Assembly (NCBI GenBank): GCA_017521465.1
Contig: JAFXCN010000004.1
Coordinates: 1-63,978, forward strand
From: Clostridia bacterium
GTDB lineage: Bacteria > Bacillota > Clostridia > TANB77 > UBA1234
Direction of reading: 5' to 3'
Length of the DNA: 63,978 nt
Shown here: positions 1 through 63,978 of the stretch, piece by piece
How positions within the stretch are numbered: position 1 is the stretch's first letter
Layout of the letters: every line of letters starts with the position of its first letter
Position numbers and translations under genes: made by a program
The notes under the pieces: generated by a model
Databases searched by the model: none
Told to the model about the DNA's origin: nothing
Seen by the model: the letters and a program-made list of their open reading frames with translations, nothing else

Positions 1-960
1 ATTTATTTTATTTATAAGTATTTCTGTTGTTAAGTCTTTTTCTTCAATTATAATTCCCGCTTCTATATTCTCTAATGTTTTAGCATTATAGTATTGATGA
101 TTTTCTGCAGCATGAGGAAATGGTATAAGTATTGACGCAACGCCTATTACTGATAATTCGCTAACTGTTAACGCACCACTTCTACAAAGAACCAAATCAC
201 TTGCATTCATTACTTCTTCCATATTGTATATGTATTTTTCGACTTTCACATTTTCAGGAACTTTAGTAATCTTACTCATTATTTCATCATAATGTTTTTG
301 ACCAGTTGCATATATAACTTCATAATTTCCGAACATATTATTATTTATAAGTTCTACCATTACTTCATTTAATTTTTGTGCACCTTGACTTCCACCAAAA
401 ACTAATAATAGTGGTTTTTGAATCCCTAATTTTTCTTTTATAGTTTTTTTGTCGCAATCTGATTTCATTCGTGTTGGATTTCCAGTGCAAACTGGATTTT
501 TGCAATTTGGTAATCTTTTTATTGCTTCTTCAAAACCAACGGCTACACAATCAACTTTATTAGCAAATAATTTTGTTGTTTTTCCAGGTAATGCATTACT
601 TTCATGGATTAATGTAGGTATCTTTTTCTTTAGTGCCGCACTCATAAGAGGTGCGGTTACATATCCACCTGTGCCTATTACTATGTCTGGTTTTTCTTCC
701 TCTATTATTTTTTTACATTCATCTATTCCTTTTTTCATAGTAAATAATACTTTTATATTTTCTAATGTAAATCTTCTTTTCAAACCCGCTGCATGAATTA
801 ATTTTATATCATACCCTGCTTTCGGAACTAAGTCAGTTTCTAATCCTCTTTCTGTACCAACAAATATAATTTCGTATCCTTTTTCTTTTAACATATTGGC
901 AATAGCAATTCCTGGATTAATATGTCCTCCTGTTCCACCAGCAGCAATCAATGCTTTCAT
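1..960 (-). CDS. murG: UDP-GlcNAc:undecaprenyl-PP-MurNAc-pentapeptide GlcNAc transferase (MurG), 3' end outside window
   Basis: MurG adds GlcNAc to lipid I to make lipid II at the inner face of the membrane during peptidoglycan synthesis. I read 320 codons, and about 40 C-terminal residues lie beyond the left edge. The N-terminus MKALIAAGGTGGHINPG carries the family glycine-rich loop. Later come GTGGYVTAP, IHESNALPGKTTK, FGGSQGAQKLNE and CRSGALTVSEL, all typical of GT28 enzymes. The start is chosen for the GGGAGG site eight bases upstream. Codon use is the AT-rich local type. It lies upstream-facing away from topA, with a repeat-filled gap between them. Confidence 0.95.
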   Translation of the reverse strand, partial: MKALIAAGGTGGHINPGIAIANMLKEKGYEIIFVGTERGLETDLVPKAGYDIKLIHAAGLKRRFTLENIKVLFTMKKGIDECKKIIEEEKPDIVIGTGGYVTAPLMSAALKKKIPTLIHESNALPGKTTKLFANKVDCVAVGFEEAIKRLPNCKNPVCTGNPTRMKSDCDKKTIKEKLGIQKPLLLVFGGSQGAQKLNEVMVELINNNMFGNYEVIYATGQKHYDEIMSKITKVPENVKVEKYIYNMEEVMNASDLVLCRSGALTVSELSVIGVASILIPFPHAAENHQYYNAKTLENIEAGIIIEEKDLTTEILINKIN

Positions 961-1283
961 ATATATTCCTCCCTGAAATATTATATGAGTGATTTTATCA
1001 CATTGTTTCGAAAAAAGCAATTTTGTCTCCTTAGTTCCGTACGTATCGAAGCTTCCGAAGGAAGCATTTTCGCTGACGGAAAAAGGCGAATCAAGATAGT
1101 GAATAACGAATAATGAAAAGTGAAGAGTACAAAAACGGGTTAAAACAGTACACATATTTCTACTTTTCACTATTCACTCTTATCTTTTCACTGTGGCAAA
1201 CTTGTTTGCCGCTTTTGAACTGCGTTACACCCATTTGCTATGATACTCACATTTTCGGTTTATAATACGGTCGCATATAAAAA
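961..1283. other. intergenic gap filled by repeats
   Basis: No gene is supported here. After the murG ribosome site there is a copy of the composite dispersed repeat (about 1037-1262), followed by the covarying hairpin that probably ends the topA transcript. Short open frames in this gap lie within repeat sequence and have no ribosome site. Confidence 0.6.
1037..1262 (+). repeat. composite dispersed repeat, copy 1
   Basis: The left module (1037-1092) has a GCTTCC-gaa-GGAAGC hairpin followed by TTTTCGCTGACGGAA. The middle carries TACTTTTCACTATTCACTC-like strings and the GTGGCAAAC/GTTTGCCGC hairpin. The right module is GAACTGCGTTACAC followed by TTTGCTATGATACTCAC. The left and right modules recur inverted at 54248-54370, and the middle recurs inverted at 62782-62930. 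Confidence 0.7.
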
Positions 1284-1329
1284 GGAAGTGCAACAAAATC
1301 GATATAAAAATCGATTTTGTTGCACCTCC
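1284..1329 (-). terminator. 46-nt hairpin, probable topA terminator (paired with 24473-24518)
   Basis: On the minus strand this is a 20-bp stem (one G-U pair) closing a TTTTAT loop, followed by TTTTTATAT, 15 bases after the topA stop. That fits a Rho-independent terminator. The same 46-nt element with the same loop occurs at 24473-24518, with compensatory changes at two stem positions. Confidence 0.7.
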
Positions 1330-1343
1330 TGTTTTACATGCAT

Positions 1344-3404
1344 CTATTTCTTCGCCGATGTTTTTCTGTTTTTTTTCTTCGTCGTTGTCTTCTTCGTTGT
1401 TTTTCTTGTTGTTTTCTTTGCTTTTGTTTCTTCCAAGTTTGCTGGAGTTATTACTCCATTTTTATCGGGTCCATTCCATGCTATAAAATCACATTTTTCT
1501 GGATTGTGCTCACATATATAATATTTCTTTCCTCTTTTGCTCTTTCTTACATGAATTTCTCCACCACATTTAGGACATGGCACATCGATTTTTTGTACGA
1601 TAGGTTTTATATTTCTACATTCTGGGAATCCAGGGCACGCCATAAATTTACCATATCTTCCTAATTTGATTACCATCATTCTTCCACATTTCTCACATGG
1701 TACATCAGTTTCTTCATCTTTTAATTCTACTTTTCCTATTTTTTCTTCAACTTCCTCTAGGTTTTTATTAAATGGTTCATAGAATTCTTTGATTACTTTT
1801 TTCCATTCCATTTCACCTTCGCCAACTTCGTCTAGTTTCTCTTCCATTTGAGCTGTGAAATCCACATCGACTATATCTTTGAAATTTTCTTTTAACAATG
1901 TATCAACAATTCTTCCAAGTTCTGTAGGGCATAATGCTTTTTTCTCTTTTTCAATATATCTTCTATCTAATATTGTCGTAATCGTTGGAGCATATGTACT
2001 TGGACGTCCTATTCCTCTTTCCTCTAATGCTTTTACCAAACTTGCTTCTGTATATCTTGCTGGTGGTTCTGTAAAATGTTGTTCTGGCATTAATTCATTC
2101 AATCCAAGTTTTTGTCCTTCTTTCAAATCTGGTAATATTACATCTTTTTCCTCAAGATTTTCATCATTTCCTTCAACATATAATGTCATAAAACCTGAAA
2201 ATCTTATTTTTGAACCGTTTGCCCTAAATGTATAATCATTTACATCTATATCAACTGTCATTGTATCAAATATAGCTGCAGTCATTTGAGAAGCTAACAT
2301 TCTTTCATATATCAATTTATATAACTTATATTGATCTGCAGAATATTTTTCTTTTATTTCATTTGGTGTTTTATCTAAATATGTAGGTCTTATTGCTTCA
2401 TGTGCATCTTGTGCATCTTTTTTAGTTTTATAATATCTGTTTTCGTAATATTCACTACCATATTGTGAAACTATAACTTCTTTAGCCATAGCTCGTGCTT
2501 CTTCTGAAATTCTTGTTGAGTCAGTTCTCATGTATGTTATTAATCCGCTTTCATATAATGTTTGTGCAACTGACATTGTTTTCTTAATTGCAAAACCAAG
2601 CTTTCTAGAAGCTTCTTGTTGCATTGTACTTGTTGTAAATGGTGGTGCTGGATTTCTCTTCTTTTCACCATATTTTATTTCTTTCACGATATAGTCTTTA
2701 TTTTCAATATTGTTTAAAATATTGTCCATTTCTTCTTGAGAATGTATCTCAATTTTTTTATCCTTGAACAATTGAAGTCTTGCTGAAAAAACTTTTTTAT
2801 TTACATTGTCTTTTAGCTTAGCATCCAAAGACCAGTACTCTTCTGGAATAAATTTTTCAATTTCTTCTTCTCTATCAACTACAAGTCTAACCGTAACTGA
2901 CTGTACTCTTCCAGCAGACAATCCTTTTTTTACTTTTTTCCATAAAAGTGGACTTATTTTATATCCCACTATTCTATCTAATACTCTACGAGCTTGTTGT
3001 GCATCAATTAATTTCATATCAAGCGCTCTAGGTTTTTTAATTGCACCTTGTATTCCTTGCTTTGTAATTTCATTAAATGCAATTCTGCATTCAGCTTTTT
3101 CGTCTATTCCTAATATATAAGCTAAATGCCATGCAATTGCTTCTCCCTCACGATCAGGGTCGGTAGCTAAATATACTTTTTTAGCACTTTGTGCTTCTTT
3201 TTTTAGTTTCTTTATTAATTCAGCTTTTCCCCTTATATTTATATATTTAGGTTCAAAATTATTATCTATATCAACACCTAATTGTGATTTAGGCAAATCT
3301 CTAATGTGTCCCATTGAAGCTTCAACATGATACTTACTTCCTAATATCTTCTTTATAGTAGATGCTTTAGCAGGCGACTCAACTATAACTAAATAATCAG
3401 ACAT
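1344..3404 (-). CDS. topA: DNA topoisomerase I (type IA)
   Basis: Relaxes negatively supercoiled DNA by transient single-strand cleavage. The 686 residues begin with the TOPRIM core (LVIVESPAKASTIKK, then DPDREGEAIAWHL near residue 115). The catalytic tyrosine is in YMRTDSTRIS at about residue 291. Two C-terminal four-cysteine zinc motifs follow (CEKCGRMM...CPGFPEC and CPKCGGEI...CEHNPEKC), then a Lys/Thr-rich tail of about 25 residues that probably binds DNA. The start has an AAGGAG site seven bases upstream. Length and domain order match Firmicutes TopA. Confidence 0.97.
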   Translation of the reverse strand: MSDYLVIVESPAKASTIKKILGSKYHVEASMGHIRDLPKSQLGVDIDNNFEPKYINIRGKAELIKKLKKEAQSAKKVYLATDPDREGEAIAWHLAYILGIDEKAECRIAFNEITKQGIQGAIKKPRALDMKLIDAQQARRVLDRIVGYKISPLLWKKVKKGLSAGRVQSVTVRLVVDREEEIEKFIPEEYWSLDAKLKDNVNKKVFSARLQLFKDKKIEIHSQEEMDNILNNIENKDYIVKEIKYGEKKRNPAPPFTTSTMQQEASRKLGFAIKKTMSVAQTLYESGLITYMRTDSTRISEEARAMAKEVIVSQYGSEYYENRYYKTKKDAQDAHEAIRPTYLDKTPNEIKEKYSADQYKLYKLIYERMLASQMTAAIFDTMTVDIDVNDYTFRANGSKIRFSGFMTLYVEGNDENLEEKDVILPDLKEGQKLGLNELMPEQHFTEPPARYTEASLVKALEERGIGRPSTYAPTITTILDRRYIEKEKKALCPTELGRIVDTLLKENFKDIVDVDFTAQMEEKLDEVGEGEMEWKKVIKEFYEPFNKNLEEVEEKIGKVELKDEETDVPCEKCGRMMVIKLGRYGKFMACPGFPECRNIKPIVQKIDVPCPKCGGEIHVRKSKRGKKYYICEHNPEKCDFIAWNGPDKNGVITPANLEETKAKKTTRKTTKKTTTKKKNRKTSAKK

Positions 3405-3501
3405 TTATTTTCTCCTTATGTATATATTAGCATATAATATGCTTCGTTACATATTTTAGCCTATCTACATAAATTTGGCAACACTTTTTGTAATCTTATA
3501 T

Positions 3502-3768
3502 TTATAAGAAGTTTTCCATAACATCATATAGATGGACAGGCGTTACTTCATTATTTTTCATTATCTCTAAAATCTCTTCTGCTTTGTTTCTATCAGTTGT
3601 TATGTCTTCAACTTTACTTTTTTCTACTCGAGACAGGGATCGTTTTTCAACCTCTATTCCATATGTAATATATTTTCCTCCTTCTAATTCAATTTCTGCT
3701 TCTGTCAAAGAATACGACAATTTAAAGTCATCCATCTTGACAGCTTCTTCTGTTTGTTGCTTATTCAT
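3502..3768 (-). CDS. small DUF6514-like protein
   Basis: An 88-residue soluble protein without membrane segments. The sequence (KLSYSLTEAEIELEGGKYI, then a C-terminal VTPVHLYDVMENFL) resembles the small DUF6514 family found in Clostridia, whose function is unknown. I start at the internal methionine of MNKQQTEEAV, because a GGGGGAG site sits nine bases before it. A longer reading would run back into the hairpin that ends the upstream gene pair. Codon use is ordinary for the window. Confidence 0.6.
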   Translation of the reverse strand: MNKQQTEEAVKMDDFKLSYSLTEAEIELEGGKYITYGIEVEKRSLSRVEKSKVEDITTDRNKAEEILEIMKNNEVTPVHLYDVMENFL

Positions 3769-3855
3769 TTTTAAAAACTCCCCCATTCTTTTTTCTTTAG
3801 TGACTTGTTTATTATATTTCTCATTGGAATAATTTGGCAACAAAAACTCGTCGCA

Positions 3856-3906
3856 AATTACGACAATTCTCCCTTTTTTACGCAAAAAAGGGAGGTTACC
3901 CTCCCT
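3856..3906 (-). terminator. terminator of the small membrane-protein pair
   Basis: On the minus strand, GGGAGGGTAACCTCCC is followed by TTTTTTTGCG just after the stop of the 87-residue gene. Confidence 0.65.
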
Positions 3907-4159
3907 TAATTGCCATGATTGCCGAAATTACGACACTCAGCCCTAGCACAATCCAGAAAATTACCGGCGCTACGGCATGGAATGCCACGAGACCAAGAAA
4001 GAAGAAAAAAGTTTTGAAGAGCATACCGATAAAGCTTTTTCCTTCGTCCCGAGACAGAAGCCACGAGATTACAATCCACAATGCGATTAGTACGTACGGT
4101 CCAGGATTTGCAATCACATCCTCAAAGAATTCAACTACTCCAGAAAAAAAGCGCTCCAT
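3896..4159 (-). CDS. 87-residue membrane protein, unknown function
   Basis: I recognise no family. Two or three hydrophobic stretches are visible: YVLIALWIVISWLL at about 22-35, MLFKTFFFFLGLVAF at about 46-60, and VIFWIVLGLSVVISAIMAI to the C-terminus. Between the first two is a short charged loop (SRDEGKS). Its ATG overlaps the stop of the preceding 58-residue gene (TAATG), so the two are probably translationally coupled. Codons such as CGG, CTG and GCC are more frequent than in topA or spoIVA. It belongs to the group of compositionally distinct genes in the window. Confidence 0.7.
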   Translation of the reverse strand: MERFFSGVVEFFEDVIANPGPYVLIALWIVISWLLSRDEGKSFIGMLFKTFFFFLGLVAFHAVAPVIFWIVLGLSVVISAIMAIKGG

Positions 4160-4335
4160 TAGTAAATCATGCCTCCTTCAAAGACAAGTCCTATGATAAT
4201 CAAACCACCGACAATAGCTCCAATCACAAAGGTTAAGCAGCCACAGCCACGACGCCGATCGCGATTCCCAAAAAGCAAAGGAATCCACCAATATGATGAG
4301 CCGCTAACCAGCAAAACAAGTGCCAACAGCCACAT
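4159..4335 (-). CDS. 58-residue membrane protein, unknown function
   Basis: A short gene read directly from the sequence. It begins MWLLALVLLVSGSSYWWIPL, has a basic and cysteine stretch (NRDRRRGCGC), then a second hydrophobic segment (LTFVIGAIVGGLIIIGLVF), and ends GGMIY. A GGAGGT site lies upstream of the ATG. The TAA stop overlaps the ATG of the next gene as TAATG. A consensus promoter lies 35 bases upstream. Together these make a credible two-gene operon of membrane miniproteins. The function is unknown. Confidence 0.7.
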   Translation of the reverse strand: MWLLALVLLVSGSSYWWIPLLFGNRDRRRGCGCLTFVIGAIVGGLIIIGLVFEGGMIY

Positions 4336-4369
4336 ATATACCTACCTCCTACAAATTCAATCCACATTA

Positions 4370-4398
4370 ATTATATCATATTTTATGTATACTTTCAA
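4370..4398 (-). promoter_or_regulatory. sigma-A-type promoter of the small membrane-protein pair
   Basis: On the minus strand, TTGAAA (4393-4398), a 17-base spacer, then TATAAT (4370-4375). Confidence 0.75.
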
Positions 4399-4427
4399 TG
4401 TTTATTTCGAAAGAACGCCGCCATCTA

Positions 4428-5906
4428 TTACAATATTATACAGATTAATCCACCGCTTCCCTCATTTATTATCTTTTCTAAAGTCTCTTGCAATTTACAT
4501 TGTGCATCTTCCGGCATTTTATATAATTTATTTTGCAATCCTTCATTTACTAATTCATGTAAAGACTTTCCAAATATATTAGATTTCCATATTTGAGTTG
4601 GGTCTTCTTCAAATTCTTTCATTAAATAATTAACTAATTCTTCTGATTGTTTTTCACTTCCAACTATTGGAGAAATTTCTGTTTCTATATCTGCTTTCAC
4701 GATGTGCAAGCTTGGTGCGTGCGCGCGAAGTCTTACTCCAAATTTTGAACCTTGTTTTATTATCTCTGGTTCTTCTAAAGATAATTCATCCATATTAGGA
4801 GTAACTATTCCATATCCTTTTCGTTTTACATCATTTAAAGCAAGTGCTATTTTGTCATAACTTTTTTTGCTTTGTGCAAGTTCTGCAACTATTTTAAATA
4901 AATCCCCCTCTTCTTTTACTTCTATACCAGATATTTCTGTTAAAACTTTATAAAACAAATCTTTATCTAAATCTAATTCTAATACAATTCTTCCAGTATC
5001 AAGTTTTATCTCTCTTATTATTGTCCTACTTATTATCTCATTCTCTGCAAGTTTTTTTAAAACATTATCTGCTTGCCTTAAATTATTTACATCTTTAAAT
5101 TGATTCTTTAATATATCTAAAATTGATTTTTTTAACCAATGTTCTTCATTTAAAATATCTGTCCAGCTTGGCATATTTACTAATATTTCATTTATTGGAA
5201 ATTCAAGTAATATCTTTTCTAGTATTGTTTCTATATCAATATCTCTTAAATTTGCACAATCAATAGCAACAACCGGAACATCATATTTTTTCTTCAATTC
5301 TTTTGCAAGTATTATACTTTCGTTTGAATTTGGCTTGCTCGTGTTCAAAATTATTACAAAAGGTTTGCCTTGTAATTTTAATTCTTTTACAACTCTTTCT
5401 TCAGCGTCTATATATTCCTCTCTCGGAATATCAGTTACACTTCCATCCGTAGTAATTAAAAGACCTATGGTAGAGTGCTCATTAATAACTTTCTTTGTAC
5501 CAATCTCTGCTGCATCTTCAAACGGAATCTCTTCATTAAACCAAGGTGTACGAACCATACGAGGGAGATCACCTTCCATATATCCTAATGCATTTTTAAT
5601 TAAATATCCTACACAATCAACCATTCTTGTTCTAAATTTTATATTTTCACCTACTGTAATTTCAACAGCTTCATTTGGTATAAATTTAGGTTCTGTCGTC
5701 ATTATAGTTCTTCCGTTTGAACTTTGAGGCAATTCATCTACAGCTCTTTCTTTCTTATATTCTTCGTTAATATTTGGTATAACAGCTACTTCCATAAACT
5801 TTTTAATAAATGTAGATTTTCCTGTGCGCACTGGTCCAACAACACCTATATAAATATCTCCTCCAGTTCTTCCCGCAATATCTTGGTATATATTGTAATT
5901 TTCCAT
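4428..5906 (-). CDS. spoIVA: stage IV sporulation protein A, coat morphogenetic ATPase
   Basis: SpoIVA is the ATPase that polymerises on the forespore surface and anchors the coat basement layer. The protein is 492 residues, the usual family length. The Walker A motif GPVRTGKST puts its lysine at residue 30. A LITTDGSVTDIPREEY segment and the conserved C-terminal half ending SGGLICIIL are present. I start at MENYNIYQDI because GGAGGG lies upstream. A start 11 codons earlier has no ribosome site. It shows the organism forms endospores. It is preceded by the terminator of the glycosyltransferase gene. Confidence 0.96.
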   Translation of the reverse strand: MENYNIYQDIAGRTGGDIYIGVVGPVRTGKSTFIKKFMEVAVIPNINEEYKKERAVDELPQSSNGRTIMTTEPKFIPNEAVEITVGENIKFRTRMVDCVGYLIKNALGYMEGDLPRMVRTPWFNEEIPFEDAAEIGTKKVINEHSTIGLLITTDGSVTDIPREEYIDAEERVVKELKLQGKPFVIILNTSKPNSNESIILAKELKKKYDVPVVAIDCANLRDIDIETILEKILLEFPINEILVNMPSWTDILNEEHWLKKSILDILKNQFKDVNNLRQADNVLKKLAENEIISRTIIREIKLDTGRIVLELDLDKDLFYKVLTEISGIEVKEEGDLFKIVAELAQSKKSYDKIALALNDVKRKGYGIVTPNMDELSLEEPEIIKQGSKFGVRLRAHAPSLHIVKADIETEISPIVGSEKQSEELVNYLMKEFEEDPTQIWKSNIFGKSLHELVNEGLQNKLYKMPEDAQCKLQETLEKIINEGSGGLICIIL

Positions 5907-5983
5907 CAAATTACCCTCCTTTAATATGTGTTTGTACACTTATCGTTTAGTAATATATATTAGAGGGATTAGTTTTTTATTAC

Positions 5984-6021
5984 AAAAAAAGACTAAGATT
6001 TAAAAATCTTAGTCTTTTTTT
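5984..6021. terminator. bidirectional terminator after the GT4 gene
   Basis: GACTAAGATTT and AAATCTTAGTC arms (5991-6014) are flanked by runs of A and T, directly after the glycosyltransferase stop. Confidence 0.8.
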
Positions 6022-7359
6022 CTATATTGTTCCTTTTATTTTTCTTTTCATTGGATTTTGTAAAACATTAATTTCCGTATCAGTTGTATAAGTTGTAATT
6101 GTAGTATCCTTTCCATCAACCATAGTTGCAGTTCCTAAACTTTCTGATTCTGCTAATTTTGCAAATTTAACTTTTTCAGCCGATGCTTTTGCTTGTTTTA
6201 TTGTGTCTTTATATACTTTCATAGTATTCTTTGAAATTGTTTCCCAATTAAATTCTTTTACAACTTTTTCTCTAGCATTTTTAGCTATTTGAGTACATAG
6301 TTGTTCATTAAATAAAACTTCTAATATTGAGTCTGCAAGAGAATTTGGATTTCCCGCATATGATTTCATTCCATCAATTCCATGAGAAACTATTTCATTT
6401 AATCCACCTGCATCTGATACTACTGTTGCAGCCCCAGCAAGCATTCCTTCAAGTGCAACTATTCCAAATGGTTCATATAAACTTGGGAAAGTTGCAACAT
6501 CTATAGCTTTATACATTTTTGTTATTTGTACATCATTTAAATATCCTGTGAAATACACTTTTTGAGAAATTCCCAAATGTTCAGCTAAGCCTTTTAGTTC
6601 ATCCATAAATGGACCACGACCAGCTATTACAAATTTAACATTTGGATAATTAGCTAAAATCTTTGGAGCAGCTTGGAATAATATTTGAATTCCTTTTTCA
6701 TTAACTATTCTACCTGCAAAGAAAACTATTTTTTCATGGTCTGCAGCATAGTTTCTTCTAAATTCCATATCTCTTTCTTGGTTATCAAATTTGTTTATAT
6801 TAATTCCATTTGATACAACATGAATGTTTTCTATTGGCTTTCCAAAAAGATTGCTTATTTCATTCTTCATAAAGTTACTATTACATATAACATTTCCAGC
6901 TTCATATGTTAATAACCATTCAACATCATTAACATATCCTTGTGATTTATCATGTATCCCCTTATTTCTTCCACTTTCAGTTGCATGAATTGTTGCAACC
7001 AATGGCAATTTATATGTTCTTTTCAATGCTCTGGCAGCGTAAGCAACAAGCCAATCATGCGCATGTAACACATCAAACTTACCAAATTCTTTTATTACAT
7101 CTGCAGCTTTTTCAATCATGCAGAAGTTAAGTTGCATTACCCAATCAATCAGATTGTTTGCATTTATTGGATAGTTTGTAACTCTATGTACATATACGTC
7201 TCCATCTCTTTCAAACTCTTTTGTCTCACCTTCTTGATATGTTATTACATGTACTTCATGACCTTGCTTTGCAAAGCTGTGTGATAAATCATGCACAACC
7301 CTCGCAATCCCTCCAACTATTCTTGGCGGGTACTCCCATGATAGCATCATAATTCTCAT
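6022..7359 (-). CDS. GT4 glycosyltransferase, glycogen-synthase-like
   Basis: A 445-residue GT-B glycosyltransferase that probably elongates alpha-1,4-glucan from a nucleotide glucose. The N-terminus MLSWEYPPRIVGGIARVVHDL matches the glycogen-synthase type of GT4, with HAHDWL and the donor-site EPFGIVALE motif near residue 305. About 45 residues after the catalytic domain form a poorly conserved tail. It is divergent from the DUF4912 and GH57 genes, which supports a role in glucan storage. AAGGAGG precedes the ATG. The donor (ADP- or UDP-glucose) cannot be told from sequence. Confidence 0.85.
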   Translation of the reverse strand: MRIMMLSWEYPPRIVGGIARVVHDLSHSFAKQGHEVHVITYQEGETKEFERDGDVYVHRVTNYPINANNLIDWVMQLNFCMIEKAADVIKEFGKFDVLHAHDWLVAYAARALKRTYKLPLVATIHATESGRNKGIHDKSQGYVNDVEWLLTYEAGNVICNSNFMKNEISNLFGKPIENIHVVSNGININKFDNQERDMEFRRNYAADHEKIVFFAGRIVNEKGIQILFQAAPKILANYPNVKFVIAGRGPFMDELKGLAEHLGISQKVYFTGYLNDVQITKMYKAIDVATFPSLYEPFGIVALEGMLAGAATVVSDAGGLNEIVSHGIDGMKSYAGNPNSLADSILEVLFNEQLCTQIAKNAREKVVKEFNWETISKNTMKVYKDTIKQAKASAEKVKFAKLAESESLGTATMVDGKDTTITTYTTDTEINVLQNPMKRKIKGTI

Positions 7360-7512
7360 AAAATGTTTCCTCCTTAAAACTTTATCTTACGTTTACTTCC
7401 TTACGGAAATAAGTATTTTACCGCACTTAACTTATTAGTAAATTAATTGTATACAAACTTTATTTTTTTGTAAATAGTTTTAAAAAAAATAATATCTTTT
7501 TGTCATTTTTTA

Positions 7513-7541
7513 TTGATATTTATTTTTTTATAGTATAGAAT
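7513..7541 (+). promoter_or_regulatory. possible promoter of the DUF4912-GH57 pair
   Basis: TTGATA (7513-7518), a 17-base spacer and TAGAAT (7536-7541) lie 65 bases before the start codon. The match is only moderate in an AT-rich gap. Confidence 0.4.
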
Positions 7542-7605
7542 ATTTTATTATAGTAGTGAAATAATGTGTATTCGAAAGATAAAAATTTTAAGGAGGCATA
7601 TTGTA

Positions 7606-8151
7606 GTGCATTTGTTAAAATCTGAGTATTACGATTTACCAATTAAATACGATCAAACTTTAATCAGATTATTAGTCCAATCACCAACTCGCATGTACGC
7701 ATATTGGGAAGTATCTGATGATACTATGAAATATTTTTCTAATAATTTTCACAATTATTCTGACTGCGTTCCTGCTTTAAAGATTACTAATATAACAAAA
7801 AATTATTCATATGTTATACCAGTTGATCCTTTTGCTAATAACTACTATATAGATGTTGAAGATACTGGTTGCGATTATAAAATAGAACTTGGAAGAACTA
7901 AAGATAATAATTTTTTGAACATATATACATCGAACAATATAACAATGCCTATCTTCTCTAGAACTAATGATAACGCAAATGGTTTTGCTGATTCTGACGA
8001 AGTACTATTTGGAAATTATTTATGTATTGCAGATAAAAAGAAAATAAAGGTATATACAAATAAAGAAAGCAGAAAATATTTTCAAAATCAAACACACACA
8101 GACTTTGAAAATATTACTTCTAGTGATATACCAAAACCTATTGGAGGTTAA
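7606..8151 (+). CDS. DUF4912 domain protein
   Basis: A 181-residue protein with the DUF4912 signature, including LVQSPTRMYAYWEVSDDTM near the N-terminus. The domain is often found beside glycogen synthase and GH57 branching enzyme genes, and probably has a carbohydrate-binding fold. The start is the GTG nine bases after AAGGAGG. An ATG 14 codons earlier would place that site inside the gene. Its stop lies two bases before the GH57 ATG, and the GH57 ribosome site is inside this gene, so they are co-translated. Confidence 0.8.
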   Translation: MHLLKSEYYDLPIKYDQTLIRLLVQSPTRMYAYWEVSDDTMKYFSNNFHNYSDCVPALKITNITKNYSYVIPVDPFANNYYIDVEDTGCDYKIELGRTKDNNFLNIYTSNNITMPIFSRTNDNANGFADSDEVLFGNYLCIADKKKIKVYTNKESRKYFQNQTHTDFENITSSDIPKPIGG

Positions 8152-8152
8152 T

Positions 8153-9745
8153 ATGGCATTTAAAGGTTATTTAAATTTAGTATTACATGCTCATTTGCCT
8201 TACGTTAGGCATCCTGAGAGCGAGGAATATATTGAGGAAAGATGGCTATTTGAAGCTATTTCTGAAACATATATTCCTCTTTTAATTTATTTTAAAAAGC
8301 TGGTAGAAGAAAATGTTCAATTCAGATTAACAATGAACATTTCTCCTCCACTCATCACGATGTTAAAAGATGATTTACTTCAAAAACGTTATTTGAGATA
8401 TTTAGTAGAAAGAATCTGGCTTGCTAGAAAAGAAATGTATCGCACCAAAAATACAAACAAAGACGTCAACGATTTAGCACAATTTTATTTCTATCAATTC
8501 AAAGATTTTTATAGAGTATATAAAAGAGAATATAACTGCGATTTAGTAAATGCATTTAAGTACTTTCAAGATATCGGTGTATTAGAAATCATCGCTTGTC
8601 CTGCTACTCACGGTTTTTTACCACTTCTAAATGTTACTCCAAATGCTGTACGAGCACAAATTTCAAATGGAGTTCAAGTATATAAAGAAGCTTTTGGCAG
8701 ACAACCAAATGGAATGTGGCTTTCAGAATGCGCATACATTCCCGAAGTCGAAAGTGCGCTTAACGAATTTGGAATAAAATATATAATATTAGAAACACAC
8801 GGAATTACAAATGCTGTTCCTACTCCTGTTTACGGAACTTTATCCCCAATCATTTCTCCAAACGGAGTAGCCGCTTTCGGTAGAGATTTAGAAAGTTCAA
8901 AACAGGTTTGGAGTTCAATTTGCGGATATCCCGGCGATCCAAATTATAGAGAATTCTATAAAGATATTGGATACGAATCTGAATGGGAATATATAAAACC
9001 TTTCGTTTCCAAAAGCGGTCATCGTGTAGATACCGGAATTAAATATCATAAAATTACTGGCAAAACAAACGATAAAGAATATTATAAACCAGATAATGCA
9101 AAGGCTGTTGCTGAGATGCAAGCAGATCATTTTATCTCTTCAAGAATTGAACAAATTAATTCAGCGGCAACGAATATGGTCATTCCTCCTGTTGTTACTT
9201 GTCCTTACGACGCTGAACTATATGGCCACTGGTGGTTTGAAGGTCCATACTGGTTATATGTTTTGTTTAAAAAGATTCATTATAACCAAGATACATTTAA
9301 ATTAATAACACCAAGTGAATATTTATCTACGTATCCTAATATTCAAGAATGCAAACCTGCAATTTCTACATGGGGCGCACATGGATACAACGAAGTATGG
9401 ATTAATCCAGGAAATGATTATATATATCGTCATCTTCATCACGCTGCCGAAAGAATGACATATTTGGCTAATATACTAAAAGAACCTACCGAAACAGAAC
9501 GTCGTGCATTAAACCAATGCGCTAGAGAACTACTTCTTGCACAAAGCAGTGATTGGCCTTTTATAATAACTATGAATACAATGGTTGAATACGCTCATAA
9601 AAGAGTTAAAGATCATATTGGCCGTTTTAACGCTTTAGCTGATATGATAGACAAAAAAGAAATTAACGAAGATTATTTAGAAAACATAGAATTTAAAGAT
9701 AAAATATTTCCAAATATAGATTACTCTATTTTTTCTACAAATTAA
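8153..9745 (+). CDS. GH57 1,4-alpha-glucan branching enzyme (DUF1957 type)
   Basis: A 530-residue GH57 enzyme that makes alpha-1,6 branches in glycogen. It begins LNLVLHAHLPYVRHPE, the family opening motif. The probable nucleophile is the glutamate in GMWLSECAYIPE, and the probable acid is the aspartate in TCPYDAELYGHWWFEG. A helical C-terminal DUF1957-like domain follows. It starts at the ATG six bases after GGAGG. With the GT4 enzyme and the phosphorylase downstream it completes a synthesis, branching and degradation set. Confidence 0.93.
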   Translation: MAFKGYLNLVLHAHLPYVRHPESEEYIEERWLFEAISETYIPLLIYFKKLVEENVQFRLTMNISPPLITMLKDDLLQKRYLRYLVERIWLARKEMYRTKNTNKDVNDLAQFYFYQFKDFYRVYKREYNCDLVNAFKYFQDIGVLEIIACPATHGFLPLLNVTPNAVRAQISNGVQVYKEAFGRQPNGMWLSECAYIPEVESALNEFGIKYIILETHGITNAVPTPVYGTLSPIISPNGVAAFGRDLESSKQVWSSICGYPGDPNYREFYKDIGYESEWEYIKPFVSKSGHRVDTGIKYHKITGKTNDKEYYKPDNAKAVAEMQADHFISSRIEQINSAATNMVIPPVVTCPYDAELYGHWWFEGPYWLYVLFKKIHYNQDTFKLITPSEYLSTYPNIQECKPAISTWGAHGYNEVWINPGNDYIYRHLHHAAERMTYLANILKEPTETERRALNQCARELLLAQSSDWPFIITMNTMVEYAHKRVKDHIGRFNALADMIDKKEINEDYLENIEFKDKIFPNIDYSIFSTN

Positions 9746-9775
9746 AAGAAGGTGCTTTGCACCTTCTTTTAATTT
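9744..9775. terminator. bidirectional terminator between convergent genes
   Basis: An AAGAAGGTGC-ttt-GCACCTTCTT stem with A and T runs on both sides, placed between the GH57 stop and the stop of the giant gene. Confidence 0.85.
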
Positions 9776-12700
9776 TATTTAGAATTTTTTAAAATATCTT
9801 TTAACATCTTTTGAGCAACCTTTTTTTGCTTATTGTCAAATATTTTTTCTAATTGTTGTTCTAAACTTTCTAATTGTTCTTTAGTTAATAATGATGTTAT
9901 TGCTTCTAATTCATTTTGTTGCATAATAGTTAACGATTGGTTTTTCTGCAATAAATTAAATGCTTGTTTTACTAATAGTTTACCTACCATTTCAATTATT
10001 TCAGGTTGCAGTGAAAGCTTACTTGTATTATCTTTAAAATAATTATCTTTTGGCAAACTTCTTGCCTTATAATAATTATCTAGCATGATTATTTCATACA
10101 TTATTCTACTTTTCGCTTCTGCATATTCAGCTAATTCTTTTGCTTTGTTTTTTACATTATTAATTTTTTGCGAGATTAATTCATATTCTTTTTCTGTTTT
10201 TCCTCTTTCGCATATATACATTGCTTGTTCTGCTACAGAGATTGGTTTATTCATAAAATAATCCGTTATTAATATTGCTTTTCTTTGTTGAAGGGAACTA
10301 AATATAGCATCATTATTTTCTGAAGCAGTAATATGTTCAAAGATCTTTAATAGCTTACTTCCGCCTTTATCATTACTAATTAGCGCAACAAGTTTTTCTT
10401 GTATCAATTCTTTTTCTTTGAGAATATACTCATTTATAGTTTTAGGTTCAAACTCACTGTTACTTAAATATGCATTTACACTTTCGTGTAACACTTCTAC
10501 GATTTTTGTATTGTAAGAGTTTAGTTCTTGAATTGCATTTTTTTCTTCTTCAGTTAATTCTATTAGTTTTTCTAGTTTTAACAAATGTTCATCAGTAAAA
10601 ATTGATTTTTCGTCCGGAGTTTCTTGTTCAACTTTTTGTTGCTTATCATTTTCCTCTACAGCAGCAGGTTCATTCGAAAGATTATTTTGTTTCATCTTTT
10701 CAAATTTTTCATCCACATTACTCGTCGAAATTTTTCTATTAGTAAAGACTTGTGTTATAACATTTTCTTCTGCCGTTTCTGATACAATTATTTCATTTGG
10801 AACAAAATGATCTAAACGCCAAATATCATTATCTTCATATATTACTTTTAATGTGGCTTTTGGTTTAAATCTACTACCAATTTGAGCAAGCACTCTGTCT
10901 GTTTCTTTTATTTTTCTTCCTGTATCATCTTCATATTTTATAACAACATTTGCTTTTGCTTCTTGATAAGTCAAAGTTATTATATTGTTAATACTTCCTA
11001 CTTTTAATTTTATAGGTTCAGCGCTAAAGAAACTCCATTTTCTATTATCCACACCATTTACAACTTTCTCAATTTCAGGTATAAATTCAATTCCTACTTG
11101 CTCTGTATATTCTTCATCGTCTTTTATTTGTTCACCATCAACATTTCTATAACGTATAAGAACGCTAGCTTTGGCAACTTCATATACAAATTTAATGATG
11201 TTATCTTTTGGATTTTCCATAACTCTTATTGTCTCTACCTTATTATTTACCAATTCCCACTGATTTTCTTTTCTGTCTTTAATATATTGAATTGGATTAG
11301 CACTATATTCTTCACCTACTTGTAGTTGAATTGTCTCATCATTTCTCAATGTATTACCATCAAAATCTTGGTATTTAACTGTTACATTACTATAAACTTC
11401 TGTATATGTTAAATTAATAACATTAAGATTTTCTGATGAACCAATAGGTGTTTCCCTAACTATAACACTTTCTGGTGATGCACTAACAAATTTATACATT
11501 TTTGAATTATCATCAGCTATTTTCTCATTTATATTTGGTGTAAACTCACTTCCAATTTGAGCCTTTACAATCATGTCTTCGCAAATTTTATTTCCCTGTT
11601 TATCCATTATTTTTAAAGTTACATCAATTCTCAACGGTACATATATCAAAGTAATAATATTGTCTTGTTCAGCATCTTTTACCTCTAGTTTTTCAACATC
11701 ACGCTCTTTATACTCCCAAACTCTTTTTTGTTCATCTTCTATTACGTTTTCAAATTGTGGAATATAAGTACTTCCTATCTGCACAAGTTTTCGATTAGGT
11801 TTTTTAAGTCTTGTTCCATATTCATCCTGATATCTAAATGTAACAGAAGCTTTTTGTTCTTCATACGATAGCATGATAACATTCTCATTCTTATCTTCAG
11901 ATACCATAATTGTATTTTTACTATTGGTATTATACATCCACTTATTTCCAGCATTTCCAACTATTCTGTCTAATGCTTCTGCTGTATATTCACAACCTAT
12001 TTGAGCCTGTACTACATCTTCTTTTTTGATTATTTCGCCTAATGTGTTTTGATATTTTATAACCACATCAATAAGTTCTGGTTTATATTTTATATATACG
12101 TTGTTCTCATTTTCATTTTCCGAAACAACAATAGGTTCTACCTTATAAGAAGATGCAAATATTTTAATATCACTCTTCGCAGATTGTACCCAATGCGCAC
12201 CGTTTTTGTCTTTAATAGCTTCTTCAACCGTTGCAACATATTTAGTTCCTACTTGCAATTGTGTAACTTTCGGCTCTATTATTTCTTTATCATCTTTTGT
12301 CACAAATCTATCGTACACTTTTACAATATGCTTATCATACGTAATTTTAAAATTGTTATCTTCAACATGTTCTGAAATATTTACTTCTAAATTGTTTTCA
12401 CTTAGCACCCATCCAAATCCATCTTTATCTTTAATATTATTTGGTGGTTCTATTTTAAACACACTACCAACTTGCAAAGTAAATTCATCATCTTTTCTTA
12501 AAGGATTGCCTTCTACACTTTCGTATTCAACAATTGCTTTAATCATCTTTTTATCAAAAATATGTGTTATAATATTTTTTTCGATATTTTCAGAAACATC
12601 TATTCTTTCATTATTGATCTTACTATATATCCAAGCTTTTCCTTCATTATCTTTTACTTCTTCAATCTTTGATGCAATAAAAATACTACCAACTTGAATC

Positions 12701-15700
12701 ATCATTACATTTTCGTCATTTATTGCATTGTTTTCTAAATCAACATATTTTTGAGTTACTTTTACTTTATAAGGAACGTAATGTAAAACAACTTCATTTG
12801 ATTCCTCATTTATTTTTATAGCAACATTTTCTTCTTTAGAATATAACCAAACTTTGTTATTAAAATCTGTAACTTTATCTATTATTTCAGCAGTATATTC
12901 TTCACCAACTTGAACCATTTCTGATCTTGATTTTATAATCTCATTACCATTTTTATCTGTATATTTAATTACAACTTTCGCAAGTAATTTTTCATAAACA
13001 CATGTTATCTTATTATTGTTTTCGTCATCATCTACTTTTAACATGGTTGTTGTCATATTTTTTAATTTCCAACCTAAACCAGCAAAATCATCTATTTTTT
13101 CAAGTTGCTTTATTGCTACTTCATTACCAATTTGTTCTTCTTTCACATAATCATTTCTTATCTTTTGTCCAATATCATTTAGATACTCAACAACAACTTT
13201 AACTCTTTCTGGCTCATAATTTAATATGACAATATTCTCTTGCTCGTTTTCTTTAGCAATAATACTCATGCCAGTGTCGCCAATATATTTCCATTTACGT
13301 TTTGTTTTATCTAATAATCTTTGTTGAATATTTGGAGCAAATACCCCACCAAGTTTTGTATTTATAACAACATCGTCTATGATTGATTTTGAATCTTCTA
13401 TATTAACACATTTTACTAGAACACGTGCTTGTATTTCATCATATACTAAGGTAAATCTGCTGCCTTCTTTTACATACATTTTTGCAGGCTCTGTTCTTAT
13501 AACAGACCATCTTTCGCCATTATCAGCCGTAACTTTATAGTATTCATTATAATTAGCATATTCTGATCCCAATTGCAATTTTATATGCTCTTCATTCTTC
13601 AATACTAATCCGTTAACACTCTTAAACGAAATAATTACATCTACAAGTTTTGGCTCATAATTAATCTTGATAATGTTTTCTTGTTCATATTTTTTAGCTA
13701 TGAACTCACTAGCATTATTCTCAGAAACACACCATATTCTTCCGTCTTTTCCTTCAAGTATAGATATCTTTTCTGGAATCACTTTACTTCCTACCTGCAC
13801 AGTAGATATCCTATCTTCTAGAAGGTCGTTCCCTTCAACATCAATATACTTGGTAGTAATTTTTGTCATAAACGGTTCGTATATATATGAAATATTATTT
13901 TGAGTTTCATCCGCACTTACTTTAAAAATAATATTATCATCTGTACCTTTCCACAACAAACCTTTGACATCTGTAATCTCACCTACAATTTGTGGCGTAT
14001 ACTCTGCTCCTATTTGTGCTTTTTGAGTTAGAACATCTTTTATCATTCTTCCCGAAGTGTCTTTAAATAAAATTCTAATATTCGCAAGGGTCTTTTTGTA
14101 TTTTATTGTTATGACATTATTTCTTTCATCTTCTTGAGCAAGTATTCTATAATGTTCTGGCGAATCAAGCTCCCACCATTTTCCATAGATATCGACTATA
14201 CTTTGTTCTGCGCTATAACTAAATTCTTTTCCTATCTGCACAAATTCTATAAAATCATCTTTTACTTTAGTTCCTTCTTCACTATGTGTTGTAACTAATA
14301 CTTTTACCCTTACAGCATCGTACAACATGTTTATTACATTTTCTTTGTTTTCTTCGACATAAACAGAAGGGTTAGATTCCTCTAAATACATCCACACTAA
14401 ATTGTTATCATCTATTATTCTTTCTTGTATATCAGCAACGTATTTTCTATTAGCTTGCACCATCATAGTAGTAGATTCTTTTACTTTATCTCCAGCTTTA
14501 GTAATATAATTTATTTTTACTTCTGCTTTTTTCATGTCATAAACTAATGTGATTATATTTCTAGATTCGTCTTCAGAAACAATCAACTTGTTCGGTCTTA
14601 CTTGATATAGAGTCCATTGCATATCTTCATCATCTAATATCACTCCATCATCTGACGAATTGTACAATTCTCCAACTTGCATTTCTTTAACAACTTCTTG
14701 TTTCAATGGCTGGCCTTGCTTATTAATGTAATTTATTTTAACGCGAGATAGTTTTCTTATATATCTAACTTCAATAACGTTTTCATTAATTGCCGAAACA
14801 CTTATATTTAATTTTTGACTATTATCACATATCCATTCTTTGCCTTGTTTATCATTAATAACCGGAATTATTTCAGGAACATATATCGAATTAATTTTTT
14901 GACCATAAACAACGTTTTCTTTTAGCACATCACCTTCAGAACTTAAATATCTAACAGTTACGCTTCTTTCATCATCTGCATTTGAAAAAGCATTACCGCT
15001 ACCAAAGGCTTCGCTTGGAATGCTATAAAATTTATTCGAAGTAGCCAAATCATTAATAACATCTTCAACAGCAGTACCATTGTACATTCTTACACCTTGA
15101 TTTAGTACAATTAATTTAGGAAAATAGAAATTTACTTCTATACTCGGAACTGGTAATAATGACGTTCCTAAATCTTCGACATCCTCATACATATATCCTA
15201 AAAGTTGTGGAATGCTCGCTATATCAATTATTGTTTCTCTTTTTATTATTACAGCATTTGTACTTACATTAAAATCGGCAATTGATTGCTTTACCACCTT
15301 GTTTCCAGAAACATCAGTATAATTTAATTTGTTTCCAACGGTAGTCAAATCGTTTTCAAAATTTTCTACGAATCTATACCTATACTTTCTACCTAAATTA
15401 TCCTCTATTGAATTGTATAATAGCTGCTCAAAATCATCTGGTTCCATTGTTAATTTAAATCTATATTTAATTGGTTCAATATTATCTGTATTTCCTGTAG
15501 CATACATTTTTATCAAATTTACAGATGGTAAAATCAATTCTATATTCAATTTACTTATTACTTCTCTAACATATTCTTCCGAAACATCATATCCTACTTG
15601 ATTCGAAAATTGCATTGCTAATTCTTTTGAGATTTTTATAATTTTCTCATCTGAATTTTTTATTAATTCAGCATAGCTAGATTCCATATAAGAATCAACT

Positions 15701-16527
15701 GCCGTATAAATTGCAATTTCTTCTTGGCGTCTTCCATTATCACTTAACCATACATACGAAGGCTTGTTTAAATAAAAATTCGGATATGTATTTAATTCAT
15801 TAACTTTCAAATACGGATCGTTAGATATACTTCCAATTTTTACTCCGTTCCCTATATATCTTCCTTTTATTTCTTTTTGTGCAGTTTCTATTTTATTAAC
15901 TTTTCTATTTATATATTTCAAATCATAATTTGTAATTGCATCTGCAAATTTAGAAGCATTCTCATACAATTTAATTTTTGGATTCAAATTATCTATCATA
16001 ATTGCATCTATTACAAATTCCGTCATTAAAATGTAAATGATATCTTGAGCTTTAATATTATTTAATCTATTTCCAGCAGTTAATGCATCAAAATAATCAG
16101 AAACAACAAGTTTTCTCTCGTTTCCAAAAATTTCTTCATATGTTTTTGAATTATATTTTATTTGTACGTCTCTATCAGGATTATAAATTATAATCTCCAG
16201 CTCCAAATGTTCAGTTATTCCAATAAGACAAAGTTTTCTATCCAAAAAATAATCTGGAACAGTCATTTGAGCGCCTATTTGAGTCGCAACTGTTTTTAAC
16301 TCAATTTCACCTTCAAAAACAAATTTGTTTATTAATCTCTGTTCAACATCAAGAAAAAACCTTAACACATGAACGTTAGGTTTATTAAAAACACTAACTT
16401 TTATCACGTCATTTGTATCAGGTTTGTTCTCTAATATTGACATATTAAATTCTCTTAATTTTGGTTCAACAAAACTTTCTGCGTATCCAAGTTCAACCAA
16501 TTTATTCTTTAGTGCTTCGAATATCAT
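9775..16527 (-). CDS. giant 2250-residue protein with 19 MucBP-like repeats, no export signal
   Basis: The largest gene of the window. Residues 1 to about 520 form a unique N-terminal region I do not recognise. Residues about 521 to 1930 are 19 degenerate repeats of roughly 74 residues, with consensus V-x-V-x-Y near the start, QVG-x-x-Y in the middle, D-x-x-G-x-x-W later and N-x-I-x-L-x-Y at the end. This resembles the MucBP family of surface adhesins. Residues about 1931 to 2250 are charged and helical (KLEKLIELTEEEKNAIQEL). There is no signal peptide, membrane anchor, LPXTG or SLH motif, which is odd for MucBP repeats. GAGGTGA precedes the ATG and a promoter lies 29 bases upstream. It sits between glucan and sporulation genes. 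The function is unknown. Confidence 0.85.
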   Translation of the reverse strand: MIFEALKNKLVELGYAESFVEPKLREFNMSILENKPDTNDVIKVSVFNKPNVHVLRFFLDVEQRLINKFVFEGEIELKTVATQIGAQMTVPDYFLDRKLCLIGITEHLELEIIIYNPDRDVQIKYNSKTYEEIFGNERKLVVSDYFDALTAGNRLNNIKAQDIIYILMTEFVIDAIMIDNLNPKIKLYENASKFADAITNYDLKYINRKVNKIETAQKEIKGRYIGNGVKIGSISNDPYLKVNELNTYPNFYLNKPSYVWLSDNGRRQEEIAIYTAVDSYMESSYAELIKNSDEKIIKISKELAMQFSNQVGYDVSEEYVREVISKLNIELILPSVNLIKMYATGNTDNIEPIKYRFKLTMEPDDFEQLLYNSIEDNLGRKYRYRFVENFENDLTTVGNKLNYTDVSGNKVVKQSIADFNVSTNAVIIKRETIIDIASIPQLLGYMYEDVEDLGTSLLPVPSIEVNFYFPKLIVLNQGVRMYNGTAVEDVINDLATSNKFYSIPSEAFGSGNAFSNADDERSVTVRYLSSEGDVLKENVVYGQKINSIYVPEIIPVINDKQGKEWICDNSQKLNISVSAINENVIEVRYIRKLSRVKINYINKQGQPLKQEVVKEMQVGELYNSSDDGVILDDEDMQWTLYQVRPNKLIVSEDESRNIITLVYDMKKAEVKINYITKAGDKVKESTTMMVQANRKYVADIQERIIDDNNLVWMYLEESNPSVYVEENKENVINMLYDAVRVKVLVTTHSEEGTKVKDDFIEFVQIGKEFSYSAEQSIVDIYGKWWELDSPEHYRILAQEDERNNVITIKYKKTLANIRILFKDTSGRMIKDVLTQKAQIGAEYTPQIVGEITDVKGLLWKGTDDNIIFKVSADETQNNISYIYEPFMTKITTKYIDVEGNDLLEDRISTVQVGSKVIPEKISILEGKDGRIWCVSENNASEFIAKKYEQENIIKINYEPKLVDVIISFKSVNGLVLKNEEHIKLQLGSEYANYNEYYKVTADNGERWSVIRTEPAKMYVKEGSRFTLVYDEIQARVLVKCVNIEDSKSIIDDVVINTKLGGVFAPNIQQRLLDKTKRKWKYIGDTGMSIIAKENEQENIVILNYEPERVKVVVEYLNDIGQKIRNDYVKEEQIGNEVAIKQLEKIDDFAGLGWKLKNMTTTMLKVDDDENNNKITCVYEKLLAKVVIKYTDKNGNEIIKSRSEMVQVGEEYTAEIIDKVTDFNNKVWLYSKEENVAIKINEESNEVVLHYVPYKVKVTQKYVDLENNAINDENVMMIQVGSIFIASKIEEVKDNEGKAWIYSKINNERIDVSENIEKNIITHIFDKKMIKAIVEYESVEGNPLRKDDEFTLQVGSVFKIEPPNNIKDKDGFGWVLSENNLEVNISEHVEDNNFKITYDKHIVKVYDRFVTKDDKEIIEPKVTQLQVGTKYVATVEEAIKDKNGAHWVQSAKSDIKIFASSYKVEPIVVSENENENNVYIKYKPELIDVVIKYQNTLGEIIKKEDVVQAQIGCEYTAEALDRIVGNAGNKWMYNTNSKNTIMVSEDKNENVIMLSYEEQKASVTFRYQDEYGTRLKKPNRKLVQIGSTYIPQFENVIEDEQKRVWEYKERDVEKLEVKDAEQDNIITLIYVPLRIDVTLKIMDKQGNKICEDMIVKAQIGSEFTPNINEKIADDNSKMYKFVSASPESVIVRETPIGSSENLNVINLTYTEVYSNVTVKYQDFDGNTLRNDETIQLQVGEEYSANPIQYIKDRKENQWELVNNKVETIRVMENPKDNIIKFVYEVAKASVLIRYRNVDGEQIKDDEEYTEQVGIEFIPEIEKVVNGVDNRKWSFFSAEPIKLKVGSINNIITLTYQEAKANVVIKYEDDTGRKIKETDRVLAQIGSRFKPKATLKVIYEDNDIWRLDHFVPNEIIVSETAEENVITQVFTNRKISTSNVDEKFEKMKQNNLSNEPAAVEENDKQQKVEQETPDEKSIFTDEHLLKLEKLIELTEEEKNAIQELNSYNTKIVEVLHESVNAYLSNSEFEPKTINEYILKEKELIQEKLVALISNDKGGSKLLKIFEHITASENNDAIFSSLQQRKAILITDYFMNKPISVAEQAMYICERGKTEKEYELISQKINNVKNKAKELAEYAEAKSRIMYEIIMLDNYYKARSLPKDNYFKDNTSKLSLQPEIIEMVGKLLVKQAFNLLQKNQSLTIMQQNELEAITSLLTKEQLESLEQQLEKIFDNKQKKVAQKMLKDILKNSK

Positions 16528-16555
16528 TTTCTCACCTCGTATAAATACTAATTAT

Positions 16556-16583
16556 ATTATACACTACATGTTATTTTTTTCAA
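16556..16583 (-). promoter_or_regulatory. promoter of the giant repeat gene
   Basis: On the minus strand, TTGAAA (16578-16583), a 16-base spacer, then TATAAT (16556-16561). Confidence 0.6.
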
Positions 16584-16701
16584 TATTTTTGATTATAATA
16601 TTTTGGACATTCTCCTTTTAAAATTTTACGGAATAATATGTTTTAGCATAAAGAAAACAAAAATGCAAAAACTATATCGAAAATATTATTAAGGAGGAAA
16701 A

Positions 16702-17262
16702 ATGTCTGCAAAATCTATTTTAATAAAAACGCGTTCAAAAAGCATGTACACGCTGCTATTAAACGAACTTAATGAATCACCTAAAATAAAATTTTTTTCA
16801 AAAAAAATAAATGGTATTTATAATTTAACTATAAAATGTAATGATTATTATTCGTTTTTATCTTTACCAACTTCTAAAAGCATATACGGAAACTACATTT
16901 TTCTTTATTCAAGCATTTCGATTATATTATCTGAACTTCTAATAAATTTATATGAATTTCAAATTGCAAAAAGATTTATAAATTCTCAATATTTTTATTT
17001 TCCAAAAGTAATTATAAATCAACTAACAAATCTTTCATCATTAGTGCTATCAGACAATTTACCAGATTATTCAAATAATGAATTATATTTGTTTAGAAGG
17101 GAAATTTTATTGCATGAATTATTAAATAATTTTCAAAAACAAAATCATATTTTCATAGATAGTTTTATTAATTTTAGTACACCACGTTATCACGAAACAT
17201 TAGAATATATATTAAGCACATCCGTAGAACTTATTTTATCAAATCAAAACTTATTTCATTGA
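16702..17262 (+). CDS. ytxC: YtxC-like sporulation protein, short form
   Basis: A 186-residue protein. The end (FIDSFINFSTPRYHETLEYI, then STSVELIL) matches the conserved core of the YtxC sporulation family, where an FINFR-like motif precedes a helical region. The N-terminal half is Lys/Asn/Ile-rich and weakly conserved. Bacillus YtxC is considerably longer, so this is a reduced member or a distant homologue. AAGGAGG lies before the ATG. It is divergent from the giant gene and 66 bases before the phosphorylase, so it may be co-transcribed with it. Confidence 0.6.
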   Translation: MSAKSILIKTRSKSMYTLLLNELNESPKIKFFSKKINGIYNLTIKCNDYYSFLSLPTSKSIYGNYIFLYSSISIILSELLINLYEFQIAKRFINSQYFYFPKVIINQLTNLSSLVLSDNLPDYSNNELYLFRREILLHELLNNFQKQNHIFIDSFINFSTPRYHETLEYILSTSVELILSNQNLFH

Positions 17263-17328
17263 CAAATTAAGTCTATTAATAGATAATATTGTTAGTATTA
17301 TTCAAGTTTTACAAAGGAGGAAAATAAA

Positions 17329-19890
17329 GTGTATTTATTTGGTAAAATAAATGTAATGCCTCAACTACCTGAAAGAATTTCTGGTTTGTCAGCATTATCT
17401 TCTAATTTATGGTGGTCATGGAATTCATACGCATTGAGATTGTATGATTACATAGACTGTGATCTTTTCAAAAAAGTTAATAAAAATCCAGTTAAATTTT
17501 TATCTCACATTAATCAATCAAGATTGGTTGAAGTTTCTAATGATCAAGAATTTTTAAAAGAATATGATATGGTAATGGAAAATTTTAATGGTTATCTTAA
17601 CCAAGCCGATACATATTATGCAAAAACTTTTCCAAACGAAAAAAATAATGTAATTGCTTACTTCTCAGCTGAATATGGTATCGACGAAATATTGCCAATA
17701 TATGCAGGTGGTCTTGGAATATTATCTGGTGACCATTGCAAATCTGCAAGCGATTTAGGAATTCCATTTGTTCCTATCGGTTTATTATATAAACATGGAT
17801 ATTTTAATCAATTAATCAACAAAGATGGTTCTGAAACATTTCTTTATTCAGAAGCTAATGTTGAAGATTTGCCAATTCTTCCTGTTTATGATGATAACGG
17901 AAACGAACTTGTTATTGGCGTAGATTTTCCTGGTCGTATAATTTATCTAAAAGTATGGAAAATCAATGTTGGTAGAATATCACTTTACTTATTAGACAGT
18001 GACATTGATATTAATAATGAAATGGATAAACAATTAACTTTGAAACTTTATGGTGGAAACCAAGAAACGAGAATATCACAAGAAATAATATTAGGTATCG
18101 GTGGAATGAAGCTTTTAGAAGCTTTACACATAACACCTACCGTTTATCATATGAATGAAGGACACTCTTCTTTTGTAGTACTTGAAGTTATAAAACGTTT
18201 TATGAAAGAAAGAAATGTTTCTTTTAAAATTGCTAGAGAAATGGCTTCAGCATGCACAATATTTACAACACATACTCCAGTTCCTGCTGGTAATGATATC
18301 TTCCCTATAGAATTAATGGATAGATATTTTGCAGCTTATTCTGCACAACTTGGAATTTCTAGAAACGATTTTCTAAGTATGGGTTCTCGTGATAATAATA
18401 TTCCTTCAAATGGATTTGACATGGCGGTTCTTGCATTAAAAGTTGCAGGTAAGAAAAATGGTGTTAGCAAATTACATGGTGAAGTTTCTAGAAAATTGTT
18501 TGGAAACTTATGGCCAAATACAGCTGTTGACGAAGTTCCAATAACTCATGTAACAAACGGTGTTCATACATGTACATGGCTTGCCCCTAATTTAAAACAA
18601 CTATATAACGCATATATGAGACCATTCTGGCAAGAAAAAATTCATGAAATAGAAACATGGAATGATATTGATAATATCCCTGATGAAGAACTATGGAAAA
18701 CACATCAAGAACAAAAACAAAAATTAATTGATATGGTTAGAGAAAATGTTAGAAATCAAAAAAATAGAAATGGTGATTCCGTAGAAGAAATTAATGATAT
18801 AAATAAACTTCTTGATCCAAACGCACTTACAATTGGTTTTGCAAGAAGATTTGCTACATACAAACGTGCAGATTTAATATTTAGAGATATTGAACATATT
18901 ACAAAATTATTAAATGATCCTCAAAGACCTGTACAATTAATCTTCGCCGGCAAACCTCATCCAGCAGATATTCAAGGTCAAGATTTAGTTAAGAAAATTT
19001 ATAATATTTCAAAAATGCCACAATTTAAAAACAAAGTTGTAATTTTAGAAAATTATAATATGCATGTTGCAAGATATTTAATCAGTGGTGTTGATGTGTG
19101 GCTTAATAATCCTAGAAGACCTCTTGAAGCAAGTGGTACTAGTGGAGAAAAAGCTGGATTAAATGGAGTAATAAACTTTAGTATTCTTGATGGTTGGTGG
19201 TATGAAGGCTTCGACAAAACAAATGGTTGGGCAATCGGTGATGACACTGAATATACAAATTACGAATTACAAGATAACGCTGATAGTCAAAGTATTTATA
19301 ACGTTTTAGAATCTGAAGTTATACCAACATACTACAACAAAAACTCTAAAGGTTATAGTACAAAATGGGTTCAAATGATGAAGAATTCTATTAAAACAGT
19401 AGGTGGAAATTATAACACAAGCAGAATGTTATGTGACTATTCAAACGACCTTTATATACCTCAAGTACGCCTTGCTGTTGCAGATTATGCTAACAAAGAA
19501 AAAGTTGAAGAATTTAGTAATTGGAAAAACAATATACTTTCGAACTGGAATAACGTTACTATTTCTTCTCCATCAATAAACAGTGAAGTATCGATTAGCG
19601 CTGGAAACTCTTTAGATTTATCTTGCACTGTTTCACTTGGAAACATTCCACCTGAAAGCGTTACAGTTGAAGTATATTATGGTAGATTTGTAAATAATGA
19701 AAAACTGTTAAGCAGTGCATTTAAAACAATGGAATTAGCTAACAATTTAGAAAATTCTACATACGAATACAAAACTTCGATAACAATCGATAACGGTGGT
19801 AATTATGGATATACATTCAGAGTTGTACCAAATCATGATATGCTTATAAACAAACATGATATGTCTTTAGTAAAATGGTTAGAGTCTTAA
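17329..19890 (+). CDS. glgP: alpha-glucan (glycogen) phosphorylase, GT35
   Basis: Releases glucose-1-phosphate from alpha-1,4-glucan using pyridoxal phosphate. The 853 residues start with a DUF3417-like segment (LSALSSNLWWSWN), as in the short bacterial phosphorylase group. The PLP lysine is in GTSGEKAGLNG, at about residue 608. Other family motifs are YFSAEYGIDEILPIYAGGLG, HMNEGHS and GFARRFATYKRA. The start is a GTG eight bases after AAGGAGG. It is followed after 17 bases by pyruvate kinase, which links glucan breakdown to glycolysis. Confidence 0.94.
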   Translation: MYLFGKINVMPQLPERISGLSALSSNLWWSWNSYALRLYDYIDCDLFKKVNKNPVKFLSHINQSRLVEVSNDQEFLKEYDMVMENFNGYLNQADTYYAKTFPNEKNNVIAYFSAEYGIDEILPIYAGGLGILSGDHCKSASDLGIPFVPIGLLYKHGYFNQLINKDGSETFLYSEANVEDLPILPVYDDNGNELVIGVDFPGRIIYLKVWKINVGRISLYLLDSDIDINNEMDKQLTLKLYGGNQETRISQEIILGIGGMKLLEALHITPTVYHMNEGHSSFVVLEVIKRFMKERNVSFKIAREMASACTIFTTHTPVPAGNDIFPIELMDRYFAAYSAQLGISRNDFLSMGSRDNNIPSNGFDMAVLALKVAGKKNGVSKLHGEVSRKLFGNLWPNTAVDEVPITHVTNGVHTCTWLAPNLKQLYNAYMRPFWQEKIHEIETWNDIDNIPDEELWKTHQEQKQKLIDMVRENVRNQKNRNGDSVEEINDINKLLDPNALTIGFARRFATYKRADLIFRDIEHITKLLNDPQRPVQLIFAGKPHPADIQGQDLVKKIYNISKMPQFKNKVVILENYNMHVARYLISGVDVWLNNPRRPLEASGTSGEKAGLNGVINFSILDGWWYEGFDKTNGWAIGDDTEYTNYELQDNADSQSIYNVLESEVIPTYYNKNSKGYSTKWVQMMKNSIKTVGGNYNTSRMLCDYSNDLYIPQVRLAVADYANKEKVEEFSNWKNNILSNWNNVTISSPSINSEVSISAGNSLDLSCTVSLGNIPPESVTVEVYYGRFVNNEKLLSSAFKTMELANNLENSTYEYKTSITIDNGGNYGYTFRVVPNHDMLINKHDMSLVKWLES

Positions 19891-19907
19891 TTAATAGAGG
19901 TGATTAA

Positions 19908-21338
19908 ATGCGTAAAACAAAAATTGTTTGTACATTAGGACCAGCTGTAGATGATTATAAAGTTTTAGCTAGACTTTGTGCTTCTGGAATGAATGTTGCT
20001 CGTTTTAATTTTTCTCATGGAGATTATGAACAACAAGGTAAAAGAATCGAAGTGTTCAAAGCAGTTCGTAGCGAATTAAATTTATATATTCCTATGATGC
20101 TTGACACTAAAGGACCCGAAATAAGAATTGGTACATTTAAAAGCAAAGTAGCTGCACTTATTGACGGTGAAGAATTTACTTTAGCACACGATGAATGTGA
20201 AGGTGATTCTCATAGAGTGTATGTAAATTACCCTCTACTTTCTTCTGATGTTCATATTGGAACAAGAATATTAATTAATGATGGTCTTATCGAATTAGAA
20301 GTAATAGAAATTATTGATAAAGATGTAAAGTGTAAAATTATTCACGGAGGAAATCTAACCGATAGAAAAAGTGTAAATATTCCTGGATTAGTTTTAAACT
20401 TACCTTTACTTACAAAAAAAGATGAAGAAGATATTATATTTGGCATCGAAAATGGTTTTGATATAATAGCTGCATCTTTTGTAAGAAAACCAGAAGATAT
20501 TTTAGCTATTAGAGAAATATTGAAGAAATATCATGCTGAACATATTAAAATAATTGCAAAAATAGAAAATCATGAAGGTGTCGACAACTTTGATAAGATA
20601 CTTGATGTAGTTGATGGCATAATGGTTGCACGTGGTGATTTAGGAGTGGAAATTCCTATAGAACATGTTCCTATACTTCAAAAAGAATTTGTTTCAAAAT
20701 GTAATGCACATGGAAAAATAGTTATAATAGCAACTCAAATGTTAGAGTCGATGGTAAATAATCCAAGGCCAACTAGAGCTGAAGTTAGTGATATTGCAAA
20801 TGCTATTTTAGACGGCACATCTGCTATAATGTTATCTGCCGAAACAGCAATGGGTAATTTCCCTGTTCAATGTGTAAAAACAATGGGCACAATTGCAGAA
20901 TCTATAGAAAATAATACTCATTATTGGGAACGTTTCTTAAAATTAAATACTAATTATTTAATAAGTAATAGACCAAATCTTATAGTTGGACACTCACTTT
21001 GCGAAGTTGCAATGAGAATGCATGCAAAAGCTATATTTTCATTATCATCACACGGAAATACTCCAATCGCATTATCATCATTCAAACCAGAATGTCCTGT
21101 TTATGCAATTACAAGTGACATAAGGACTGCATCACAATTAAATTTAGTTTGGGGAGTTACTCCTATACTTGTAGATTATTCTTCTAATTCAGAAGATATG
21201 ATTATAGAAGGTATAAACAAAGCTAAAGAATATGGATTTGTTAAAGATGGAGATACTGTAGTAATTGGTGGTAGTGATTCTCATGATAAATATGGATTTA
21301 AGTCTAAAAAAACTTTAGGTGGAATATATGTAATTTAA
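19908..21338 (+). CDS. pyk: pyruvate kinase
   Basis: Converts phosphoenolpyruvate and ADP to pyruvate and ATP. The 476 residues show RKTKIVCTLGPA at the start, LDTKGPEIRIG, KIIAKIENHEGVDNFD with the catalytic lysine, MVARGDLGVEIP and ATQMLESM. It ends soon after the C-terminal allosteric domain and lacks the extra PEP-utiliser-like domain found in Bacillus enzymes. AGAGGTGA precedes the ATG. It is co-directional with the phosphorylase and ends at a strong terminator. Confidence 0.96.
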   Translation: MRKTKIVCTLGPAVDDYKVLARLCASGMNVARFNFSHGDYEQQGKRIEVFKAVRSELNLYIPMMLDTKGPEIRIGTFKSKVAALIDGEEFTLAHDECEGDSHRVYVNYPLLSSDVHIGTRILINDGLIELEVIEIIDKDVKCKIIHGGNLTDRKSVNIPGLVLNLPLLTKKDEEDIIFGIENGFDIIAASFVRKPEDILAIREILKKYHAEHIKIIAKIENHEGVDNFDKILDVVDGIMVARGDLGVEIPIEHVPILQKEFVSKCNAHGKIVIIATQMLESMVNNPRPTRAEVSDIANAILDGTSAIMLSAETAMGNFPVQCVKTMGTIAESIENNTHYWERFLKLNTNYLISNRPNLIVGHSLCEVAMRMHAKAIFSLSSHGNTPIALSSFKPECPVYAITSDIRTASQLNLVWGVTPILVDYSSNSEDMIIEGINKAKEYGFVKDGDTVVIGGSDSHDKYGFKSKKTLGGIYVI

Positions 21339-21341
21339 AAC

Positions 21342-21380
21342 AAAGAGCTGCTGAATTAAAAATTCAGCAGCTCTTTTATT
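21342..21380. terminator. bidirectional terminator between pyk and the 160-residue gene
   Basis: GAGCTGCTGAATT and AATTCAGCAGCTC arms (21345-21373) with flanking A and T runs serve both convergent genes. Confidence 0.85.
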
Positions 21381-21863
21381 TTAAAAATTAGTATTGAGTC
21401 CATTAATAAGGGCATATCGAAGCGGCGGCAAATCATGCACACTCACTTTCTTTACAAACTTAGCAACAGGTGTAAATGTGTCATTCATAAGCTTCCAAAA
21501 TCTATTATCACCAATTTTGCTAATACGATTTTCGATGATATCGCGATAAATACGGAGAATCTCCGGCACCGCAATAACAGTACAATTACGTGCTGTAAAC
21601 GTGTCCGTCCTGGGTTCTTCATTTTCCAAAATGTACCGCACCAGGTCAAGAGACTCAACACGGCCTGCAATACCGTCATACTCTTCTCCATTCGCAAGGA
21701 ATACAACAGCATCTTTCATTACATCAGCATCAAAAGGAATCTCTTCACCTTTCATAAACTTAATAATCTGTTCTTCACCATTAATACAAATAAATGTAAT
21801 CTTTCCAATCTCTGTATCTTTAATCATCCAACCGAAAGAAGTTTGCTCAAGGATCCGCACCAT
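21381..21863 (-). CDS. 160-residue protein, unknown function
   Basis: I recognise no family. The protein is soluble and mixed alpha/beta, beginning MVRILEQTSFGWMIKDTEIG and containing GEEYDGIAGRVESLDLVRYI and a C-terminal VHDLPPLRYALINGL. The start is chosen for GGAGGAAGGG before the ATG, and a perfect promoter lies 40 bases upstream. Starts further upstream would run through that promoter. In-phase TTA, CTA and TCA codons are absent over nearly the whole gene, unlike pyk. It belongs to the compositionally distinct set and is a single-gene unit. Confidence 0.75.
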   Translation of the reverse strand: MVRILEQTSFGWMIKDTEIGKITFICINGEEQIIKFMKGEEIPFDADVMKDAVVFLANGEEYDGIAGRVESLDLVRYILENEEPRTDTFTARNCTVIAVPEILRIYRDIIENRISKIGDNRFWKLMNDTFTPVAKFVKKVSVHDLPPLRYALINGLNTNF

Positions 21864-21903
21864 AGTTACCCTTCCTCCCTTTGTAACATATTCTAGCTTT
21901 TGC

Positions 21904-21932
21904 ATTATATCATCTATCCGCTCTTTTGTCAA
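21904..21932 (-). promoter_or_regulatory. consensus sigma-A promoter of the 160-residue gene
   Basis: On the minus strand, TTGACA (21927-21932), a 17-base spacer, then TATAAT (21904-21909). This is a perfect match. Confidence 0.85.
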
Positions 21933-21951
21933 TGATATGTAAACTAATTTG

Positions 21952-23115
21952 TCAATTATTTCCAAATGTATTTTTAAACATTTTCCAAACATTTCTAGTT
22001 ATTTTCTTATTTTCATTTAAAATAACAGAATAAATTACATATTCATCCCATAATCCGATTTCATTTATATCTTTAGATTTCATTGTACTAAAATCATTTA
22101 AGAATAATTTTAATCCACATAATTGTGCTTTTATTTTCTTACCTTTAGCTGACAACCAATTAATATTCAAAATAAAATACGAATCAGCAATTATAAAAGC
22201 AATTATAACTATTAAGAAAAAATATTTAAAAAATATTGTTACTTCTTCATAAAAATATATCATCATAAGTGCCGTAATAAACATTGGAATAAAAGTTCCG
22301 CCGCATAATATAAGTGCTCTTGCTACATCTTTTCCGTTTTTTTCTCCTGGTTCATATACACCAAATTTAGAAATAACAATCTTTATACTTAACGGTATAA
22401 AGATTGCATGTACCAAAATCCCTGTAATTATCGCAGCATCTCTAAACAAAACTAATGCTAGCAATACTCCAAAAGCAAATATCGTATATATTTTTTTGTT
22501 TCTTAAATATTTCTCTTCAATACTTTTGGATATATTTTTTTCTGGCAGTATAAGTTCTGATTTTTTCAAATCATTATATAAATTTTTTTCAAACTTTTTC
22601 AAAAAAATTTTACTCTCAAAATTTTTCTTCTTTTTCCCTAGCTCTTTTAAAACTTGTCCTTCGTGTAAAATTAAATTTTTGTCACTTTCATCTATTATTT
22701 TTATTTTATCATTAGTAATTTCTATTTTTTTCTTCAAATTTAATTCTAATAATGTTGCAATAATATCTTTTTTATATTCGATATTTTTGTCATCCAAATA
22801 TGAAAGTTCAACTGGACTAATATTTTCAATTATTTCTCTATAATATTCATTTCCTATATTTTTACTCTCTCTTTTATCTTTTATCCAAAAAATTATTAAT
22901 GTAGTTATAGAAAATAATAACGGAATTATTACAAAGAATGTAAAATTCTTAATTGCTATTGGTAACCACTCTTCCAAATCATAATCAAAATCCCATTCGA
23001 ATTCTGAATCAAGTTCATAAAGTATTACTAATAAAATTAAAAAAATCCTATATAATGAAAAATTAGATTTTACTAATCTTATTAAATTATTTCTAACTCC
23101 CAATCTTTCAAACAT
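21952..23115 (-). CDS. DUF2207-type membrane protein, C-terminal half only
   Basis: A 387-residue integral membrane protein. It has two N-terminal hydrophobic segments (IFLILLVILYEL; FFVIIPLLFSITTLIIFWI), a Lys/Glu-rich soluble region at about 75-200 that resembles the winged-helix-like insert of DUF2207 proteins (SPVELSYLDDKNIEYKKDIIATLLEL), then four more segments. The extracellular N-terminal domain usual in DUF2207 is missing. Codon use is typical of the AT-rich host genes. GAGGG precedes the ATG. Function unknown. Confidence 0.65.
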   Translation of the reverse strand: MFERLGVRNNLIRLVKSNFSLYRIFLILLVILYELDSEFEWDFDYDLEEWLPIAIKNFTFFVIIPLLFSITTLIIFWIKDKRESKNIGNEYYREIIENISPVELSYLDDKNIEYKKDIIATLLELNLKKKIEITNDKIKIIDESDKNLILHEGQVLKELGKKKKNFESKIFLKKFEKNLYNDLKKSELILPEKNISKSIEEKYLRNKKIYTIFAFGVLLALVLFRDAAIITGILVHAIFIPLSIKIVISKFGVYEPGEKNGKDVARALILCGGTFIPMFITALMMIYFYEEVTIFFKYFFLIVIIAFIIADSYFILNINWLSAKGKKIKAQLCGLKLFLNDFSTMKSKDINEIGLWDEYVIYSVILNENKKITRNVWKMFKNTFGNN

Positions 23116-23205
23116 AATATCCCTCTTTCATATTAAAGCTTATATGATATTAGAATACACTATTTAACTATATTTATCAACATTCAACAAATTCACGTAT
23201 TAACT

Positions 23206-23235
23206 TGACATAATTTATTTTTTGTGATATATTGT
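23206..23235 (+). promoter_or_regulatory. promoter of telA
   Basis: TTGACA (23206-23211), an 18-base spacer, TATATT (23230-23235). The TTGACATAAT string recurs in other promoters of the distinct gene set. Confidence 0.7.
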
Positions 23236-23267
23236 CAACGTAAAATTATCATTAAGGAGGTTTTTCC

Positions 23268-24410
23268 ATGCCTGGTATCGATTTCGCTCCCACTCCCGCC
23301 CCTACTGTAACTCTTGAGCTTACTGATACCTCATCGTCTATGAATAGTATGCAAGATACTACTGATACTACAGAAACCGTGACTCCATCGATTGAACCCG
23401 CTTTCTCTGAACAGGAGCTTGCTCAAATTCAATCTTTTTCTGAAAAAATTGATATTACTAATCCTGAACTTGTACTTCAATATGGTGCAGGTGCTCAAAA
23501 GAAAATTGCAGCATTCTCTGACGCTACTCTTGAACGTGTTCGGACTAAGGATAGTGGTTTTGTTGGTGACATGCTCACCGATCTTATCGGTGAGCTCAAA
23601 GGCTTCTCTACTGAAAATACGAATTTCGCCGGCAAAGGTGCCTGGAGAATTCGTCGGATGATTTCTAAGCTTAAGACGCAGTATTCCAAAGTTTCTACTA
23701 ATGTCGATAGTATTGTTGATCATCTGGAGGAGCATCAGCTCACTCTGATGAATGATATTAAGGTTCTCATTGGCCTTTATGATCGCAATCAGCTTTACTT
23801 CAAGGAACTTTCTATGTATATTAAAGCTGGTAAACAGAGACTTGAACACCTTCGTGCAACACGTCTGCAGGAACTGCATAAAGTAGCACAAAGTACCTCT
23901 GATCCTCAGGCTGCTCAAGCTTACAAGGACTATGCTGATGCTTGTGATCGCTTTGAAAAGAAGTTGCATGATCTTCTGCTCTCTCGAACTGTTGCTATGC
24001 AGTTCGCTGCACAGATTCGTTTGCTGCAAAATAACGACTCTATTCTGGTAGATAAGATTCAGTCTACTATTGTGAATACCATTCCGCTTTGGAAGAGTCA
24101 GATGGTTGTTGCTCTTGGTCTTGCTAATGCTACTAATGCTATGAGAGCTCAACGTTCTGTCACTAATATGACTAATAGTCTGCTTCGTTCTAATGCTGAA
24201 AAGCTTAAGACAAGTACTGTTGAAATTGCACGCGAATCCGAGCGCGGTATTATCGATATTGAAACTCTGGTTCATACTAATCAGATGCTCATTGATACCA
24301 TCACTGAAGTTCAGCAGATTCAGGTCGAAGGTCGCGAGCAGCGCCAAAATGCTGAAGCCGAACTTAAGTTGCTGGAAGACAACCTGAAGCAGAAATTGCT
24401 GAATGGATAA
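23268..24410 (+). CDS. telA: TelA / toxic-anion-resistance family protein
   Basis: A 380-residue TelA family protein. The first 60 residues are low-complexity (Thr, Pro, Ser). The rest is long amphipathic helix typical of the family, for example KGAWRIRRMISKLKTQYSKV and LRLLQ-like repeats up to AEAELKLLEDNLKQKLLNG. TelA proteins are linked to tellurite, antibiotic and envelope stress, and to tellurium-resistance gene clusters, but the molecular role is unclear. AAGGAGG lies before the ATG. Codons 22-360 contain no TTA, CTA or TCA. It is convergent with the VWA-ABC operon. Confidence 0.88.
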   Translation: MPGIDFAPTPAPTVTLELTDTSSSMNSMQDTTDTTETVTPSIEPAFSEQELAQIQSFSEKIDITNPELVLQYGAGAQKKIAAFSDATLERVRTKDSGFVGDMLTDLIGELKGFSTENTNFAGKGAWRIRRMISKLKTQYSKVSTNVDSIVDHLEEHQLTLMNDIKVLIGLYDRNQLYFKELSMYIKAGKQRLEHLRATRLQELHKVAQSTSDPQAAQAYKDYADACDRFEKKLHDLLLSRTVAMQFAAQIRLLQNNDSILVDKIQSTIVNTIPLWKSQMVVALGLANATNAMRAQRSVTNMTNSLLRSNAEKLKTSTVEIARESERGIIDIETLVHTNQMLIDTITEVQQIQVEGREQRQNAEAELKLLEDNLKQKLLNG

Positions 24411-24416
24411 AACTTT

Positions 24417-24446
24417 CCCCCCTAGATTTTTCTAGGGGGGATTTTT
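24417..24446 (+). terminator. telA terminator
   Basis: CCCCCCTAGA-tttt-TCTAGGGGGG followed by ATTTTTAT, seven bases after the telA stop. Confidence 0.9.
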
Positions 24447-24472
24447 ATACTCATACACACGGTATGCAAATT

Positions 24473-24518
24473 GGAAGTGCGACGAAATAGATATAAAAAT
24501 CTATTTCGTTTCACCTCC
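24473..24518 (-). repeat. 46-nt hairpin paired with 1284-1329
   Basis: On the minus strand it starts GGAGGTGAAACG and ends GCACTTCC around the same TTTTAT loop as the element at 1284-1329. The stem has two mismatches, but two other base pairs differ from the first copy by compensatory changes. It lies between the two convergent terminators. Confidence 0.65.
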
Positions 24519-24545
24519 AATTTACACACCTTTTTTCTTTGATAG

Positions 24546-24595
24546 AGAGATGTAAAAAAAAGAGGACCTTTCGGTCCTCTTTTTTTTACATCTCT
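24546..24595. terminator. terminator of the VWA-ABC operon
   Basis: A perfect 23-bp inverted repeat with an AGAGGACC-tttc-GGTCCTCT core and eight-base A and T runs. It contains the VWA stop codon. Confidence 0.9.
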
Positions 24596-26283
24596 GCATC
24601 AAACAACGTCTTCAAAATGTACGCAACATCATCGCTGGTTGCATTAATAAACGCACCCTGATTAATTTCTGCAATACGCTCAAGTTCCTTTACATCAGCT
24701 TCATAGCCAATTGTATAAATAGGAACATCACAAACGTCAATCAATTCTCTCATACTACTAAGAGAGTATCCACTCCCCGTATACCCATCACTCAAAAGAA
24801 TGATAATAGGCTTAATAGAAGAGTCTTTTTGGCGTTCTTCTTCAATCAATTTAAGAGCAATAAGCAAAGCATCGTTAGTTGCCGTACCACCATCAGCCTT
24901 CCAGCTGTCGATGGCACCAACAAAATATTCTTGTTGTTCAACTGTAAATTCACTAATAGGCAAATCAATATAAACATACGAATTATAGCTTAACAGTCCA
25001 ACCTTATTGTCTTCTCCGACATACTGCATTGCATTCTTAAGAGAATCCTTAAGAGCAGTCATTTTTCGGCCAGACATACTTCCCGACTTATCAGCAACAA
25101 AGACTGCTACAATCTTCTTGCCAGAAGCTTTCCCTTGCTTCCAGAATTCAAGGATTTCACTAATCATTCCGCCAGAATAGTTAGCAACCGTACTTTCGTA
25201 AGTTTCGTCCTTGTTGAAGCCAAGGGACGTTGCATAATTCTGTACAGAATCATTTGTCAAATACGTTCCAAAAAATTTAAGTGCCTGAAGTTCTTCTTCG
25301 GATACTTCACCAACGGAATACAAAGGATTGTCGTGACGAACTCCGAAAGGCACAAACACGAATTTCTGCTTCAAACTTTCATCATTTTCATATGCCTGAC
25401 GCTCAATCACAAAGGCATCAATTGCACCTTTCTCAACAGACTGCTTCATCTGCTGAGTAGAATAAGAAACCGCCGAAACAGTATTTTGGAAATTCGAAAA
25501 GTCAGTAGTTGCTTCCATACTCATAGGATTGTTAGAATCAAAATAGCTAAGCATAGAGATTACAAAGTTAAGACCAGTAGGATTGTTGGTAGGATTAGTA
25601 TATCCAACCGATACATCTCCTGCTTCATTCGCCTTAACAATTGTATTGACATTTACTTCACCATACTTAGTCACAAGAGCTTCATACTTACTCTTCTCAA
25701 TTACAATTCCCATCACATTACCAATAGTCTTATTCTGAACAAGTGAAATGTTAATACCATTTTCATTCATCAAAATACCATAAAGCTCATTCGCAGCAAT
25801 ATATCCTTTAGGATAATATGTTCCATTGAGAATATACTCTTCTGCAAGACTTGATTCAAGGCATCTGATTGAAACAGATACAGTTTTGCTAGTATCTTCA
25901 AGAGTAATGGCTTCAGCATTAAACTTTTTGGCAGCATCAATTACTACATCACGCAAGGAACTGCCGTTGTTTTCAATAGGAACGAAAATCTCTACATCAA
26001 TGTCACCATTACCCTTCACATCCAAATCATAATTGGCCACATCCGGCAATTCATACATAAACATAGATTGGTCAGGCACCTCATCATGAGGTGCCTGTAC
26101 CGGAATTTCGCCTTTAATAAGTTTAGAATCTCTTACATCAATATTGAACTTTTCCATATAAGAATAGGCATTTTCCTTCGTTACAGTGTTGGGTTCGTAA
26201 ACCTGAACAATATCACAAGCACAAAGAACAAATACTAAAGACACAACAATTACTGTACACAGCAGCCGTTTGAACTTGCTCAT
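24586..26283 (-). CDS. VWA-domain lipoprotein with an SBP-like N-terminal domain
   Basis: A 565-residue exported lipoprotein with signal peptide and lipobox (FVLCACDIV, Cys near residue 23). Residues about 75-375 resemble a solute-binding fold, with GYTNPTNNPTGLNFVISML and later GAIDAFVIERQAYEN. The C-terminal VWA domain (about 395-560) has an intact metal site: DKSGSMS, then GGTATNDA, then LLSDGYTGSG. Such domains usually bind a partner protein through a metal ion. It is the last gene of a six-gene operon and has its own GGAGG site. TTA, CTA and TCA codons are scarce. It probably sits outside the membrane beside the SBP-OmpA proteins. Confidence 0.88.
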   Translation of the reverse strand: MSKFKRLLCTVIVVSLVFVLCACDIVQVYEPNTVTKENAYSYMEKFNIDVRDSKLIKGEIPVQAPHDEVPDQSMFMYELPDVANYDLDVKGNGDIDVEIFVPIENNGSSLRDVVIDAAKKFNAEAITLEDTSKTVSVSIRCLESSLAEEYILNGTYYPKGYIAANELYGILMNENGINISLVQNKTIGNVMGIVIEKSKYEALVTKYGEVNVNTIVKANEAGDVSVGYTNPTNNPTGLNFVISMLSYFDSNNPMSMEATTDFSNFQNTVSAVSYSTQQMKQSVEKGAIDAFVIERQAYENDESLKQKFVFVPFGVRHDNPLYSVGEVSEEELQALKFFGTYLTNDSVQNYATSLGFNKDETYESTVANYSGGMISEILEFWKQGKASGKKIVAVFVADKSGSMSGRKMTALKDSLKNAMQYVGEDNKVGLLSYNSYVYIDLPISEFTVEQQEYFVGAIDSWKADGGTATNDALLIALKLIEEERQKDSSIKPIIILLSDGYTGSGYSLSSMRELIDVCDVPIYTIGYEADVKELERIAEINQGAFINATSDDVAYILKTLFDAEM

Positions 26284-26297
26284 TTTGTTTCCTCCTT

Positions 26298-27794
26298 TTA
26301 GTAGCCAATTACCTTAAAGAAAACTTCCGTGCGCCGATTACGCGCTCGACCCTCTTCGGTATCATTGGTATCAATAGGATTAGTATCACCATTGCCAATG
26401 ATTACAAATCGAGCCGGATCAAGTCCAAGTGCCTGCAAATATTTTGCAACACTGAGTGCACGCTTATAAGAAAAATCGACACCATCATCGCCTTGTACCT
26501 TAGCGGTATTGCCTTCAATCTGAATGTATACACCATTCAAAATTTTGGCAGTCTTGGCAAATTCATTCAACTCATCATAAGAATCTCGTGAAATCTGATA
26601 CGAATCAACTTCAAATTCAATATTTAGGGTAACACTAAGCAAAGCAGCATTATTAGAAATTTGAGTTGCCTGCTGCCTACCTTCACTAGTAAAACTAAAA
26701 GAGGTTACATCATTAGACGGATACTGTCCCATAAGCTGATTTACAAACTTATTAGTAAAAGCAGTTTCTGCTTTCTTCGGATTAGCAACTTCGCCAATAC
26801 TAATCCAAATATTTGCCATTTCTTTATACATGTCAACAGCAGTATTAGTAAGAAGATTAAAATTGTCAGCCCAAGTAGTTACCGCTGCCCCACTGCACAT
26901 TTCAGCGATTTCGTCATCAGTCATAAGGCCGAACATAGGCATTTCGCGAATAGCATTAAAATCTCTCAGATACATGCTATTTGCCTCAAAAGCACCCTGC
27001 ATAAACTTCACGATGAAGTCAGGATGTTCTTCAGCAAAATCGCTTCTGAAAACAATACCACTCAAAATAAGATTAGTACCCATACTGGTATCGAACAGAA
27101 TTCTGGAATCGGTAGAACTTGCTGCCTGAGTCAAATACGGCTCCCAAGTAGCGGCGGCATCTACACTACCAGAAAAGTATGCCACAGCAGCATCATCAGC
27201 AGTATCAAAATACACCATATTACTACGAATCTGATTAATCTGTTCAGTAGTAAGAGAAGAATTTCGAATCAGCCATTCAACAAGAGTTTGAGCTTCAGAA
27301 TAGCGAGGCACCGCAATTCGCTTGCCGACAAGGTCTTCAACTGACAAAATGTCAGAATTTGCAATGATACCGTCGCCGCCATTAGAATAGTTACTGATAT
27401 ACGGCATAATCACGCCAACACCCGCTTCGTCAAACTTAGACTGCAGGAATGCATAACGATTAATCGTATAGCCTGCACCCACAATATCACCAGAAATAAG
27501 AGCATCAGAAGAATCGTTTGCGTCATTCATAACGACATATTCGATGTAAATACCATTCCGTGCATTAATACTATCTGCAGTAGTCTTAAGGCCACCATTT
27601 GCATAAACCAAACCGTTGTAGCCAGCAAATTCATCCATGGAAATTCGCACCTTAATCGCATCAGGATTAACATATTCCTGCTTTCCATCATCCGGTTTAA
27701 GCAAATTGATAACATTGACACCGACAAAAACAAGTACAACAACCAAAATGCCACTTACAAGCATTTGGAACATGTTCTTTTTGTTCTTCCTCAT
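26298..27794 (-). CDS. membrane-anchored ABC substrate-binding protein fused to an OmpA-like domain (paralogue 1)
   Basis: A 498-residue protein. A single N-terminal hydrophobic anchor (about 9-30) without a lipobox is followed by a nitrate/sulfonate-type solute-binding domain (about 45-360). Markers are GAGYTINRYAFLQSKFDEAG and NYSNGGDGIIANSDILSVED. Residues about 385-498 are an OmpA-like peptidoglycan-binding domain, with IQIEGNTA and NPIDTNDTEEGRARNRRTEV. It is clearly paralogous to the gene at 30415-31923, with one run of 28 identical residues. OmpA domains are uncommon in single-membrane Firmicutes, and here would tie the binding protein to the wall. AAGGAGG precedes the ATG. Confidence 0.9.
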   Translation of the reverse strand: MRKNKKNMFQMLVSGILVVVLVFVGVNVINLLKPDDGKQEYVNPDAIKVRISMDEFAGYNGLVYANGGLKTTADSINARNGIYIEYVVMNDANDSSDALISGDIVGAGYTINRYAFLQSKFDEAGVGVIMPYISNYSNGGDGIIANSDILSVEDLVGKRIAVPRYSEAQTLVEWLIRNSSLTTEQINQIRSNMVYFDTADDAAVAYFSGSVDAAATWEPYLTQAASSTDSRILFDTSMGTNLILSGIVFRSDFAEEHPDFIVKFMQGAFEANSMYLRDFNAIREMPMFGLMTDDEIAEMCSGAAVTTWADNFNLLTNTAVDMYKEMANIWISIGEVANPKKAETAFTNKFVNQLMGQYPSNDVTSFSFTSEGRQQATQISNNAALLSVTLNIEFEVDSYQISRDSYDELNEFAKTAKILNGVYIQIEGNTAKVQGDDGVDFSYKRALSVAKYLQALGLDPARFVIIGNGDTNPIDTNDTEEGRARNRRTEVFFKVIGY

Positions 27795-27837
27795 GAAAGC
27801 TTCCTCCTTGTAGATTCGGTTCTTAGGTTACTACAAA

Positions 27838-28581
27838 TTACTTTGCAGTCGAACTCTGACTAGGCGTGACAAAAAGCTCAATCTCTTCGTCATCAGTTTC
27901 ATCCTCGGCACCAACGCGAAGCGCCTGAAGACTTTCGATAACACTCTGCAGACCGGGATCTTCAATATTGAAATCATCACCCATTCTAGCAACTTCATCA
28001 AGAAGCTGATCATAACGGTCAATCAATTCAGTATTGTTATCAAGAATCTCGGTAATACCACTATCTTCATCAATACTACCAGAACGATTCTTAGCAGTCT
28101 TAGCACTATGTGCAATCAACCGCTTAACAAGCTTTTTGAGGTTCTTCATAAGGAAAATCTGTACATCGTTATTGCGAGAAATAAGGAACTCCTGCGCCTT
28201 ACCATTATTAAGAGAAATCAACCGCATAAGAGCTTCTTCCTTCTTAAAAAACGAATCAATCTGATAAATGAAGTAATCAATCACACGTGCATACTCAGGA
28301 TTAGTCTTCTTGATGCCTTTAAGCTGAGACATATACGTATCAAACTGAGAGTCTTCACTCTGAAGAATACTGTTCAGCTGTGCAACCGTATCAGCATTTT
28401 CATCAGGGATTTTGGTATAAGCAAGATAGTGCGCTACGGCACTAGCGCCTACTACCAGAATCGTGACCAAGAAATTACCGAATCTTGCAGGCGAAAAAGA
28501 AAAATCATAATTGGCAAAGAAGAAAATATTACCCAAAAGAATGGCGCTATCAACAATGTGGAGCAAAGGCTTTCTTTTCAT
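27838..28581 (-). CDS. membrane-anchored coiled-coil protein, XpaC-like architecture
   Basis: A 247-residue protein. Two N-terminal hydrophobic segments (about 8-25 and 33-53) are followed by a cytoplasmic helical region: QFDTYMSQLKGIKKTNPEYA, DYFIYQIDSFFKKEEALMRL and ELIDRYDQLLDEVARMGDDF. The tail is acidic (about 220-247). I cannot assign a family. The layout resembles XpaC, which is often encoded beside TelA, and telA is nearby, so a TelA partner is plausible but unproven. It lies between the ATPase and paralogue 1 in the operon and shares their codon use. Confidence 0.75.
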   Translation of the reverse strand: MKRKPLLHIVDSAILLGNIFFFANYDFSFSPARFGNFLVTILVVGASAVAHYLAYTKIPDENADTVAQLNSILQSEDSQFDTYMSQLKGIKKTNPEYARVIDYFIYQIDSFFKKEEALMRLISLNNGKAQEFLISRNNDVQIFLMKNLKKLVKRLIAHSAKTAKNRSGSIDEDSGITEILDNNTELIDRYDQLLDEVARMGDDFNIEDPGLQSVIESLQALRVGAEDETDDEEIELFVTPSQSSTAK

Positions 28582-28598
28582 AGTCGTTCTCCTCTCTT

Positions 28599-29594
28599 TT
28601 ACTCTTGTTTTACTGCTTCAGGTACTTCTGTCACAGTTGCTGTTACATTCGTACTGGTCTTTCCTTCAATCTGTTCGCAAGACTGAACAGCAATTACTTC
28701 ATTACGCTTCGTATCCGAACCATTAAGTTCAAGTACAATAGGTTCGTTATCAACTTCATCATCAATTTCAATAAACATCGGCTGTTCGTCATCAGAAAGA
28801 ACAACGTCTTCCTTAACTTCAGCTGTAATCTTTGACTCTTCTTTTTCAGCAGCTTTTGCTTTCTTTTCAGCAATCTTTATCTTAATATTTGCGAAAAGCT
28901 GTTCAAGCCAATTTACCTTTTCAGGTTCTTTCACACTCACAGTGCCATCACCGGGCCTAAGTCTAAACTCAGGAGTAAGTTCAAGCACAGTAGCATTAAG
29001 TCCTTTTACTACATGCTCTTCATGAGTAATAACGATTTCGATTGTACCATACTTTTTTTGATGCTCTTTGATAAGTTCAACGACCAACTCGTCATTCACA
29101 TTATCAAGGGCAGAAGTCGGTTCATCGTACATAATAACAGGACTCCACTTATTAATAAGTGCACTAGCAAGACTAAGTCTCTGGTCTTGACCACCAGAAA
29201 TCTGACCAGGCAAATTATCAAGATGCTCACTAAGGCCAAGTTTTCCCAAAACAGCCTTTGCTTCTTCAACATCAGCATCAGTAGGAGTAATCTTATGGCC
29301 CTTGTATACCATCAAAGTATTTTTCAGAATATTAAGCCACGGAAAACTCATATAGTGCTGATGCATCATATGCACCAACGGAGAAGTACTCGTAAGCTTT
29401 TCTCCATTCAGAATGATATCACCAGTATACCCTTTTTCAAGCCCGGCAATAATACGCATAAGCGTACTCTTGCCTACACCAGACGGTCCAGAAAGCACAT
29501 AGATACCAGGTGTGAAGTCATATCCAAAATTGGTGAAAAGAACGTTTTCACCAAATGCCTTGTTGAAGTTTTTAACCTGCAACAGATTTTTCAT
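28599..29594 (-). CDS. ABC transporter ATPase with a C-terminal acidic extension
   Basis: A 331-residue ATPase of the nitrate/sulfonate/taurine importer type. Walker A is SGPSGVGKST, the signature is ISGGQDQR, Walker B is VIMYDEPTSALD, and the switch histidine is in VITHEEHVV. After about residue 205 there are some 125 extra residues: a Lys-rich helix (KIKIAEKKAKAAEKEESK) and then a long acidic tail. That extension is unusual for the family. I start at MKNLLQVKNF because GGAGG lies 7 bases before it. It overlaps the permease gene by 23 bases. Confidence 0.9.
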   Translation of the reverse strand: MKNLLQVKNFNKAFGENVLFTNFGYDFTPGIYVLSGPSGVGKSTLMRIIAGLEKGYTGDIILNGEKLTSTSPLVHMMHQHYMSFPWLNILKNTLMVYKGHKITPTDADVEEAKAVLGKLGLSEHLDNLPGQISGGQDQRLSLASALINKWSPVIMYDEPTSALDNVNDELVVELIKEHQKKYGTIEIVITHEEHVVKGLNATVLELTPEFRLRPGDGTVSVKEPEKVNWLEQLFANIKIKIAEKKAKAAEKEESKITAEVKEDVVLSDDEQPMFIEIDDEVDNEPIVLELNGSDTKRNEVIAVQSCEQIEGKTSTNVTATVTEVPEAVKQE

Positions 29595-30336
29595 CGCTAA
29601 ACCTCCATGCAAATGCTTTGTTCACAATTTTGTTTGCAATCTTATCAAATACGATGCCGACAACAATGATAATAACAATGGCTGCAAACACCATTGCCAT
29701 CTGACCTCTTGCCTTACCAATGTACAGAAGATGGCCCAAACCATACTGCGTATTGTTAATCTCTGCCAAAATCACATACGTCCAACCAACACTATATGAA
29801 AGGATGATAGATTTAAGCAGCGAAGGCGCAATGTATGGAATAAAACAATGCCACAGCATCCGGTTATAACTAAATCCCATCGTATACGCAGTTTCTTTCA
29901 GCTTGTCTGCTGGTTCCATACACATCTGAATCACAGATGGTAAGAAAGCAAACAGTACAGCAAGTGCAACATATGCGACTTTCATAGTTTCATCAATGCC
30001 AAGAATCAAAACCAACATAGGCGAAAAACAAGTTGGAGGAATATTTCTAAAAGAATCCACAATCGGCTTAAAAATCATTGCTACAGGTTTGTACCATGCA
30101 ATACACATTCCAAGCGGAATGGAAATCGCAGCAGCAATTGCAACGCCAGCAGTAACACGAAGGAAACTACTTCCAAGATGCTTAAAGAAAACATCCTTTT
30201 CAAAAAACTCAATAATCATATCCCAGATTTCACCTAAGTGAGGCATAAACAAGCTTTTATTTACAATTGTACTTCCGATTTCATAAAGAATCAAAAGACA
30301 CGCAATATATGCCAACCCTTTTAGCAGCTTTTTCAT
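29572..30336 (-). CDS. ABC transporter permease (SsuC/TauC-like)
   Basis: A 254-residue inner-membrane permease with about six hydrophobic segments. The cytoplasmic coupling segment (KLKETAYTMGFSYNRMLWHC) resembles the EAA loop of SsuC/TauC proteins, and the end (VVGIVFDKIANKIVNKAFAWR) is also typical. It is the only permease in the operon, so it probably acts as a homodimer with the downstream ATPase. It is fed by one or both SBP-OmpA proteins. A hairpin terminator separates it from the upstream SBP gene, so its expression may be lower. The substrate cannot be told from sequence. Confidence 0.9.
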   Translation of the reverse strand: MKKLLKGLAYIACLLILYEIGSTIVNKSLFMPHLGEIWDMIIEFFEKDVFFKHLGSSFLRVTAGVAIAAAISIPLGMCIAWYKPVAMIFKPIVDSFRNIPPTCFSPMLVLILGIDETMKVAYVALAVLFAFLPSVIQMCMEPADKLKETAYTMGFSYNRMLWHCFIPYIAPSLLKSIILSYSVGWTYVILAEINNTQYGLGHLLYIGKARGQMAMVFAAIVIIIVVGIVFDKIANKIVNKAFAWRFSDEKSVAG

Positions 30337-30370
30337 TGATATGCTTCTCCTTTCAAGGTCGCTTGAGTTG

Positions 30371-30398
30371 AAAAAAGGGGCTGGTTTTGCCCAGCCCC
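30371..30398 (-). terminator. intra-operon terminator or attenuator
   Basis: On the minus strand, GGGGCTGG and CCAGCCCC arms followed by TTTTTT lie between the SBP-OmpA stop and the permease start. It probably lowers transcription of the transporter genes relative to the binding protein. Confidence 0.8.
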
Positions 30399-30414
30399 TC
30401 CATTTATGCTTTAA

Positions 30415-31923
30415 TTAATAGCCCATCTTCGTCTTGAAGAAGATTTCTGTTCGGCGATTCTCGGCAGCAGCAGGATTTTCGCTATTTAGAGGATTAGAAT
30501 CACCATTACCCACAATAATAATTCTTTCCTCCGGAATCCCCTGCTGAATAAAATAATTCGCAATAGATTGTGCTCGCTGAGTAGAGAACTCTACAATCTG
30601 AGCTTCAGTTACGCCTTCAGCACGCTGAGAAGCGTTACCTTCAATCTGAATATAAACACCATTCAGAATCTTAGCAACCCTAACGAACTCATCAAGAGTA
30701 GAATAAGATTCTGCACGAATAGTATAAGAATTCAGGTCAAACTTAATATCTGCACTATACGAAAGCAAAGCTTCCGGAGATTCAATAATCAGCGCCTTGT
30801 CAGAAGCATCAAAAGAGCTCGGAGCAGTACTCGTTTCCTTGCCCTCATACTTGTCACGAAGCATCAGAATATACTTATCAGTAAGTGCCGTCTTGGCCTT
30901 TTCAGGATATGCATTTTCACCAATGCTCTTCCAAACATTAGCAGCCTCTGCATACATCACAACAGCACCATCATTAAGCAGCTCATAGTTCTGAGTCCAA
31001 TTAGTAAGATCAGCACCATTCGCCATGTCAATAATTTCTGCATCAGTCATCAGCTCGAACATAGGCAGCTGACGAATATAATCAAACTCATGCTTATACA
31101 TAGGAGCAGCTTCAAACAGCGCATCAATGTAATGCATCATAAACTCAGAATTATTCTCAAGGAAATCCTGACGGAAGACAATACCACTAAGAATCAGATT
31201 CGTACTCATGCTGGTATCGAAGAGAATTCTCGAATCAGTAGAGCTAGCAGCCTGAGTCAGATACGGCTCCCAAGTAGCAGCAGCATCAACCGTGCCAGCA
31301 AAGAAAGCCATAGCTGCATCGTCAGGAGTGTCAAAGTAAACCATGTCACCACGAATCTTATCCTGCTGAGCCTTAGAAAGACTAGAATTGTTCAGCAGCC
31401 ACTCAACAAGCACCTGTGCCTCGGTATAACGCGGTACACCAATCTTCTTGCCAACCAGGTCTTCAACAGAAAGGATATCACTCTTAGCAATAATACCGTC
31501 ACCACCATTACTATAGTTGGTGATGATAGGCATCACGACTTCTACGCCAGCCTTATCAAACTTGTCCTGCAGGAAAGCAAACCGGTTAACGGTATAACCA
31601 GCGCCAACAGCCTGACCGTTGATCAGTGCATTCGAAGATTCGTTAGAATCGTTCATAACAACATATTTAACGTAAATACCATGCTTTGCATTGATACTGT
31701 CAAGTGCTGTAATCAGACCACTATTAGCATCTGCCGCATTCTGATAACCAATCCACTCATCAATAATAATCACAACAGGATTATCAGGACTCATGCCAAG
31801 ACCGCTATTCTTTGCTACAGGACTGCCACTTGTAGTGGTGCTACTGCAGCCAGTAAACAGCAGCGTAAGGCACACGAGCAATGCACACATCGTAAAGATC
31901 TTTGAAAGCCTGGTCTTCTTCAT
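30415..31923 (-). CDS. substrate-binding lipoprotein fused to an OmpA-like domain (paralogue 2)
   Basis: A 502-residue protein, first gene of the operon. The lipobox LLFTGCSS puts the lipid cysteine near residue 26. The solute-binding domain (about 50-365) contains INAKHGIYVKYVVMNDSNES and KSDILSVEDLVGKKIGVPRY. The C-terminal OmpA-like domain (about 385-502) has YIQIEGNASQRA and IVGNGDSNPLNSENPAAAEN followed by RRTEIF. It lacks in-phase TTA, CTA and TCA over 445 codons. It differs from paralogue 1 in anchoring (lipid versus transmembrane helix). A perfect promoter lies about 130 bases upstream and GAGGAGG precedes the ATG. Confidence 0.92.
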   Translation of the reverse strand: MKKTRLSKIFTMCALLVCLTLLFTGCSSTTTSGSPVAKNSGLGMSPDNPVVIIIDEWIGYQNAADANSGLITALDSINAKHGIYVKYVVMNDSNESSNALINGQAVGAGYTVNRFAFLQDKFDKAGVEVVMPIITNYSNGGDGIIAKSDILSVEDLVGKKIGVPRYTEAQVLVEWLLNNSSLSKAQQDKIRGDMVYFDTPDDAAMAFFAGTVDAAATWEPYLTQAASSTDSRILFDTSMSTNLILSGIVFRQDFLENNSEFMMHYIDALFEAAPMYKHEFDYIRQLPMFELMTDAEIIDMANGADLTNWTQNYELLNDGAVVMYAEAANVWKSIGENAYPEKAKTALTDKYILMLRDKYEGKETSTAPSSFDASDKALIIESPEALLSYSADIKFDLNSYTIRAESYSTLDEFVRVAKILNGVYIQIEGNASQRAEGVTEAQIVEFSTQRAQSIANYFIQQGIPEERIIIVGNGDSNPLNSENPAAAENRRTEIFFKTKMGY

Positions 31924-32052
31924 GTTGGGTAATCCTCCTCTTTTTTGGTTTTCAAATTTTTTGTTTATACTCGTTAAGCTAAATATTACATTTTCATAAA
32001 TTACTTTCCTCCAATTCGGTTATAAGTATATATTAGATATTTCAACGGGGAC

Positions 32053-32081
32053 ATTATATCATCTTTTTTGTTTTATGTCAA
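32053..32081 (-). promoter_or_regulatory. consensus promoter of the SBP-OmpA/ABC/VWA operon
   Basis: On the minus strand, TTGACA (32076-32081), a 17-base spacer, then TATAAT (32053-32058), leaving an untranslated leader of about 120 bases. Confidence 0.9.
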
Positions 32082-32103
32082 CGCTTTCTGTATATTTTTT
32101 ACA

Positions 32104-32152
32104 TAAAAAAATACCGATAGAATAGACTAAAAAATCTACTTCTATCGGTATT
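32104..32152 (-). terminator. terminator of the DUF5662 gene
   Basis: ATACCGATAGA and TCTATCGGTAT arms enclose a second inner stem. On the minus strand they are followed by TTTTTTT. Confidence 0.85.
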
Positions 32153-32162
32153 AATTTTATAA

Positions 32163-33173
32163 TTAAATATCCCAAGTCAAAACATTGCAGTAATGCCAAA
32201 TTTCAGCAAACATCCACTCAGGGAAATGGAATCTTTCTTCTTGCTGCTTTTTAACAAATTCAAGCAAGTCAGTCTTATACTGAGTAGACCGCGCATGCCA
32301 GTCACAACACATTTCCATGATATCAACCTTTGTCATATCAATAACAGAATCATAATGCTCCGGATGATGAGAGTTGTGCTTCCAATGAAGTGCAATCGCA
32401 TCTTTCTTGATCGGACTAAGTTGAGCAGATGCATCTTTCAATGTAGTCTTGTCATTAATAATCCTAGAAAGTGCATGCATTTCATCAGTAAAACTCATTT
32501 TACTATCGTCATGAACCTGCGCCCGTTGCCTCAAAAGAGTAGCATGATTCGTTGCGCCCTCTTTAGTAAGGTAACGAATCAATTTTTCAGCACTCTTTTT
32601 CACATATTCCTTATGAATTACAGTGTCTCTGAACATCTTTTCATAATCAGTCATATAAGATTCATCCTCATGAAGCAAAAACTTCCATGTAGACTTTCTT
32701 GCACCTTCAGTATAATATTTTACATCAGAAAAACCAGTACCATTCATATAAAAAAGTCGAAGGGTCAGTGCAGGCATAACAGTTACATCATCCGTCTGAA
32801 CAAGTTGATGTTCAATTCGTAAAATTGCAGGAATTACTTCATTAGGATTACGATTATTCGTAATCAAAATCTGTGTGTTTTCAACAGGAAGATATTCTTT
32901 AAAAGAGAAACCCACATTAGAATCAGGAACTTCTTGGGCGAAAAAATATCTTACAACAAATTCTTGTGCAGCAATGCGGATTTTCTTTCCTTTAATACTT
33001 TCTTCACTTTGAAAAATATAATATGTTTCATTAGCATTTTGAGTAGAATCAATCAAAATATATTCATATGGCAAATTCTGAATTCTACAAAACTCAACTA
33101 TTTTTTCGTGCCAACTTTCTCTCAATACAAACCGAATACCAGTCTTGATAGGATCTCTGCTAAGTTTAAGCAT
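32163..33173 (-). CDS. DUF5662 domain protein, unknown function
   Basis: A 336-residue soluble protein. The C-terminal half (about 180-336) matches DUF5662 by its histidine and aspartate pattern: RQRAQVHDDSKMSF, then HWKHNSHHPEHYDS, then MEMCCDWHARS. This is reminiscent of a metal-binding HD-like hydrolase, though no activity is established. The N-terminal half (about 1-170) is unassigned. It has its own consensus promoter, an AAGGAGG site and a terminator, so it is a single-gene unit. TTA, CTA and TCA codons are largely absent, as in the neighbouring ABC operon. Confidence 0.75.
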   Translation of the reverse strand: MLKLSRDPIKTGIRFVLRESWHEKIVEFCRIQNLPYEYILIDSTQNANETYYIFQSEESIKGKKIRIAAQEFVVRYFFAQEVPDSNVGFSFKEYLPVENTQILITNNRNPNEVIPAILRIEHQLVQTDDVTVMPALTLRLFYMNGTGFSDVKYYTEGARKSTWKFLLHEDESYMTDYEKMFRDTVIHKEYVKKSAEKLIRYLTKEGATNHATLLRQRAQVHDDSKMSFTDEMHALSRIINDKTTLKDASAQLSPIKKDAIALHWKHNSHHPEHYDSVIDMTKVDIMEMCCDWHARSTQYKTDLLEFVKKQQEERFHFPEWMFAEIWHYCNVLTWDI

Positions 33174-33243
33174 ATGCTTGCCTCCTTTTTGATTGTGTAA
33201 TCGTACATTTATTTGATTACTAGCCAGTCACTCGAACACCGAG

Positions 33244-33272
33244 ATTATAACACCGTAAATTAATATTGTCAA
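33244..33272 (-). promoter_or_regulatory. consensus promoter of the DUF5662 gene
   Basis: On the minus strand, TTGACA (33267-33272), a 17-base spacer, then TATAAT (33244-33249). Confidence 0.85.
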
Positions 33273-33277
33273 ACAAA

Positions 33278-33310
33278 TGAAAAAGGCACTAAGTTAATAG
33301 TGCCTTTTCT
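33278..33310 (-). terminator. terminator of cotJABC
   Basis: AAAAGGCACTA and TAGTGCCTTTT arms, just past the cotJC stop. Confidence 0.8.
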
Positions 33311-33314
33311 TTAC

Positions 33315-34013
33315 CTATCTTCTGTCACATCCACAGTCATTATTCTTTTTATTGTCACATCCGCAATCATTTTTCTTTTTATCGTCGCAACCACATGGCA
33401 TATTATTGTTCATTGTTCCTAACACCCCTTGCATATTATTCATATAATATTTCTTTTCAGCAAGCTTTTCTTGAACAGTTCTTAAAGCTTCTCCAAATCT
33501 TTGGAAATGCACTACTTCTCTTTCTCTTAAGAAACGTAATACATCTATTACATCTGGGTCATCAGCTAAATCAATCAAATATTCATAAGTGCTTCTTGCC
33601 TTTTGTTCTGCAGCTAGGTCTTCAGTTAAATCAGTTATAGGATCTCCTTTAACTTGTAAAACAGAAGCTGTAAATGGGAATCCAGCAGCAGCTTGAGGAT
33701 AAACTGATATTCCATGGTCTGTATAATATGCACCTAATCCTTCTCTTTTTAAAACTTCTGGACTAACACCTTTAGTTAGTTGATGAACTAAAGCACCTAC
33801 CATCTCTAAATGACCAAGCTCTTCTGTTCCTATGTCGTTAAGTGTAGCCTTTGTAATCTCTGTTGGCATGCTAAATCTTTGGCTTAAATATCTTAAAGAT
33901 GCAGCTAACTCTCCATCAGGACCGCCATATTGACTTATAATAAATTTTGCCATTTTAGGATCAGGATTTTTAATATTTACAGGATACTGTAATTTCTTCT
34001 CATAACCCCACAT
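33315..34013 (-). CDS. cotJC: spore coat manganese catalase CotJC with a Cys-rich tail
   Basis: A 232-residue di-manganese catalase-like coat protein. It begins MWGYEKKLQYPV and has ISQYGGPDGELAASLRYLSQ. The metal ligands are in the ferritin-like helices (DIGTEELGHLEMVG; DLAAEQKARSTYEYL; REREVVHFQRFG). After about residue 205 a low-complexity tail repeats CGCD with Lys/Asn spacers (three CGCD units), which is longer than the usual family end. It could bind metal or crosslink in the coat. It is the last gene of the cotJ operon. Confidence 0.93.
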   Translation of the reverse strand: MWGYEKKLQYPVNIKNPDPKMAKFIISQYGGPDGELAASLRYLSQRFSMPTEITKATLNDIGTEELGHLEMVGALVHQLTKGVSPEVLKREGLGAYYTDHGISVYPQAAAGFPFTASVLQVKGDPITDLTEDLAAEQKARSTYEYLIDLADDPDVIDVLRFLREREVVHFQRFGEALRTVQEKLAEKKYYMNNMQGVLGTMNNNMPCGCDDKKKNDCGCDNKKNNDCGCDRR

Positions 34014-34016
34014 ATA

Positions 34017-34268
34017 TTACACCATCCTTTCCCATGGCCATGGATTATTAATCCATTTCCATTCACATTCTGTAGCACCATTTTTTACAGTAAGTGGTCC
34101 ATACATTTTTTCATAATTAGCTTTCGCTTCTTTCGCCTCTTCTAAAAGTTCCTTATACAAACACAAAGCATCTTCATCAAAAGGATGAGTATCTAAATAT
34201 AAAACTAAATCATATAGTGCAAAATCATACTCCATTACTTTCTTAAGCATACATGCTCTAGTTTCCAT
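34017..34268 (-). CDS. cotJB: spore coat protein CotJB
   Basis: An 83-residue CotJB family protein, recognised by YDLVLYLDTHPFDEDAL, then YGPLTV and the end WINNPWPWE. The family is part of the CotJ spore coat complex with the catalase-like CotJC. Its ATG overlaps the cotJA stop by 11 bases, and its GAGGAGG site is inside cotJA, so translation is probably coupled. Three bases separate it from cotJC. Confidence 0.92.
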   Translation of the reverse strand: METRACMLKKVMEYDFALYDLVLYLDTHPFDEDALCLYKELLEEAKEAKANYEKMYGPLTVKNGATECEWKWINNPWPWERMV

Positions 34269-34536
34269 CTAAATCAACCTCCTCGCATGTTTTAGTTCCT
34301 TCCAAATACCTAATCATACATTGAGATTGATTTGGAACATAAGGACTAACCAATTCAGGAAAAGCAGTCCCATTCTCTAATGCTTCACATGGATCAAAAA
34401 AATCATCCAAATATTGATAAGGCACATAACTATTAGCAAGTCTTGGATTGTCAGGCATCACTGGTATTTTTTTGCACTGTCTGCAACGACTACATTGGCA
34501 GTTATTGCATCTAGAGCCTCTATATCTCGTGTACAT
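34258..34536 (-). CDS. cotJA: spore coat associated protein CotJA, Cys-rich N-terminus
   Basis: A 92-residue protein. The conserved core NSYVPYQYLDDFFDPCEALENG (written here in part) and LVSPYVPNQS match CotJA. The first 22 residues are unusual, with five cysteines and several arginines (RGSRCNNCQCSRCRQCKK). That echoes the Cys-rich tail of CotJC in the same operon and may support disulfide or metal crosslinking. AAGGAGG precedes the ATG. It is the first gene of cotJABC. Confidence 0.9.
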   Translation of the reverse strand: MYTRYRGSRCNNCQCSRCRQCKKIPVMPDNPRLANSYVPYQYLDDFFDPCEALENGTAFPELVSPYVPNQSQCMIRYLEGTKTCEEVDLDGN

Positions 34537-34603
34537 AAAAACCTCCTTGTAAAAGTAATTACAATATAACTTATGCTAACATGTACACAAATGTTACACT
34601 TTT

Positions 34604-34690
34604 GCCCCGCCACTTTCCACCAGAAAAACCGGTGAAAAGTGGCGGGGCAAAAATGCCGGAAAATCCGGTGAAAAGTGGCGGGGCAAAAAT
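34604..34690. repeat. GC-rich hairpin with a 26-bp direct repeat
   Basis: GCCCCGCCACTTT (34604) pairs with AAAGTGGCGGGGC (ending 34648). The 26 bases at 34629-34654 recur at 34665-34690. The element is far GC-richer than its surroundings and related to the hairpin at 42003-42055. Confidence 0.75.
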
Positions 34691-34711
34691 ATAAAGAATA
34701 GTGAATAAAGA

Positions 34712-34748
34712 ATAATACAAAAGTGGCAAGCACATGCTTGCCACTTTC
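34712..34748 (-). terminator. trpS terminator
   Basis: AAAGTGGCAAGC and GCTTGCCACTTT arms with a T-rich flank on the minus strand, next to the trpS stop. The AAAGTGGC motif is shared with the dispersed hairpins. Confidence 0.7.
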
Positions 34749-34749
34749 G

Positions 34750-35739
34750 TTATCTTCCTAATCCCATTTTTTGTTTCATTAATTCATATTTTTGTTTTGC
34801 TATTGGTACTACATAGTCTCTACCATTATTTAGTATTTCTTCTATTGCATTTGTTTGTACTAATTCATTATATTTTGCTTGTATTTTGCTTACTTCTTTT
34901 ATTACTACATTTGCTACTTCCTTTTTGAATTCGCCATAGTTGCTACCTGCAAATTGCTCTTCTGCTTCTTCAATTGTTTTTCCTGTTAATGATATGTATA
35001 TATTTAATAAGTTTGATATTCCAGGTTTGTTTTCCGGATCGTATTTTACTGACATTTCTGAATCTGTTGTTGCAGACATTATTTTCTTTCTGATTACTTC
35101 TACATCGTCTAATAAAAGTATTACTCCCTTTTTGTTTTCTGCAGATTTACTCATTTTCTTTGTTGGATCCTGTAAATCCATTATTTTTGTACCTTCTTTT
35201 GATATAAGTGGTTCTGACATTTTAAATGTTTCGCCAAATTTATTGTTAAATCTTTCTGCTATATCTCTTGCCAATTCTACATGTTGTTTTTGGTCTCCGC
35301 CAACTGGTACATAATCTACATCATATGTCAAAATATCTGCTGCCATTAAAACTGGATATGTTAATAGTCCCGATGTAAAGTTTTGATTCTTTTTACTTTT
35401 ATCTTTAAATTGTGTCATTCTACTTAATTCACCATAGTATGTATTACACTCTAACAACCATGAAATATTGCAATGATATTCATTGTCTGATTGCACAAAT
35501 ATTTTATTTTTGTTTGGATCAATTCCACATGCTACATATATGTTTAATAAACTTCTAATATTTTCTTTTAATTGAACTGGATCTTGAGGTATTGTTATAG
35601 CATGTAAATCTGCAATAAATATATACGAATCGTACATTTCTTGATATTTTACTACTTGTTTTATTGCACCTATATAATTCCCTAAAGTTATACTGCCTGT
35701 TGGCTGTAATCCAGTTAATATTTTCTTTTTATCACTCAC
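34750..35739 (-). CDS. trpS: tryptophanyl-tRNA synthetase
   Basis: Charges tRNA-Trp. The 329 residues are the normal bacterial length. The class I signature appears as GSITLGNYIG and the second as KKMSKSAENKK. LLTYPVLMAADIL and VPVGGDQKQHVEL are typical of TrpRS. The start is GTG, with GGGGGAA upstream. No T-box leader is visible. It follows the FAD dehydrogenase by 11 bases and is probably co-transcribed with it. Confidence 0.97.
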   Translation of the reverse strand: MSDKKKILTGLQPTGSITLGNYIGAIKQVVKYQEMYDSYIFIADLHAITIPQDPVQLKENIRSLLNIYVACGIDPNKNKIFVQSDNEYHCNISWLLECNTYYGELSRMTQFKDKSKKNQNFTSGLLTYPVLMAADILTYDVDYVPVGGDQKQHVELARDIAERFNNKFGETFKMSEPLISKEGTKIMDLQDPTKKMSKSAENKKGVILLLDDVEVIRKKIMSATTDSEMSVKYDPENKPGISNLLNIYISLTGKTIEEAEEQFAGSNYGEFKKEVANVVIKEVSKIQAKYNELVQTNAIEEILNNGRDYVVPIAKQKYELMKQKMGLGR

Positions 35740-35750
35740 TTGTATTCCCC

Positions 35751-37337
35751 CTAATCTATCTTATTATTTTCCATCATTTTTATTGCACATTTTATTCCAT
35801 CTACTGCAGCTGTCATTATTCCTCCTGCATATCCTGCACCTTCACCGCATGGATATATGCCTTTTATATTAGCAATTCCATCATCATTTCTAACTATCGT
35901 AACTGGTGATGAACTTCTTGTTTCAACTCCTGTTAATATCGCATCTGGATTTGCAAATCCTTTTATTTTTGTATCAAAATATTTTATTCCTTCTCTCAAT
36001 GTCTCCGATACAAAGTTAGGCAACAAATCATTCAAATTTGAAAGCGTTACACCTGGTTTATAGCTTGGTTTTATTTCTCCAATATATTCGCTCTTTTTAT
36101 TATTTAAAAAATCTTCTACTCTTTGTATTGGAGCATAATAATTTTTTCCGCCAACTACGAAAGCTTTTTCTTCTAGTTCTTTTTGGAAATATATTCCCGC
36201 AAGTGGCGAATCACCTTCAAAATCTTCTGGTACAACATTTACAAGCAACGCGCTATTTGCATTTTCTCCATCTCTTGCAAATTTGCTCATACCATTTGTT
36301 ACTATTGTTCCTTCTTCACTTGACGATGCTACTACTTCTCCGCCAGGACACATACAAAATGTATAGCACGAACGATTTTCTCCATGATACGCAAGTTTAT
36401 ATTCTGCTGCTGGTAAATCTAATTTTGTTTTTTCACCATATTGAGATTTATCTATCATTTTTTGCTTGTGTTCTATTCTAACCCCTACAGAGAAATTTTT
36501 TCTTCTCATTTCAACTTTCTTTTCATATAATTTTTCAAACGTATCTCTTGCACTATGTCCTATTGCCAAAATAATATTATGAGTAGTTATTTGATTTAAT
36601 TCGCCTGTTTTTATATTTTTTAATGTAATACTTTTTATACTATTATCATTAATATCAAAATCAATAAATTTAGTTTCAAACCAAACTTCACCGCCTAATG
36701 ATATAATTTGTTTTCTCATATTTCTAACAATATTCACTAAATTATCTGTACCAATATGTGGTTTATTTATATAAAGTATTTGTTCTGGAGCTCCAAATTC
36801 ATAAAATATTTCTAATACTTTTTTACAATATGGATCATTAACACCAGTTGTTAATTTACCATCTGAAAAAGTTCCAGCTCCTCCTTCTCCAAATTGAACA
36901 TTAGAAAGTGTATTTATCTTTCCTTCTTGTTTAAAAAGCTCTACATCTTTTTGTCTTTCTTCTACTGTTTTTCCTTGTTCTATTAAAATTGGGTTATGAC
37001 CATTTTTAGCTAAAGTATATGTAGCAAATAATCCTGCAGGTCCAGCTCCAATAACTACTGGTCTGTCTATAAAATTGCTTTTGCAATCAACTTCAATATT
37101 TGCCGAATCAATTTCAGTAACTTTAGTCAATTTAGCACATAATTTTTTGTCATTACATTCTATATCAATTGTATAAACAAAATGTACGTCATTTTTATCT
37201 CTTGCATCTATTGATTTTTTGTAAATTCGCCAATAATCTACACTATTTCTCGGTATATTAAACTTTTTTAACGCCCTTAGTAGGATTTCATCATTAGAAA
37301 TATTTTCACGTATTTTAATATTGTTTAGTCTGTACAT
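35751..37337 (-). CDS. FAD-dependent dehydrogenase (COG2509 type)
   Basis: A 528-residue flavoprotein. The dinucleotide-binding motif VIGAGPAGLFATYTL is near residue 93, then FGEGGAGTFSDGKL, IGTDNLV, AIGHSARDTFE and a C-terminal GIYPCGEGAGYAGGIM that closes the FAD site. This pattern matches the uncharacterised dehydrogenase family common in Clostridia. The substrate is unknown. I start at MYRLNNIKI, 12 bases after AAGGTGG. A start ten codons earlier has no ribosome site. Confidence 0.88.
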   Translation of the reverse strand: MYRLNNIKIRENISNDEILLRALKKFNIPRNSVDYWRIYKKSIDARDKNDVHFVYTIDIECNDKKLCAKLTKVTEIDSANIEVDCKSNFIDRPVVIGAGPAGLFATYTLAKNGHNPILIEQGKTVEERQKDVELFKQEGKINTLSNVQFGEGGAGTFSDGKLTTGVNDPYCKKVLEIFYEFGAPEQILYINKPHIGTDNLVNIVRNMRKQIISLGGEVWFETKFIDFDINDNSIKSITLKNIKTGELNQITTHNIILAIGHSARDTFEKLYEKKVEMRRKNFSVGVRIEHKQKMIDKSQYGEKTKLDLPAAEYKLAYHGENRSCYTFCMCPGGEVVASSSEEGTIVTNGMSKFARDGENANSALLVNVVPEDFEGDSPLAGIYFQKELEEKAFVVGGKNYYAPIQRVEDFLNNKKSEYIGEIKPSYKPGVTLSNLNDLLPNFVSETLREGIKYFDTKIKGFANPDAILTGVETRSSSPVTIVRNDDGIANIKGIYPCGEGAGYAGGIMTAAVDGIKCAIKMMENNKID

Positions 37338-37632
37338 AATAACTTCGTCCCACCTTTCTTTGGTCATTTCGACTTATTATATTACATTTTTTAAGATATT
37401 TCAATCTTTGATTACATAATTCATTTTTTCAGTAAAACTTCATTTCGGTTATGAATTAATTATTACTTTTCACTATTATTTATTCGCTTCTCACTATCTT
37501 TAGTGGCCCTCTTGCTTCATATTTTTCGCAAGCTTTGATATACATAATAATACTACAGACACTATTCATGCCAACAAAAAAACAGGGCCAACATCGTTGG
37601 CCCTGTTTTTGTACATGTTACATTTCAATGTA
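37338..37632. other. intergenic gap with a partial dispersed repeat
   Basis: No gene is supported. A string at 37463-37501 (TACTTTTCACTATT followed by TATTCGCTTCTCAC) is a diverged fragment of the middle module of the composite repeat at 62782-62930. A strong terminator follows at 37575-37611. Confidence 0.5.
37575..37611 (-). terminator. terminator of the 119-residue gene
   Basis: ACAGGGCCAAC and TTGGCCCTGT arms followed on the minus strand by TTTTTTT. Confidence 0.88.
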
Positions 37633-37992
37633 TTACTGAATCGAATTAATCTGATAAAGCAGATAATATCCACCCTTACCATCACCAGCAGGGGTATAAA
37701 TGTTCATGGAATACCGCGCTACCGTTCCAGCATTGAGATGAGTAGAAATAGCAAAAATGTACACTTCATTCGCATATTTAATCTGCTGCATTCTCACAAA
37801 TTCTTCAGTTTCACCACGGACGTTATGATAGACATCATCAACCATAACCGTAACATCAACATTAAACTTCAGCTGTGGAACACGCTTTTCCACCAGTGGC
37901 GAAGTCTCTGTAAAATCATAATCATCCCAAACCGTATTAAGATTACTATACAAATACCGGGCTACATCTGCAAGAGCTCTGAAATTCCGCAT
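37633..37992 (-). CDS. 119-residue protein, unknown function
   Basis: No family recognised. It is soluble, beginning MRNFRALADVARYLYSNLNT, with a probable beta-rich middle (LKFNVDVTVMVDDVYHNVRG) and end (GKGGYYLLYQINSIQ). AAGGAGG lies before the ATG and a near-consensus promoter 60 bases upstream. It is a single-gene unit with its own terminator. In-phase TTA, CTA and TCA codons are absent, and CTG and CGG are common, unlike trpS or znuB on either side. It belongs to the distinct gene set. Confidence 0.72.
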   Translation of the reverse strand: MRNFRALADVARYLYSNLNTVWDDYDFTETSPLVEKRVPQLKFNVDVTVMVDDVYHNVRGETEEFVRMQQIKYANEVYIFAISTHLNAGTVARYSMNIYTPAGDGKGGYYLLYQINSIQ

Positions 37993-38051
37993 AGCAATAC
38001 CTCCTTGAAATTATTCAGCTCAGGTTTTGACGAAACACCTTCTACAGGCGT

Positions 38052-38080
38052 ATTTTAACATGCTTTTTTTGTAAATTCAA
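38052..38080 (-). promoter_or_regulatory. promoter of the 119-residue gene
   Basis: On the minus strand, TTGAAT (38075-38080), a 17-base spacer, then TAAAAT (38052-38057). Confidence 0.6.
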
Positions 38081-38089
38081 GTATTTTTA

Positions 38090-38887
38090 TCAATCCTCTG
38101 ATGCTTTACGCAAAAAATATGTTGCAAAGAAAATAATACTAGCAATTATTACTATTGTTGGACCTGTGGCTATTCTTTGATAATATGATATTATTAATCC
38201 CAAAATTCCAGATATTACTGAAAACAATACCGACCACAAGTGATATTGCCTCATATTTTTTGAAATATTTCTACTAGAAGCTGCTGGTAAAATAAGTAAT
38301 GCGTTTATTATAAGCACACCTACCCATTTTATTGATAACATTACTATTACTGCAACTAATATAATAAACATATTTTCTAATAATTTTACTTTAATATTCT
38401 TACTTTTAGCTAAAGTGGTATTAACACTCATAGCTAACAATTTATTAAAGAATAATAACCAAAACAATAATACTATTATAGCAACAACAAAAATTGTAAT
38501 AACTTCACTTGGTACTATACTTAATATATCACCTATTAAATAATTTGAAAATTTTGTAAAATTGCCATTCTTTGATAATATTACTAATCCAATTGCAATT
38601 GCTGTGGAAGAAAAAACACTAATGATTGTGTCACTTGAAGAAGTTTTTGAATCATTAATTTTATTTAAAAGTATTGCAAAAATCACAGCAAATATAATCA
38701 TAGAAATTGTCGGATTCGTAACTCCAAGAAGAGCACCTATCGCAATGCCAGTAATTGCAGAATGTCCAAGAGAGTCAGAAAAGAATGCCATCTTATTATT
38801 AACAATCATAGTTCCAACCAATCCAAATAGAGGTGTAACAGTAAGTATTGCAAATAAAGCATTTCGCATAAATTCATATTCTAGCAT
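38090..38887 (-). CDS. znuB: zinc/manganese-type ABC permease
   Basis: A 265-residue membrane protein with eight or so hydrophobic segments of the ABC-3 family. FGLVGTMIVNNKMAFFSDSL and HSAITGIAIGALLG are the conserved N-terminal block, and KWVGVLIINALLILPAAS the conserved late segment. It forms the channel for the metal brought by the adjacent binding protein. Its ATG overlaps the end of the ATPase gene by 7 bases. Zinc is the likely metal because the binding protein has a His-rich loop. Confidence 0.92.
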   Translation of the reverse strand: MLEYEFMRNALFAILTVTPLFGLVGTMIVNNKMAFFSDSLGHSAITGIAIGALLGVTNPTISMIIFAVIFAILLNKINDSKTSSSDTIISVFSSTAIAIGLVILSKNGNFTKFSNYLIGDILSIVPSEVITIFVVAIIVLLFWLLFFNKLLAMSVNTTLAKSKNIKVKLLENMFIILVAVIVMLSIKWVGVLIINALLILPAASSRNISKNMRQYHLWSVLFSVISGILGLIISYYQRIATGPTIVIIASIIFFATYFLRKASED

Positions 38888-39609
38888 ATTGCCTCACCTC
38901 CAAATGTATCTTTAAAATTCTTGCTGCTAAATACATCATTTGGCTTGCCTTTTTCTATTACTTTGCCATCTAACATTATTACATCATCTGCGTATTGTTT
39001 TATGTATTCGAAATCATGCGAAACCATTATGATGGCTAGATCACGATTCTTTTTTAATTCATCAATTTTCTTATAAAATTGTTCCTTACCATTTTTATCT
39101 ATTCCCGAAACCGGTTCATCTAAAATTAACAAATCAGGATATGGCATTGTAGCAAGAGCTAATAATACTCTTTGCAATTCGCCACCAGAAAGTCTATTAA
39201 CTTTACTATCAATTAATTCTTCTGCTCCAAAATCTTTTAAATGTCTTTTTATTTCATTATAATTCTTTTTACTCTTGAACAAGAAAACGGGTCTATTAGA
39301 TGTATACCCCGAAATCATGTCATACACAGTCATTGGCGAATTTTCAACATTTAATTTTTGTGGAACATAACCAATTCGTATCTTTTGGCCATCCGCATCT
39401 TTATTTTTAAAACGAATTTCTCCTGTATGTTTAACCTCTCCTAAAATAGCTTTTAATAGTGTTGATTTACCTGCACCGTTTTTCCCAATAATGACTGTCA
39501 TATGACCACAATGTATATGAATATTAACATCTTTTAAAATTTCTTTTTTACCAATTTGTACACTTATATTTCTAATTTTCGTACAACAAAATCCACAATG
39601 TAGTCCCAT
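38881..39609 (-). CDS. znuC: zinc/manganese-type ABC ATPase
   Basis: A 242-residue ATPase. Walker A is IGKNGAGKST, the signature LSGGELQRV, Walker B LLILDEPVSGID, and the switch histidine is in MVSHDFEYI. The first residues contain an unusual cysteine cluster (HCGFCCTK). It energises uptake with the permease and binding protein of the same operon. GGAGGG lies before the ATG, ten bases after the binding-protein stop. Confidence 0.93.
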   Translation of the reverse strand: MGLHCGFCCTKIRNISVQIGKKEILKDVNIHIHCGHMTVIIGKNGAGKSTLLKAILGEVKHTGEIRFKNKDADGQKIRIGYVPQKLNVENSPMTVYDMISGYTSNRPVFLFKSKKNYNEIKRHLKDFGAEELIDSKVNRLSGGELQRVLLALATMPYPDLLILDEPVSGIDKNGKEQFYKKIDELKKNRDLAIIMVSHDFEYIKQYADDVIMLDGKVIEKGKPNDVFSSKNFKDTFGGEAIC

Positions 39610-39618
39610 TTTTCCCTC

Positions 39619-40533
39619 CTATTTTAATGCTTTAATCAATGTGTTTAAATTTTCTCTCATTGTTTCTTCATATGCTTCTTTAGTAAGTTCACCACTAACA
39701 ATTGGATCTAACTCATAAAGTTTTCTTCCCGTTTCATTTGCAATTATATTTGCTGCATTTTTAAAATATTGTGGTTCAGTGAAAACAGCTTTTGCATCTG
39801 TTTTTTCAACTGTTTTTATTATATCTACCAGTTCTCCTGCACTTGGATATGTACCAGGTTCTCTTTCAATAACAGCAACAATATTTAATCCAAATTCTTC
39901 CGCAAAAAATTCAAAAGCTTCATGAAAAGTTACTATATCTTTATTTGTAATATTGTCTAATTCGTTATGCATTTCTAATTTTAATTTCTCTAATTTATTT
40001 ATATATTCGTCAGCATTTTTATTATATATTTCCGCATTTTCTGGATTAATCTTGCATAATTCATTTCGTATATTTTTAATTTGCTCTATATATAGGGAAA
40101 TACTAACCCATATATGTGCATTTTCTCCATGGTTATGCTCGTGTTCTTCGTGATCATGTTCATGCTCTTCATTATGCAATTCAAGAATTCCTTCACTTGC
40201 ATTGACTATTTTTAAATTTTCGCAATTATCTATCGCTTTTTGAACAAAATTCTCCATTCCTCCACCATTTATTACAAGTACATCCGCTTCGTTTAACATT
40301 AGCATGTTCGCTGTTGTTAATTGATAATCATGTAAACATCCTACATCTGTACTCGTAAGATTAGTTACCGAAACATTTTCAGCACCATCAACGATATTTA
40401 ATGTTGCAATATACATTGGATAAAATGATGTAACTATTTGTAATTCGTTACAATCTATTTCACTTTTATGTGCACAAGCAACTAAACTTATTAACATTAA
40501 TAACATTATGATTATTCTTTTCATTAATTTCAT
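39619..40533 (-). CDS. znuA: zinc-binding lipoprotein (ZnuA/AdcA type)
   Basis: A 304-residue cluster A-I solute-binding protein. The lipobox is LISLVACAHK (Cys near residue 20). A histidine-rich acidic loop (HNEEHEHDHEEHEHNHG) at about 120-137, typical of zinc-specific members, is followed by the ligand histidine in HIWVS. Further ligands are in TFHEAFEFFAEEFGL and FTEPQY. It is the first gene of the operon, behind a promoter whose downstream edge carries a perfect palindrome that could bind a Zur-type repressor. Confidence 0.93.
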   Translation of the reverse strand: MKLMKRIIIMLLMLISLVACAHKSEIDCNELQIVTSFYPMYIATLNIVDGAENVSVTNLTSTDVGCLHDYQLTTANMLMLNEADVLVINGGGMENFVQKAIDNCENLKIVNASEGILELHNEEHEHDHEEHEHNHGENAHIWVSISLYIEQIKNIRNELCKINPENAEIYNKNADEYINKLEKLKLEMHNELDNITNKDIVTFHEAFEFFAEEFGLNIVAVIEREPGTYPSAGELVDIIKTVEKTDAKAVFTEPQYFKNAANIIANETGRKLYELDPIVSGELTKEAYEETMRENLNTLIKALK

Positions 40534-40541
40534 TCCTTTTC

Positions 40542-40564
40542 TAATTGCAAGTCATTTGCAATTA
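40542..40564. promoter_or_regulatory. palindromic operator of the zinc operon
   Basis: TAATTGCAA-N5-TTGCAATTA is a perfect 9-5-9 palindrome overlapping the edge of the -10 box. It is a good site for a Fur/Zur-type dimer, and the regulator gene lies 1.1 kb away. Confidence 0.65.
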
Positions 40565-40589
40565 TATCATGATTTTATGTAAAAGTCAA
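40561..40589 (-). promoter_or_regulatory. promoter of znuABC
   Basis: On the minus strand, TTGACT (40584-40589), a 17-base spacer, then TATAAT (40561-40566). Confidence 0.8.
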
Positions 40590-40597
40590 TTTTCACA

Positions 40598-40636
40598 TAA
40601 AAAAACAAGGTTAAAACAAACAATTTTAACCTTGTT
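40598..40636 (-). terminator. terminator after the DUF2752 gene
   Basis: AACAAGGTTAAAA and TTTTAACCTTGTT arms followed on the minus strand by TTTTTTT. The stop codon lies at the stem edge. Confidence 0.85.
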
Positions 40637-41039
40637 AATTACAAATAAAAAACATAACTATATATATGAAATATACTACAAAAATCATGCTATGAATTAA
40701 TATATCTGTAACTACTATTTTTTTACTCTTCTCTTTTCTGTTTGTTAAAAGTATTATTCTAAATACTAACTCAAAAACAAACACAAGCACAATAAATCCA
40801 AAAAAGTTAAACAAATAAGATATATCATTAAAGGCTTCTGAAATATTTCTTATATACCTTGTACCACCACATAACGGACAAGGTTTTCCTGTATATTGTA
40901 AATATGCACATTTAACAAATTTCGGAAGATATTTTTCAAGTATTCTAGATATACCAAAAACATAAATTATCGCATAACCACACAGAGAAATAATTGTTAT
41001 ATTTATATAATTATAGTTTTTTTTAATAAAATTAATCAT
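40635..41039 (-). CDS. DUF2752 membrane protein
   Basis: A 134-residue protein with three hydrophobic segments and the DUF2752 hallmark GKPCPLCGGTRYIRNI between the first two. The function of the family is unknown. The CxxC could be a redox or metal site. It follows the DUF4190 gene by four bases and ends at a strong terminator. Confidence 0.82.
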   Translation of the reverse strand: MINFIKKNYNYINITIISLCGYAIIYVFGISRILEKYLPKFVKCAYLQYTGKPCPLCGGTRYIRNISEAFNDISYLFNFFGFIVLVFVFELVFRIILLTNRKEKSKKIVVTDILIHSMIFVVYFIYIVMFFICN

Positions 41040-41043
41040 AATT

Positions 41044-41502
41044 TTACAATTCTTCCTCTATTACTGGTTCTTGATTGTCAACGTTTTCAACTACTTCATT
41101 TTCAACATTTTCTGTTTGAATTTCTTCCAATAGCGAATTTTTAGCATCTTCGCTAAGCTCATATTCACCATCTTCATTAATTATAATATTGCCATTTTCA
41201 ATTTCTTCTTGAAGCTGGTTTTCAAATTCAGTAACAAATTCTTCTCCAAACTCTTCTCCAAACTCTGTTGCTACGTCAGCAATAATAAAAGTATAATAAA
41301 TTATAAATGCAATAGCAAGAACAGACATAATTATACCTGCTATAGACATTCCTTTTTTTCCACCTTCTTTATTAGCTTTTACTAATGCAATAATACCTAA
41401 AATCAACCCTACTAATGCAGGAATTGCTACTATATAATTACAAAATGGTATCCACGCAATTATGATAGAAATTATTCCTAAAACTAATGATGCAACTGCC
41501 AT
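41044..41502 (-). CDS. DUF4190-type membrane protein with an acidic tail
   Basis: A 152-residue protein. Two closely spaced hydrophobic segments (AVASLVLGIISIIIAWIPFC; IAVGL-like stretch to IALVKANKEGGKKG) and a third (SIAGIIMSVLAIAFIIYYTF) match DUF4190. The C-terminal 70 residues are strongly acidic (EFGEEFGEEFVTEFENQLQE and beyond) and probably extracytoplasmic. Function unknown. It is divergent from the Fur-family gene. Confidence 0.75.
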   Translation of the reverse strand: MAVASLVLGIISIIIAWIPFCNYIVAIPALVGLILGIIALVKANKEGGKKGMSIAGIIMSVLAIAFIIYYTFIIADVATEFGEEFGEEFVTEFENQLQEEIENGNIIINEDGEYELSEDAKNSLLEEIQTENVENEVVENVDNQEPVIEEEL

Positions 41503-41535
41503 ATTTATCCCCCTTTCTTTTTTATATATAATTTA

Positions 41536-41564
41536 ATATTACAATAACGTTTTTTTACTGTCAA
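41536..41564 (-). promoter_or_regulatory. promoter of the DUF4190-DUF2752 pair
   Basis: On the minus strand, TTGACA (41559-41564), a 17-base spacer, then TAATAT (41536-41541). Confidence 0.65.
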
Positions 41565-41572
41565 GAATACAT

Positions 41573-41601
41573 TTGCAAACATTGTAAATTCAAGATATAA
41601 T
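41573..41601 (+). promoter_or_regulatory. promoter of the Fur-family gene
   Basis: TTGCAA (41573-41578), a 17-base spacer and TATAAT (41596-41601). The -35 box lies in TTTGCAAACATTGTAAA, which shares TTGCAA with the zinc-operon palindrome. Confidence 0.65.
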
Positions 41602-41620
41602 GTTTATGAGGTGTATTAGT

Positions 41621-41995
41621 ATGAAAAACACAAAACAAAGATCTATAATATTAGAAATATTACAAAAAGCAAAAAAGCCGTTATCTGCAAGCGATATTTA
41701 TGCTAGAGCTACAAAACTTCAACCTAACATGGCATTAACAACAATATATAGAAACTTAGAAATGTTATACGAAAATGATTTAATAATAAGATATAGAATA
41801 GAAGAAAAAGAATACTGCTATGAATTAAAACGCGAAAATCACACTCACTATTTAATATGTAAAAATTGTAGAAAAAAAGTGGATTTACCAGAATGTCCAT
41901 TGAAAGAATTAGAAAAAAATATATCAAATTCTACCGGCTTTAAAATAACGTCACACAATTTAGAACTTGAAGGATATTGCGATAAATGTAAATAA
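41621..41995 (+). CDS. Fur-family regulator, probably Zur
   Basis: A 124-residue Fur-family repressor. The winged-helix region (RSIILEILQKAKKPLSASDI and ALTTIYRNLEMLYEN) is followed by the metal and dimer domain with HTHYLICKNCRKKVDLPECP and a final GYCDKCK, so both structural-zinc CxxC pairs are present. I start at MKNTKQR because GAGGTG lies 7 bases upstream. The nearby zinc operon and shared TTGCAA operator string suggest Zur, but Fur or PerR cannot be excluded by sequence. Confidence 0.85.
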   Translation: MKNTKQRSIILEILQKAKKPLSASDIYARATKLQPNMALTTIYRNLEMLYENDLIIRYRIEEKEYCYELKRENHTHYLICKNCRKKVDLPECPLKELEKNISNSTGFKITSHNLELEGYCDKCK

Positions 41996-42002
41996 TATAT
42001 GT

Positions 42003-42055
42003 TTTAGCCCGGCCACTTTTGGTAAGAAAATCTTACCAAAAGTGGCCGGGCTAAA
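42003..42055. repeat. perfect 25-bp GC-rich inverted repeat
   Basis: TTTAGCCCGGCCACTTTTGG and its complement form 25 perfect pairs around an AAA loop. It lies between the convergent Fur and helicase genes. No T run follows on either side. It is related to the 34604-34690 hairpin (GCCCCGCCACTTTT). Confidence 0.8.
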
Positions 42056-42063
42056 TTGTAATA

Positions 42064-43662
42064 TTAACACGAAATCTCTACGCGCACATCTTTTCCCTTG
42101 ATTTGCTTTCCTTTCATACAATACAACACATCACTTGCATATTGTATTGGTATTTCTACGAAACTAAATTTGTCTAATACATTTATTTTTCCAACTGCAC
42201 TTCCTGATATTGGCACATTTGATGTTATGCTTCCTAATATATCTTTTGCTTTTATATTATCTTTTTTTCCTACGCTTAAGAAAAATCTTGTGTTTCCTTT
42301 TTCAGCTTTTACCTTTGATGGTTTTTTAACATTATCAAACACCATTTTTTCTACTTCTGTTTGTTCACCAAATGCTATTTTTAATAATGCTTTTACCATT
42401 TTTTCTTTATCATTTGATTCTGATAATTTTTTATATACATCATCTATAATTTTGTTGTTTTCAAATTCATTTTCATCAATTACATTTTGTATTTCTGTAA
42501 TTAATTTATTATTTTTGATTTCTTTCATTTCGCTATCTGTTGGAATTTGACCAAATGCAACTTTTGTATGTGCGTATTTTTCAATACTTTCAAGCTTTCT
42601 TCTTTCTTTTCCAACCACAAATGTATATGCTTTTCCTTCTGCTCCGTTTCTTCCTGTTCTTCCTATTCTATGTACATAGTATTCTTCTTCTTGTGGCAAA
42701 TCATAATTTACTACTAAATTTAATTCATCAACATCAATTCCTCTTGCAACTACATCTGTCGCAATTAATATTTGGAATTCTCCGCCTTTAAATCTTTTCA
42801 TTATTCTTTCTCTTTGTATTTGTTTTATATCTCCATGAAGACTTTCTGCACTATATCCTCTTTGTCTTAATGTTTCTATTAAGTCATCCACTTTTCTTTT
42901 TGTATTACAGAATATTACTGCTTTTTTAGGATTATTTACATCAATTATTCTTGATAATGCTTCGTCTTTCATTGATTGTTTTACTTCTATTGCAATTTGT
43001 TCTATTTTATCAACTGTTAATTCTTTTGCTTTTATTTTTACTTCTACTGGTTCATTTAAATATTTTTTTGCTATTGCTCTAATTCTTGCATCTAATGTTG
43101 CTGAAAATAGCACTGTTTGGCGTTCTTCTGGAGTCTCTTTTAATATTGTTTCTATATCTTCTTCAAATCCCATGCTAAGCATTTCATCAGCTTCATCTAA
43201 AACTACTGTTTTTATATTAGCTAGCTTTATAGTTTTTCTTCTCATGTGATCCATTATTCTTCCGGGAGTTCCAACTATAATTTTTACACCTTTTTTTAAT
43301 GCCATGATTTGTTTTTCAATTCCTTCTCCACCGTACACTGCAAGTGATTTAACACCTTCTTCATATTTAGCAAATTTTCTTAATTCACCTACTACTTGAA
43401 GTGCAAGTTCCCTTGTTGGACATAGAATAAGTGCTTGAACCTTGTTATTATTTTTGTCGATTGAATTAATTATTGGAAGTCCATATGCTGCTGTTTTACC
43501 TGTACCCGTTTGAGATTGTCCAATAACATCTTTTCCATCTAATAAATGTTCTAATGTCTTACTTTGAATAGGAGTTGCCTCTACATACCCATTTTCATCT
43601 AATGCTCTTTTAATTTCTTCTGACAAAATTGTTTCACTAAATTTTAATTTTTTGTTTTCCAT
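42064..43662 (-). CDS. DEAD-box RNA helicase with a DbpA-type RNA-binding domain
   Basis: A 532-residue ATP-dependent RNA helicase. Motifs in order are the Q motif (YVEATPIQSKTLE), SQTGTGKTAA, PTRELALQV, TPGRIMDH, VLDEADEM, LFSATL, ARGIDVDEL and HRIGRTGRNG. The last 75 residues (RFFLSVGKKDNIKAKDILG and onward) form a DbpA/CsdA-like RNA-binding domain. It probably assists ribosome assembly or RNA turnover. AAGGTAGG precedes the ATG, and a long structured leader lies upstream. Confidence 0.93.
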   Translation of the reverse strand: MENKKLKFSETILSEEIKRALDENGYVEATPIQSKTLEHLLDGKDVIGQSQTGTGKTAAYGLPIINSIDKNNNKVQALILCPTRELALQVVGELRKFAKYEEGVKSLAVYGGEGIEKQIMALKKGVKIIVGTPGRIMDHMRRKTIKLANIKTVVLDEADEMLSMGFEEDIETILKETPEERQTVLFSATLDARIRAIAKKYLNEPVEVKIKAKELTVDKIEQIAIEVKQSMKDEALSRIIDVNNPKKAVIFCNTKRKVDDLIETLRQRGYSAESLHGDIKQIQRERIMKRFKGGEFQILIATDVVARGIDVDELNLVVNYDLPQEEEYYVHRIGRTGRNGAEGKAYTFVVGKERRKLESIEKYAHTKVAFGQIPTDSEMKEIKNNKLITEIQNVIDENEFENNKIIDDVYKKLSESNDKEKMVKALLKIAFGEQTEVEKMVFDNVKKPSKVKAEKGNTRFFLSVGKKDNIKAKDILGSITSNVPISGSAVGKINVLDKFSFVEIPIQYASDVLYCMKGKQIKGKDVRVEISC

Positions 43663-43837
43663 AAATACCTACCTTTTAAAACTCTTATTTTGGGCGCAAA
43701 ATAGCCTTAAAACAAATATGCTATCTGTTTTAAGGCTAAGACAATTTATTCGACAATAGCGCATCCTCGCTACTTATTTCCTATAAACAAATACATACTA
43801 CATTAAATGGCTTTTTTAACCATTTATTATTATAGCA
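43663..43837 (-). promoter_or_regulatory. long structured leader of the helicase gene with extended -10 promoter
   Basis: TGCTATAAT (43829-43837, minus strand) is an extended -10. The roughly 160-base leader holds AGCCTTAAAACA and TGTTTTAAGGCT arms and an AAATGG/CCATTT hairpin. Such leaders often mediate cold or autoregulation of helicases. Confidence 0.5.
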
Positions 43838-43875
43838 TATGTTTACATAAAAGTACAGAGGTTTTTTACATGCAT

Positions 43876-44511
43876 CTATTTTCTCAATTCTTCTATTGCT
43901 TGTTTTCTATTTTCGCTTTTAAATACTGCTGTTCCTGCTACTAATATATTAGCACCAGCTTCTTTTACTAATTTAGCTGTTTCTATATTAATTCCACCAT
44001 CTACTTCTATATCTAATTCTGGTTTTAATTTTCTAAGTTCTTTTATTTTTTCGATTGTTTCTGGAATTAACTTCTGAAGCCCAAATCCTGGTTCTACCGT
44101 CATAACTAACACCATATCTATTTTATTTAAATATGGTATTAACACCTCTATTGACGTATTTGGCTTAATTGACATTCCAATTTTTTTACCTTTACTTCTT
44201 AAAAGTTGTATTATTTCTTCTCTTGTATTTTCATCAGCCGCTTCCACATGAAATGTAATGATATCTGAATTTTCTATAAATTCCTGCATATATTCTTTAG
44301 GATTTTCAACCATAAAATGAACATCTAATGTAATGTCAGTAGCTTTTTTCGCCACTTTTAACATCTTTAAGCCTTGTGTTTCATTAGGAACAAATTTTCC
44401 ATCCATAACATCTATATGAATATAATCTGCTCCTGCTACAACAACATCTTTTATCTCATTTTCTAAGTCATCCATATTGACATCCAAAATTGATGGTGCT
44501 ATTTTTACCAT
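43876..44511 (-). CDS. rpe: ribulose-phosphate 3-epimerase
   Basis: Interconverts ribulose-5-P and xylulose-5-P in the pentose phosphate pathway. The 211 residues form a TIM barrel with IAPSILDVNMDDLE, IHIDVMDGKFVPN, HFMVENP, MTVEPGFGLQKLIPE and EVDGGINIETAKL, covering the metal and catalytic residues. The ATG overlaps the rsgA stop by seven bases. It feeds the split transketolase and RpiB encoded further along. Confidence 0.96.
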   Translation of the reverse strand: MVKIAPSILDVNMDDLENEIKDVVVAGADYIHIDVMDGKFVPNETQGLKMLKVAKKATDITLDVHFMVENPKEYMQEFIENSDIITFHVEAADENTREEIIQLLRSKGKKIGMSIKPNTSIEVLIPYLNKIDMVLVMTVEPGFGLQKLIPETIEKIKELRKLKPELDIEVDGGINIETAKLVKEAGANILVAGTAVFKSENRKQAIEELRK

Positions 44512-45362
44512 TTATTCTCTCCTTTTAATTTTTCATAAAGAGTACAATATCTTTCATATCTTCCTTTACTAATAAGTCTTCTCTCTACTGCTTTTTTTAT
44601 TGCACATTTTTCTTCTTTAACATGAGTACATCCCCTATATTTACAATCTTGAATATGAGGTACAAATTCTGAAAAATATCTATCCAATTCTCTATAATTT
44701 ATATCTTTTAATTCATATGTTGAAAAACCTGGAGTATCAGCAATATAACTATTTGGAGCTATTTCATAAAGTTCAACAAATTTCGTTGTATGCTTTCCTT
44801 TTTCTAACTTTTTAGAAGTTTCACCTTCTTCTGAAATTTCATCTTTAAAAATACTATTTGTTAAAGCTGATTTTCCAACTCCTGAATTGCCCGTAAATGC
44901 AGTTATTTTGTTTTGCAATATTATTGCAAGTTTTTCAACTCCTATACCTTCTTTTGCGTTTGTAGTTATTACTTGATAACCAAGATCTTGGTATACATCT
45001 ACAATTTCATCATAGTCATCCTTTAAATCAATTTTATTAACACAAATAATTGGGTCTACATCATTTTTCTTAGCCATTATTAATTGTTTATCTAATAATA
45101 ACAAATCTGGAGCAGGATTAGTTGTTGCTATAACAATTACAAGTTGTTCCACATTTGCAATTGGTGGTCTTATAAATTCATTTTTTCTTGGATATATTTT
45201 TTCTATAACATTATCTTTTATCTCTACTATATCACCAACCAGTGGCTTACTTTTTTTTAGTTTAAACAAGCCTCTTGCAATACAATCAACTTTTTCTCCA
45301 TTTATAGAAACTGTATATTTATCCGAATATACTTTTGTAACTAACCCTTTAATTTTCGCCAT
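44505..45362 (-). CDS. rsgA: ribosome small-subunit GTPase RsgA
   Basis: A circularly permuted GTPase that matures the 30S subunit. An N-terminal OB fold is followed by VCVNKIDLKDD-like G4 (CVNKIDL), the P-loop GNSGVGKSALTN and DTPGFSTYEL. A C-terminal zinc motif (CKYRGCTHVKEEKCAI) completes it. The 285 residues are normal. It lies between prkC and rpe, the standard Firmicutes order. Confidence 0.96.
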   Translation of the reverse strand: MAKIKGLVTKVYSDKYTVSINGEKVDCIARGLFKLKKSKPLVGDIVEIKDNVIEKIYPRKNEFIRPPIANVEQLVIVIATTNPAPDLLLLDKQLIMAKKNDVDPIICVNKIDLKDDYDEIVDVYQDLGYQVITTNAKEGIGVEKLAIILQNKITAFTGNSGVGKSALTNSIFKDEISEEGETSKKLEKGKHTTKFVELYEIAPNSYIADTPGFSTYELKDINYRELDRYFSEFVPHIQDCKYRGCTHVKEEKCAIKKAVERRLISKGRYERYCTLYEKLKGENKW

Positions 45363-45380
45363 CTCCTTATTTTTTACACA

Positions 45381-47375
45381 TTAAAATACCATTTCTGAAT
45401 CCAATTTATCATCAATATATACTCTTAGCATTCCTGATAATCCTTTTGGAATTGTAACATTTACTGTTTTATCATTTCTTGAATGAACCCCTTCATATAT
45501 TATCTTTTTACCAACAGAACTACTTTGAACTTCTACCTTTAATGTAAATACGTCTCTTACTCCTTTTTTAGATACGTCTATCGATATTGTTTCGCCTTCT
45601 TCTTCTGGTTTAGTTGTTCCAGTATTTGGTTTAGGTTCAGAATCGTTTCCTGCATTTGGATTTTCTACCTTACCATTTACATTATTTACAGTTATAACAA
45701 TTTCTGTTAATTCTGAAACCATAGTACCTTCTTCTATATCTTGATTAATAACTTTTCCATCTGGCTTACTAGCTTCATTTATATAATTAACAGTTATTAT
45801 AAGTTTTGCTGTATCTAATATTTGTCTCGCTTCTGCTTCTGTTTTATCTACTACATTTGGAACAACTACCATTCCATCTGTAACACCAGCGCTAACAAAT
45901 ACTATTACTTCTGTTCCTTCTTCAACTTCCGTATTAAATATTGGTGATTGACTAACAATTTCACCTTCTGGAACTTCTGAACTTTGAATCGTCTCTTGCT
46001 TAAATACTAACTTGTTTTCTTCTATTTTTATTTTTGCCGCTTCAATTGACATTGTTGTAACATCTGGTACAAAAACTGTTTTTGCTCCTTTGCTAACTCT
46101 TACGCCAACAGTGGCCCCTGCTTTTAGTTCACGACCTTCTGCATATTCTTGATATGTAATATAATCTTTTGGATATTGACTACTTTCAACAGTTGCTTGT
46201 ATTTCCATTACTAAACCTAAATCTTCTAAAACAGCTTGTGCTTCATCTTTATGCATTCCAACAATTTTCTTAACAACAACATTTGATGAATCCATTCCAT
46301 CCATAATTTTTATAGTAGCTGCCATAGATATGAACACTATTGCGATTGCCAATAATATATAAAGTAACAATCTAACAACAGCCTGTTTTTTAGTTATTTT
46401 TTTACTTTTTTTCATTTCTTCTTCTCCACCATTTTTTATTTTTATATCGCTTGTCATTACATTTCTAGTTTCCATTCTGTCAGTTACCCCAACTATCGGA
46501 ACTTTTTGTGTAACAAATAAATTTTTATCCTGAGTCGCAATTCCAGCGTTTGGTGTTCTCAAAACTTTTTGCAAATCTGCATTCATCATACTTGCAGAAG
46601 CATATCTATCATTTACTTCCTTTTGCATCGCTTTGATAATTACATCATTTAATGCTTGCGGTATGCTAGAATCTATGGTGATTGGCTCGGCCGGTGTTTC
46701 TTGTATATGTTTTAATGCGACTGATACAGGCGTATCAGCATTAAACGGAAGTTTACCCGTTACCATTTCATATAGCACCACACCTAATGAATAGATGTCA
46801 GATTTTTCGTCTGTATATCCACCTCTTGCATGTTCTGGAGAAAAATAATGAACCGAACCTACTGTTGTTCCATATGCATTTATTGTAGAATTTGAAACCG
46901 CCTTTGCAATTCCAAAATCTGTAACTTTAGCAATCCCATCTTTTGTAATTATAATATTATGTGGTTTTATATCTCTATGTACAATATGATTTTTATGCGC
47001 TTGTTCCAAACCAGAAGCAATTTGAGATGCTATATTAGTTGCAATATCCCATTTCAATTTTCCATCTTCATTTATAACCTCTTTTAATGTTTTACCTTTA
47101 ATAAGCTCCATAACTATATAATGTAACCCATCTTCATTTCCTACATCATATATTGAAACAATATTAGGATGCGATAAACTTGCAGCCGATTGCGCTTCAA
47201 CTTGAAATCTTTTTATAAATTCAGCATCATTCGAAAATTCATCTTTTAATACCTTTATAGCAACTTTTCTGTTAAGCAATTTGCATCTTGCTTCATACAC
47301 AGTTGCCATTCCTCCGCTCCCTATCATTTCTAGAACTTCATATCTATTCCCCAATATTTTACCTACTAAATCCAT
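45381..47375 (-). CDS. prkC: Ser/Thr protein kinase with three PASTA domains (PrkC/Stk)
   Basis: A 664-residue membrane kinase that senses cell-wall fragments. The cytoplasmic kinase domain (about 10-270) has IGSGGMATVYEA, VAIKVLKDE, IVHRDIKPHNII and VTDFGIAKAV. A single membrane segment lies near 335-355 (LLLYILLAIAIVFISMAA). Three PASTA repeats follow (about 365-565), then a Pro/Thr linker and a beta-rich C-terminal domain. It is paired with the PrpC phosphatase 15 bases upstream. Homologues control germination, division and wall synthesis. Confidence 0.96.
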   Translation of the reverse strand: MDLVGKILGNRYEVLEMIGSGGMATVYEARCKLLNRKVAIKVLKDEFSNDAEFIKRFQVEAQSAASLSHPNIVSIYDVGNEDGLHYIVMELIKGKTLKEVINEDGKLKWDIATNIASQIASGLEQAHKNHIVHRDIKPHNIIITKDGIAKVTDFGIAKAVSNSTINAYGTTVGSVHYFSPEHARGGYTDEKSDIYSLGVVLYEMVTGKLPFNADTPVSVALKHIQETPAEPITIDSSIPQALNDVIIKAMQKEVNDRYASASMMNADLQKVLRTPNAGIATQDKNLFVTQKVPIVGVTDRMETRNVMTSDIKIKNGGEEEMKKSKKITKKQAVVRLLLYILLAIAIVFISMAATIKIMDGMDSSNVVVKKIVGMHKDEAQAVLEDLGLVMEIQATVESSQYPKDYITYQEYAEGRELKAGATVGVRVSKGAKTVFVPDVTTMSIEAAKIKIEENKLVFKQETIQSSEVPEGEIVSQSPIFNTEVEEGTEVIVFVSAGVTDGMVVVPNVVDKTEAEARQILDTAKLIITVNYINEASKPDGKVINQDIEEGTMVSELTEIVITVNNVNGKVENPNAGNDSEPKPNTGTTKPEEEGETISIDVSKKGVRDVFTLKVEVQSSSVGKKIIYEGVHSRNDKTVNVTIPKGLSGMLRVYIDDKLDSEMVF

Positions 47376-47389
47376 TGTATACCCTCCAG

Positions 47390-48130
47390 TTAATCATTAG
47401 AAATTGTTATTACACTTATATTATCTAAACCACCAGCTTGATTAGCTTCATCTACTAATGTTTTTGTCATATTATAAACATCTGATGTATTTTTTACTAT
47501 TATTTCATAAATTTCTTTATCTTCAACCATGTTTGATAACCCATCAGAACACATCAATATAACATCGTCTTTTAAAAAGCCTTTTGTTATTATATCTGGT
47601 TGTATATTTTCTTCATAACCGATTACTTTTGTTAGTACGTTTTTTCGTGGATGATTTTTTGCTTCTTGTTTTGTTATAGTACCGCTATTTACTAATTCTT
47701 GTACAAAAGAATGATCCTTTGTTAATTGTCTAATTATATTCTTTCTAATTCTATATACTCTACTATCACCAATATGCCCGATATAAATTTTATTTTTACA
47801 TACGTATAAAGCAATAAGAGTAGTTCCCATGCCATAATATTTTTCATTGTTTATAGACATTTCTAATACTTTATCATTTGCTGCTAATATTGCCTCTCTC
47901 ATTACTTCACGAATTTCATATGGGTCATTTTGAGCTCTTTCTATATTGCTTTCAAAATATTCTTTGCATGCATCTACGGCTAACTTACTTGCAACTTCAC
48001 CTGCAGTGGCTCCGCCCATTCCATCAGCTAAAACAAATAATTGTACATCATCTGAATTCTCTGGTATTAATATAATATCTTCATTTTTACTTCGTTCTTT
48101 TCCTACATCAGTAATACCATAAAAACGCAT
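47390..48130 (-). CDS. prpC: PP2C-type Ser/Thr phosphatase (PrpC/Stp)
   Basis: A 246-residue PPM-family phosphatase that reverses PrkC phosphorylation. Metal motifs are GKERSKNED, VLADGMGGATAGE, IGHIGDSRVYR, LMCSDGLSN and GGLDNISVI. Length and order (immediately before prkC) match Firmicutes. GAGGTGA lies before the ATG. Confidence 0.96.
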   Translation of the reverse strand: MRFYGITDVGKERSKNEDIILIPENSDDVQLFVLADGMGGATAGEVASKLAVDACKEYFESNIERAQNDPYEIREVMREAILAANDKVLEMSINNEKYYGMGTTLIALYVCKNKIYIGHIGDSRVYRIRKNIIRQLTKDHSFVQELVNSGTITKQEAKNHPRKNVLTKVIGYEENIQPDIITKGFLKDDVILMCSDGLSNMVEDKEIYEIIVKNTSDVYNMTKTLVDEANQAGGLDNISVITISND

Positions 48131-48225
48131 TTAAAATCACCTCATAACTAGACAAAAATCCTATTTACATTATACATATAATAAATTTTTATGTCCATAA
48201 ATTTTAGGAAAATCTCTCGCCTACG

Positions 48226-49260
48226 TTAACTTATTTTCTCTTCTTCCTGTCTTGATCTTACTAATTGTCCACACGCAGCACTTATGTCTGAACCAAGCTC
48301 TCTCCTAACTGTTGCTACAATTCCTTTTTCATTTAACGTATCACGAAAAGCTAGTATTTTTTCTACACTACTCTTTTCATATATTCCATCTTTTATTTTA
48401 TTAATTGGTATTAAATTTACATGGCATAATATTCCTTTTAATAATTTAGCCAGATGAATTGCATCCTCTTTTGAATCATTAACTCCATCTACTAAAGCAT
48501 ATTCAAAAGTTATCCTTCTATTCGTCTTTTCAATATAATCATTGCAAGCATCTATTACCTCAGAAATGTTATATGTTTTATTAATTGGCATCATAGATGT
48601 TCTAACATCATCTCTACTACTATGTAGTGAAATACATAGATTGCATTGAATGTTTTCATCTGCTAATCTCTTTATATTATGCACTAATCCACATGTAGAT
48701 ATGCTTATGTGCCTAGCACCAATATTTAATCCTTTAGGATCATTTATTAATCTTATAGCTTTAATTACATTATCATAATTATCTAATGGTTCACCAATCC
48801 CCATGAATACTATGTTTGATATTTTTTCTCCACTGTGTTTTTCAATATCAATTATTTGTGAAACAATTTCTCCTGGAGTTAAATTTCTTACAAATCCAAT
48901 TTTAGCTGATGCACAAAAATTACATCCCATTTTGCAACCAATTTGATTAGAAATGCACACTGTATTTCCGTATTTATATTTCATAAGGACGCCTTCAACT
49001 GCATGCCCATCATTCAACTCTATTAAATACTTTTTAGTTCCGTCTTTTGATTCTTGATGATTAATAATACTCGTGCATTTTATTTCATATTTTTGTTTCA
49101 ATTTTTCTATTAAATCTTTTGACAAGTCTGTCATTTCATCAAAAGATTCTACGCCTTTAAATAACCACGCAAAAATCTGTTTAGCACGATATTTCTTTTC
49201 TCCCATTTCTAACAAATCATTTTCTATTTCTTCAAGATATAGATCACGAATGTTTACCAT
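48226..49260 (-). CDS. rlmN: 23S rRNA/tRNA adenine-C2 methyltransferase
   Basis: A 344-residue radical-SAM enzyme that methylates A2503 of 23S rRNA and A37 of some tRNAs. The iron-sulfur motif is GCKMGCNFCASA, SAM contacts include FMGIGEPLDNY, and the end CGQLVRS holds the second catalytic cysteine. Length is typical. It follows rsmB by 14 bases. Confidence 0.97.
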   Translation of the reverse strand: MVNIRDLYLEEIENDLLEMGEKKYRAKQIFAWLFKGVESFDEMTDLSKDLIEKLKQKYEIKCTSIINHQESKDGTKKYLIELNDGHAVEGVLMKYKYGNTVCISNQIGCKMGCNFCASAKIGFVRNLTPGEIVSQIIDIEKHSGEKISNIVFMGIGEPLDNYDNVIKAIRLINDPKGLNIGARHISISTCGLVHNIKRLADENIQCNLCISLHSSRDDVRTSMMPINKTYNISEVIDACNDYIEKTNRRITFEYALVDGVNDSKEDAIHLAKLLKGILCHVNLIPINKIKDGIYEKSSVEKILAFRDTLNEKGIVATVRRELGSDISAACGQLVRSRQEEEKIS

Positions 49261-49274
49261 TATAATTCCTCCAA

Positions 49275-50552
49275 TTATTTTCTAATTAACTTAGCTATAT
49301 AAAAGCCATCTGTATTATCAATATGCGGATATAATTTCGTTTCCTCTAGCAATTCAAAATCATTATGTTCTTCTAAAAATTTTCTTACTTGTCCACCATT
49401 TTCTCTGTCTAAAATTGTACATGTACTATAAACTAAAGTACCACCTGCTTTTAAATATCTTGAACAATTATCTAAAATTCTGTATTGAATATTAACTATT
49501 TCTTCTATATCTTCTGGCTGTCTTGTCCACTTTATATCAGGCTTCTTTCTAATAACACCAATGCCTGTACAAGGAACATCAAGTAAAATTCTATCATATT
49601 TATCTGCAAGTTCTGTGTAGTATAATGATGCATCTCTCATTCTTTCATTTATAATTGATATACCTAATTTGTCACTTGCTTCTTTTATAAGTCTAACTCT
49701 ATTTTCATGTATATCCCAAGCATCTATTTTTCCATTATTTTTCATAAGCTGTGCTAAATATGTTGTCTTTCCACCTGGTGCTGCACATGCATCTAATATA
49801 TAATCACCTTCTTGCGGATCTAACTTTAAGCAAGCAAGTTGCGCCGCTTCATCTTGCACAACATACAATTGCCCTTCAAAGTTATTCATTTTTTTCGCAA
49901 GAATACTATCTGGCAATTTACCTAATTTACAATCAATGTTTTTAAGTTCTAATAATTTTTTCAATTCTTCGCGAGTTGTTCGAAGTGTATTAACTCTTAT
50001 TGTTATATCAGGTGTTATATTATTAGCATTTAACAATTCAGTAACAAATTTTTTATCATACTCTTTCAAAAGTTCATTAACCATCCACAATGGATGTGAT
50101 GTTAATATTGAAATTATTTCATCATCCATTTTAGGCTTTGTTCCTATATAATCAATTAGTTTATCGATTTCATTTTTTTCTATTTTTCTAAGCACAGCAT
50201 TTACAAATCTAGCAGATGCTTCGTGCCCGTATCGTTTTGCCAAATTAACACTTTCATTTACAGCTGCACTTACAGGGATTTTATCCAAAAAAGCAATTTG
50301 ATATATTCCAATTCTTAAAATGTTTATTATCCATGGAGAAATCTTTTTTAACTTAATACTTGAATATCTTGCTATTATTTCATCTAACGTCAACTTCCAT
50401 GTCATTACCCCATAAACTAGTTCAGAAGCTAACCCTTTATCCAAACTATTTAAACCACTTTTTTCTAGTTCTTTATTTAGCGTTGTATTTGAATATGCTT
50501 CGCCTACTTCGATTTTATATAATACATTTATTGCAAGATCTCTTGCACTCAT
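49275..50552 (-). CDS. rsmB: 16S rRNA cytosine-C5 methyltransferase
   Basis: A 425-residue enzyme that methylates C967 of 16S rRNA. An N-terminal NusB-like helical domain (about 1-140) precedes the SAM domain with DACAAPGGKTTYLAQLM, LLDVPCTGIGVIRKKPD and the catalytic cysteine in VYSTCTIL. I start at MSARDLAINV, six bases after AGAGGTG. It is first in the rsmB-rlmN-prpC-prkC-rsgA-rpe series. Confidence 0.95.
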   Translation of the reverse strand: MSARDLAINVLYKIEVGEAYSNTTLNKELEKSGLNSLDKGLASELVYGVMTWKLTLDEIIARYSSIKLKKISPWIINILRIGIYQIAFLDKIPVSAAVNESVNLAKRYGHEASARFVNAVLRKIEKNEIDKLIDYIGTKPKMDDEIISILTSHPLWMVNELLKEYDKKFVTELLNANNITPDITIRVNTLRTTREELKKLLELKNIDCKLGKLPDSILAKKMNNFEGQLYVVQDEAAQLACLKLDPQEGDYILDACAAPGGKTTYLAQLMKNNGKIDAWDIHENRVRLIKEASDKLGISIINERMRDASLYYTELADKYDRILLDVPCTGIGVIRKKPDIKWTRQPEDIEEIVNIQYRILDNCSRYLKAGGTLVYSTCTILDRENGGQVRKFLEEHNDFELLEETKLYPHIDNTDGFYIAKLIRK

Positions 50553-50631
50553 ATTTAGCACCTCTTTTGTAATAATCTCGTATAACTGCCTTAATGTAAA
50601 ATTTATTTATTTTCACTAGACCTCAGCTTGT

Positions 50632-50741
50632 AACAGTTTCTAAGAAATTATTGACGACATTCTTTAGGAAAAAATTTTGGTATAGGCTACGCACCATAAA
50701 TTTTTTCAAAAGAATGTAACCTCAATTTTCAAAGAAACTGT
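50632..50741. repeat. 110-base nested inverted repeat (MITE-like)
   Basis: Three nested arms: CAGTTTCT (50634-50641) with AGAAACTG (50733-50740), CATTCTTT (50658-50665) with AAAGAATG (50709-50716), and AAAAAATTTTGGT with ACCATAAATTTTTT. Flanking sequence (TATACTTCGCTTC...ATCGTTC) resembles that at 63770-63795. Confidence 0.65.
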
Positions 50742-50831
50742 ATACTTCGCTTCATAATCGTTCAAATAAATAATTTTTACTTTTCAATATGCATTTATAT
50801 TATTTTTCATTCTAATCATTCGCAACAAGTT

Positions 50832-50882
50832 ATGTCGGACACACTCTGTTCACCCTTCGGGTGTACATTCTGTGTCGGACAT
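50832..50882. repeat. ATGTCGGACACA hairpin, related to 59823-59871
   Basis: ATGTCGGACACA and TGTGTCGGACAT arms enclose an inner CACCC-ttc-GGGTG hairpin. The element and its 3' flank (AAATCGTTTCTCTT) recur with changes at 59823-59871. Confidence 0.6.
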
Positions 50883-50939
50883 AAATCGTTTCTCTTTTTG
50901 CCATATAAATTCTAGGGTACGCATTGCGTACCCTACTTT

Positions 50940-53171
50940 TTATTTCATATCTTTTACTTTCTTCTTTGTTAATCCAAAGTAATATTTTATTGCTTCGATT
51001 ATTCTTTCGCAAGCCATTCCATCTCCATAAGGATTTGCAGACTTACTCATCTTGTTGTACTCATAACTATCTGTTAATAGTTTTGTTGTTTCTTCGATTA
51101 TTTTTGCTTTGTTTGTTCCTACAATTTTAACAGTACCAGCTTCTACCGCTTCTGGTCTTTCTGTTTCATTTCTTAATACTAATACTGGTTTTCCAAGTGA
51201 TGGAGCTTCTTCTTGAATTCCACCTGAATCTGTAAGAACTAATGTTGATTTATTAATCAAGTTATGAGTAGTTATTACATCTAATGGTTCTATCAAATGT
51301 ACATTTGGAACATCTCCTAAAACTCCTTTTGCCGTTTCTTGAACTCTAGGATTTAGGTGTACTGGATAAATAACTTCAACATCCTCGTTTTCCATTGCAA
51401 TTTGTTTTACTGCCTCACAAATATCTTCTAATGGTTTTCCTAAATTTTCTCTTCTATGTGCTGTCATAAAGATTATCTTTTTATTAAAATCTATTTTTGA
51501 AAGCACTGGATGTGTAAACTCATATTCTGATCTTACTGTTGTTTTTAATGCATCTATTACAGTATTACCCGTTATATATATTTCGTCTTCTTTTACCATT
51601 TCTTTTAACAAATTATTCTTGTTGTTATTAGTTGGAGCAAAATACAAGTCAGCAATAGATGTAACTAATTTTCTATTCATCTCTTCTGGATATGGTGAAT
51701 ATTTGTCGTATGTTCTAAGTCCAGCTTCAACATGTCCTACCTTTACTTGACAGTAAAATGCTGCTTGTGCTGCTGCTAAAGTAGTTGTTGTATCACCATG
51801 AACTAATACCATATCTGGTTTTTCTTTTTGAATTACTTCATATAATTTTTCTAATACAGTTGATGTTATATGACTAAGTGTTTGTTTATCTTTCATGATA
51901 TTTAAATCATAATCTGGAACTATATTAAAAGCTTCTAATACTTGATCTAGCATTTGTCTATGTTGTGCTGTTACACAAACTATGGTTTCAATATCTTCAC
52001 GTTTCTTTAATTCAATCGCTAGTGGACACATTTTTATTGCTTCTGGTCTTGTTCCAAACACAAGCATTATTCTTAGTTTTCCACCATTAGATAAATTCTT
52101 TACTTCAGGAGCATTAAGTGTTTTTCTCTTACTAATTGCAACATTTCTAGTTTCAAGCATCATAAGAATTGCAATTATTCCTACAAATGCAATTATCTTC
52201 CATATACTGCTCTTCATTAAAACTATTGCAAAAACACCAAACAAAGCAGTAATTGCATATAGAACAAGTACAGCTTGTCTTTGAGATAATCCTAAATCTA
52301 AAAGTCTATGATGCAAATGGCCTCTATCGGCTTGCATAATTGATTTTCCTGATAAAATTCTTCTAGCAATTGCAAATAATGTATCAAATATTGGTAAAGC
52401 AAGCACAATTACTGGCAAAACAATTGCCATTGCTGTATATGTTTTTGCCATTCCAAGCATTGATATTGTTGCTAATGTATATCCTAAAAAGTTTGACCCA
52501 ACATCACCCATAAAAGTTTTTGCAGGGTTAAAGTTATATGGTAAAAATCCTATCAAGCTACCTAATAATGCTGCTATTAAAATTAATGGAATATCTGCCG
52601 CACCATTTAGCAAGAATATTGCTAAAAGTGAAACTACTGATATCGCCGAAACTCCTGTTGCAAGTCCATCTAAGCCATCAATTAAGTTAATTGCATTTGT
52701 TACACCAACAATCCAACCAATCGTAACTATTATAGATAATAGTTCACTTAATCCATACATCTCTAAAAATGGTATTTCTATATAACCAATTCTTATACCA
52801 CTTAAAACAACACAAATAGCTGCAAGCATTTGTCCAGCAAGTTTAAAAATCGGCTTTATTCCTTTTATGTCATCTAACAATCCTGTTACTACAATTACAA
52901 AAGCACCTGCAAAAAATCCTAGCAAATTAACATCAACAAAGTTTATAGTCTTGTCTATTTCACAACATACAAACATTACAAACGTTGAAATTGCAAAACC
53001 CGCGATAAGTGCAAGCCCGCCAATTCTTGGCATTGCCTTTGAATGTATTTTTCTGTCATCTTTTGGAACATCTATTGCTCCTACTCTAAATGCAAGTCTT
53101 ATCGTAAACGGTGTAATAATTGCTGCAGCAACGCAGGCAATTACAAAAGCCATTACCATATTTAAAACCAT
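50940..53171 (-). CDS. fused TagO-type GlcNAc-1-P transferase and UDP-GlcNAc 2-epimerase (MnaA)
   Basis: A 743-residue fusion. Residues 1 to about 340 are a polytopic phosphotransferase (DVPKDDRKIHSKAMPRIGG; DDIKGIKPIFKLAGQ; NAINLIDGLDGLATG; FMGDVGSNFLGY; DRGHLHHRLLDLG), which puts GlcNAc-1-P on undecaprenyl phosphate. Residues about 365 to 743 are a complete epimerase (LVFGTRPEAIKMCPLA; VHGDTTTTLAAAQAA; VGHVEAGLRT; MTAHRRENLG; LTDSGGIQEEAPSLG) that makes UDP-ManNAc. These are two early steps of teichoic-acid linkage synthesis, and TagA is encoded nearby. The usual arrangement is two separate genes. Confidence 0.94.
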   Translation of the reverse strand: MVLNMVMAFVIACVAAAIITPFTIRLAFRVGAIDVPKDDRKIHSKAMPRIGGLALIAGFAISTFVMFVCCEIDKTINFVDVNLLGFFAGAFVIVVTGLLDDIKGIKPIFKLAGQMLAAICVVLSGIRIGYIEIPFLEMYGLSELLSIIVTIGWIVGVTNAINLIDGLDGLATGVSAISVVSLLAIFLLNGAADIPLILIAALLGSLIGFLPYNFNPAKTFMGDVGSNFLGYTLATISMLGMAKTYTAMAIVLPVIVLALPIFDTLFAIARRILSGKSIMQADRGHLHHRLLDLGLSQRQAVLVLYAITALFGVFAIVLMKSSIWKIIAFVGIIAILMMLETRNVAISKRKTLNAPEVKNLSNGGKLRIMLVFGTRPEAIKMCPLAIELKKREDIETIVCVTAQHRQMLDQVLEAFNIVPDYDLNIMKDKQTLSHITSTVLEKLYEVIQKEKPDMVLVHGDTTTTLAAAQAAFYCQVKVGHVEAGLRTYDKYSPYPEEMNRKLVTSIADLYFAPTNNNKNNLLKEMVKEDEIYITGNTVIDALKTTVRSEYEFTHPVLSKIDFNKKIIFMTAHRRENLGKPLEDICEAVKQIAMENEDVEVIYPVHLNPRVQETAKGVLGDVPNVHLIEPLDVITTHNLINKSTLVLTDSGGIQEEAPSLGKPVLVLRNETERPEAVEAGTVKIVGTNKAKIIEETTKLLTDSYEYNKMSKSANPYGDGMACERIIEAIKYYFGLTKKKVKDMK

Positions 53172-53177
53172 TTCAAA

Positions 53178-53615
53178 CTACCTCTTACTTTCTTCATACT
53201 TTCTAATTTTTTCAACTCTCACTGCATATTTTCCACCTAGAAACTCACTATTAAGCCATGCATCTATTATCTTTTGTATATCTTCAAATTCTAATTCATC
53301 AGCACCTATAGCAATAACATTTACATCATTGTGCTGTTTTGCAAGTCTTGATGATGTTTCACTATAGCAAAGTGCACATCTAATACCTGGCACCTTATTT
53401 GCTGCAATTGACATACCAACACCAGTGCGGCAAATTAATATGCCTTTTTCACATTCTCCACACGAAACACTTTCAGCAAGTGGTATTCCAACATCTGGAA
53501 AATCCATAGAATCTTCTGAAAATGTTCCAAAATCTTTAAATTCTAAATTTGTATATACTTCTTTTAGTTTTTCTTTTAGTTTAAAACCACCATGATCACT
53601 TCCAATTGCTATCAT
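53178..53615 (-). CDS. rpiB: ribose-5-phosphate isomerase B
   Basis: A 145-residue RpiB that interconverts ribose-5-P and ribulose-5-P. Family motifs are IAIGSDHGGFKLKE, DFPDVGIPLAESV and GILICRTGVGMSIAANK, with the catalytic cysteine region and LAKQHNDVNVIAIGA. AAAGGAGG precedes the ATG. With rpe and transketolase it covers the non-oxidative pentose pathway in this window. Confidence 0.95.
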   Translation of the reverse strand: MIAIGSDHGGFKLKEKLKEVYTNLEFKDFGTFSEDSMDFPDVGIPLAESVSCGECEKGILICRTGVGMSIAANKVPGIRCALCYSETSSRLAKQHNDVNVIAIGADELEFEDIQKIIDAWLNSEFLGGKYAVRVEKIRKYEESKR

Positions 53616-53632
53616 AATAGACCTCCTTTAAA

Positions 53633-54109
53633 CTATATTCTTCCTTCTTTTTCTAGTTTAACCAATAATTCATCAATACAATCATTTATTTGTTTTGCAC
53701 AGTCGCTATAAACATTTTTGCCATATCCATATGGGTCATCAATATTCATATCATTTTCTGATGCACCAACATATTCTCGTAATGTAAAAATCTTATCTTT
53801 TAACTGAGGATACATCGAAATCAAGAAAAATTTATGTCTAACAGTCATAGCAAGTATCAAATCCATATGTGTAACATTAGAATCTTCTATGTTTGTAGCT
53901 CTATGTGTTGTTAAATCTAGATTATATTCATCTTCCATAACAGAAATTGCCTCATCTGTCGGAATATCTCCTGTATATGCACTAACTCCTGAAGAACATA
54001 CTCTAACTCTATCTAAATAGCCATTTTTTTGTATCTTATCTTTTAAAATACAATCAGCCATAGCACTTCTACAAATATTACCTGTACAGACAAACATTAT
54101 ATCAACCAT
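53633..54109 (-). CDS. low-molecular-weight protein tyrosine/arginine phosphatase
   Basis: A 158-residue phosphatase with the P-loop MFVCTGNICRSAMA (CX5R) at the N-terminus and the catalytic aspartate in NIDDPYGYGK near residue 120. The small family includes YwlE-like arginine phosphatases. In Clostridia and Bacilli it is commonly next to rpiB. The substrate type cannot be settled here. AGGAGG lies before the ATG. Confidence 0.9.
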   Translation of the reverse strand: MVDIMFVCTGNICRSAMADCILKDKIQKNGYLDRVRVCSSGVSAYTGDIPTDEAISVMEDEYNLDLTTHRATNIEDSNVTHMDLILAMTVRHKFFLISMYPQLKDKIFTLREYVGASENDMNIDDPYGYGKNVYSDCAKQINDCIDELLVKLEKEGRI

Positions 54110-54247
54110 AAAAACCTCCTAAAATCGACATTTTTCTGCTCACATATTATATCACAAAATACGAATTTTACAAGTAATTGACAGAATAAAATAAGCAGCT
54201 ATTTCTGTGGGTATCACAGCTTCTTGACGGAAGCCAACAAACGGAAA

Positions 54248-54370
54248 AATGAGTATCATAGCAAATTAGTGTAACGCAGTTCGTTTTCGCAGACGGCCGC
54301 TGCGCGGGCGGCAATTCGCCCTCTTCCGTCAGCGAAAAAGACTCCTTCGGAGTCTTCGAGACTCACGGTA
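54248..54370 (-). repeat. composite dispersed repeat, copy 2
   Basis: Inverted relative to copy 1. GAGTATCATAGCAAAT then GTGTAACGCAGTTC matches the right module. The CTCC-ttc-GGAG hairpin with TCCGTCAGCGAAAAA matches the left module. The middle is replaced by a GC-rich hairpin (GCCGCTGCGCGGGCGGC region). Confidence 0.7.
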
Positions 54371-54382
54371 ATCCGATGTCTT

Positions 54383-54411
54383 TTGACATAATTCTCGTTT
54401 TATGGTATACT
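54383..54411 (+). promoter_or_regulatory. promoter of the secreted 141-residue protein
   Basis: TTGACA (54383-54388), a 17-base spacer, TATACT (54406-54411). Confidence 0.8.
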
Positions 54412-54557
54412 ATTCTTGTATCGACATGAGTTGGTACAATGGGTAGAGTTGTGTGTACACTGACACACTTCTTATATATCCATGGCAATTACAGGTTTGT
54501 TCTGTATAGCCGAATCGCGTTCAGTGGAGAAAATACCATTCTCAGGAGGTACACAAC

Positions 54558-54983
54558 ATGAAGAACATCGTCCGGACCATCGCCCTGACCATCGCCCTGA
54601 CCATCGCCCTGACCATCACCCTGCTGACCTGCACCGCCGCGATGGCGGAATCTTGCCCCACTCAGCCCCACATGATTACGTGGAATGAGACTGAAAATGT
54701 CGACACCAACGGTGGTAAAACGTGGGTCAGTATCTTCTGGCTCACCGCTGAGCTTAAAAAGCTCGGTCTCGAAAATTTCGAGATCACAATAGAAAATGCC
54801 AGTGTTCTCGTTGAACCGGAACAGGAACATAACCACCAGCTTGAACTGGTGGTATCCATCAGCGACATTGGCCACACCTGTAAGGTGTTCACCAAAATCA
54901 TGGAAGATGAACTCATTGTGGTGGAAGGTACCCTAATGTTCCCCAAAGAACTCGCTGAACAGGTCTTTGGGGCCATCAAGTGA
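54558..54983 (+). CDS. small secreted protein with tandem-repeat signal peptide, unknown function
   Basis: A 141-residue protein. The signal peptide is built of four TIAL/TITL units, encoded by a 12-base tandem repeat (GACCATCGCCCT) at 54575-54625, and ends at a probable AMA cleavage site near residue 29. The mature part (about 112 residues) is beta-rich with two cysteines (SCPTQP; HTCKVF), and I recognise no family. The gene is strikingly GC-rich (GCC, CTG, ACC codons) and ends with TGA. AGGAGG precedes the ATG. It may be a recent acquisition. Confidence 0.75.
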   Translation: MKNIVRTIALTIALTIALTITLLTCTAAMAESCPTQPHMITWNETENVDTNGGKTWVSIFWLTAELKKLGLENFEITIENASVLVEPEQEHNHQLELVVSISDIGHTCKVFTKIMEDELIVVEGTLMFPKELAEQVFGAIK

Positions 54984-54998
54984 AACCAAACTGACCGC

Positions 54999-55036
54999 GA
55001 CCGCGGGACTCATTCGAGTCCCGCGGTTTTTATGCA
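54999..55036 (+). terminator. terminator of the secreted-protein gene
   Basis: ACCGCGGGACTC and GAGTCCCGCGGT arms followed by TTTTT. Confidence 0.9.
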
Positions 55037-55137
55037 TTTTTTCTGCATTTTTTGCCCAGGCCGTCCGTCTCACATCTTCGATGTGAAGCCGTGGCTTCGC
55101 CTTTTCGCCCAGGGCATAAAAATGCATTTCATTTAAT

Positions 55138-55166
55138 TTGCACATCCCCTACAAATAATATATAAT
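55138..55166 (+). promoter_or_regulatory. promoter of tagA
   Basis: TTGCAC (55138-55143), a 17-base spacer, TATAAT (55161-55166). Confidence 0.65.
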
Positions 55167-55185
55167 TCTTGTAGGAGGTATTTTT

Positions 55186-55929
55186 ATGGATAAAATAAAT
55201 GTTTTAGGTATTAATTTTGATAATGTTAATATGAATGAAGCTGTAGATAGATGTAAAGATTTTTTAAAAGGTGAAAATGGCAATTTAATTGTTACACCTA
55301 ATCCTGAAATTGTTATGAGAGCTAAAGATGACGAGGAATTTAAAAATATAATAAACAATGCCGCTTTAGTAATTCCCGATGGAATTGGAATTATAAAAGG
55401 CGCAAATATTTTAGAAACTCCACTTAAAGAGAGAGTGGCTGGATACGATTTGATTTGTAATTTATTAGAGCTTGGTAAAGACGGAAGCATATCTTTTTAC
55501 TTTTGGGGTAGTAAACCTGGCGTTGCTGAAATAGCTAAACAAAAGATGGAAGAAAAATATCCAAATATAAAAATAGTTGGTGTTGACGATGGATATTTTG
55601 ATGATAATAAAAAAGCTGAAATTGTAGAACGTATAAAAGTTGCTAAACCAGATGTTTTATTAGTTGGAACTGGCGCTCCAAAACAAGAGAAAATAATTAA
55701 TGAATTAAAAGACCAACAAATTTTTAAAATAGGAATTGGTTGTGGTGGCTCAATAGATGTACTTTCTGGTACAGTAAAAAGAGCACCAAAACTATTTATA
55801 AAACTACATTTAGAATGGTTCTGGAGACTTTTAAAACAACCAAGTCGTCTTCCAAGAATGATGGTTTTACCTAGATTTTTAAAAGAAGTTAAGAAAACAA
55901 AAAAGGAATTAAATAAAAAAGAAAACTAG
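55186..55929 (+). CDS. tagA: WecG/TagA ManNAc transferase
   Basis: A 247-residue GT26 enzyme that transfers ManNAc to lipid-linked GlcNAc to complete the teichoic-acid linkage unit. Motifs are VTPNPEIVMRAKDD, LVIPDGIGIIKGA, ERVAGYDLI, VLLVGTGAPKQEKII and GCGGSIDVLSGTVKRAP. The C-terminal helices (IKLHLEWFWRLLKQPSRLPR) bind the membrane. Its substrates are made by the TagO-MnaA fusion 2 kb away. GTAGGAGG lies before the ATG. Confidence 0.95.
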   Translation: MDKINVLGINFDNVNMNEAVDRCKDFLKGENGNLIVTPNPEIVMRAKDDEEFKNIINNAALVIPDGIGIIKGANILETPLKERVAGYDLICNLLELGKDGSISFYFWGSKPGVAEIAKQKMEEKYPNIKIVGVDDGYFDDNKKAEIVERIKVAKPDVLLVGTGAPKQEKIINELKDQQIFKIGIGCGGSIDVLSGTVKRAPKLFIKLHLEWFWRLLKQPSRLPRMMVLPRFLKEVKKTKKELNKKEN

Positions 55930-55952
55930 GAAAAATCCTAGTTTTCTTTTTA
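55918..55952. terminator. bidirectional terminator between tagA and the M23 gene
   Basis: AGAAAACTAGGA and TCCTAGTTTTCT arms with flanking A and T runs. The tagA stop is in the stem. Confidence 0.85.
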
Positions 55953-55954
55953 TT

Positions 55955-57073
55955 CTATTTCTTAATATAACCGTTTAATGGGTTTACGTATTTTCCATTT
56001 TCTCTTACTTCAAAGTGTAAATGTGGTCCTGTTGAATATCCTGTTGTACCTACTTTCATAATTTCTTGACCTCTTTTTACTTTATCTCCAGCTTTTACAA
56101 GCAACTTGCTTGAGTGAGCATAAAGTGTAGTGATTCCGCCACCATGATCTATTATTATATAGTTTCCATATGCAGTACTATATGTAGCCTTTATTACTGT
56201 TCCGTCATTTGCTGCAACTACTGGGTCTCCATTACAACCAGAACCTGCTATATCAACACCAGTATGTAGTTTATATACTTTTAATACTGGATGCAATCTA
56301 TTTCCAAATTGTGATGTTATCACATAATGACCCGGTAATGGCCATGCCATTTTCCCACCAGTATATGTAGAATTGCTTTTATTTGCTTTTGCAAGTTCTG
56401 CTTCTAAAGCTTTAGCTTCTGCATTCAAGGCATCAATTGATTTTTCCAATTCACTCTCATCCTTTTTCAATTCTGCAAGATATTGTGTTTTCACTTCTTT
56501 AGTTTCAGATAACTCAGCTATTTTAACTTCTAAATCAGTTTTTAATTCTGCACATCTTGTAACATCTGCCTCTAAAACTTTCTTTTCTTCTTCTAAATTT
56601 TCTTGATCCACTTTAATTTCTTCTAATAAATTTTTATCATATTCTGCAATTTTCTCAATTGCTCTTTCCAAATAGATACGATCAGTTGGATCTTCAACTG
56701 AACTAACTATTGCATCTAAAGAGGTAGAGCCTCTTTTATAATATGCAACAACTCTATCTTTTCTAAGCTCAATTTTTTCTTCGTATTGTTCTTCCATAAA
56801 TTTTATATTTTCTTGAGCAATTAATATTCCGTTTTCTAATCTTTTTATTTCTGATTCGATACTATCTATTTGATTTTCTGCAGAATTTATAGAAGTATCC
56901 AAACTGTTAATTTGAGCAAGTGTATTATTCTTTTGCGTTTTTATAGTAGAAAGTTCACTCTTTTTATCTTTTAATTGACTGTTAGTATTATTTAATTTTT
57001 GCTGCGTTGATGTAGCAAAAACTGTTGTTGTAAGCATCATCAAAAGTATAAAAATTGAAATTATTTTTTTCAT
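55955..57073 (-). CDS. M23 peptidase with coiled-coil domain (EnvC/PcsB-like)
   Basis: A 372-residue exported protein. A signal peptide (ISIFILLMMLTTTVFA) is followed by a long coiled coil (about 25-235) and a C-terminal M23 endopeptidase. HTGVDIAG, YGNYIIIDHGGG, TTLYAHSSKL and TGPHLHFEVR contain the zinc ligands, so it should be active. Its position after ftsEX suggests that FtsEX controls this hydrolase at division or sporulation. AAAGGAGG precedes the ATG. Confidence 0.93.
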   Translation of the reverse strand: MKKIISIFILLMMLTTTVFATSTQQKLNNTNSQLKDKKSELSTIKTQKNNTLAQINSLDTSINSAENQIDSIESEIKRLENGILIAQENIKFMEEQYEEKIELRKDRVVAYYKRGSTSLDAIVSSVEDPTDRIYLERAIEKIAEYDKNLLEEIKVDQENLEEEKKVLEADVTRCAELKTDLEVKIAELSETKEVKTQYLAELKKDESELEKSIDALNAEAKALEAELAKANKSNSTYTGGKMAWPLPGHYVITSQFGNRLHPVLKVYKLHTGVDIAGSGCNGDPVVAANDGTVIKATYSTAYGNYIIIDHGGGITTLYAHSSKLLVKAGDKVKRGQEIMKVGTTGYSTGPHLHFEVRENGKYVNPLNGYIKK

Positions 57074-57097
57074 TTTTTCCTCCTTTGTATTTATATT

Positions 57098-57988
57098 CTA
57101 TACATCCAAATATTTATTCATTGAAACTGAACTTCCAACAACTCCAACACCAATTCCAATAGCTAGTAACATCATCGTTAAACTTCCTAAAATTCCATCA
57201 CAGTTTAAGAAAGACATGTCAGTTTTAATTGTTTCTATTATTGGTGTATATACTGCTGAGAATAATATCAAAGTAATTATAACTGCAATTATTGATATTA
57301 TTACACTTTCAATTATAAATGGTACTTTTATAAATCCGTCTGTTGCTCCAACATATTTCATAATTGAAATTTCTTTACGTTTTGCATAAAGCATTAATTT
57401 TGTTGAATTTATTATTAGAACTACCGATAATTCAATAATAAACATTAACAATACTGTACAAAGTATTTGATAAATTTTCGCTTGTCTTATTGCTTCTTTT
57501 GCAGATTCTGCAGCAACTATATCATTCTTACCTTTTCCTATTTCAGGCATAGTTCTTAATTTTTCAATTATTATATCTTCATGTTCTATTTCAGAAAATG
57601 AAATTGAAAATCTAGCTGGAAATAAATCTGCTAACATTTCTTCTGGCAAACCTTCAACTAAAATTGGATCTTTTTCTAAGGCATATTTTAATCCATCTGC
57701 CGAAGATTGATATGTATAACTTGCCACTTCTTCCATATTATCTAATTGACTTTTAATATTAGCAATTTGTTCCTCTGTAGCCCCTTCAACTGCACATGCT
57801 AATATTCTAGATTCCATACCTCTTCTTTGTTCAATTATATAACTTGCATTTTTTATAACTGCAAATGTTATCGCAATAATAACCATTGTTGTAACCATAG
57901 TTCCAACTGAAATTATAATATTCTTTTTATTTTTCTTCATGCTATTTATAGCATCATAAAACCAGTAACTAATTGTACTTATGCTCAT
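57098..57988 (-). CDS. ftsX: FtsX, permease-like part of FtsEX
   Basis: A 296-residue membrane protein with a cytoplasmic start, one membrane segment, an extracellular domain (about 60-175, with PARFSISFSEIE) and three further segments. Conserved pieces are LRTMPEIGKGKNDI and IMKYVGATDGFIKVPFIIE. It relays FtsE ATP hydrolysis to a wall hydrolase, probably the M23 protein 25 bases downstream. I start at MSISTISYW, nine bases after GAGGTG. It overlaps ftsE by 20 bases. Confidence 0.95.
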   Translation of the reverse strand: MSISTISYWFYDAINSMKKNKKNIIISVGTMVTTMVIIAITFAVIKNASYIIEQRRGMESRILACAVEGATEEQIANIKSQLDNMEEVASYTYQSSADGLKYALEKDPILVEGLPEEMLADLFPARFSISFSEIEHEDIIIEKLRTMPEIGKGKNDIVAAESAKEAIRQAKIYQILCTVLLMFIIELSVVLIINSTKLMLYAKRKEISIMKYVGATDGFIKVPFIIESVIISIIAVIITLILFSAVYTPIIETIKTDMSFLNCDGILGSLTMMLLAIGIGVGVVGSSVSMNKYLDV

Positions 57989-58664
57989 TGATGTACCCAC
58001 CTCTCTTTATATCGCTATAAATAACACCTTTATCTATTGCTATAACTCTTTTTTCCATTTTATCAACGATATCCTTAGCGTGTGTCACAACAACAACGGT
58101 TGTACCTCTTCTATTGATATCATTTAGTAAAGACATTATTTCCCATGCATTTTCTGCATCTAAGTTTCCAGTAGGCTCATCTGCAATAAGTATAACAGGA
58201 TTATTTACTATTGCTCTTGCTACTGCAACTCTTTGTTGCTCTCCTCCTGATAATTCATTCGGATATGCTTTTGCTTTATTTAAAAGTCCTACTAATGAAA
58301 GTACGTTTGGTACTTGTCTTTTTATTGCTCTCTTTCCTGCACCAATTACTCTCATTGCATATGCAACATTTTCATAAACATTTTTATCTTCTAACAACCT
58401 AAAATCTTGGAAAACAACTCCCATGCTTCTACGTAAATTTGGTACTTTATTTTTTGGTAATTTTGTTATATCTGCTCCATTTATATATATTCTTCCCGAA
58501 TTTGGTTCAAGTTCTTTTAAAAGCATTTTTATCATTGTAGATTTTCCACTCCCACTACTTCCAACGATAAAAGCAAATTCTCCTTTGTCAATTTCTAGGT
58601 TAGCGTTTTTTACAGCTTCTACACCAGTTGCATACGTTTTATATACGTTTTCAAATCTTATCAT
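57969..58664 (-). CDS. ftsE: FtsE, ATPase of FtsEX
   Basis: A 231-residue ABC ATPase. Walker A is VGSSGSGKSTM, the signature LSGGEQQRVAVARAI, Walker B LIADEPTGNLD, and the switch histidine is in VVTHAKDI. VFQDFRLLEDKNVYENVAYA is diagnostic of FtsE. I start at MIRFENVYKTY, the usual family start, although the ribosome site (GGGAG, 13 bases away) is weak. Confidence 0.95.
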   Translation of the reverse strand: MIRFENVYKTYATGVEAVKNANLEIDKGEFAFIVGSSGSGKSTMIKMLLKELEPNSGRIYINGADITKLPKNKVPNLRRSMGVVFQDFRLLEDKNVYENVAYAMRVIGAGKRAIKRQVPNVLSLVGLLNKAKAYPNELSGGEQQRVAVARAIVNNPVILIADEPTGNLDAENAWEIMSLLNDINRRGTTVVVVTHAKDIVDKMEKRVIAIDKGVIYSDIKRGGYINEHKYN

Positions 58665-58750
58665 AACTCGCTTCGCTCCCATTCTAAAGTTTCAAGTTAA
58701 TTCTACCAATAAAATATATCAAAATCAAGTTTACTTTACCGTAAAAACAC

Positions 58751-58782
58751 AAAAAAAGCACAAAATTTGTGCTTTTTTTCTC
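58751..58782 (-). terminator. terminator after the transketolase C-terminal gene
   Basis: AAAAAGCACAAA and TTTGTGCTTTTT arms. Confidence 0.8.
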
Positions 58783-58791
58783 TTGTATCTT

Positions 58792-59706
58792 TTAGTTTCT
58801 TACTATTTCTTGAATATTTTTACTTGTTATTCCATAATGTTCCATAAGTTCATTCCACTTACCAGATTGACCAAACTCATCTTTTATTCCCATTCTTATA
58901 ACTTTCGTTGGATATTCTTCAGATAAAACCTCACAAACTGCTGTACCAAGTCCACCAATGATGCTATGGTCCTCAACTGTAATTACCTTTTTAGTTTCTT
59001 TTGCACATTTTACAATTAAATCTTTGTCTATTGGTTTTATTGTATGAATATCTACAACTCTTATATTAATACCATCTTTAGCAAGTTCTTCTTTTGCTTT
59101 TAATGCTTCTGCAACTGTAACACCTGTTGCAATAACTGTTGCATCTTCTCCGTCACCATGTTGTATTCCTTTTCCTAATTCAAATTTTGTATTTTCATCG
59201 TATATCTCTTCTGTTGCTGGTCTTGCAAGTCTTATATACATTGGTCCATTATAATTAATCGCTTCTTCTATAATCCACTTTGTAGATTTATCATCTGCAG
59301 GAGATACAACAACCATATTAGGAACACTTCTCATAAGTGAAATATCTTCTAATGCTTGATGCGAAGCACCATCTTCTCCAACTGTAATTCCAGCATGTGT
59401 AGCTGCAATTTTCACATTAAGTTTTGAATATGCAATCGTATTTCTTACTTGATCATATGCTCTTCCAGAAGCAAAAATTGCAAATGTACTTGCAAATGGA
59501 ATTTTTCCTCCAAGCGCAAGTCCTGCTGCTGTCCCCATCAAATCTTGCTCTGCTATTCCAATATCAAAAAATCTTTCTGGAAATTTCTTTTTAAAATCAA
59601 TCGTTTTAGTTGCAGTTGCTAAATCAGCATCAAGCACAACAACATCTTTATATTTTTCTCCAAGTTCAGCTAATGCTTTACCATAGCTTTCACGAGTCGC
59701 TATCAT
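58792..59706 (-). CDS. tktC: transketolase, C-terminal subunit
   Basis: A 304-residue protein corresponding to the pyrimidine-binding and C-terminal domains of transketolase. It begins RESYGKALAELGEKYKDVVV and contains FDIGIAEQDLMGTAAGLALG with the catalytic glutamate, and VEDHSIIGGLGTAV. It must pair with the separate N-terminal subunit encoded upstream. GAAGGAGG precedes the ATG. The two genes are separated by 234 bases with repeats, whereas split pairs usually abut. Confidence 0.94.
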   Translation of the reverse strand: MIATRESYGKALAELGEKYKDVVVLDADLATATKTIDFKKKFPERFFDIGIAEQDLMGTAAGLALGGKIPFASTFAIFASGRAYDQVRNTIAYSKLNVKIAATHAGITVGEDGASHQALEDISLMRSVPNMVVVSPADDKSTKWIIEEAINYNGPMYIRLARPATEEIYDENTKFELGKGIQHGDGEDATVIATGVTVAEALKAKEELAKDGINIRVVDIHTIKPIDKDLIVKCAKETKKVITVEDHSIIGGLGTAVCEVLSEEYPTKVIRMGIKDEFGQSGKWNELMEHYGITSKNIQEIVRN

Positions 59707-59940
59707 AAATATTCCTCCTTCTCAACGCGCAAGCGTTGTACTATTCACTCAGCACGAATGTGCTGTATTATTCACTATTCACGTTTCACTAAATTTCGAT
59801 TTTCTCGGTCGAATCAATTTTACGTCGGACACATTGCGTTTCGCATTCGCGCAACACCCTGTGGGCCGACGAAAATCGCTTCTCTTCCCAACTGCTGTAA
59901 CGCAGTTCGTTTTACAACAGTATAAACGTACCGTACTGCG
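59707..59940. other. repeat-filled gap between the transketolase subunit genes
   Basis: No gene is supported. It holds ATTCACTATTCACG-type strings, a hairpin of the TCGGACACA family (59823-59871) and a short element with ACTGCGTTA-type inverted ends (59897-59943). Confidence 0.6.
59823..59871. repeat. CGTCGGACACA hairpin, related to 50832-50882
   Basis: CGTCGGACACA pairs with TGTGGGCCGACG around an inner GCG-rich hairpin. The downstream AAAATCGCTTCTCTT matches the flank of the copy at 50832-50882. Confidence 0.6.
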
Positions 59941-59943
59941 TTA
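59897..59943. repeat. 47-base element with inverted ACTGCGTTA ends
   Basis: GTAACGCAGTTCG at the left and CGTACTGCGTTA at the right form inverted termini of the type seen in the composite repeat. The right end supplies the tktN stop codon. Confidence 0.6.
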
Positions 59944-60711
59944 TATCAATTCTTTCATTGCTTGCTCGTATTGCTCCGCATTCGGTGCTTTTCCGTGCCA
60001 ACCGCATTGGTTTTCCATAAATGAAACACCTTTTCCTTTAATTGTGTTTGCTACTATCATGCTTGGTCTCTCTTGTTTCTTTGCATTTTCAATTGCTGTA
60101 TTTATTTCATCAAAATTATGTCCATCAATTTCTTGAACATACCAGCCGAATGATTCAAATTTTTCTTTTACAGGCGCTACTTTCATAACTTCATCATTTG
60201 AGCCATCAATTTGTAATTTATTATAATCTAAAAATGCTATAACATTATTTAAATTATAATGTGCTGCTGTCATCATTGCTTCCCAAACTTGTCCTTCTTG
60301 AATTTCTCCATCACCCAAGATTACATACACATTATTTTCTTTTTTATCTAATTTAAATGCAAGTGCCATTCCATTTGCAACAGATAAACCTTGACCCAAT
60401 GAGCCACTTGAAACATCTACACCATTTAATTTTAATAATGATGGATGCCCTTGCAATTTACTATTTAATTTTCTAAATGAAGTTAATTCTTCTTTTGCGA
60501 TAATTCCTTTTTCTGCAAGCACAGCATATAACGCAGCTGATGCATGACCTTTTGATAATACAAATTTGTCTCCATCATTCATTGTTTTAAAATATATTGT
60601 TGTTAAAATATCAGCACACGAAAGCGCTCCACCTGGATGTCCAGATTGGGCTGAATAAATTTGTAACAAAATATTTTTTCTTACTTCTTTTGAAATCTCC
60701 TTTAATTCCAT
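59941..60711 (-). CDS. tktN: transketolase, N-terminal (thiamine-PP-binding) subunit
   Basis: A 256-residue protein covering the thiamine-diphosphate domain: [70 protein letters not shown] and [11 protein letters not shown]. It ends AMKELI at a stop codon that lies in a repeat end. It forms an enzyme with the C-terminal subunit. Its ribosome site is inside the yitT stop region. Confidence 0.95.
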
Positions 60712-60712
60712 T

Positions 60713-61570
60713 TTACACTCCTTCCTCGGTTATAAAACCTTCACCTATTGCTTCTGCAACATTAGTTACAATCATAAAACATTTTTTGTCTATTTCTCTT
60801 ACTTTATTTTTTATATGTGGTATTTCATTTTTACTTGCTACGCAAAGTAAAATGCCTTTTTCTTCTCCAGAATAAGCACCAGTTCCTTTAAGTTTTGTCG
60901 CTCCTCTTCCAACTTCAGTTATTATATAATCTGAAATTTCATCAGCTTTATCTGTAATTATATATAAAGCTTTTGAATATGAGCGACCTTCTAATATAAC
61001 ATCCATAATCTTTGTCATTGTAAAAACTGCTATTGCTGAATATAATGCTACTTCAATACTTTCAAAAGTAAAAGCAGAAACAGCAATTATAATTCCATCT
61101 ATTATTAACAATATTTCTCCCATATTCAAATGTTGCCTTTTAGTTTGAATAATTTTTGCTATCAAATCTGTTCCACCCGTTGTGGCTTCCCCCATAACTG
61201 CAAATGCTAGTCCGATACCTGTTATTCCACCACCAAAGATAGAAGCTAAAAACAAGTCTGACGTTAAAGGTGTTATATTTTCCATAAACATTAATGCTAT
61301 TGATAATGCTCCCATACTACACAAAGTTCTTACGCTATAGTTAACACCAAACATTTTAATTGCTATTATAAAAAGTGGTATATTAAGAATTAATGTTGTA
61401 ATACCTGCATTTATATCTAGCAAATAATATAATAATGTCGACACACCACTAAGCCCACCTGTAGAAAGTTTTAGTGGAAGTAAAATTAACCCTACTCCTA
61501 TTCCAACAATTACTCCTCCAAGTATTGCCAATATATATTTTTTTATTTCCTTGCTTTTCAAAATATTCAC
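60713..61570 (-). CDS. YitT family membrane protein
   Basis: A 285-residue protein with about five hydrophobic segments ([26 protein letters not shown]-like loops; [20 protein letters not shown]) and a C-terminal soluble DUF2179 domain ([37 protein letters not shown]). The function is not established. Its stop overlaps the ribosome site of tktN, and it begins three bases after csaB. Confidence 0.9.
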
Positions 61571-61572
61571 TC

Positions 61573-62664
61573 CTATTTTTCTATCTCTGTTATTATTCTA
61601 TCCAATGTTTCTGTACCAATTCTTTTAAACTCTTCAATTTTATCTGTGTAATCTACTTTTTCTCCAACTATAAAATTTTGTACATGTTCTAATATTTTTT
61701 CTACTGCAATATCTTCATAAGTACATACGGGAGTCATGTTTATCATTTCTAAAAAACCATCTATCTTCGGATCATAAGATATTCCAACCGTTGGTACATT
61801 CATAACAGCTGAAAAAACAAGTGAATGTAATCTAACACCAACATTTACATCCATAAGTCCCATAGTTCCTAAAATTTCTGAAGGCAAATATCTATTAGGC
61901 ATTAATACTGCCGCTTCTTCGTGCTTCATTTTATGCATTATTATTTTACTAATTTCTGCATCTTTTGGTTTATGAAATGGAAAGAACACTATTCTTGCAT
62001 TGTATTTTTCGACTAACTTATCTGCAAGTTCTGCAAACAAATCTGTTCTATCTTTATCTTTCCATTCTCTCACTGAAAAACCAATTAGTTTTTGCCCTTC
62101 TTCATAATTATGAACATTATCTTTTAATATTTTCAAACATCTTTCTTTCGCAGGTGGTTGCATCATAAACACCATATCAGAAGAAAATGTCATCTTATCT
62201 TCTTTTATTCCCATTTCTTTTGCATATTCAATTGCATGATTATCTCTAAGTGCAATTAATTTAACACTCTTTTTATTTAAAGTATTTTTAGTCATCTTTT
62301 TGTATAAAGGAGTATCAATTGGTCCCATCCCTTGATATGCTACACATACTTTTTTTCTCATAAGTTGTGCAATTTTAACAATACCTAAATAGTACCAGAT
62401 ACTTTTTTTACTTGTTATATCTTGAAATAATGTTCCACCACCGCTAACTACAATGTCTGCCTTTTTTATAGCTTTTATTACTTGTGATAACTTGGCTCTA
62501 TCGTATGCTTGAACATTATATAATTCCTTCGTCTTTTCTGGATTTGAAGAAAGGACAATAAGTCCGTAATTTCTCTTTGCTAGCAATATAGACATAGTTT
62601 CTATCATCGCTTCATCACCAGTATTATTAAATCCATAATACCCTGATATTAGTACGTTTTTCAT
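61573..62664 (-). CDS. csaB: polysaccharide pyruvyl transferase CsaB
   Basis: A 363-residue enzyme that adds a pyruvyl ketal to wall polysaccharide, the modification recognised by S-layer-homology domains. Motifs are ISGYYGFNNTGDEAMIETM, VVSGGGTLFQDITSKKS, VAYQGMGPI, FSVREWKDKDR and GVRLHSLVFSAV. The start is fixed by AGGAGTGAT. No SLH protein is seen in this window. First in the csaB-yitT-tktN group. Confidence 0.92.
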   Translation of the reverse strand: MKNVLISGYYGFNNTGDEAMIETMSILLAKRNYGLIVLSSNPEKTKELYNVQAYDRAKLSQVIKAIKKADIVVSGGGTLFQDITSKKSIWYYLGIVKIAQLMRKKVCVAYQGMGPIDTPLYKKMTKNTLNKKSVKLIALRDNHAIEYAKEMGIKEDKMTFSSDMVFMMQPPAKERCLKILKDNVHNYEEGQKLIGFSVREWKDKDRTDLFAELADKLVEKYNARIVFFPFHKPKDAEISKIIMHKMKHEEAAVLMPNRYLPSEILGTMGLMDVNVGVRLHSLVFSAVMNVPTVGISYDPKIDGFLEMINMTPVCTYEDIAVEKILEHVQNFIVGEKVDYTDKIEEFKRIGTETLDRIITEIEK

Positions 62665-62781
62665 ATCATCACTCCTATGGAAATTATTGTATCATACATG
62701 TAGAAAAGAATAAAGAAAATAACCACAGATTTTTGTGGTTATTTCACTAAATTATATGTTCGCTCTTCATTCCAAGGAAGT

Positions 62782-62930
62782 ATAACGCAGTTTAAAAGTG
62801 GCAAGTGAGCTTGCCACAGTGAAAAGATAAGAGTGACTAGTGAAAAGTAGAAAGGAGCATGAAATTTCAGTCCGCTTTTGTACTTTTCACTATTCGTTAT
62901 TCACTCTTCACTATCTTGAACTGCGTCACA
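62782..62930 (-). repeat. composite dispersed repeat, copy 3
   Basis: Bounded by TAACGCAGTT (62783-62792) and GAACTGCGTCACA (62918-62930), which are inverted ends. It contains the AAAAGTGGCAAG/CTTGCCAC hairpin and TACTTTTCACTATTCGTTA strings. It matches the middle and right of copy 1 in inverse orientation. Confidence 0.7.
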
Positions 62931-62935
62931 TTTAT

Positions 62936-62964
62936 TTGACATAATCGCAAGCGTGTGATATACT
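62936..62964 (+). promoter_or_regulatory. promoter of the 175-residue gene
   Basis: TTGACA (62936-62941), a 17-base spacer, TATACT (62959-62964), directly after repeat copy 3. Confidence 0.8.
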
Positions 62965-63047
62965 TCTCCCGCTTAAGTAGTGTATATTTTTATTTTATTA
63001 AATTAATTTTTGATAATAACACCCAAACCTTCAAGGAGGCGACTTCA

Positions 63048-63575
63048 ATGAGCGAAACCATTAAGCTTAATATGCTGGATGAACAGGTAATTGAAAAGTG
63101 GTATGAAAGAATTCGGCCTATTGTTTTGTTTGGTGGAAAACCTTTTTTCATGAGACAACTTACTCCGCATGAACTTTCCGGTGTTTCGTATCTATGGCTT
63201 AATGATATGAATGATTATGATACAGAAGTTAATCTTGCTGATTATTCTGTTCTCGCTGATGTTAAGATGTTACATCGCTATGGCTTTTATGGCTTCTTCA
63301 AGCCTAGTGTTGCAGAAATTATTTCTCAAATTCCAGAAGAACTTCTGCCTGAAGTTGTTGCTTTCCAAATTATTTATTCACCTGATACTTGCGACGATCT
63401 AAATCTCTTCAAAAAAGAGGTTGATGCTCATTATCATGTATCTGTTGTAAGACTTTATAAGAAGAAAGGCGAAAAGGATACCCCAGCTGAACTCTTGAGT
63501 GAGTATCCTACCTCTGATTCTACACTTCCCATCGGCATGTCGCCCGAGAAGTTTGAACAATTGAAACGTCGTTAA
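63048..63575 (+). CDS. 175-residue protein, unknown function
   Basis: No family recognised. It is a soluble, mostly helical protein: MSETIKLNMLDEQVIEKWYE, then RQLTPHELSGVSYLWLNDMN, PEELLPEVVAFQIIYSPDTC and a Pro/Ser-rich end (PIGMSPEKFEQLKRR). I start at this ATG because AAGGAGG lies upstream. Frames beginning further upstream run through the promoter. Codon use (CTG, CGG, AAG) differs from csaB and rnc on either side. It is a single-gene unit with its own promoter and terminator. Confidence 0.72.
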   Translation: MSETIKLNMLDEQVIEKWYERIRPIVLFGGKPFFMRQLTPHELSGVSYLWLNDMNDYDTEVNLADYSVLADVKMLHRYGFYGFFKPSVAEIISQIPEELLPEVVAFQIIYSPDTCDDLNLFKKEVDAHYHVSVVRLYKKKGEKDTPAELLSEYPTSDSTLPIGMSPEKFEQLKRR

Positions 63576-63582
63576 AAAAATA

Positions 63583-63614
63583 TACCCCGCAGAGGAATTC
63601 TGTGGGGTAGTTTT
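63583..63614 (+). terminator. terminator of the 175-residue gene
   Basis: TACCCCGCAGA and TTCTGTGGGGTA arms followed by GTTTTT. Confidence 0.88.
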
Positions 63615-63649
63615 TATAGGTTATGCAATTCATTAATTTACAGTATTCA

Positions 63650-63812
63650 AAACCAAAATTGTTTATTCTCACTAAAACTGCACTCGCTACAATTTCTATC
63701 AAAAATATAAGCTCACTCCGTGATACGCAAGCGTTTAAAACTGCGCTCGCAATATTTTTGAAGAATTTGTACACTTCGTTCCGCAAATCGTTCGAACAAA
63801 AAATTTTGGTTT
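63650..63812. repeat. 163-base element with inverted ends and an internal duplication
   Basis: AAACCAAAATT (63650-63660) is inverted as AATTTTGGTTT (63802-63812). Inside, AAAACTGCACTCGC (63674) recurs as AAAACTGCGCTCGC (63737). The right part resembles the flank of the 50632 element. It lies 12 bases from the rnc stop. Confidence 0.6.
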
Positions 63813-63824
63813 GTATATTTGAAA

Positions 63825-63978
63825 TTACAATGCGGTTTGTGCAGCATGCATCTCCGCTTCCTTCTTGCTTCTTCCTTCTCCCTTTCCTAATAATTTGTCG
63901 TTGCAATATACTTCAACTACAAATATTTTTGCGTGGTCTGGGCCTTTTTCTTCTACTAATTTGTATTCTATTTTTACG
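63825..63978 (-). CDS. rnc: ribonuclease III, C-terminal end only
   Basis: Only 50 codons of the 3' end are in the window. They read VKIEYKLVEEKGPDH, then FVVEVYCNDKLLGKGEGRS and KKEAEMHAAQTAL, which is the end of the double-stranded RNA-binding domain of RNase III. The catalytic part lies beyond the right edge. RNase III processes rRNA precursors. Codon use is a little richer in GC than csaB. No terminator is clear after the stop, where a repeat element begins. Confidence 0.88.
   Translation of the reverse strand, partial: VKIEYKLVEEKGPDHAKIFVVEVYCNDKLLGKGEGRSKKEAEMHAAQTAL

Follow-up and report, generated by a model that had tools for sequence, protein, structure and literature searches.

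A TelA-associated locus of a Clostridia bacterium combining a conserved Bacillota gene block with an SBP-OmpA transporter of jumbo-phage type

Genes and features of the locus

We analyzed a window of 63,978 nucleotides, the whole of contig JAFXCN010000004.1 from a 1.4-Mb genome of a Clostridia bacterium that is 98% complete (genome code G000). Seven genes with intact domains are located between positions 23268 and 31923. Six of them follow each other on the minus strand: a lipoprotein in which a substrate-binding protein (SBP) is fused to an OmpA-like domain (SBP1-OmpA, 30415–31923), an ABC permease of the NitT/TauT/SsuC type (29572–30336), an ABC ATPase whose C-terminal tail is long and acidic (28599–29612, the likely start being the ATG at 29594), a membrane coiled-coil protein (CC, 27838–28581), a membrane-anchored second SBP-OmpA protein (SBP2-OmpA, 26298–27794) and a lipoprotein of 565 aa that joins an SBP-like part to a VWA domain (SBP-VWA, 24586–26283). 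The seventh gene, telA (380 aa, 23268–24410), lies convergent to this operon on the plus strand.

Promoter-like sites are present just upstream of both first genes. In front of telA we found TTGACA-17-TATATT with an extended -10 element (23205–23233, plus strand, 11 of 12 matches), and in front of the operon TTGACA-17-TATAAT, also with an extended -10 element (32053–32081, minus strand, 12 of 12 matches). Apart from a site at the DUF5662 gene they are the best in the region; they are consensus matches only, and across the region as a whole the count of such sites does not exceed chance expectation. An intrinsic terminator, whose hairpin was scored on both strands, separates the convergent units (24416–24441) and is followed by a second hairpin with a T run (GAGGACC-TTTC-GGTCCTC, 24554–24587) that looks terminator-like in sequence. 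The gap between the SBP1 and permease genes contains a further intrinsic terminator or attenuator on the minus strand (GGGGCTGG-GCAAAA-CCAGCCCC-T6, about 30371–30400): the 78 nt of this gap fold with -27.9 kcal/mol into a GC-rich hairpin followed by six T. A hairpin with a T run behind an SBP gene is the usual sign of surplus SBP production. Because of this strong terminator SBP1 is probably made in excess over the permease. Upstream of the operon no structured RNA or riboswitch that might have given a clue to the substrate reached any Rfam gathering score.

Profile matches supported the assignment of the individual proteins. TelA scores 372 bits against PF05816 (cut-off 30), covering positions 1–331 of the 332 in the profile, and is a canonical member of that family. 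It was modeled as a long hairpin of helices (mean pLDDT 70), for which the fold search returned low E-values only with phage TelAs in the viral library and only long coiled coils in the PDB. Both SBP1 and SBP2 match OmpA with an E-value of about 1e-16 and TIGR01728 (NMT1/SsuA type) with E-values of 1e-22 and 3e-20, the latter two below the model’s own cut-off. Lipobox-like signals could be read from the sequences of SBP1 and SBP-VWA, and an N-terminal membrane anchor without Cys from that of SBP2. The VWA domain (E 3e-19) carries the MIDAS residues D398/S400/S402, T467 and D499, which are invariant in 10 homologs, while the N-terminal part of the same protein matches SBP_bac_11 only weakly, below the Pfam cut-off, its Cohnella homolog reaching 44 bits. 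The permease matches BPD_transp_1 (E 3e-15). In the ATPase (ABC_tran, E 1e-21) the Walker A motif (GPSGVGKS), the SGGQ signature and the Walker B motif are readable.

In its model (pLDDT 86) the CC protein consists of a helical bundle preceded by two hydrophobic helices at the N-terminus. CC has no match over the cut-off in Pfam, NCBIfam or PHROG, and the families listed for it and nine homologs do not include PF04012. The fold search found generic helical bundles only (best Foldseek E 0.57); ESCRT-III-type chains (Vipp1, CdvB2) appeared only at E-values above 1 among unrelated chains. Two candidate relationships found no support with hhalign: a comparison, based on sequence, with the PspA-like coiled-coil protein of phages described below gave a probability of 1%, and one with XpaC a probability of 8.5%. 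XpaC (PF10112) itself has no match in the genome of the window.

Taken together, the original prediction was accurate in its description of the locus. All seven genes lie at the positions claimed and their domains were confirmed by profile matches; the claimed end points 23206 and 32081 coincide with the two strong promoter-like sites. Profile matches and signals read from the sequence agree with two SBP paralogs that are each fused to OmpA, one a lipoprotein and the other membrane-anchored, and the intact VWA domain and the two-helix membrane coiled-coil protein were likewise recovered.

Distribution in the family and in Bacillota

The family of the organism was sampled with 13 genomes, of which G000, G001, G003, G008 and G009 are referred to here. 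SBP-OmpA genes are present in 4 of the 13, always in two copies, and all four genomes share the order SBP1-permease-ATPase-CC-SBP2-VWA with a convergent telA. In G000 and G009 the module occupies the same slot between the genes for pyruvate kinase and manganese catalase. In G001 this slot holds a telA remnant of 148 aa and the transporter operon is gone, a case of co-decay. Three genomes, G000, G001 and G009, thus have a manganese catalase gene near the locus, and only in this one shared chromosomal slot. The convergent arrangement in four genomes and the slot in G001 with its telA remnant and no transporter link telA to the transporter, as had been proposed: telA is located beside the operon in 4 of the 4 genomes that carry it. 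In G003 and G008 TelA is short and divergent (309 and 231 aa) with the rest of the operon intact, so that it may be dispensable there; judged by these sequences, TelA is not under equal constraint in all genomes of the family.

The predicted codon use shared by telA and the operon was also found. GC3 amounts to 0.31–0.39 in all seven genes including telA, in comparison to 0.12–0.22 in 17 of the 18 other window genes measured and 0.28 in the adjoining DUF5662 gene. The module of G009 has a GC content of 0.475 against 0.336 in its flanks, and the modules of G003 and G008 are slightly above theirs. A foreign origin of the module is a reasonable reading of this composition, which is not proof of recent transfer because the difference recurs in several genera.

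Outside the family we scanned GTDB species genomes with an alignment of SBP-VWA and obtained at least 80 loci. Distant members were needed in this alignment, as a scan of genome contigs with the single SBP-VWA protein found nothing. The loci listed belong mainly to Paenibacillus, Cohnella, Ruminococcus and other Clostridia, and the closest publicly named ones among them come from Clostridia MAGs, mostly of gut or rumen. Among the matches listed, CC adjoins SBP-VWA in 71 of 75 testable loci outside the family and TelA is a neighbour in the same orientation in 60 of 71; since similarity to SBP-VWA was the basis for choosing the loci, the fractions hold for the SBP-VWA family and not for all TelA loci. 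The trio is also adjacent in two viral contigs. In these genomes CC, SBP-VWA and TelA form a widespread and conserved, uncharacterized block of Bacillota (unit 1). That the VWA lipoprotein, the coiled-coil protein and TelA belong together, as had been predicted, agrees with their adjacency in most of the 76 Bacillota loci among the matches listed. SBP-OmpA was found at none of these 76 loci.

The window has all three families of the block, but its CC and VWA genes are separated by SBP2 and its telA has the convergent orientation. In Paenibacillus, Cohnella, Ruminococcus and Clostridium, in contrast, the three genes are accompanied by no SBP-OmpA transporter, TelA is co-directional and mostly belongs to a divergent TelA clade. 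In a TelA tree, made with a quick method and containing long branches, this divergent clade holds most of the trio TelAs, whereas the TelA of the window groups with TelAs from XpaC operons of its relatives. Related genomes contain a second type of TelA operon consisting of SBP-VWA, XpaC, another SBP-like protein and TelA, in some cases with an AAA+ protein (identified by Pfam in the G010 locus). It shares an SBP-VWA protein with the window, and homology between the two types of SBP-VWA extends over most of the protein (hhalign 99.7%). The XpaC-TelA operons known from B. subtilis (xpaC-yaaN) and Listeria (lmo1966-lmo1967) resemble the window in pairing TelA with a small membrane coiled-coil partner. 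They differ in that this partner is XpaC, to which CC is not detectably related.

The TelA family owes its name to tellurite resistance, and the MIDAS of the VWA domain is intact. Together with the manganese catalase gene near the locus in three genomes, this would fit a module for metal or oxyanion stress, whose VWA metal site and TelA would react to tellurite-like oxyanions or a toxic metal, while a ligand required for repair would be handled by the importer. We consider such a module improbable: the catalase gene is tied to a single shared slot, no TerC or TerD family was found among ten proteins scanned, and the SBPs resemble binders of organic solutes and not of metals.

The SBP-OmpA transporter and its relatives in large phages

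The importer and the two SBP-OmpA proteins (unit 2) show another distribution. Among 391 genomes of the class outside the family, only one (G290) encodes a full-length SBP-OmpA protein. Apparent NAD-salvage, helicase, primase and polymerase genes, read by eye, are nearby, and a 134-kb IMG/VR contig (L226) has the identical SBP row, so that this locus most likely represents a prophage. The other matches, in a sample across the phylum, cover the SBP part only, in frames of ordinary SBP length.

SBP2 shares 48.6% identity over 89% with gp249 of Bacillus phage G, which belongs to its best matches among phage records together with proteins from a gut phage, a 735-kb phage and Lak phages. Phage G carries a cassette of permease (gp243), ATPase (gp245), two coiled-coil proteins (CC1 and CC2, gp246 and gp247) and two SBP-OmpA proteins (gp249 and gp250). 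The order permease-ATPase-CC1-CC2-SBP-OmpA recurs in 17 of 18 IMG/VR loci, some of them redundant and one being phage G itself; the 18th merely lacks a called ATPase. Again distant members were needed, and a scan of viral contigs with a family-only SBP-OmpA alignment found nothing. Viral CC2 proteins are PspA/IM30-like: PF04012 was matched with E < 1e-3 by 2 of the first 6 and 7 of 10 further sequences, three of them over the Pfam cut-off. In the Lak phages and the 735-kb phage the order is CC1-CC2-SBP-OmpA-permease-ATPase, with CC1 and CC2 very divergent (12–16% identity) and equated by position. NAD-salvage-like genes were seen beside one viral cassette (L175). No metabolic family that could point to a substrate recurs beside the phage cassettes in the loci compared, and phage gene context was therefore not used for this purpose.

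The jumbo-phage cassettes of phage G, Lak phages and IMG/VR contigs share the permease, ATPase and SBP-OmpA lineages with the window, and phage G also its two SBP-OmpA genes. They differ in that CC1 and the PspA-like CC2 take the place of CC and that neither VWA nor TelA is adjacent; Lak phages do have TelA elsewhere in the genome. For the window permease and ATPase, phage homologs rank first, ahead of the ordinary bacterial ones sampled (by BLAST rank only). Unit 2 is on this evidence rare in bacteria, SBP-OmpA transporters being found otherwise almost only in giant phages.

When a tree of SBPs was rooted on ordinary SBPs, the eight sequences of the family came out as a single clade nested within the viral ones. 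A tree with the viral sequences as one clade was rejected with p-AU 0.009, a somewhat generous value because the tree was a quick one and the group was named after the tree had been seen; the set also leaves out the bacterial PBPB-OmpA proteins reported in PMC11237479. The nesting favours a transfer of unit 2 from phage to bacterium without proving it. The duplication that gave SBP1 and SBP2 took place within the family and is independent of the one behind gp249/gp250.

A domesticated phage exclusion or defence module, guarding the membrane against phage DNA entry or lysis, would be in line with this nesting and with the occurrence of TelA in phages as a moron-type gene (phrog_5890; the TelAs of Lak phages). 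This possibility appears improbable, given that PADLOC returned only generic OmpA/MotB-like and ATPase matches and that the trio is common in chromosomes that lack the transporter.

OmpA domains contact diaminopimelate through an Asp of a G-x-T-D motif and an Arg of an S-x-x-R-A motif. In alignment with the solved OmpA-like domain 6jfw, all eight SBP-OmpA sequences of the family keep the Arg. The canonical Asp is replaced by Ala or Arg in 8 of 8 and the loop length is altered. Only the Lak and 735-kb phage sequences have an aligned Asp, and several viral sequences contain a GNTD string with an insertion, where the alignment is uncertain. As the usual Asp is missing and only the Arg is kept, peptidoglycan binding through these domains is doubtful; other residues could bind. 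Of the predicted wall-binding OmpA domain, the OmpA-like domain itself is thus clearly present (E about 1e-16), whereas its role as a wall tether is weakened. An obligate unit of all seven genes did not hold up either: the trio occurs without SBP-OmpA at every locus sampled outside the family and the phage transporter without adjacent VWA or TelA, so the two parts do in part occur independently.

Possible functions of the combined locus

Gene content thus indicates that the locus joins unit 1 (CC, SBP-VWA, TelA) and unit 2 (the importer and two SBP-OmpA proteins). Operons similar in part are already known. PspA/Snf7 operons with an ABC ATPase, a permease and PBPB-OmpA have been described, and a link between membrane remodelling and solute transport was proposed for them (mSystems 2024, PMC11237479). 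They resemble the window in the ABC ATPase, the permease, the OmpA-fused binding protein and a membrane coiled-coil protein. The window differs in having no PspA/Snf7 subunit detectable by sequence, in its two SBP-OmpA paralogs and in the presence of SBP-VWA and TelA; TelA and VWA are not mentioned in the main text of that paper. Unlike the reported examples, the seven genes include no AAA+ ATPase, the only weak AAA matches coming from the ABC ATPase. In a partial literature search no publication naming the trio or the phage cassette was found, and the link of such transporter operons to TelA, SBP-VWA and CC, the spread of the cassette through large phages and the nested bacterial copies were not found described.

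We consider that the locus might encode an envelope-maintenance complex acting against membrane stress that joins units 1 and 2, and assign this reading a probability of roughly 0.45. The surface SBPs and the VWA protein would report on the condition of the envelope or on a small solute, SBP1 being in excess, and the importer would use ATP for this solute or for signalling by a change of conformation. Two membrane helices would anchor CC, placing its helical bundle in the cytoplasm, and this bundle and the long TelA hairpin could form a cytoplasmic scaffold that stabilizes the membrane. CC and TelA would then fill the cytoplasmic place held in phage cassettes by the PspA/IM30-like protein. This reading draws on the adjacency of the trio in Bacillota and in two viral contigs, the five-gene order and PspA-like CC2 of the phages, the position of the family SBPs inside the viral clade, the phage homologs that rank first for permease and ATPase, the shared codon use and the co-decay in G001. 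It also draws on what has been reported for other TelA genes and for related operons: in B. subtilis the sigma-W regulon includes xpaC-yaaN and yceC-H, two operons that contain TelA-family genes by annotation (PMC3498285), nisin sensitivity is increased in a telA (lmo1967) mutant of L. monocytogenes (PMC12791056), and a connection of membrane remodelling with solute transport has already been suggested for the PspA/Snf7-ABC-PBPB-OmpA operons (PMC11237479). The envelope-maintenance reading is weakened by CC, which is not detectably related to PspA or XpaC and has no specific fold match, by TelA, which is divergent in G003/G008, convergent and not co-transcribed, and by ABC motifs and SBPs that look fit for ordinary import.

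The last point leads to a plain NitT/TauT importer of a small organic solute (a sulfonate, pyrimidine or similar) with a duplicated SBP, next to which CC, VWA and TelA would be uncoupled neighbours. An NMT1/SsuA-type SBP, a BPD_transp_1 permease and an ATPase with intact ABC motifs, as found here, make up an importer of this type; the SBP matches SsuA, the permease the TauC/SsuC families, and the layout SBP1-terminator-permease is typical of importers. The transporter shares the domain types of SBP, permease and ATPase with SsuABC/TauABC importers, and differs from them in the OmpA domains on its SBPs, its phage-type lineage and its association with CC. A plain importer seems rather unlikely, since SBP2 sits inside the trio, between CC and VWA, in an arrangement that is the same in four genomes including the convergent telA, phage cassettes pair the transporter with coiled-coil membrane proteins, and the ordinary SBP matches sampled in the phylum extend over the SBP part only.

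A further possibility, which we hold to be somewhat unlikely, is that a membrane-guarding transporter of jumbo phages was captured, its PspA/ESCRT-III-like subunit being replaced by CC and TelA of the host and its sensors being extended by SBP-VWA. If so, TelA and CC would be the functional counterpart of PspA.

For decades it has been unclear what TelA does. The block that it forms with CC and SBP-VWA supplies concrete partners at the cell surface, in cultured Paenibacillus and Clostridium, and a possible role for TelA itself is suggested by the exchange with a PspA-like subunit. For the five-gene cassette of phage G, whose kinds of genes are found in another order in Lak phages, the envelope-maintenance reading would offer a function that can be tested.

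The trio and TelA in viral genomes

The conserved block of membrane coiled-coil protein, SBP-VWA lipoprotein and TelA was found in two viral contigs from IMG/VR, at 4894-8838 of L239 (88-kb contig) and at 1323-7683 of L240 (251-kb contig); in the latter the order of the three differs and other genes are interspersed. TelA is also encoded by Lak phages (L186 7832-8953; L187 7092-8213), distant from their ABC/SBP-OmpA cassette.

Sequences flanking the operon

Upstream of the operon lies a DUF5662 gene (window 32163-33173), with an elevated GC3 of 0.28 and a separate promoter-like site (12/12). By eye, a DUF5662-like protein is also located close to the trio in L239. Between both terminators of the convergent genes we found a long inverted repeat (window 24470-24530), GAAATAGAT-ATAAAA-ATCTATTTC, set within a longer imperfect stem.

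Neighbors in other genomes

In G008, a family genome carrying the module, an SPFH/band-7-like protein was noticed by eye close to the module (L023 3407-4633). Band-7 proteins are given as partners of PspA in PMC11237479. Immediately 5' of the phage-type ABC/SBP-OmpA cassette of G290, a genome outside the family, genes at 1314-4842 of L175 (G290:C2:386000-405000) were recognized by eye as nicotinamidase-like, PRPP synthetase-like, NAMPT-like and NAD synthetase-like; on this visual reading the group appears to be an NAD-salvage cluster.
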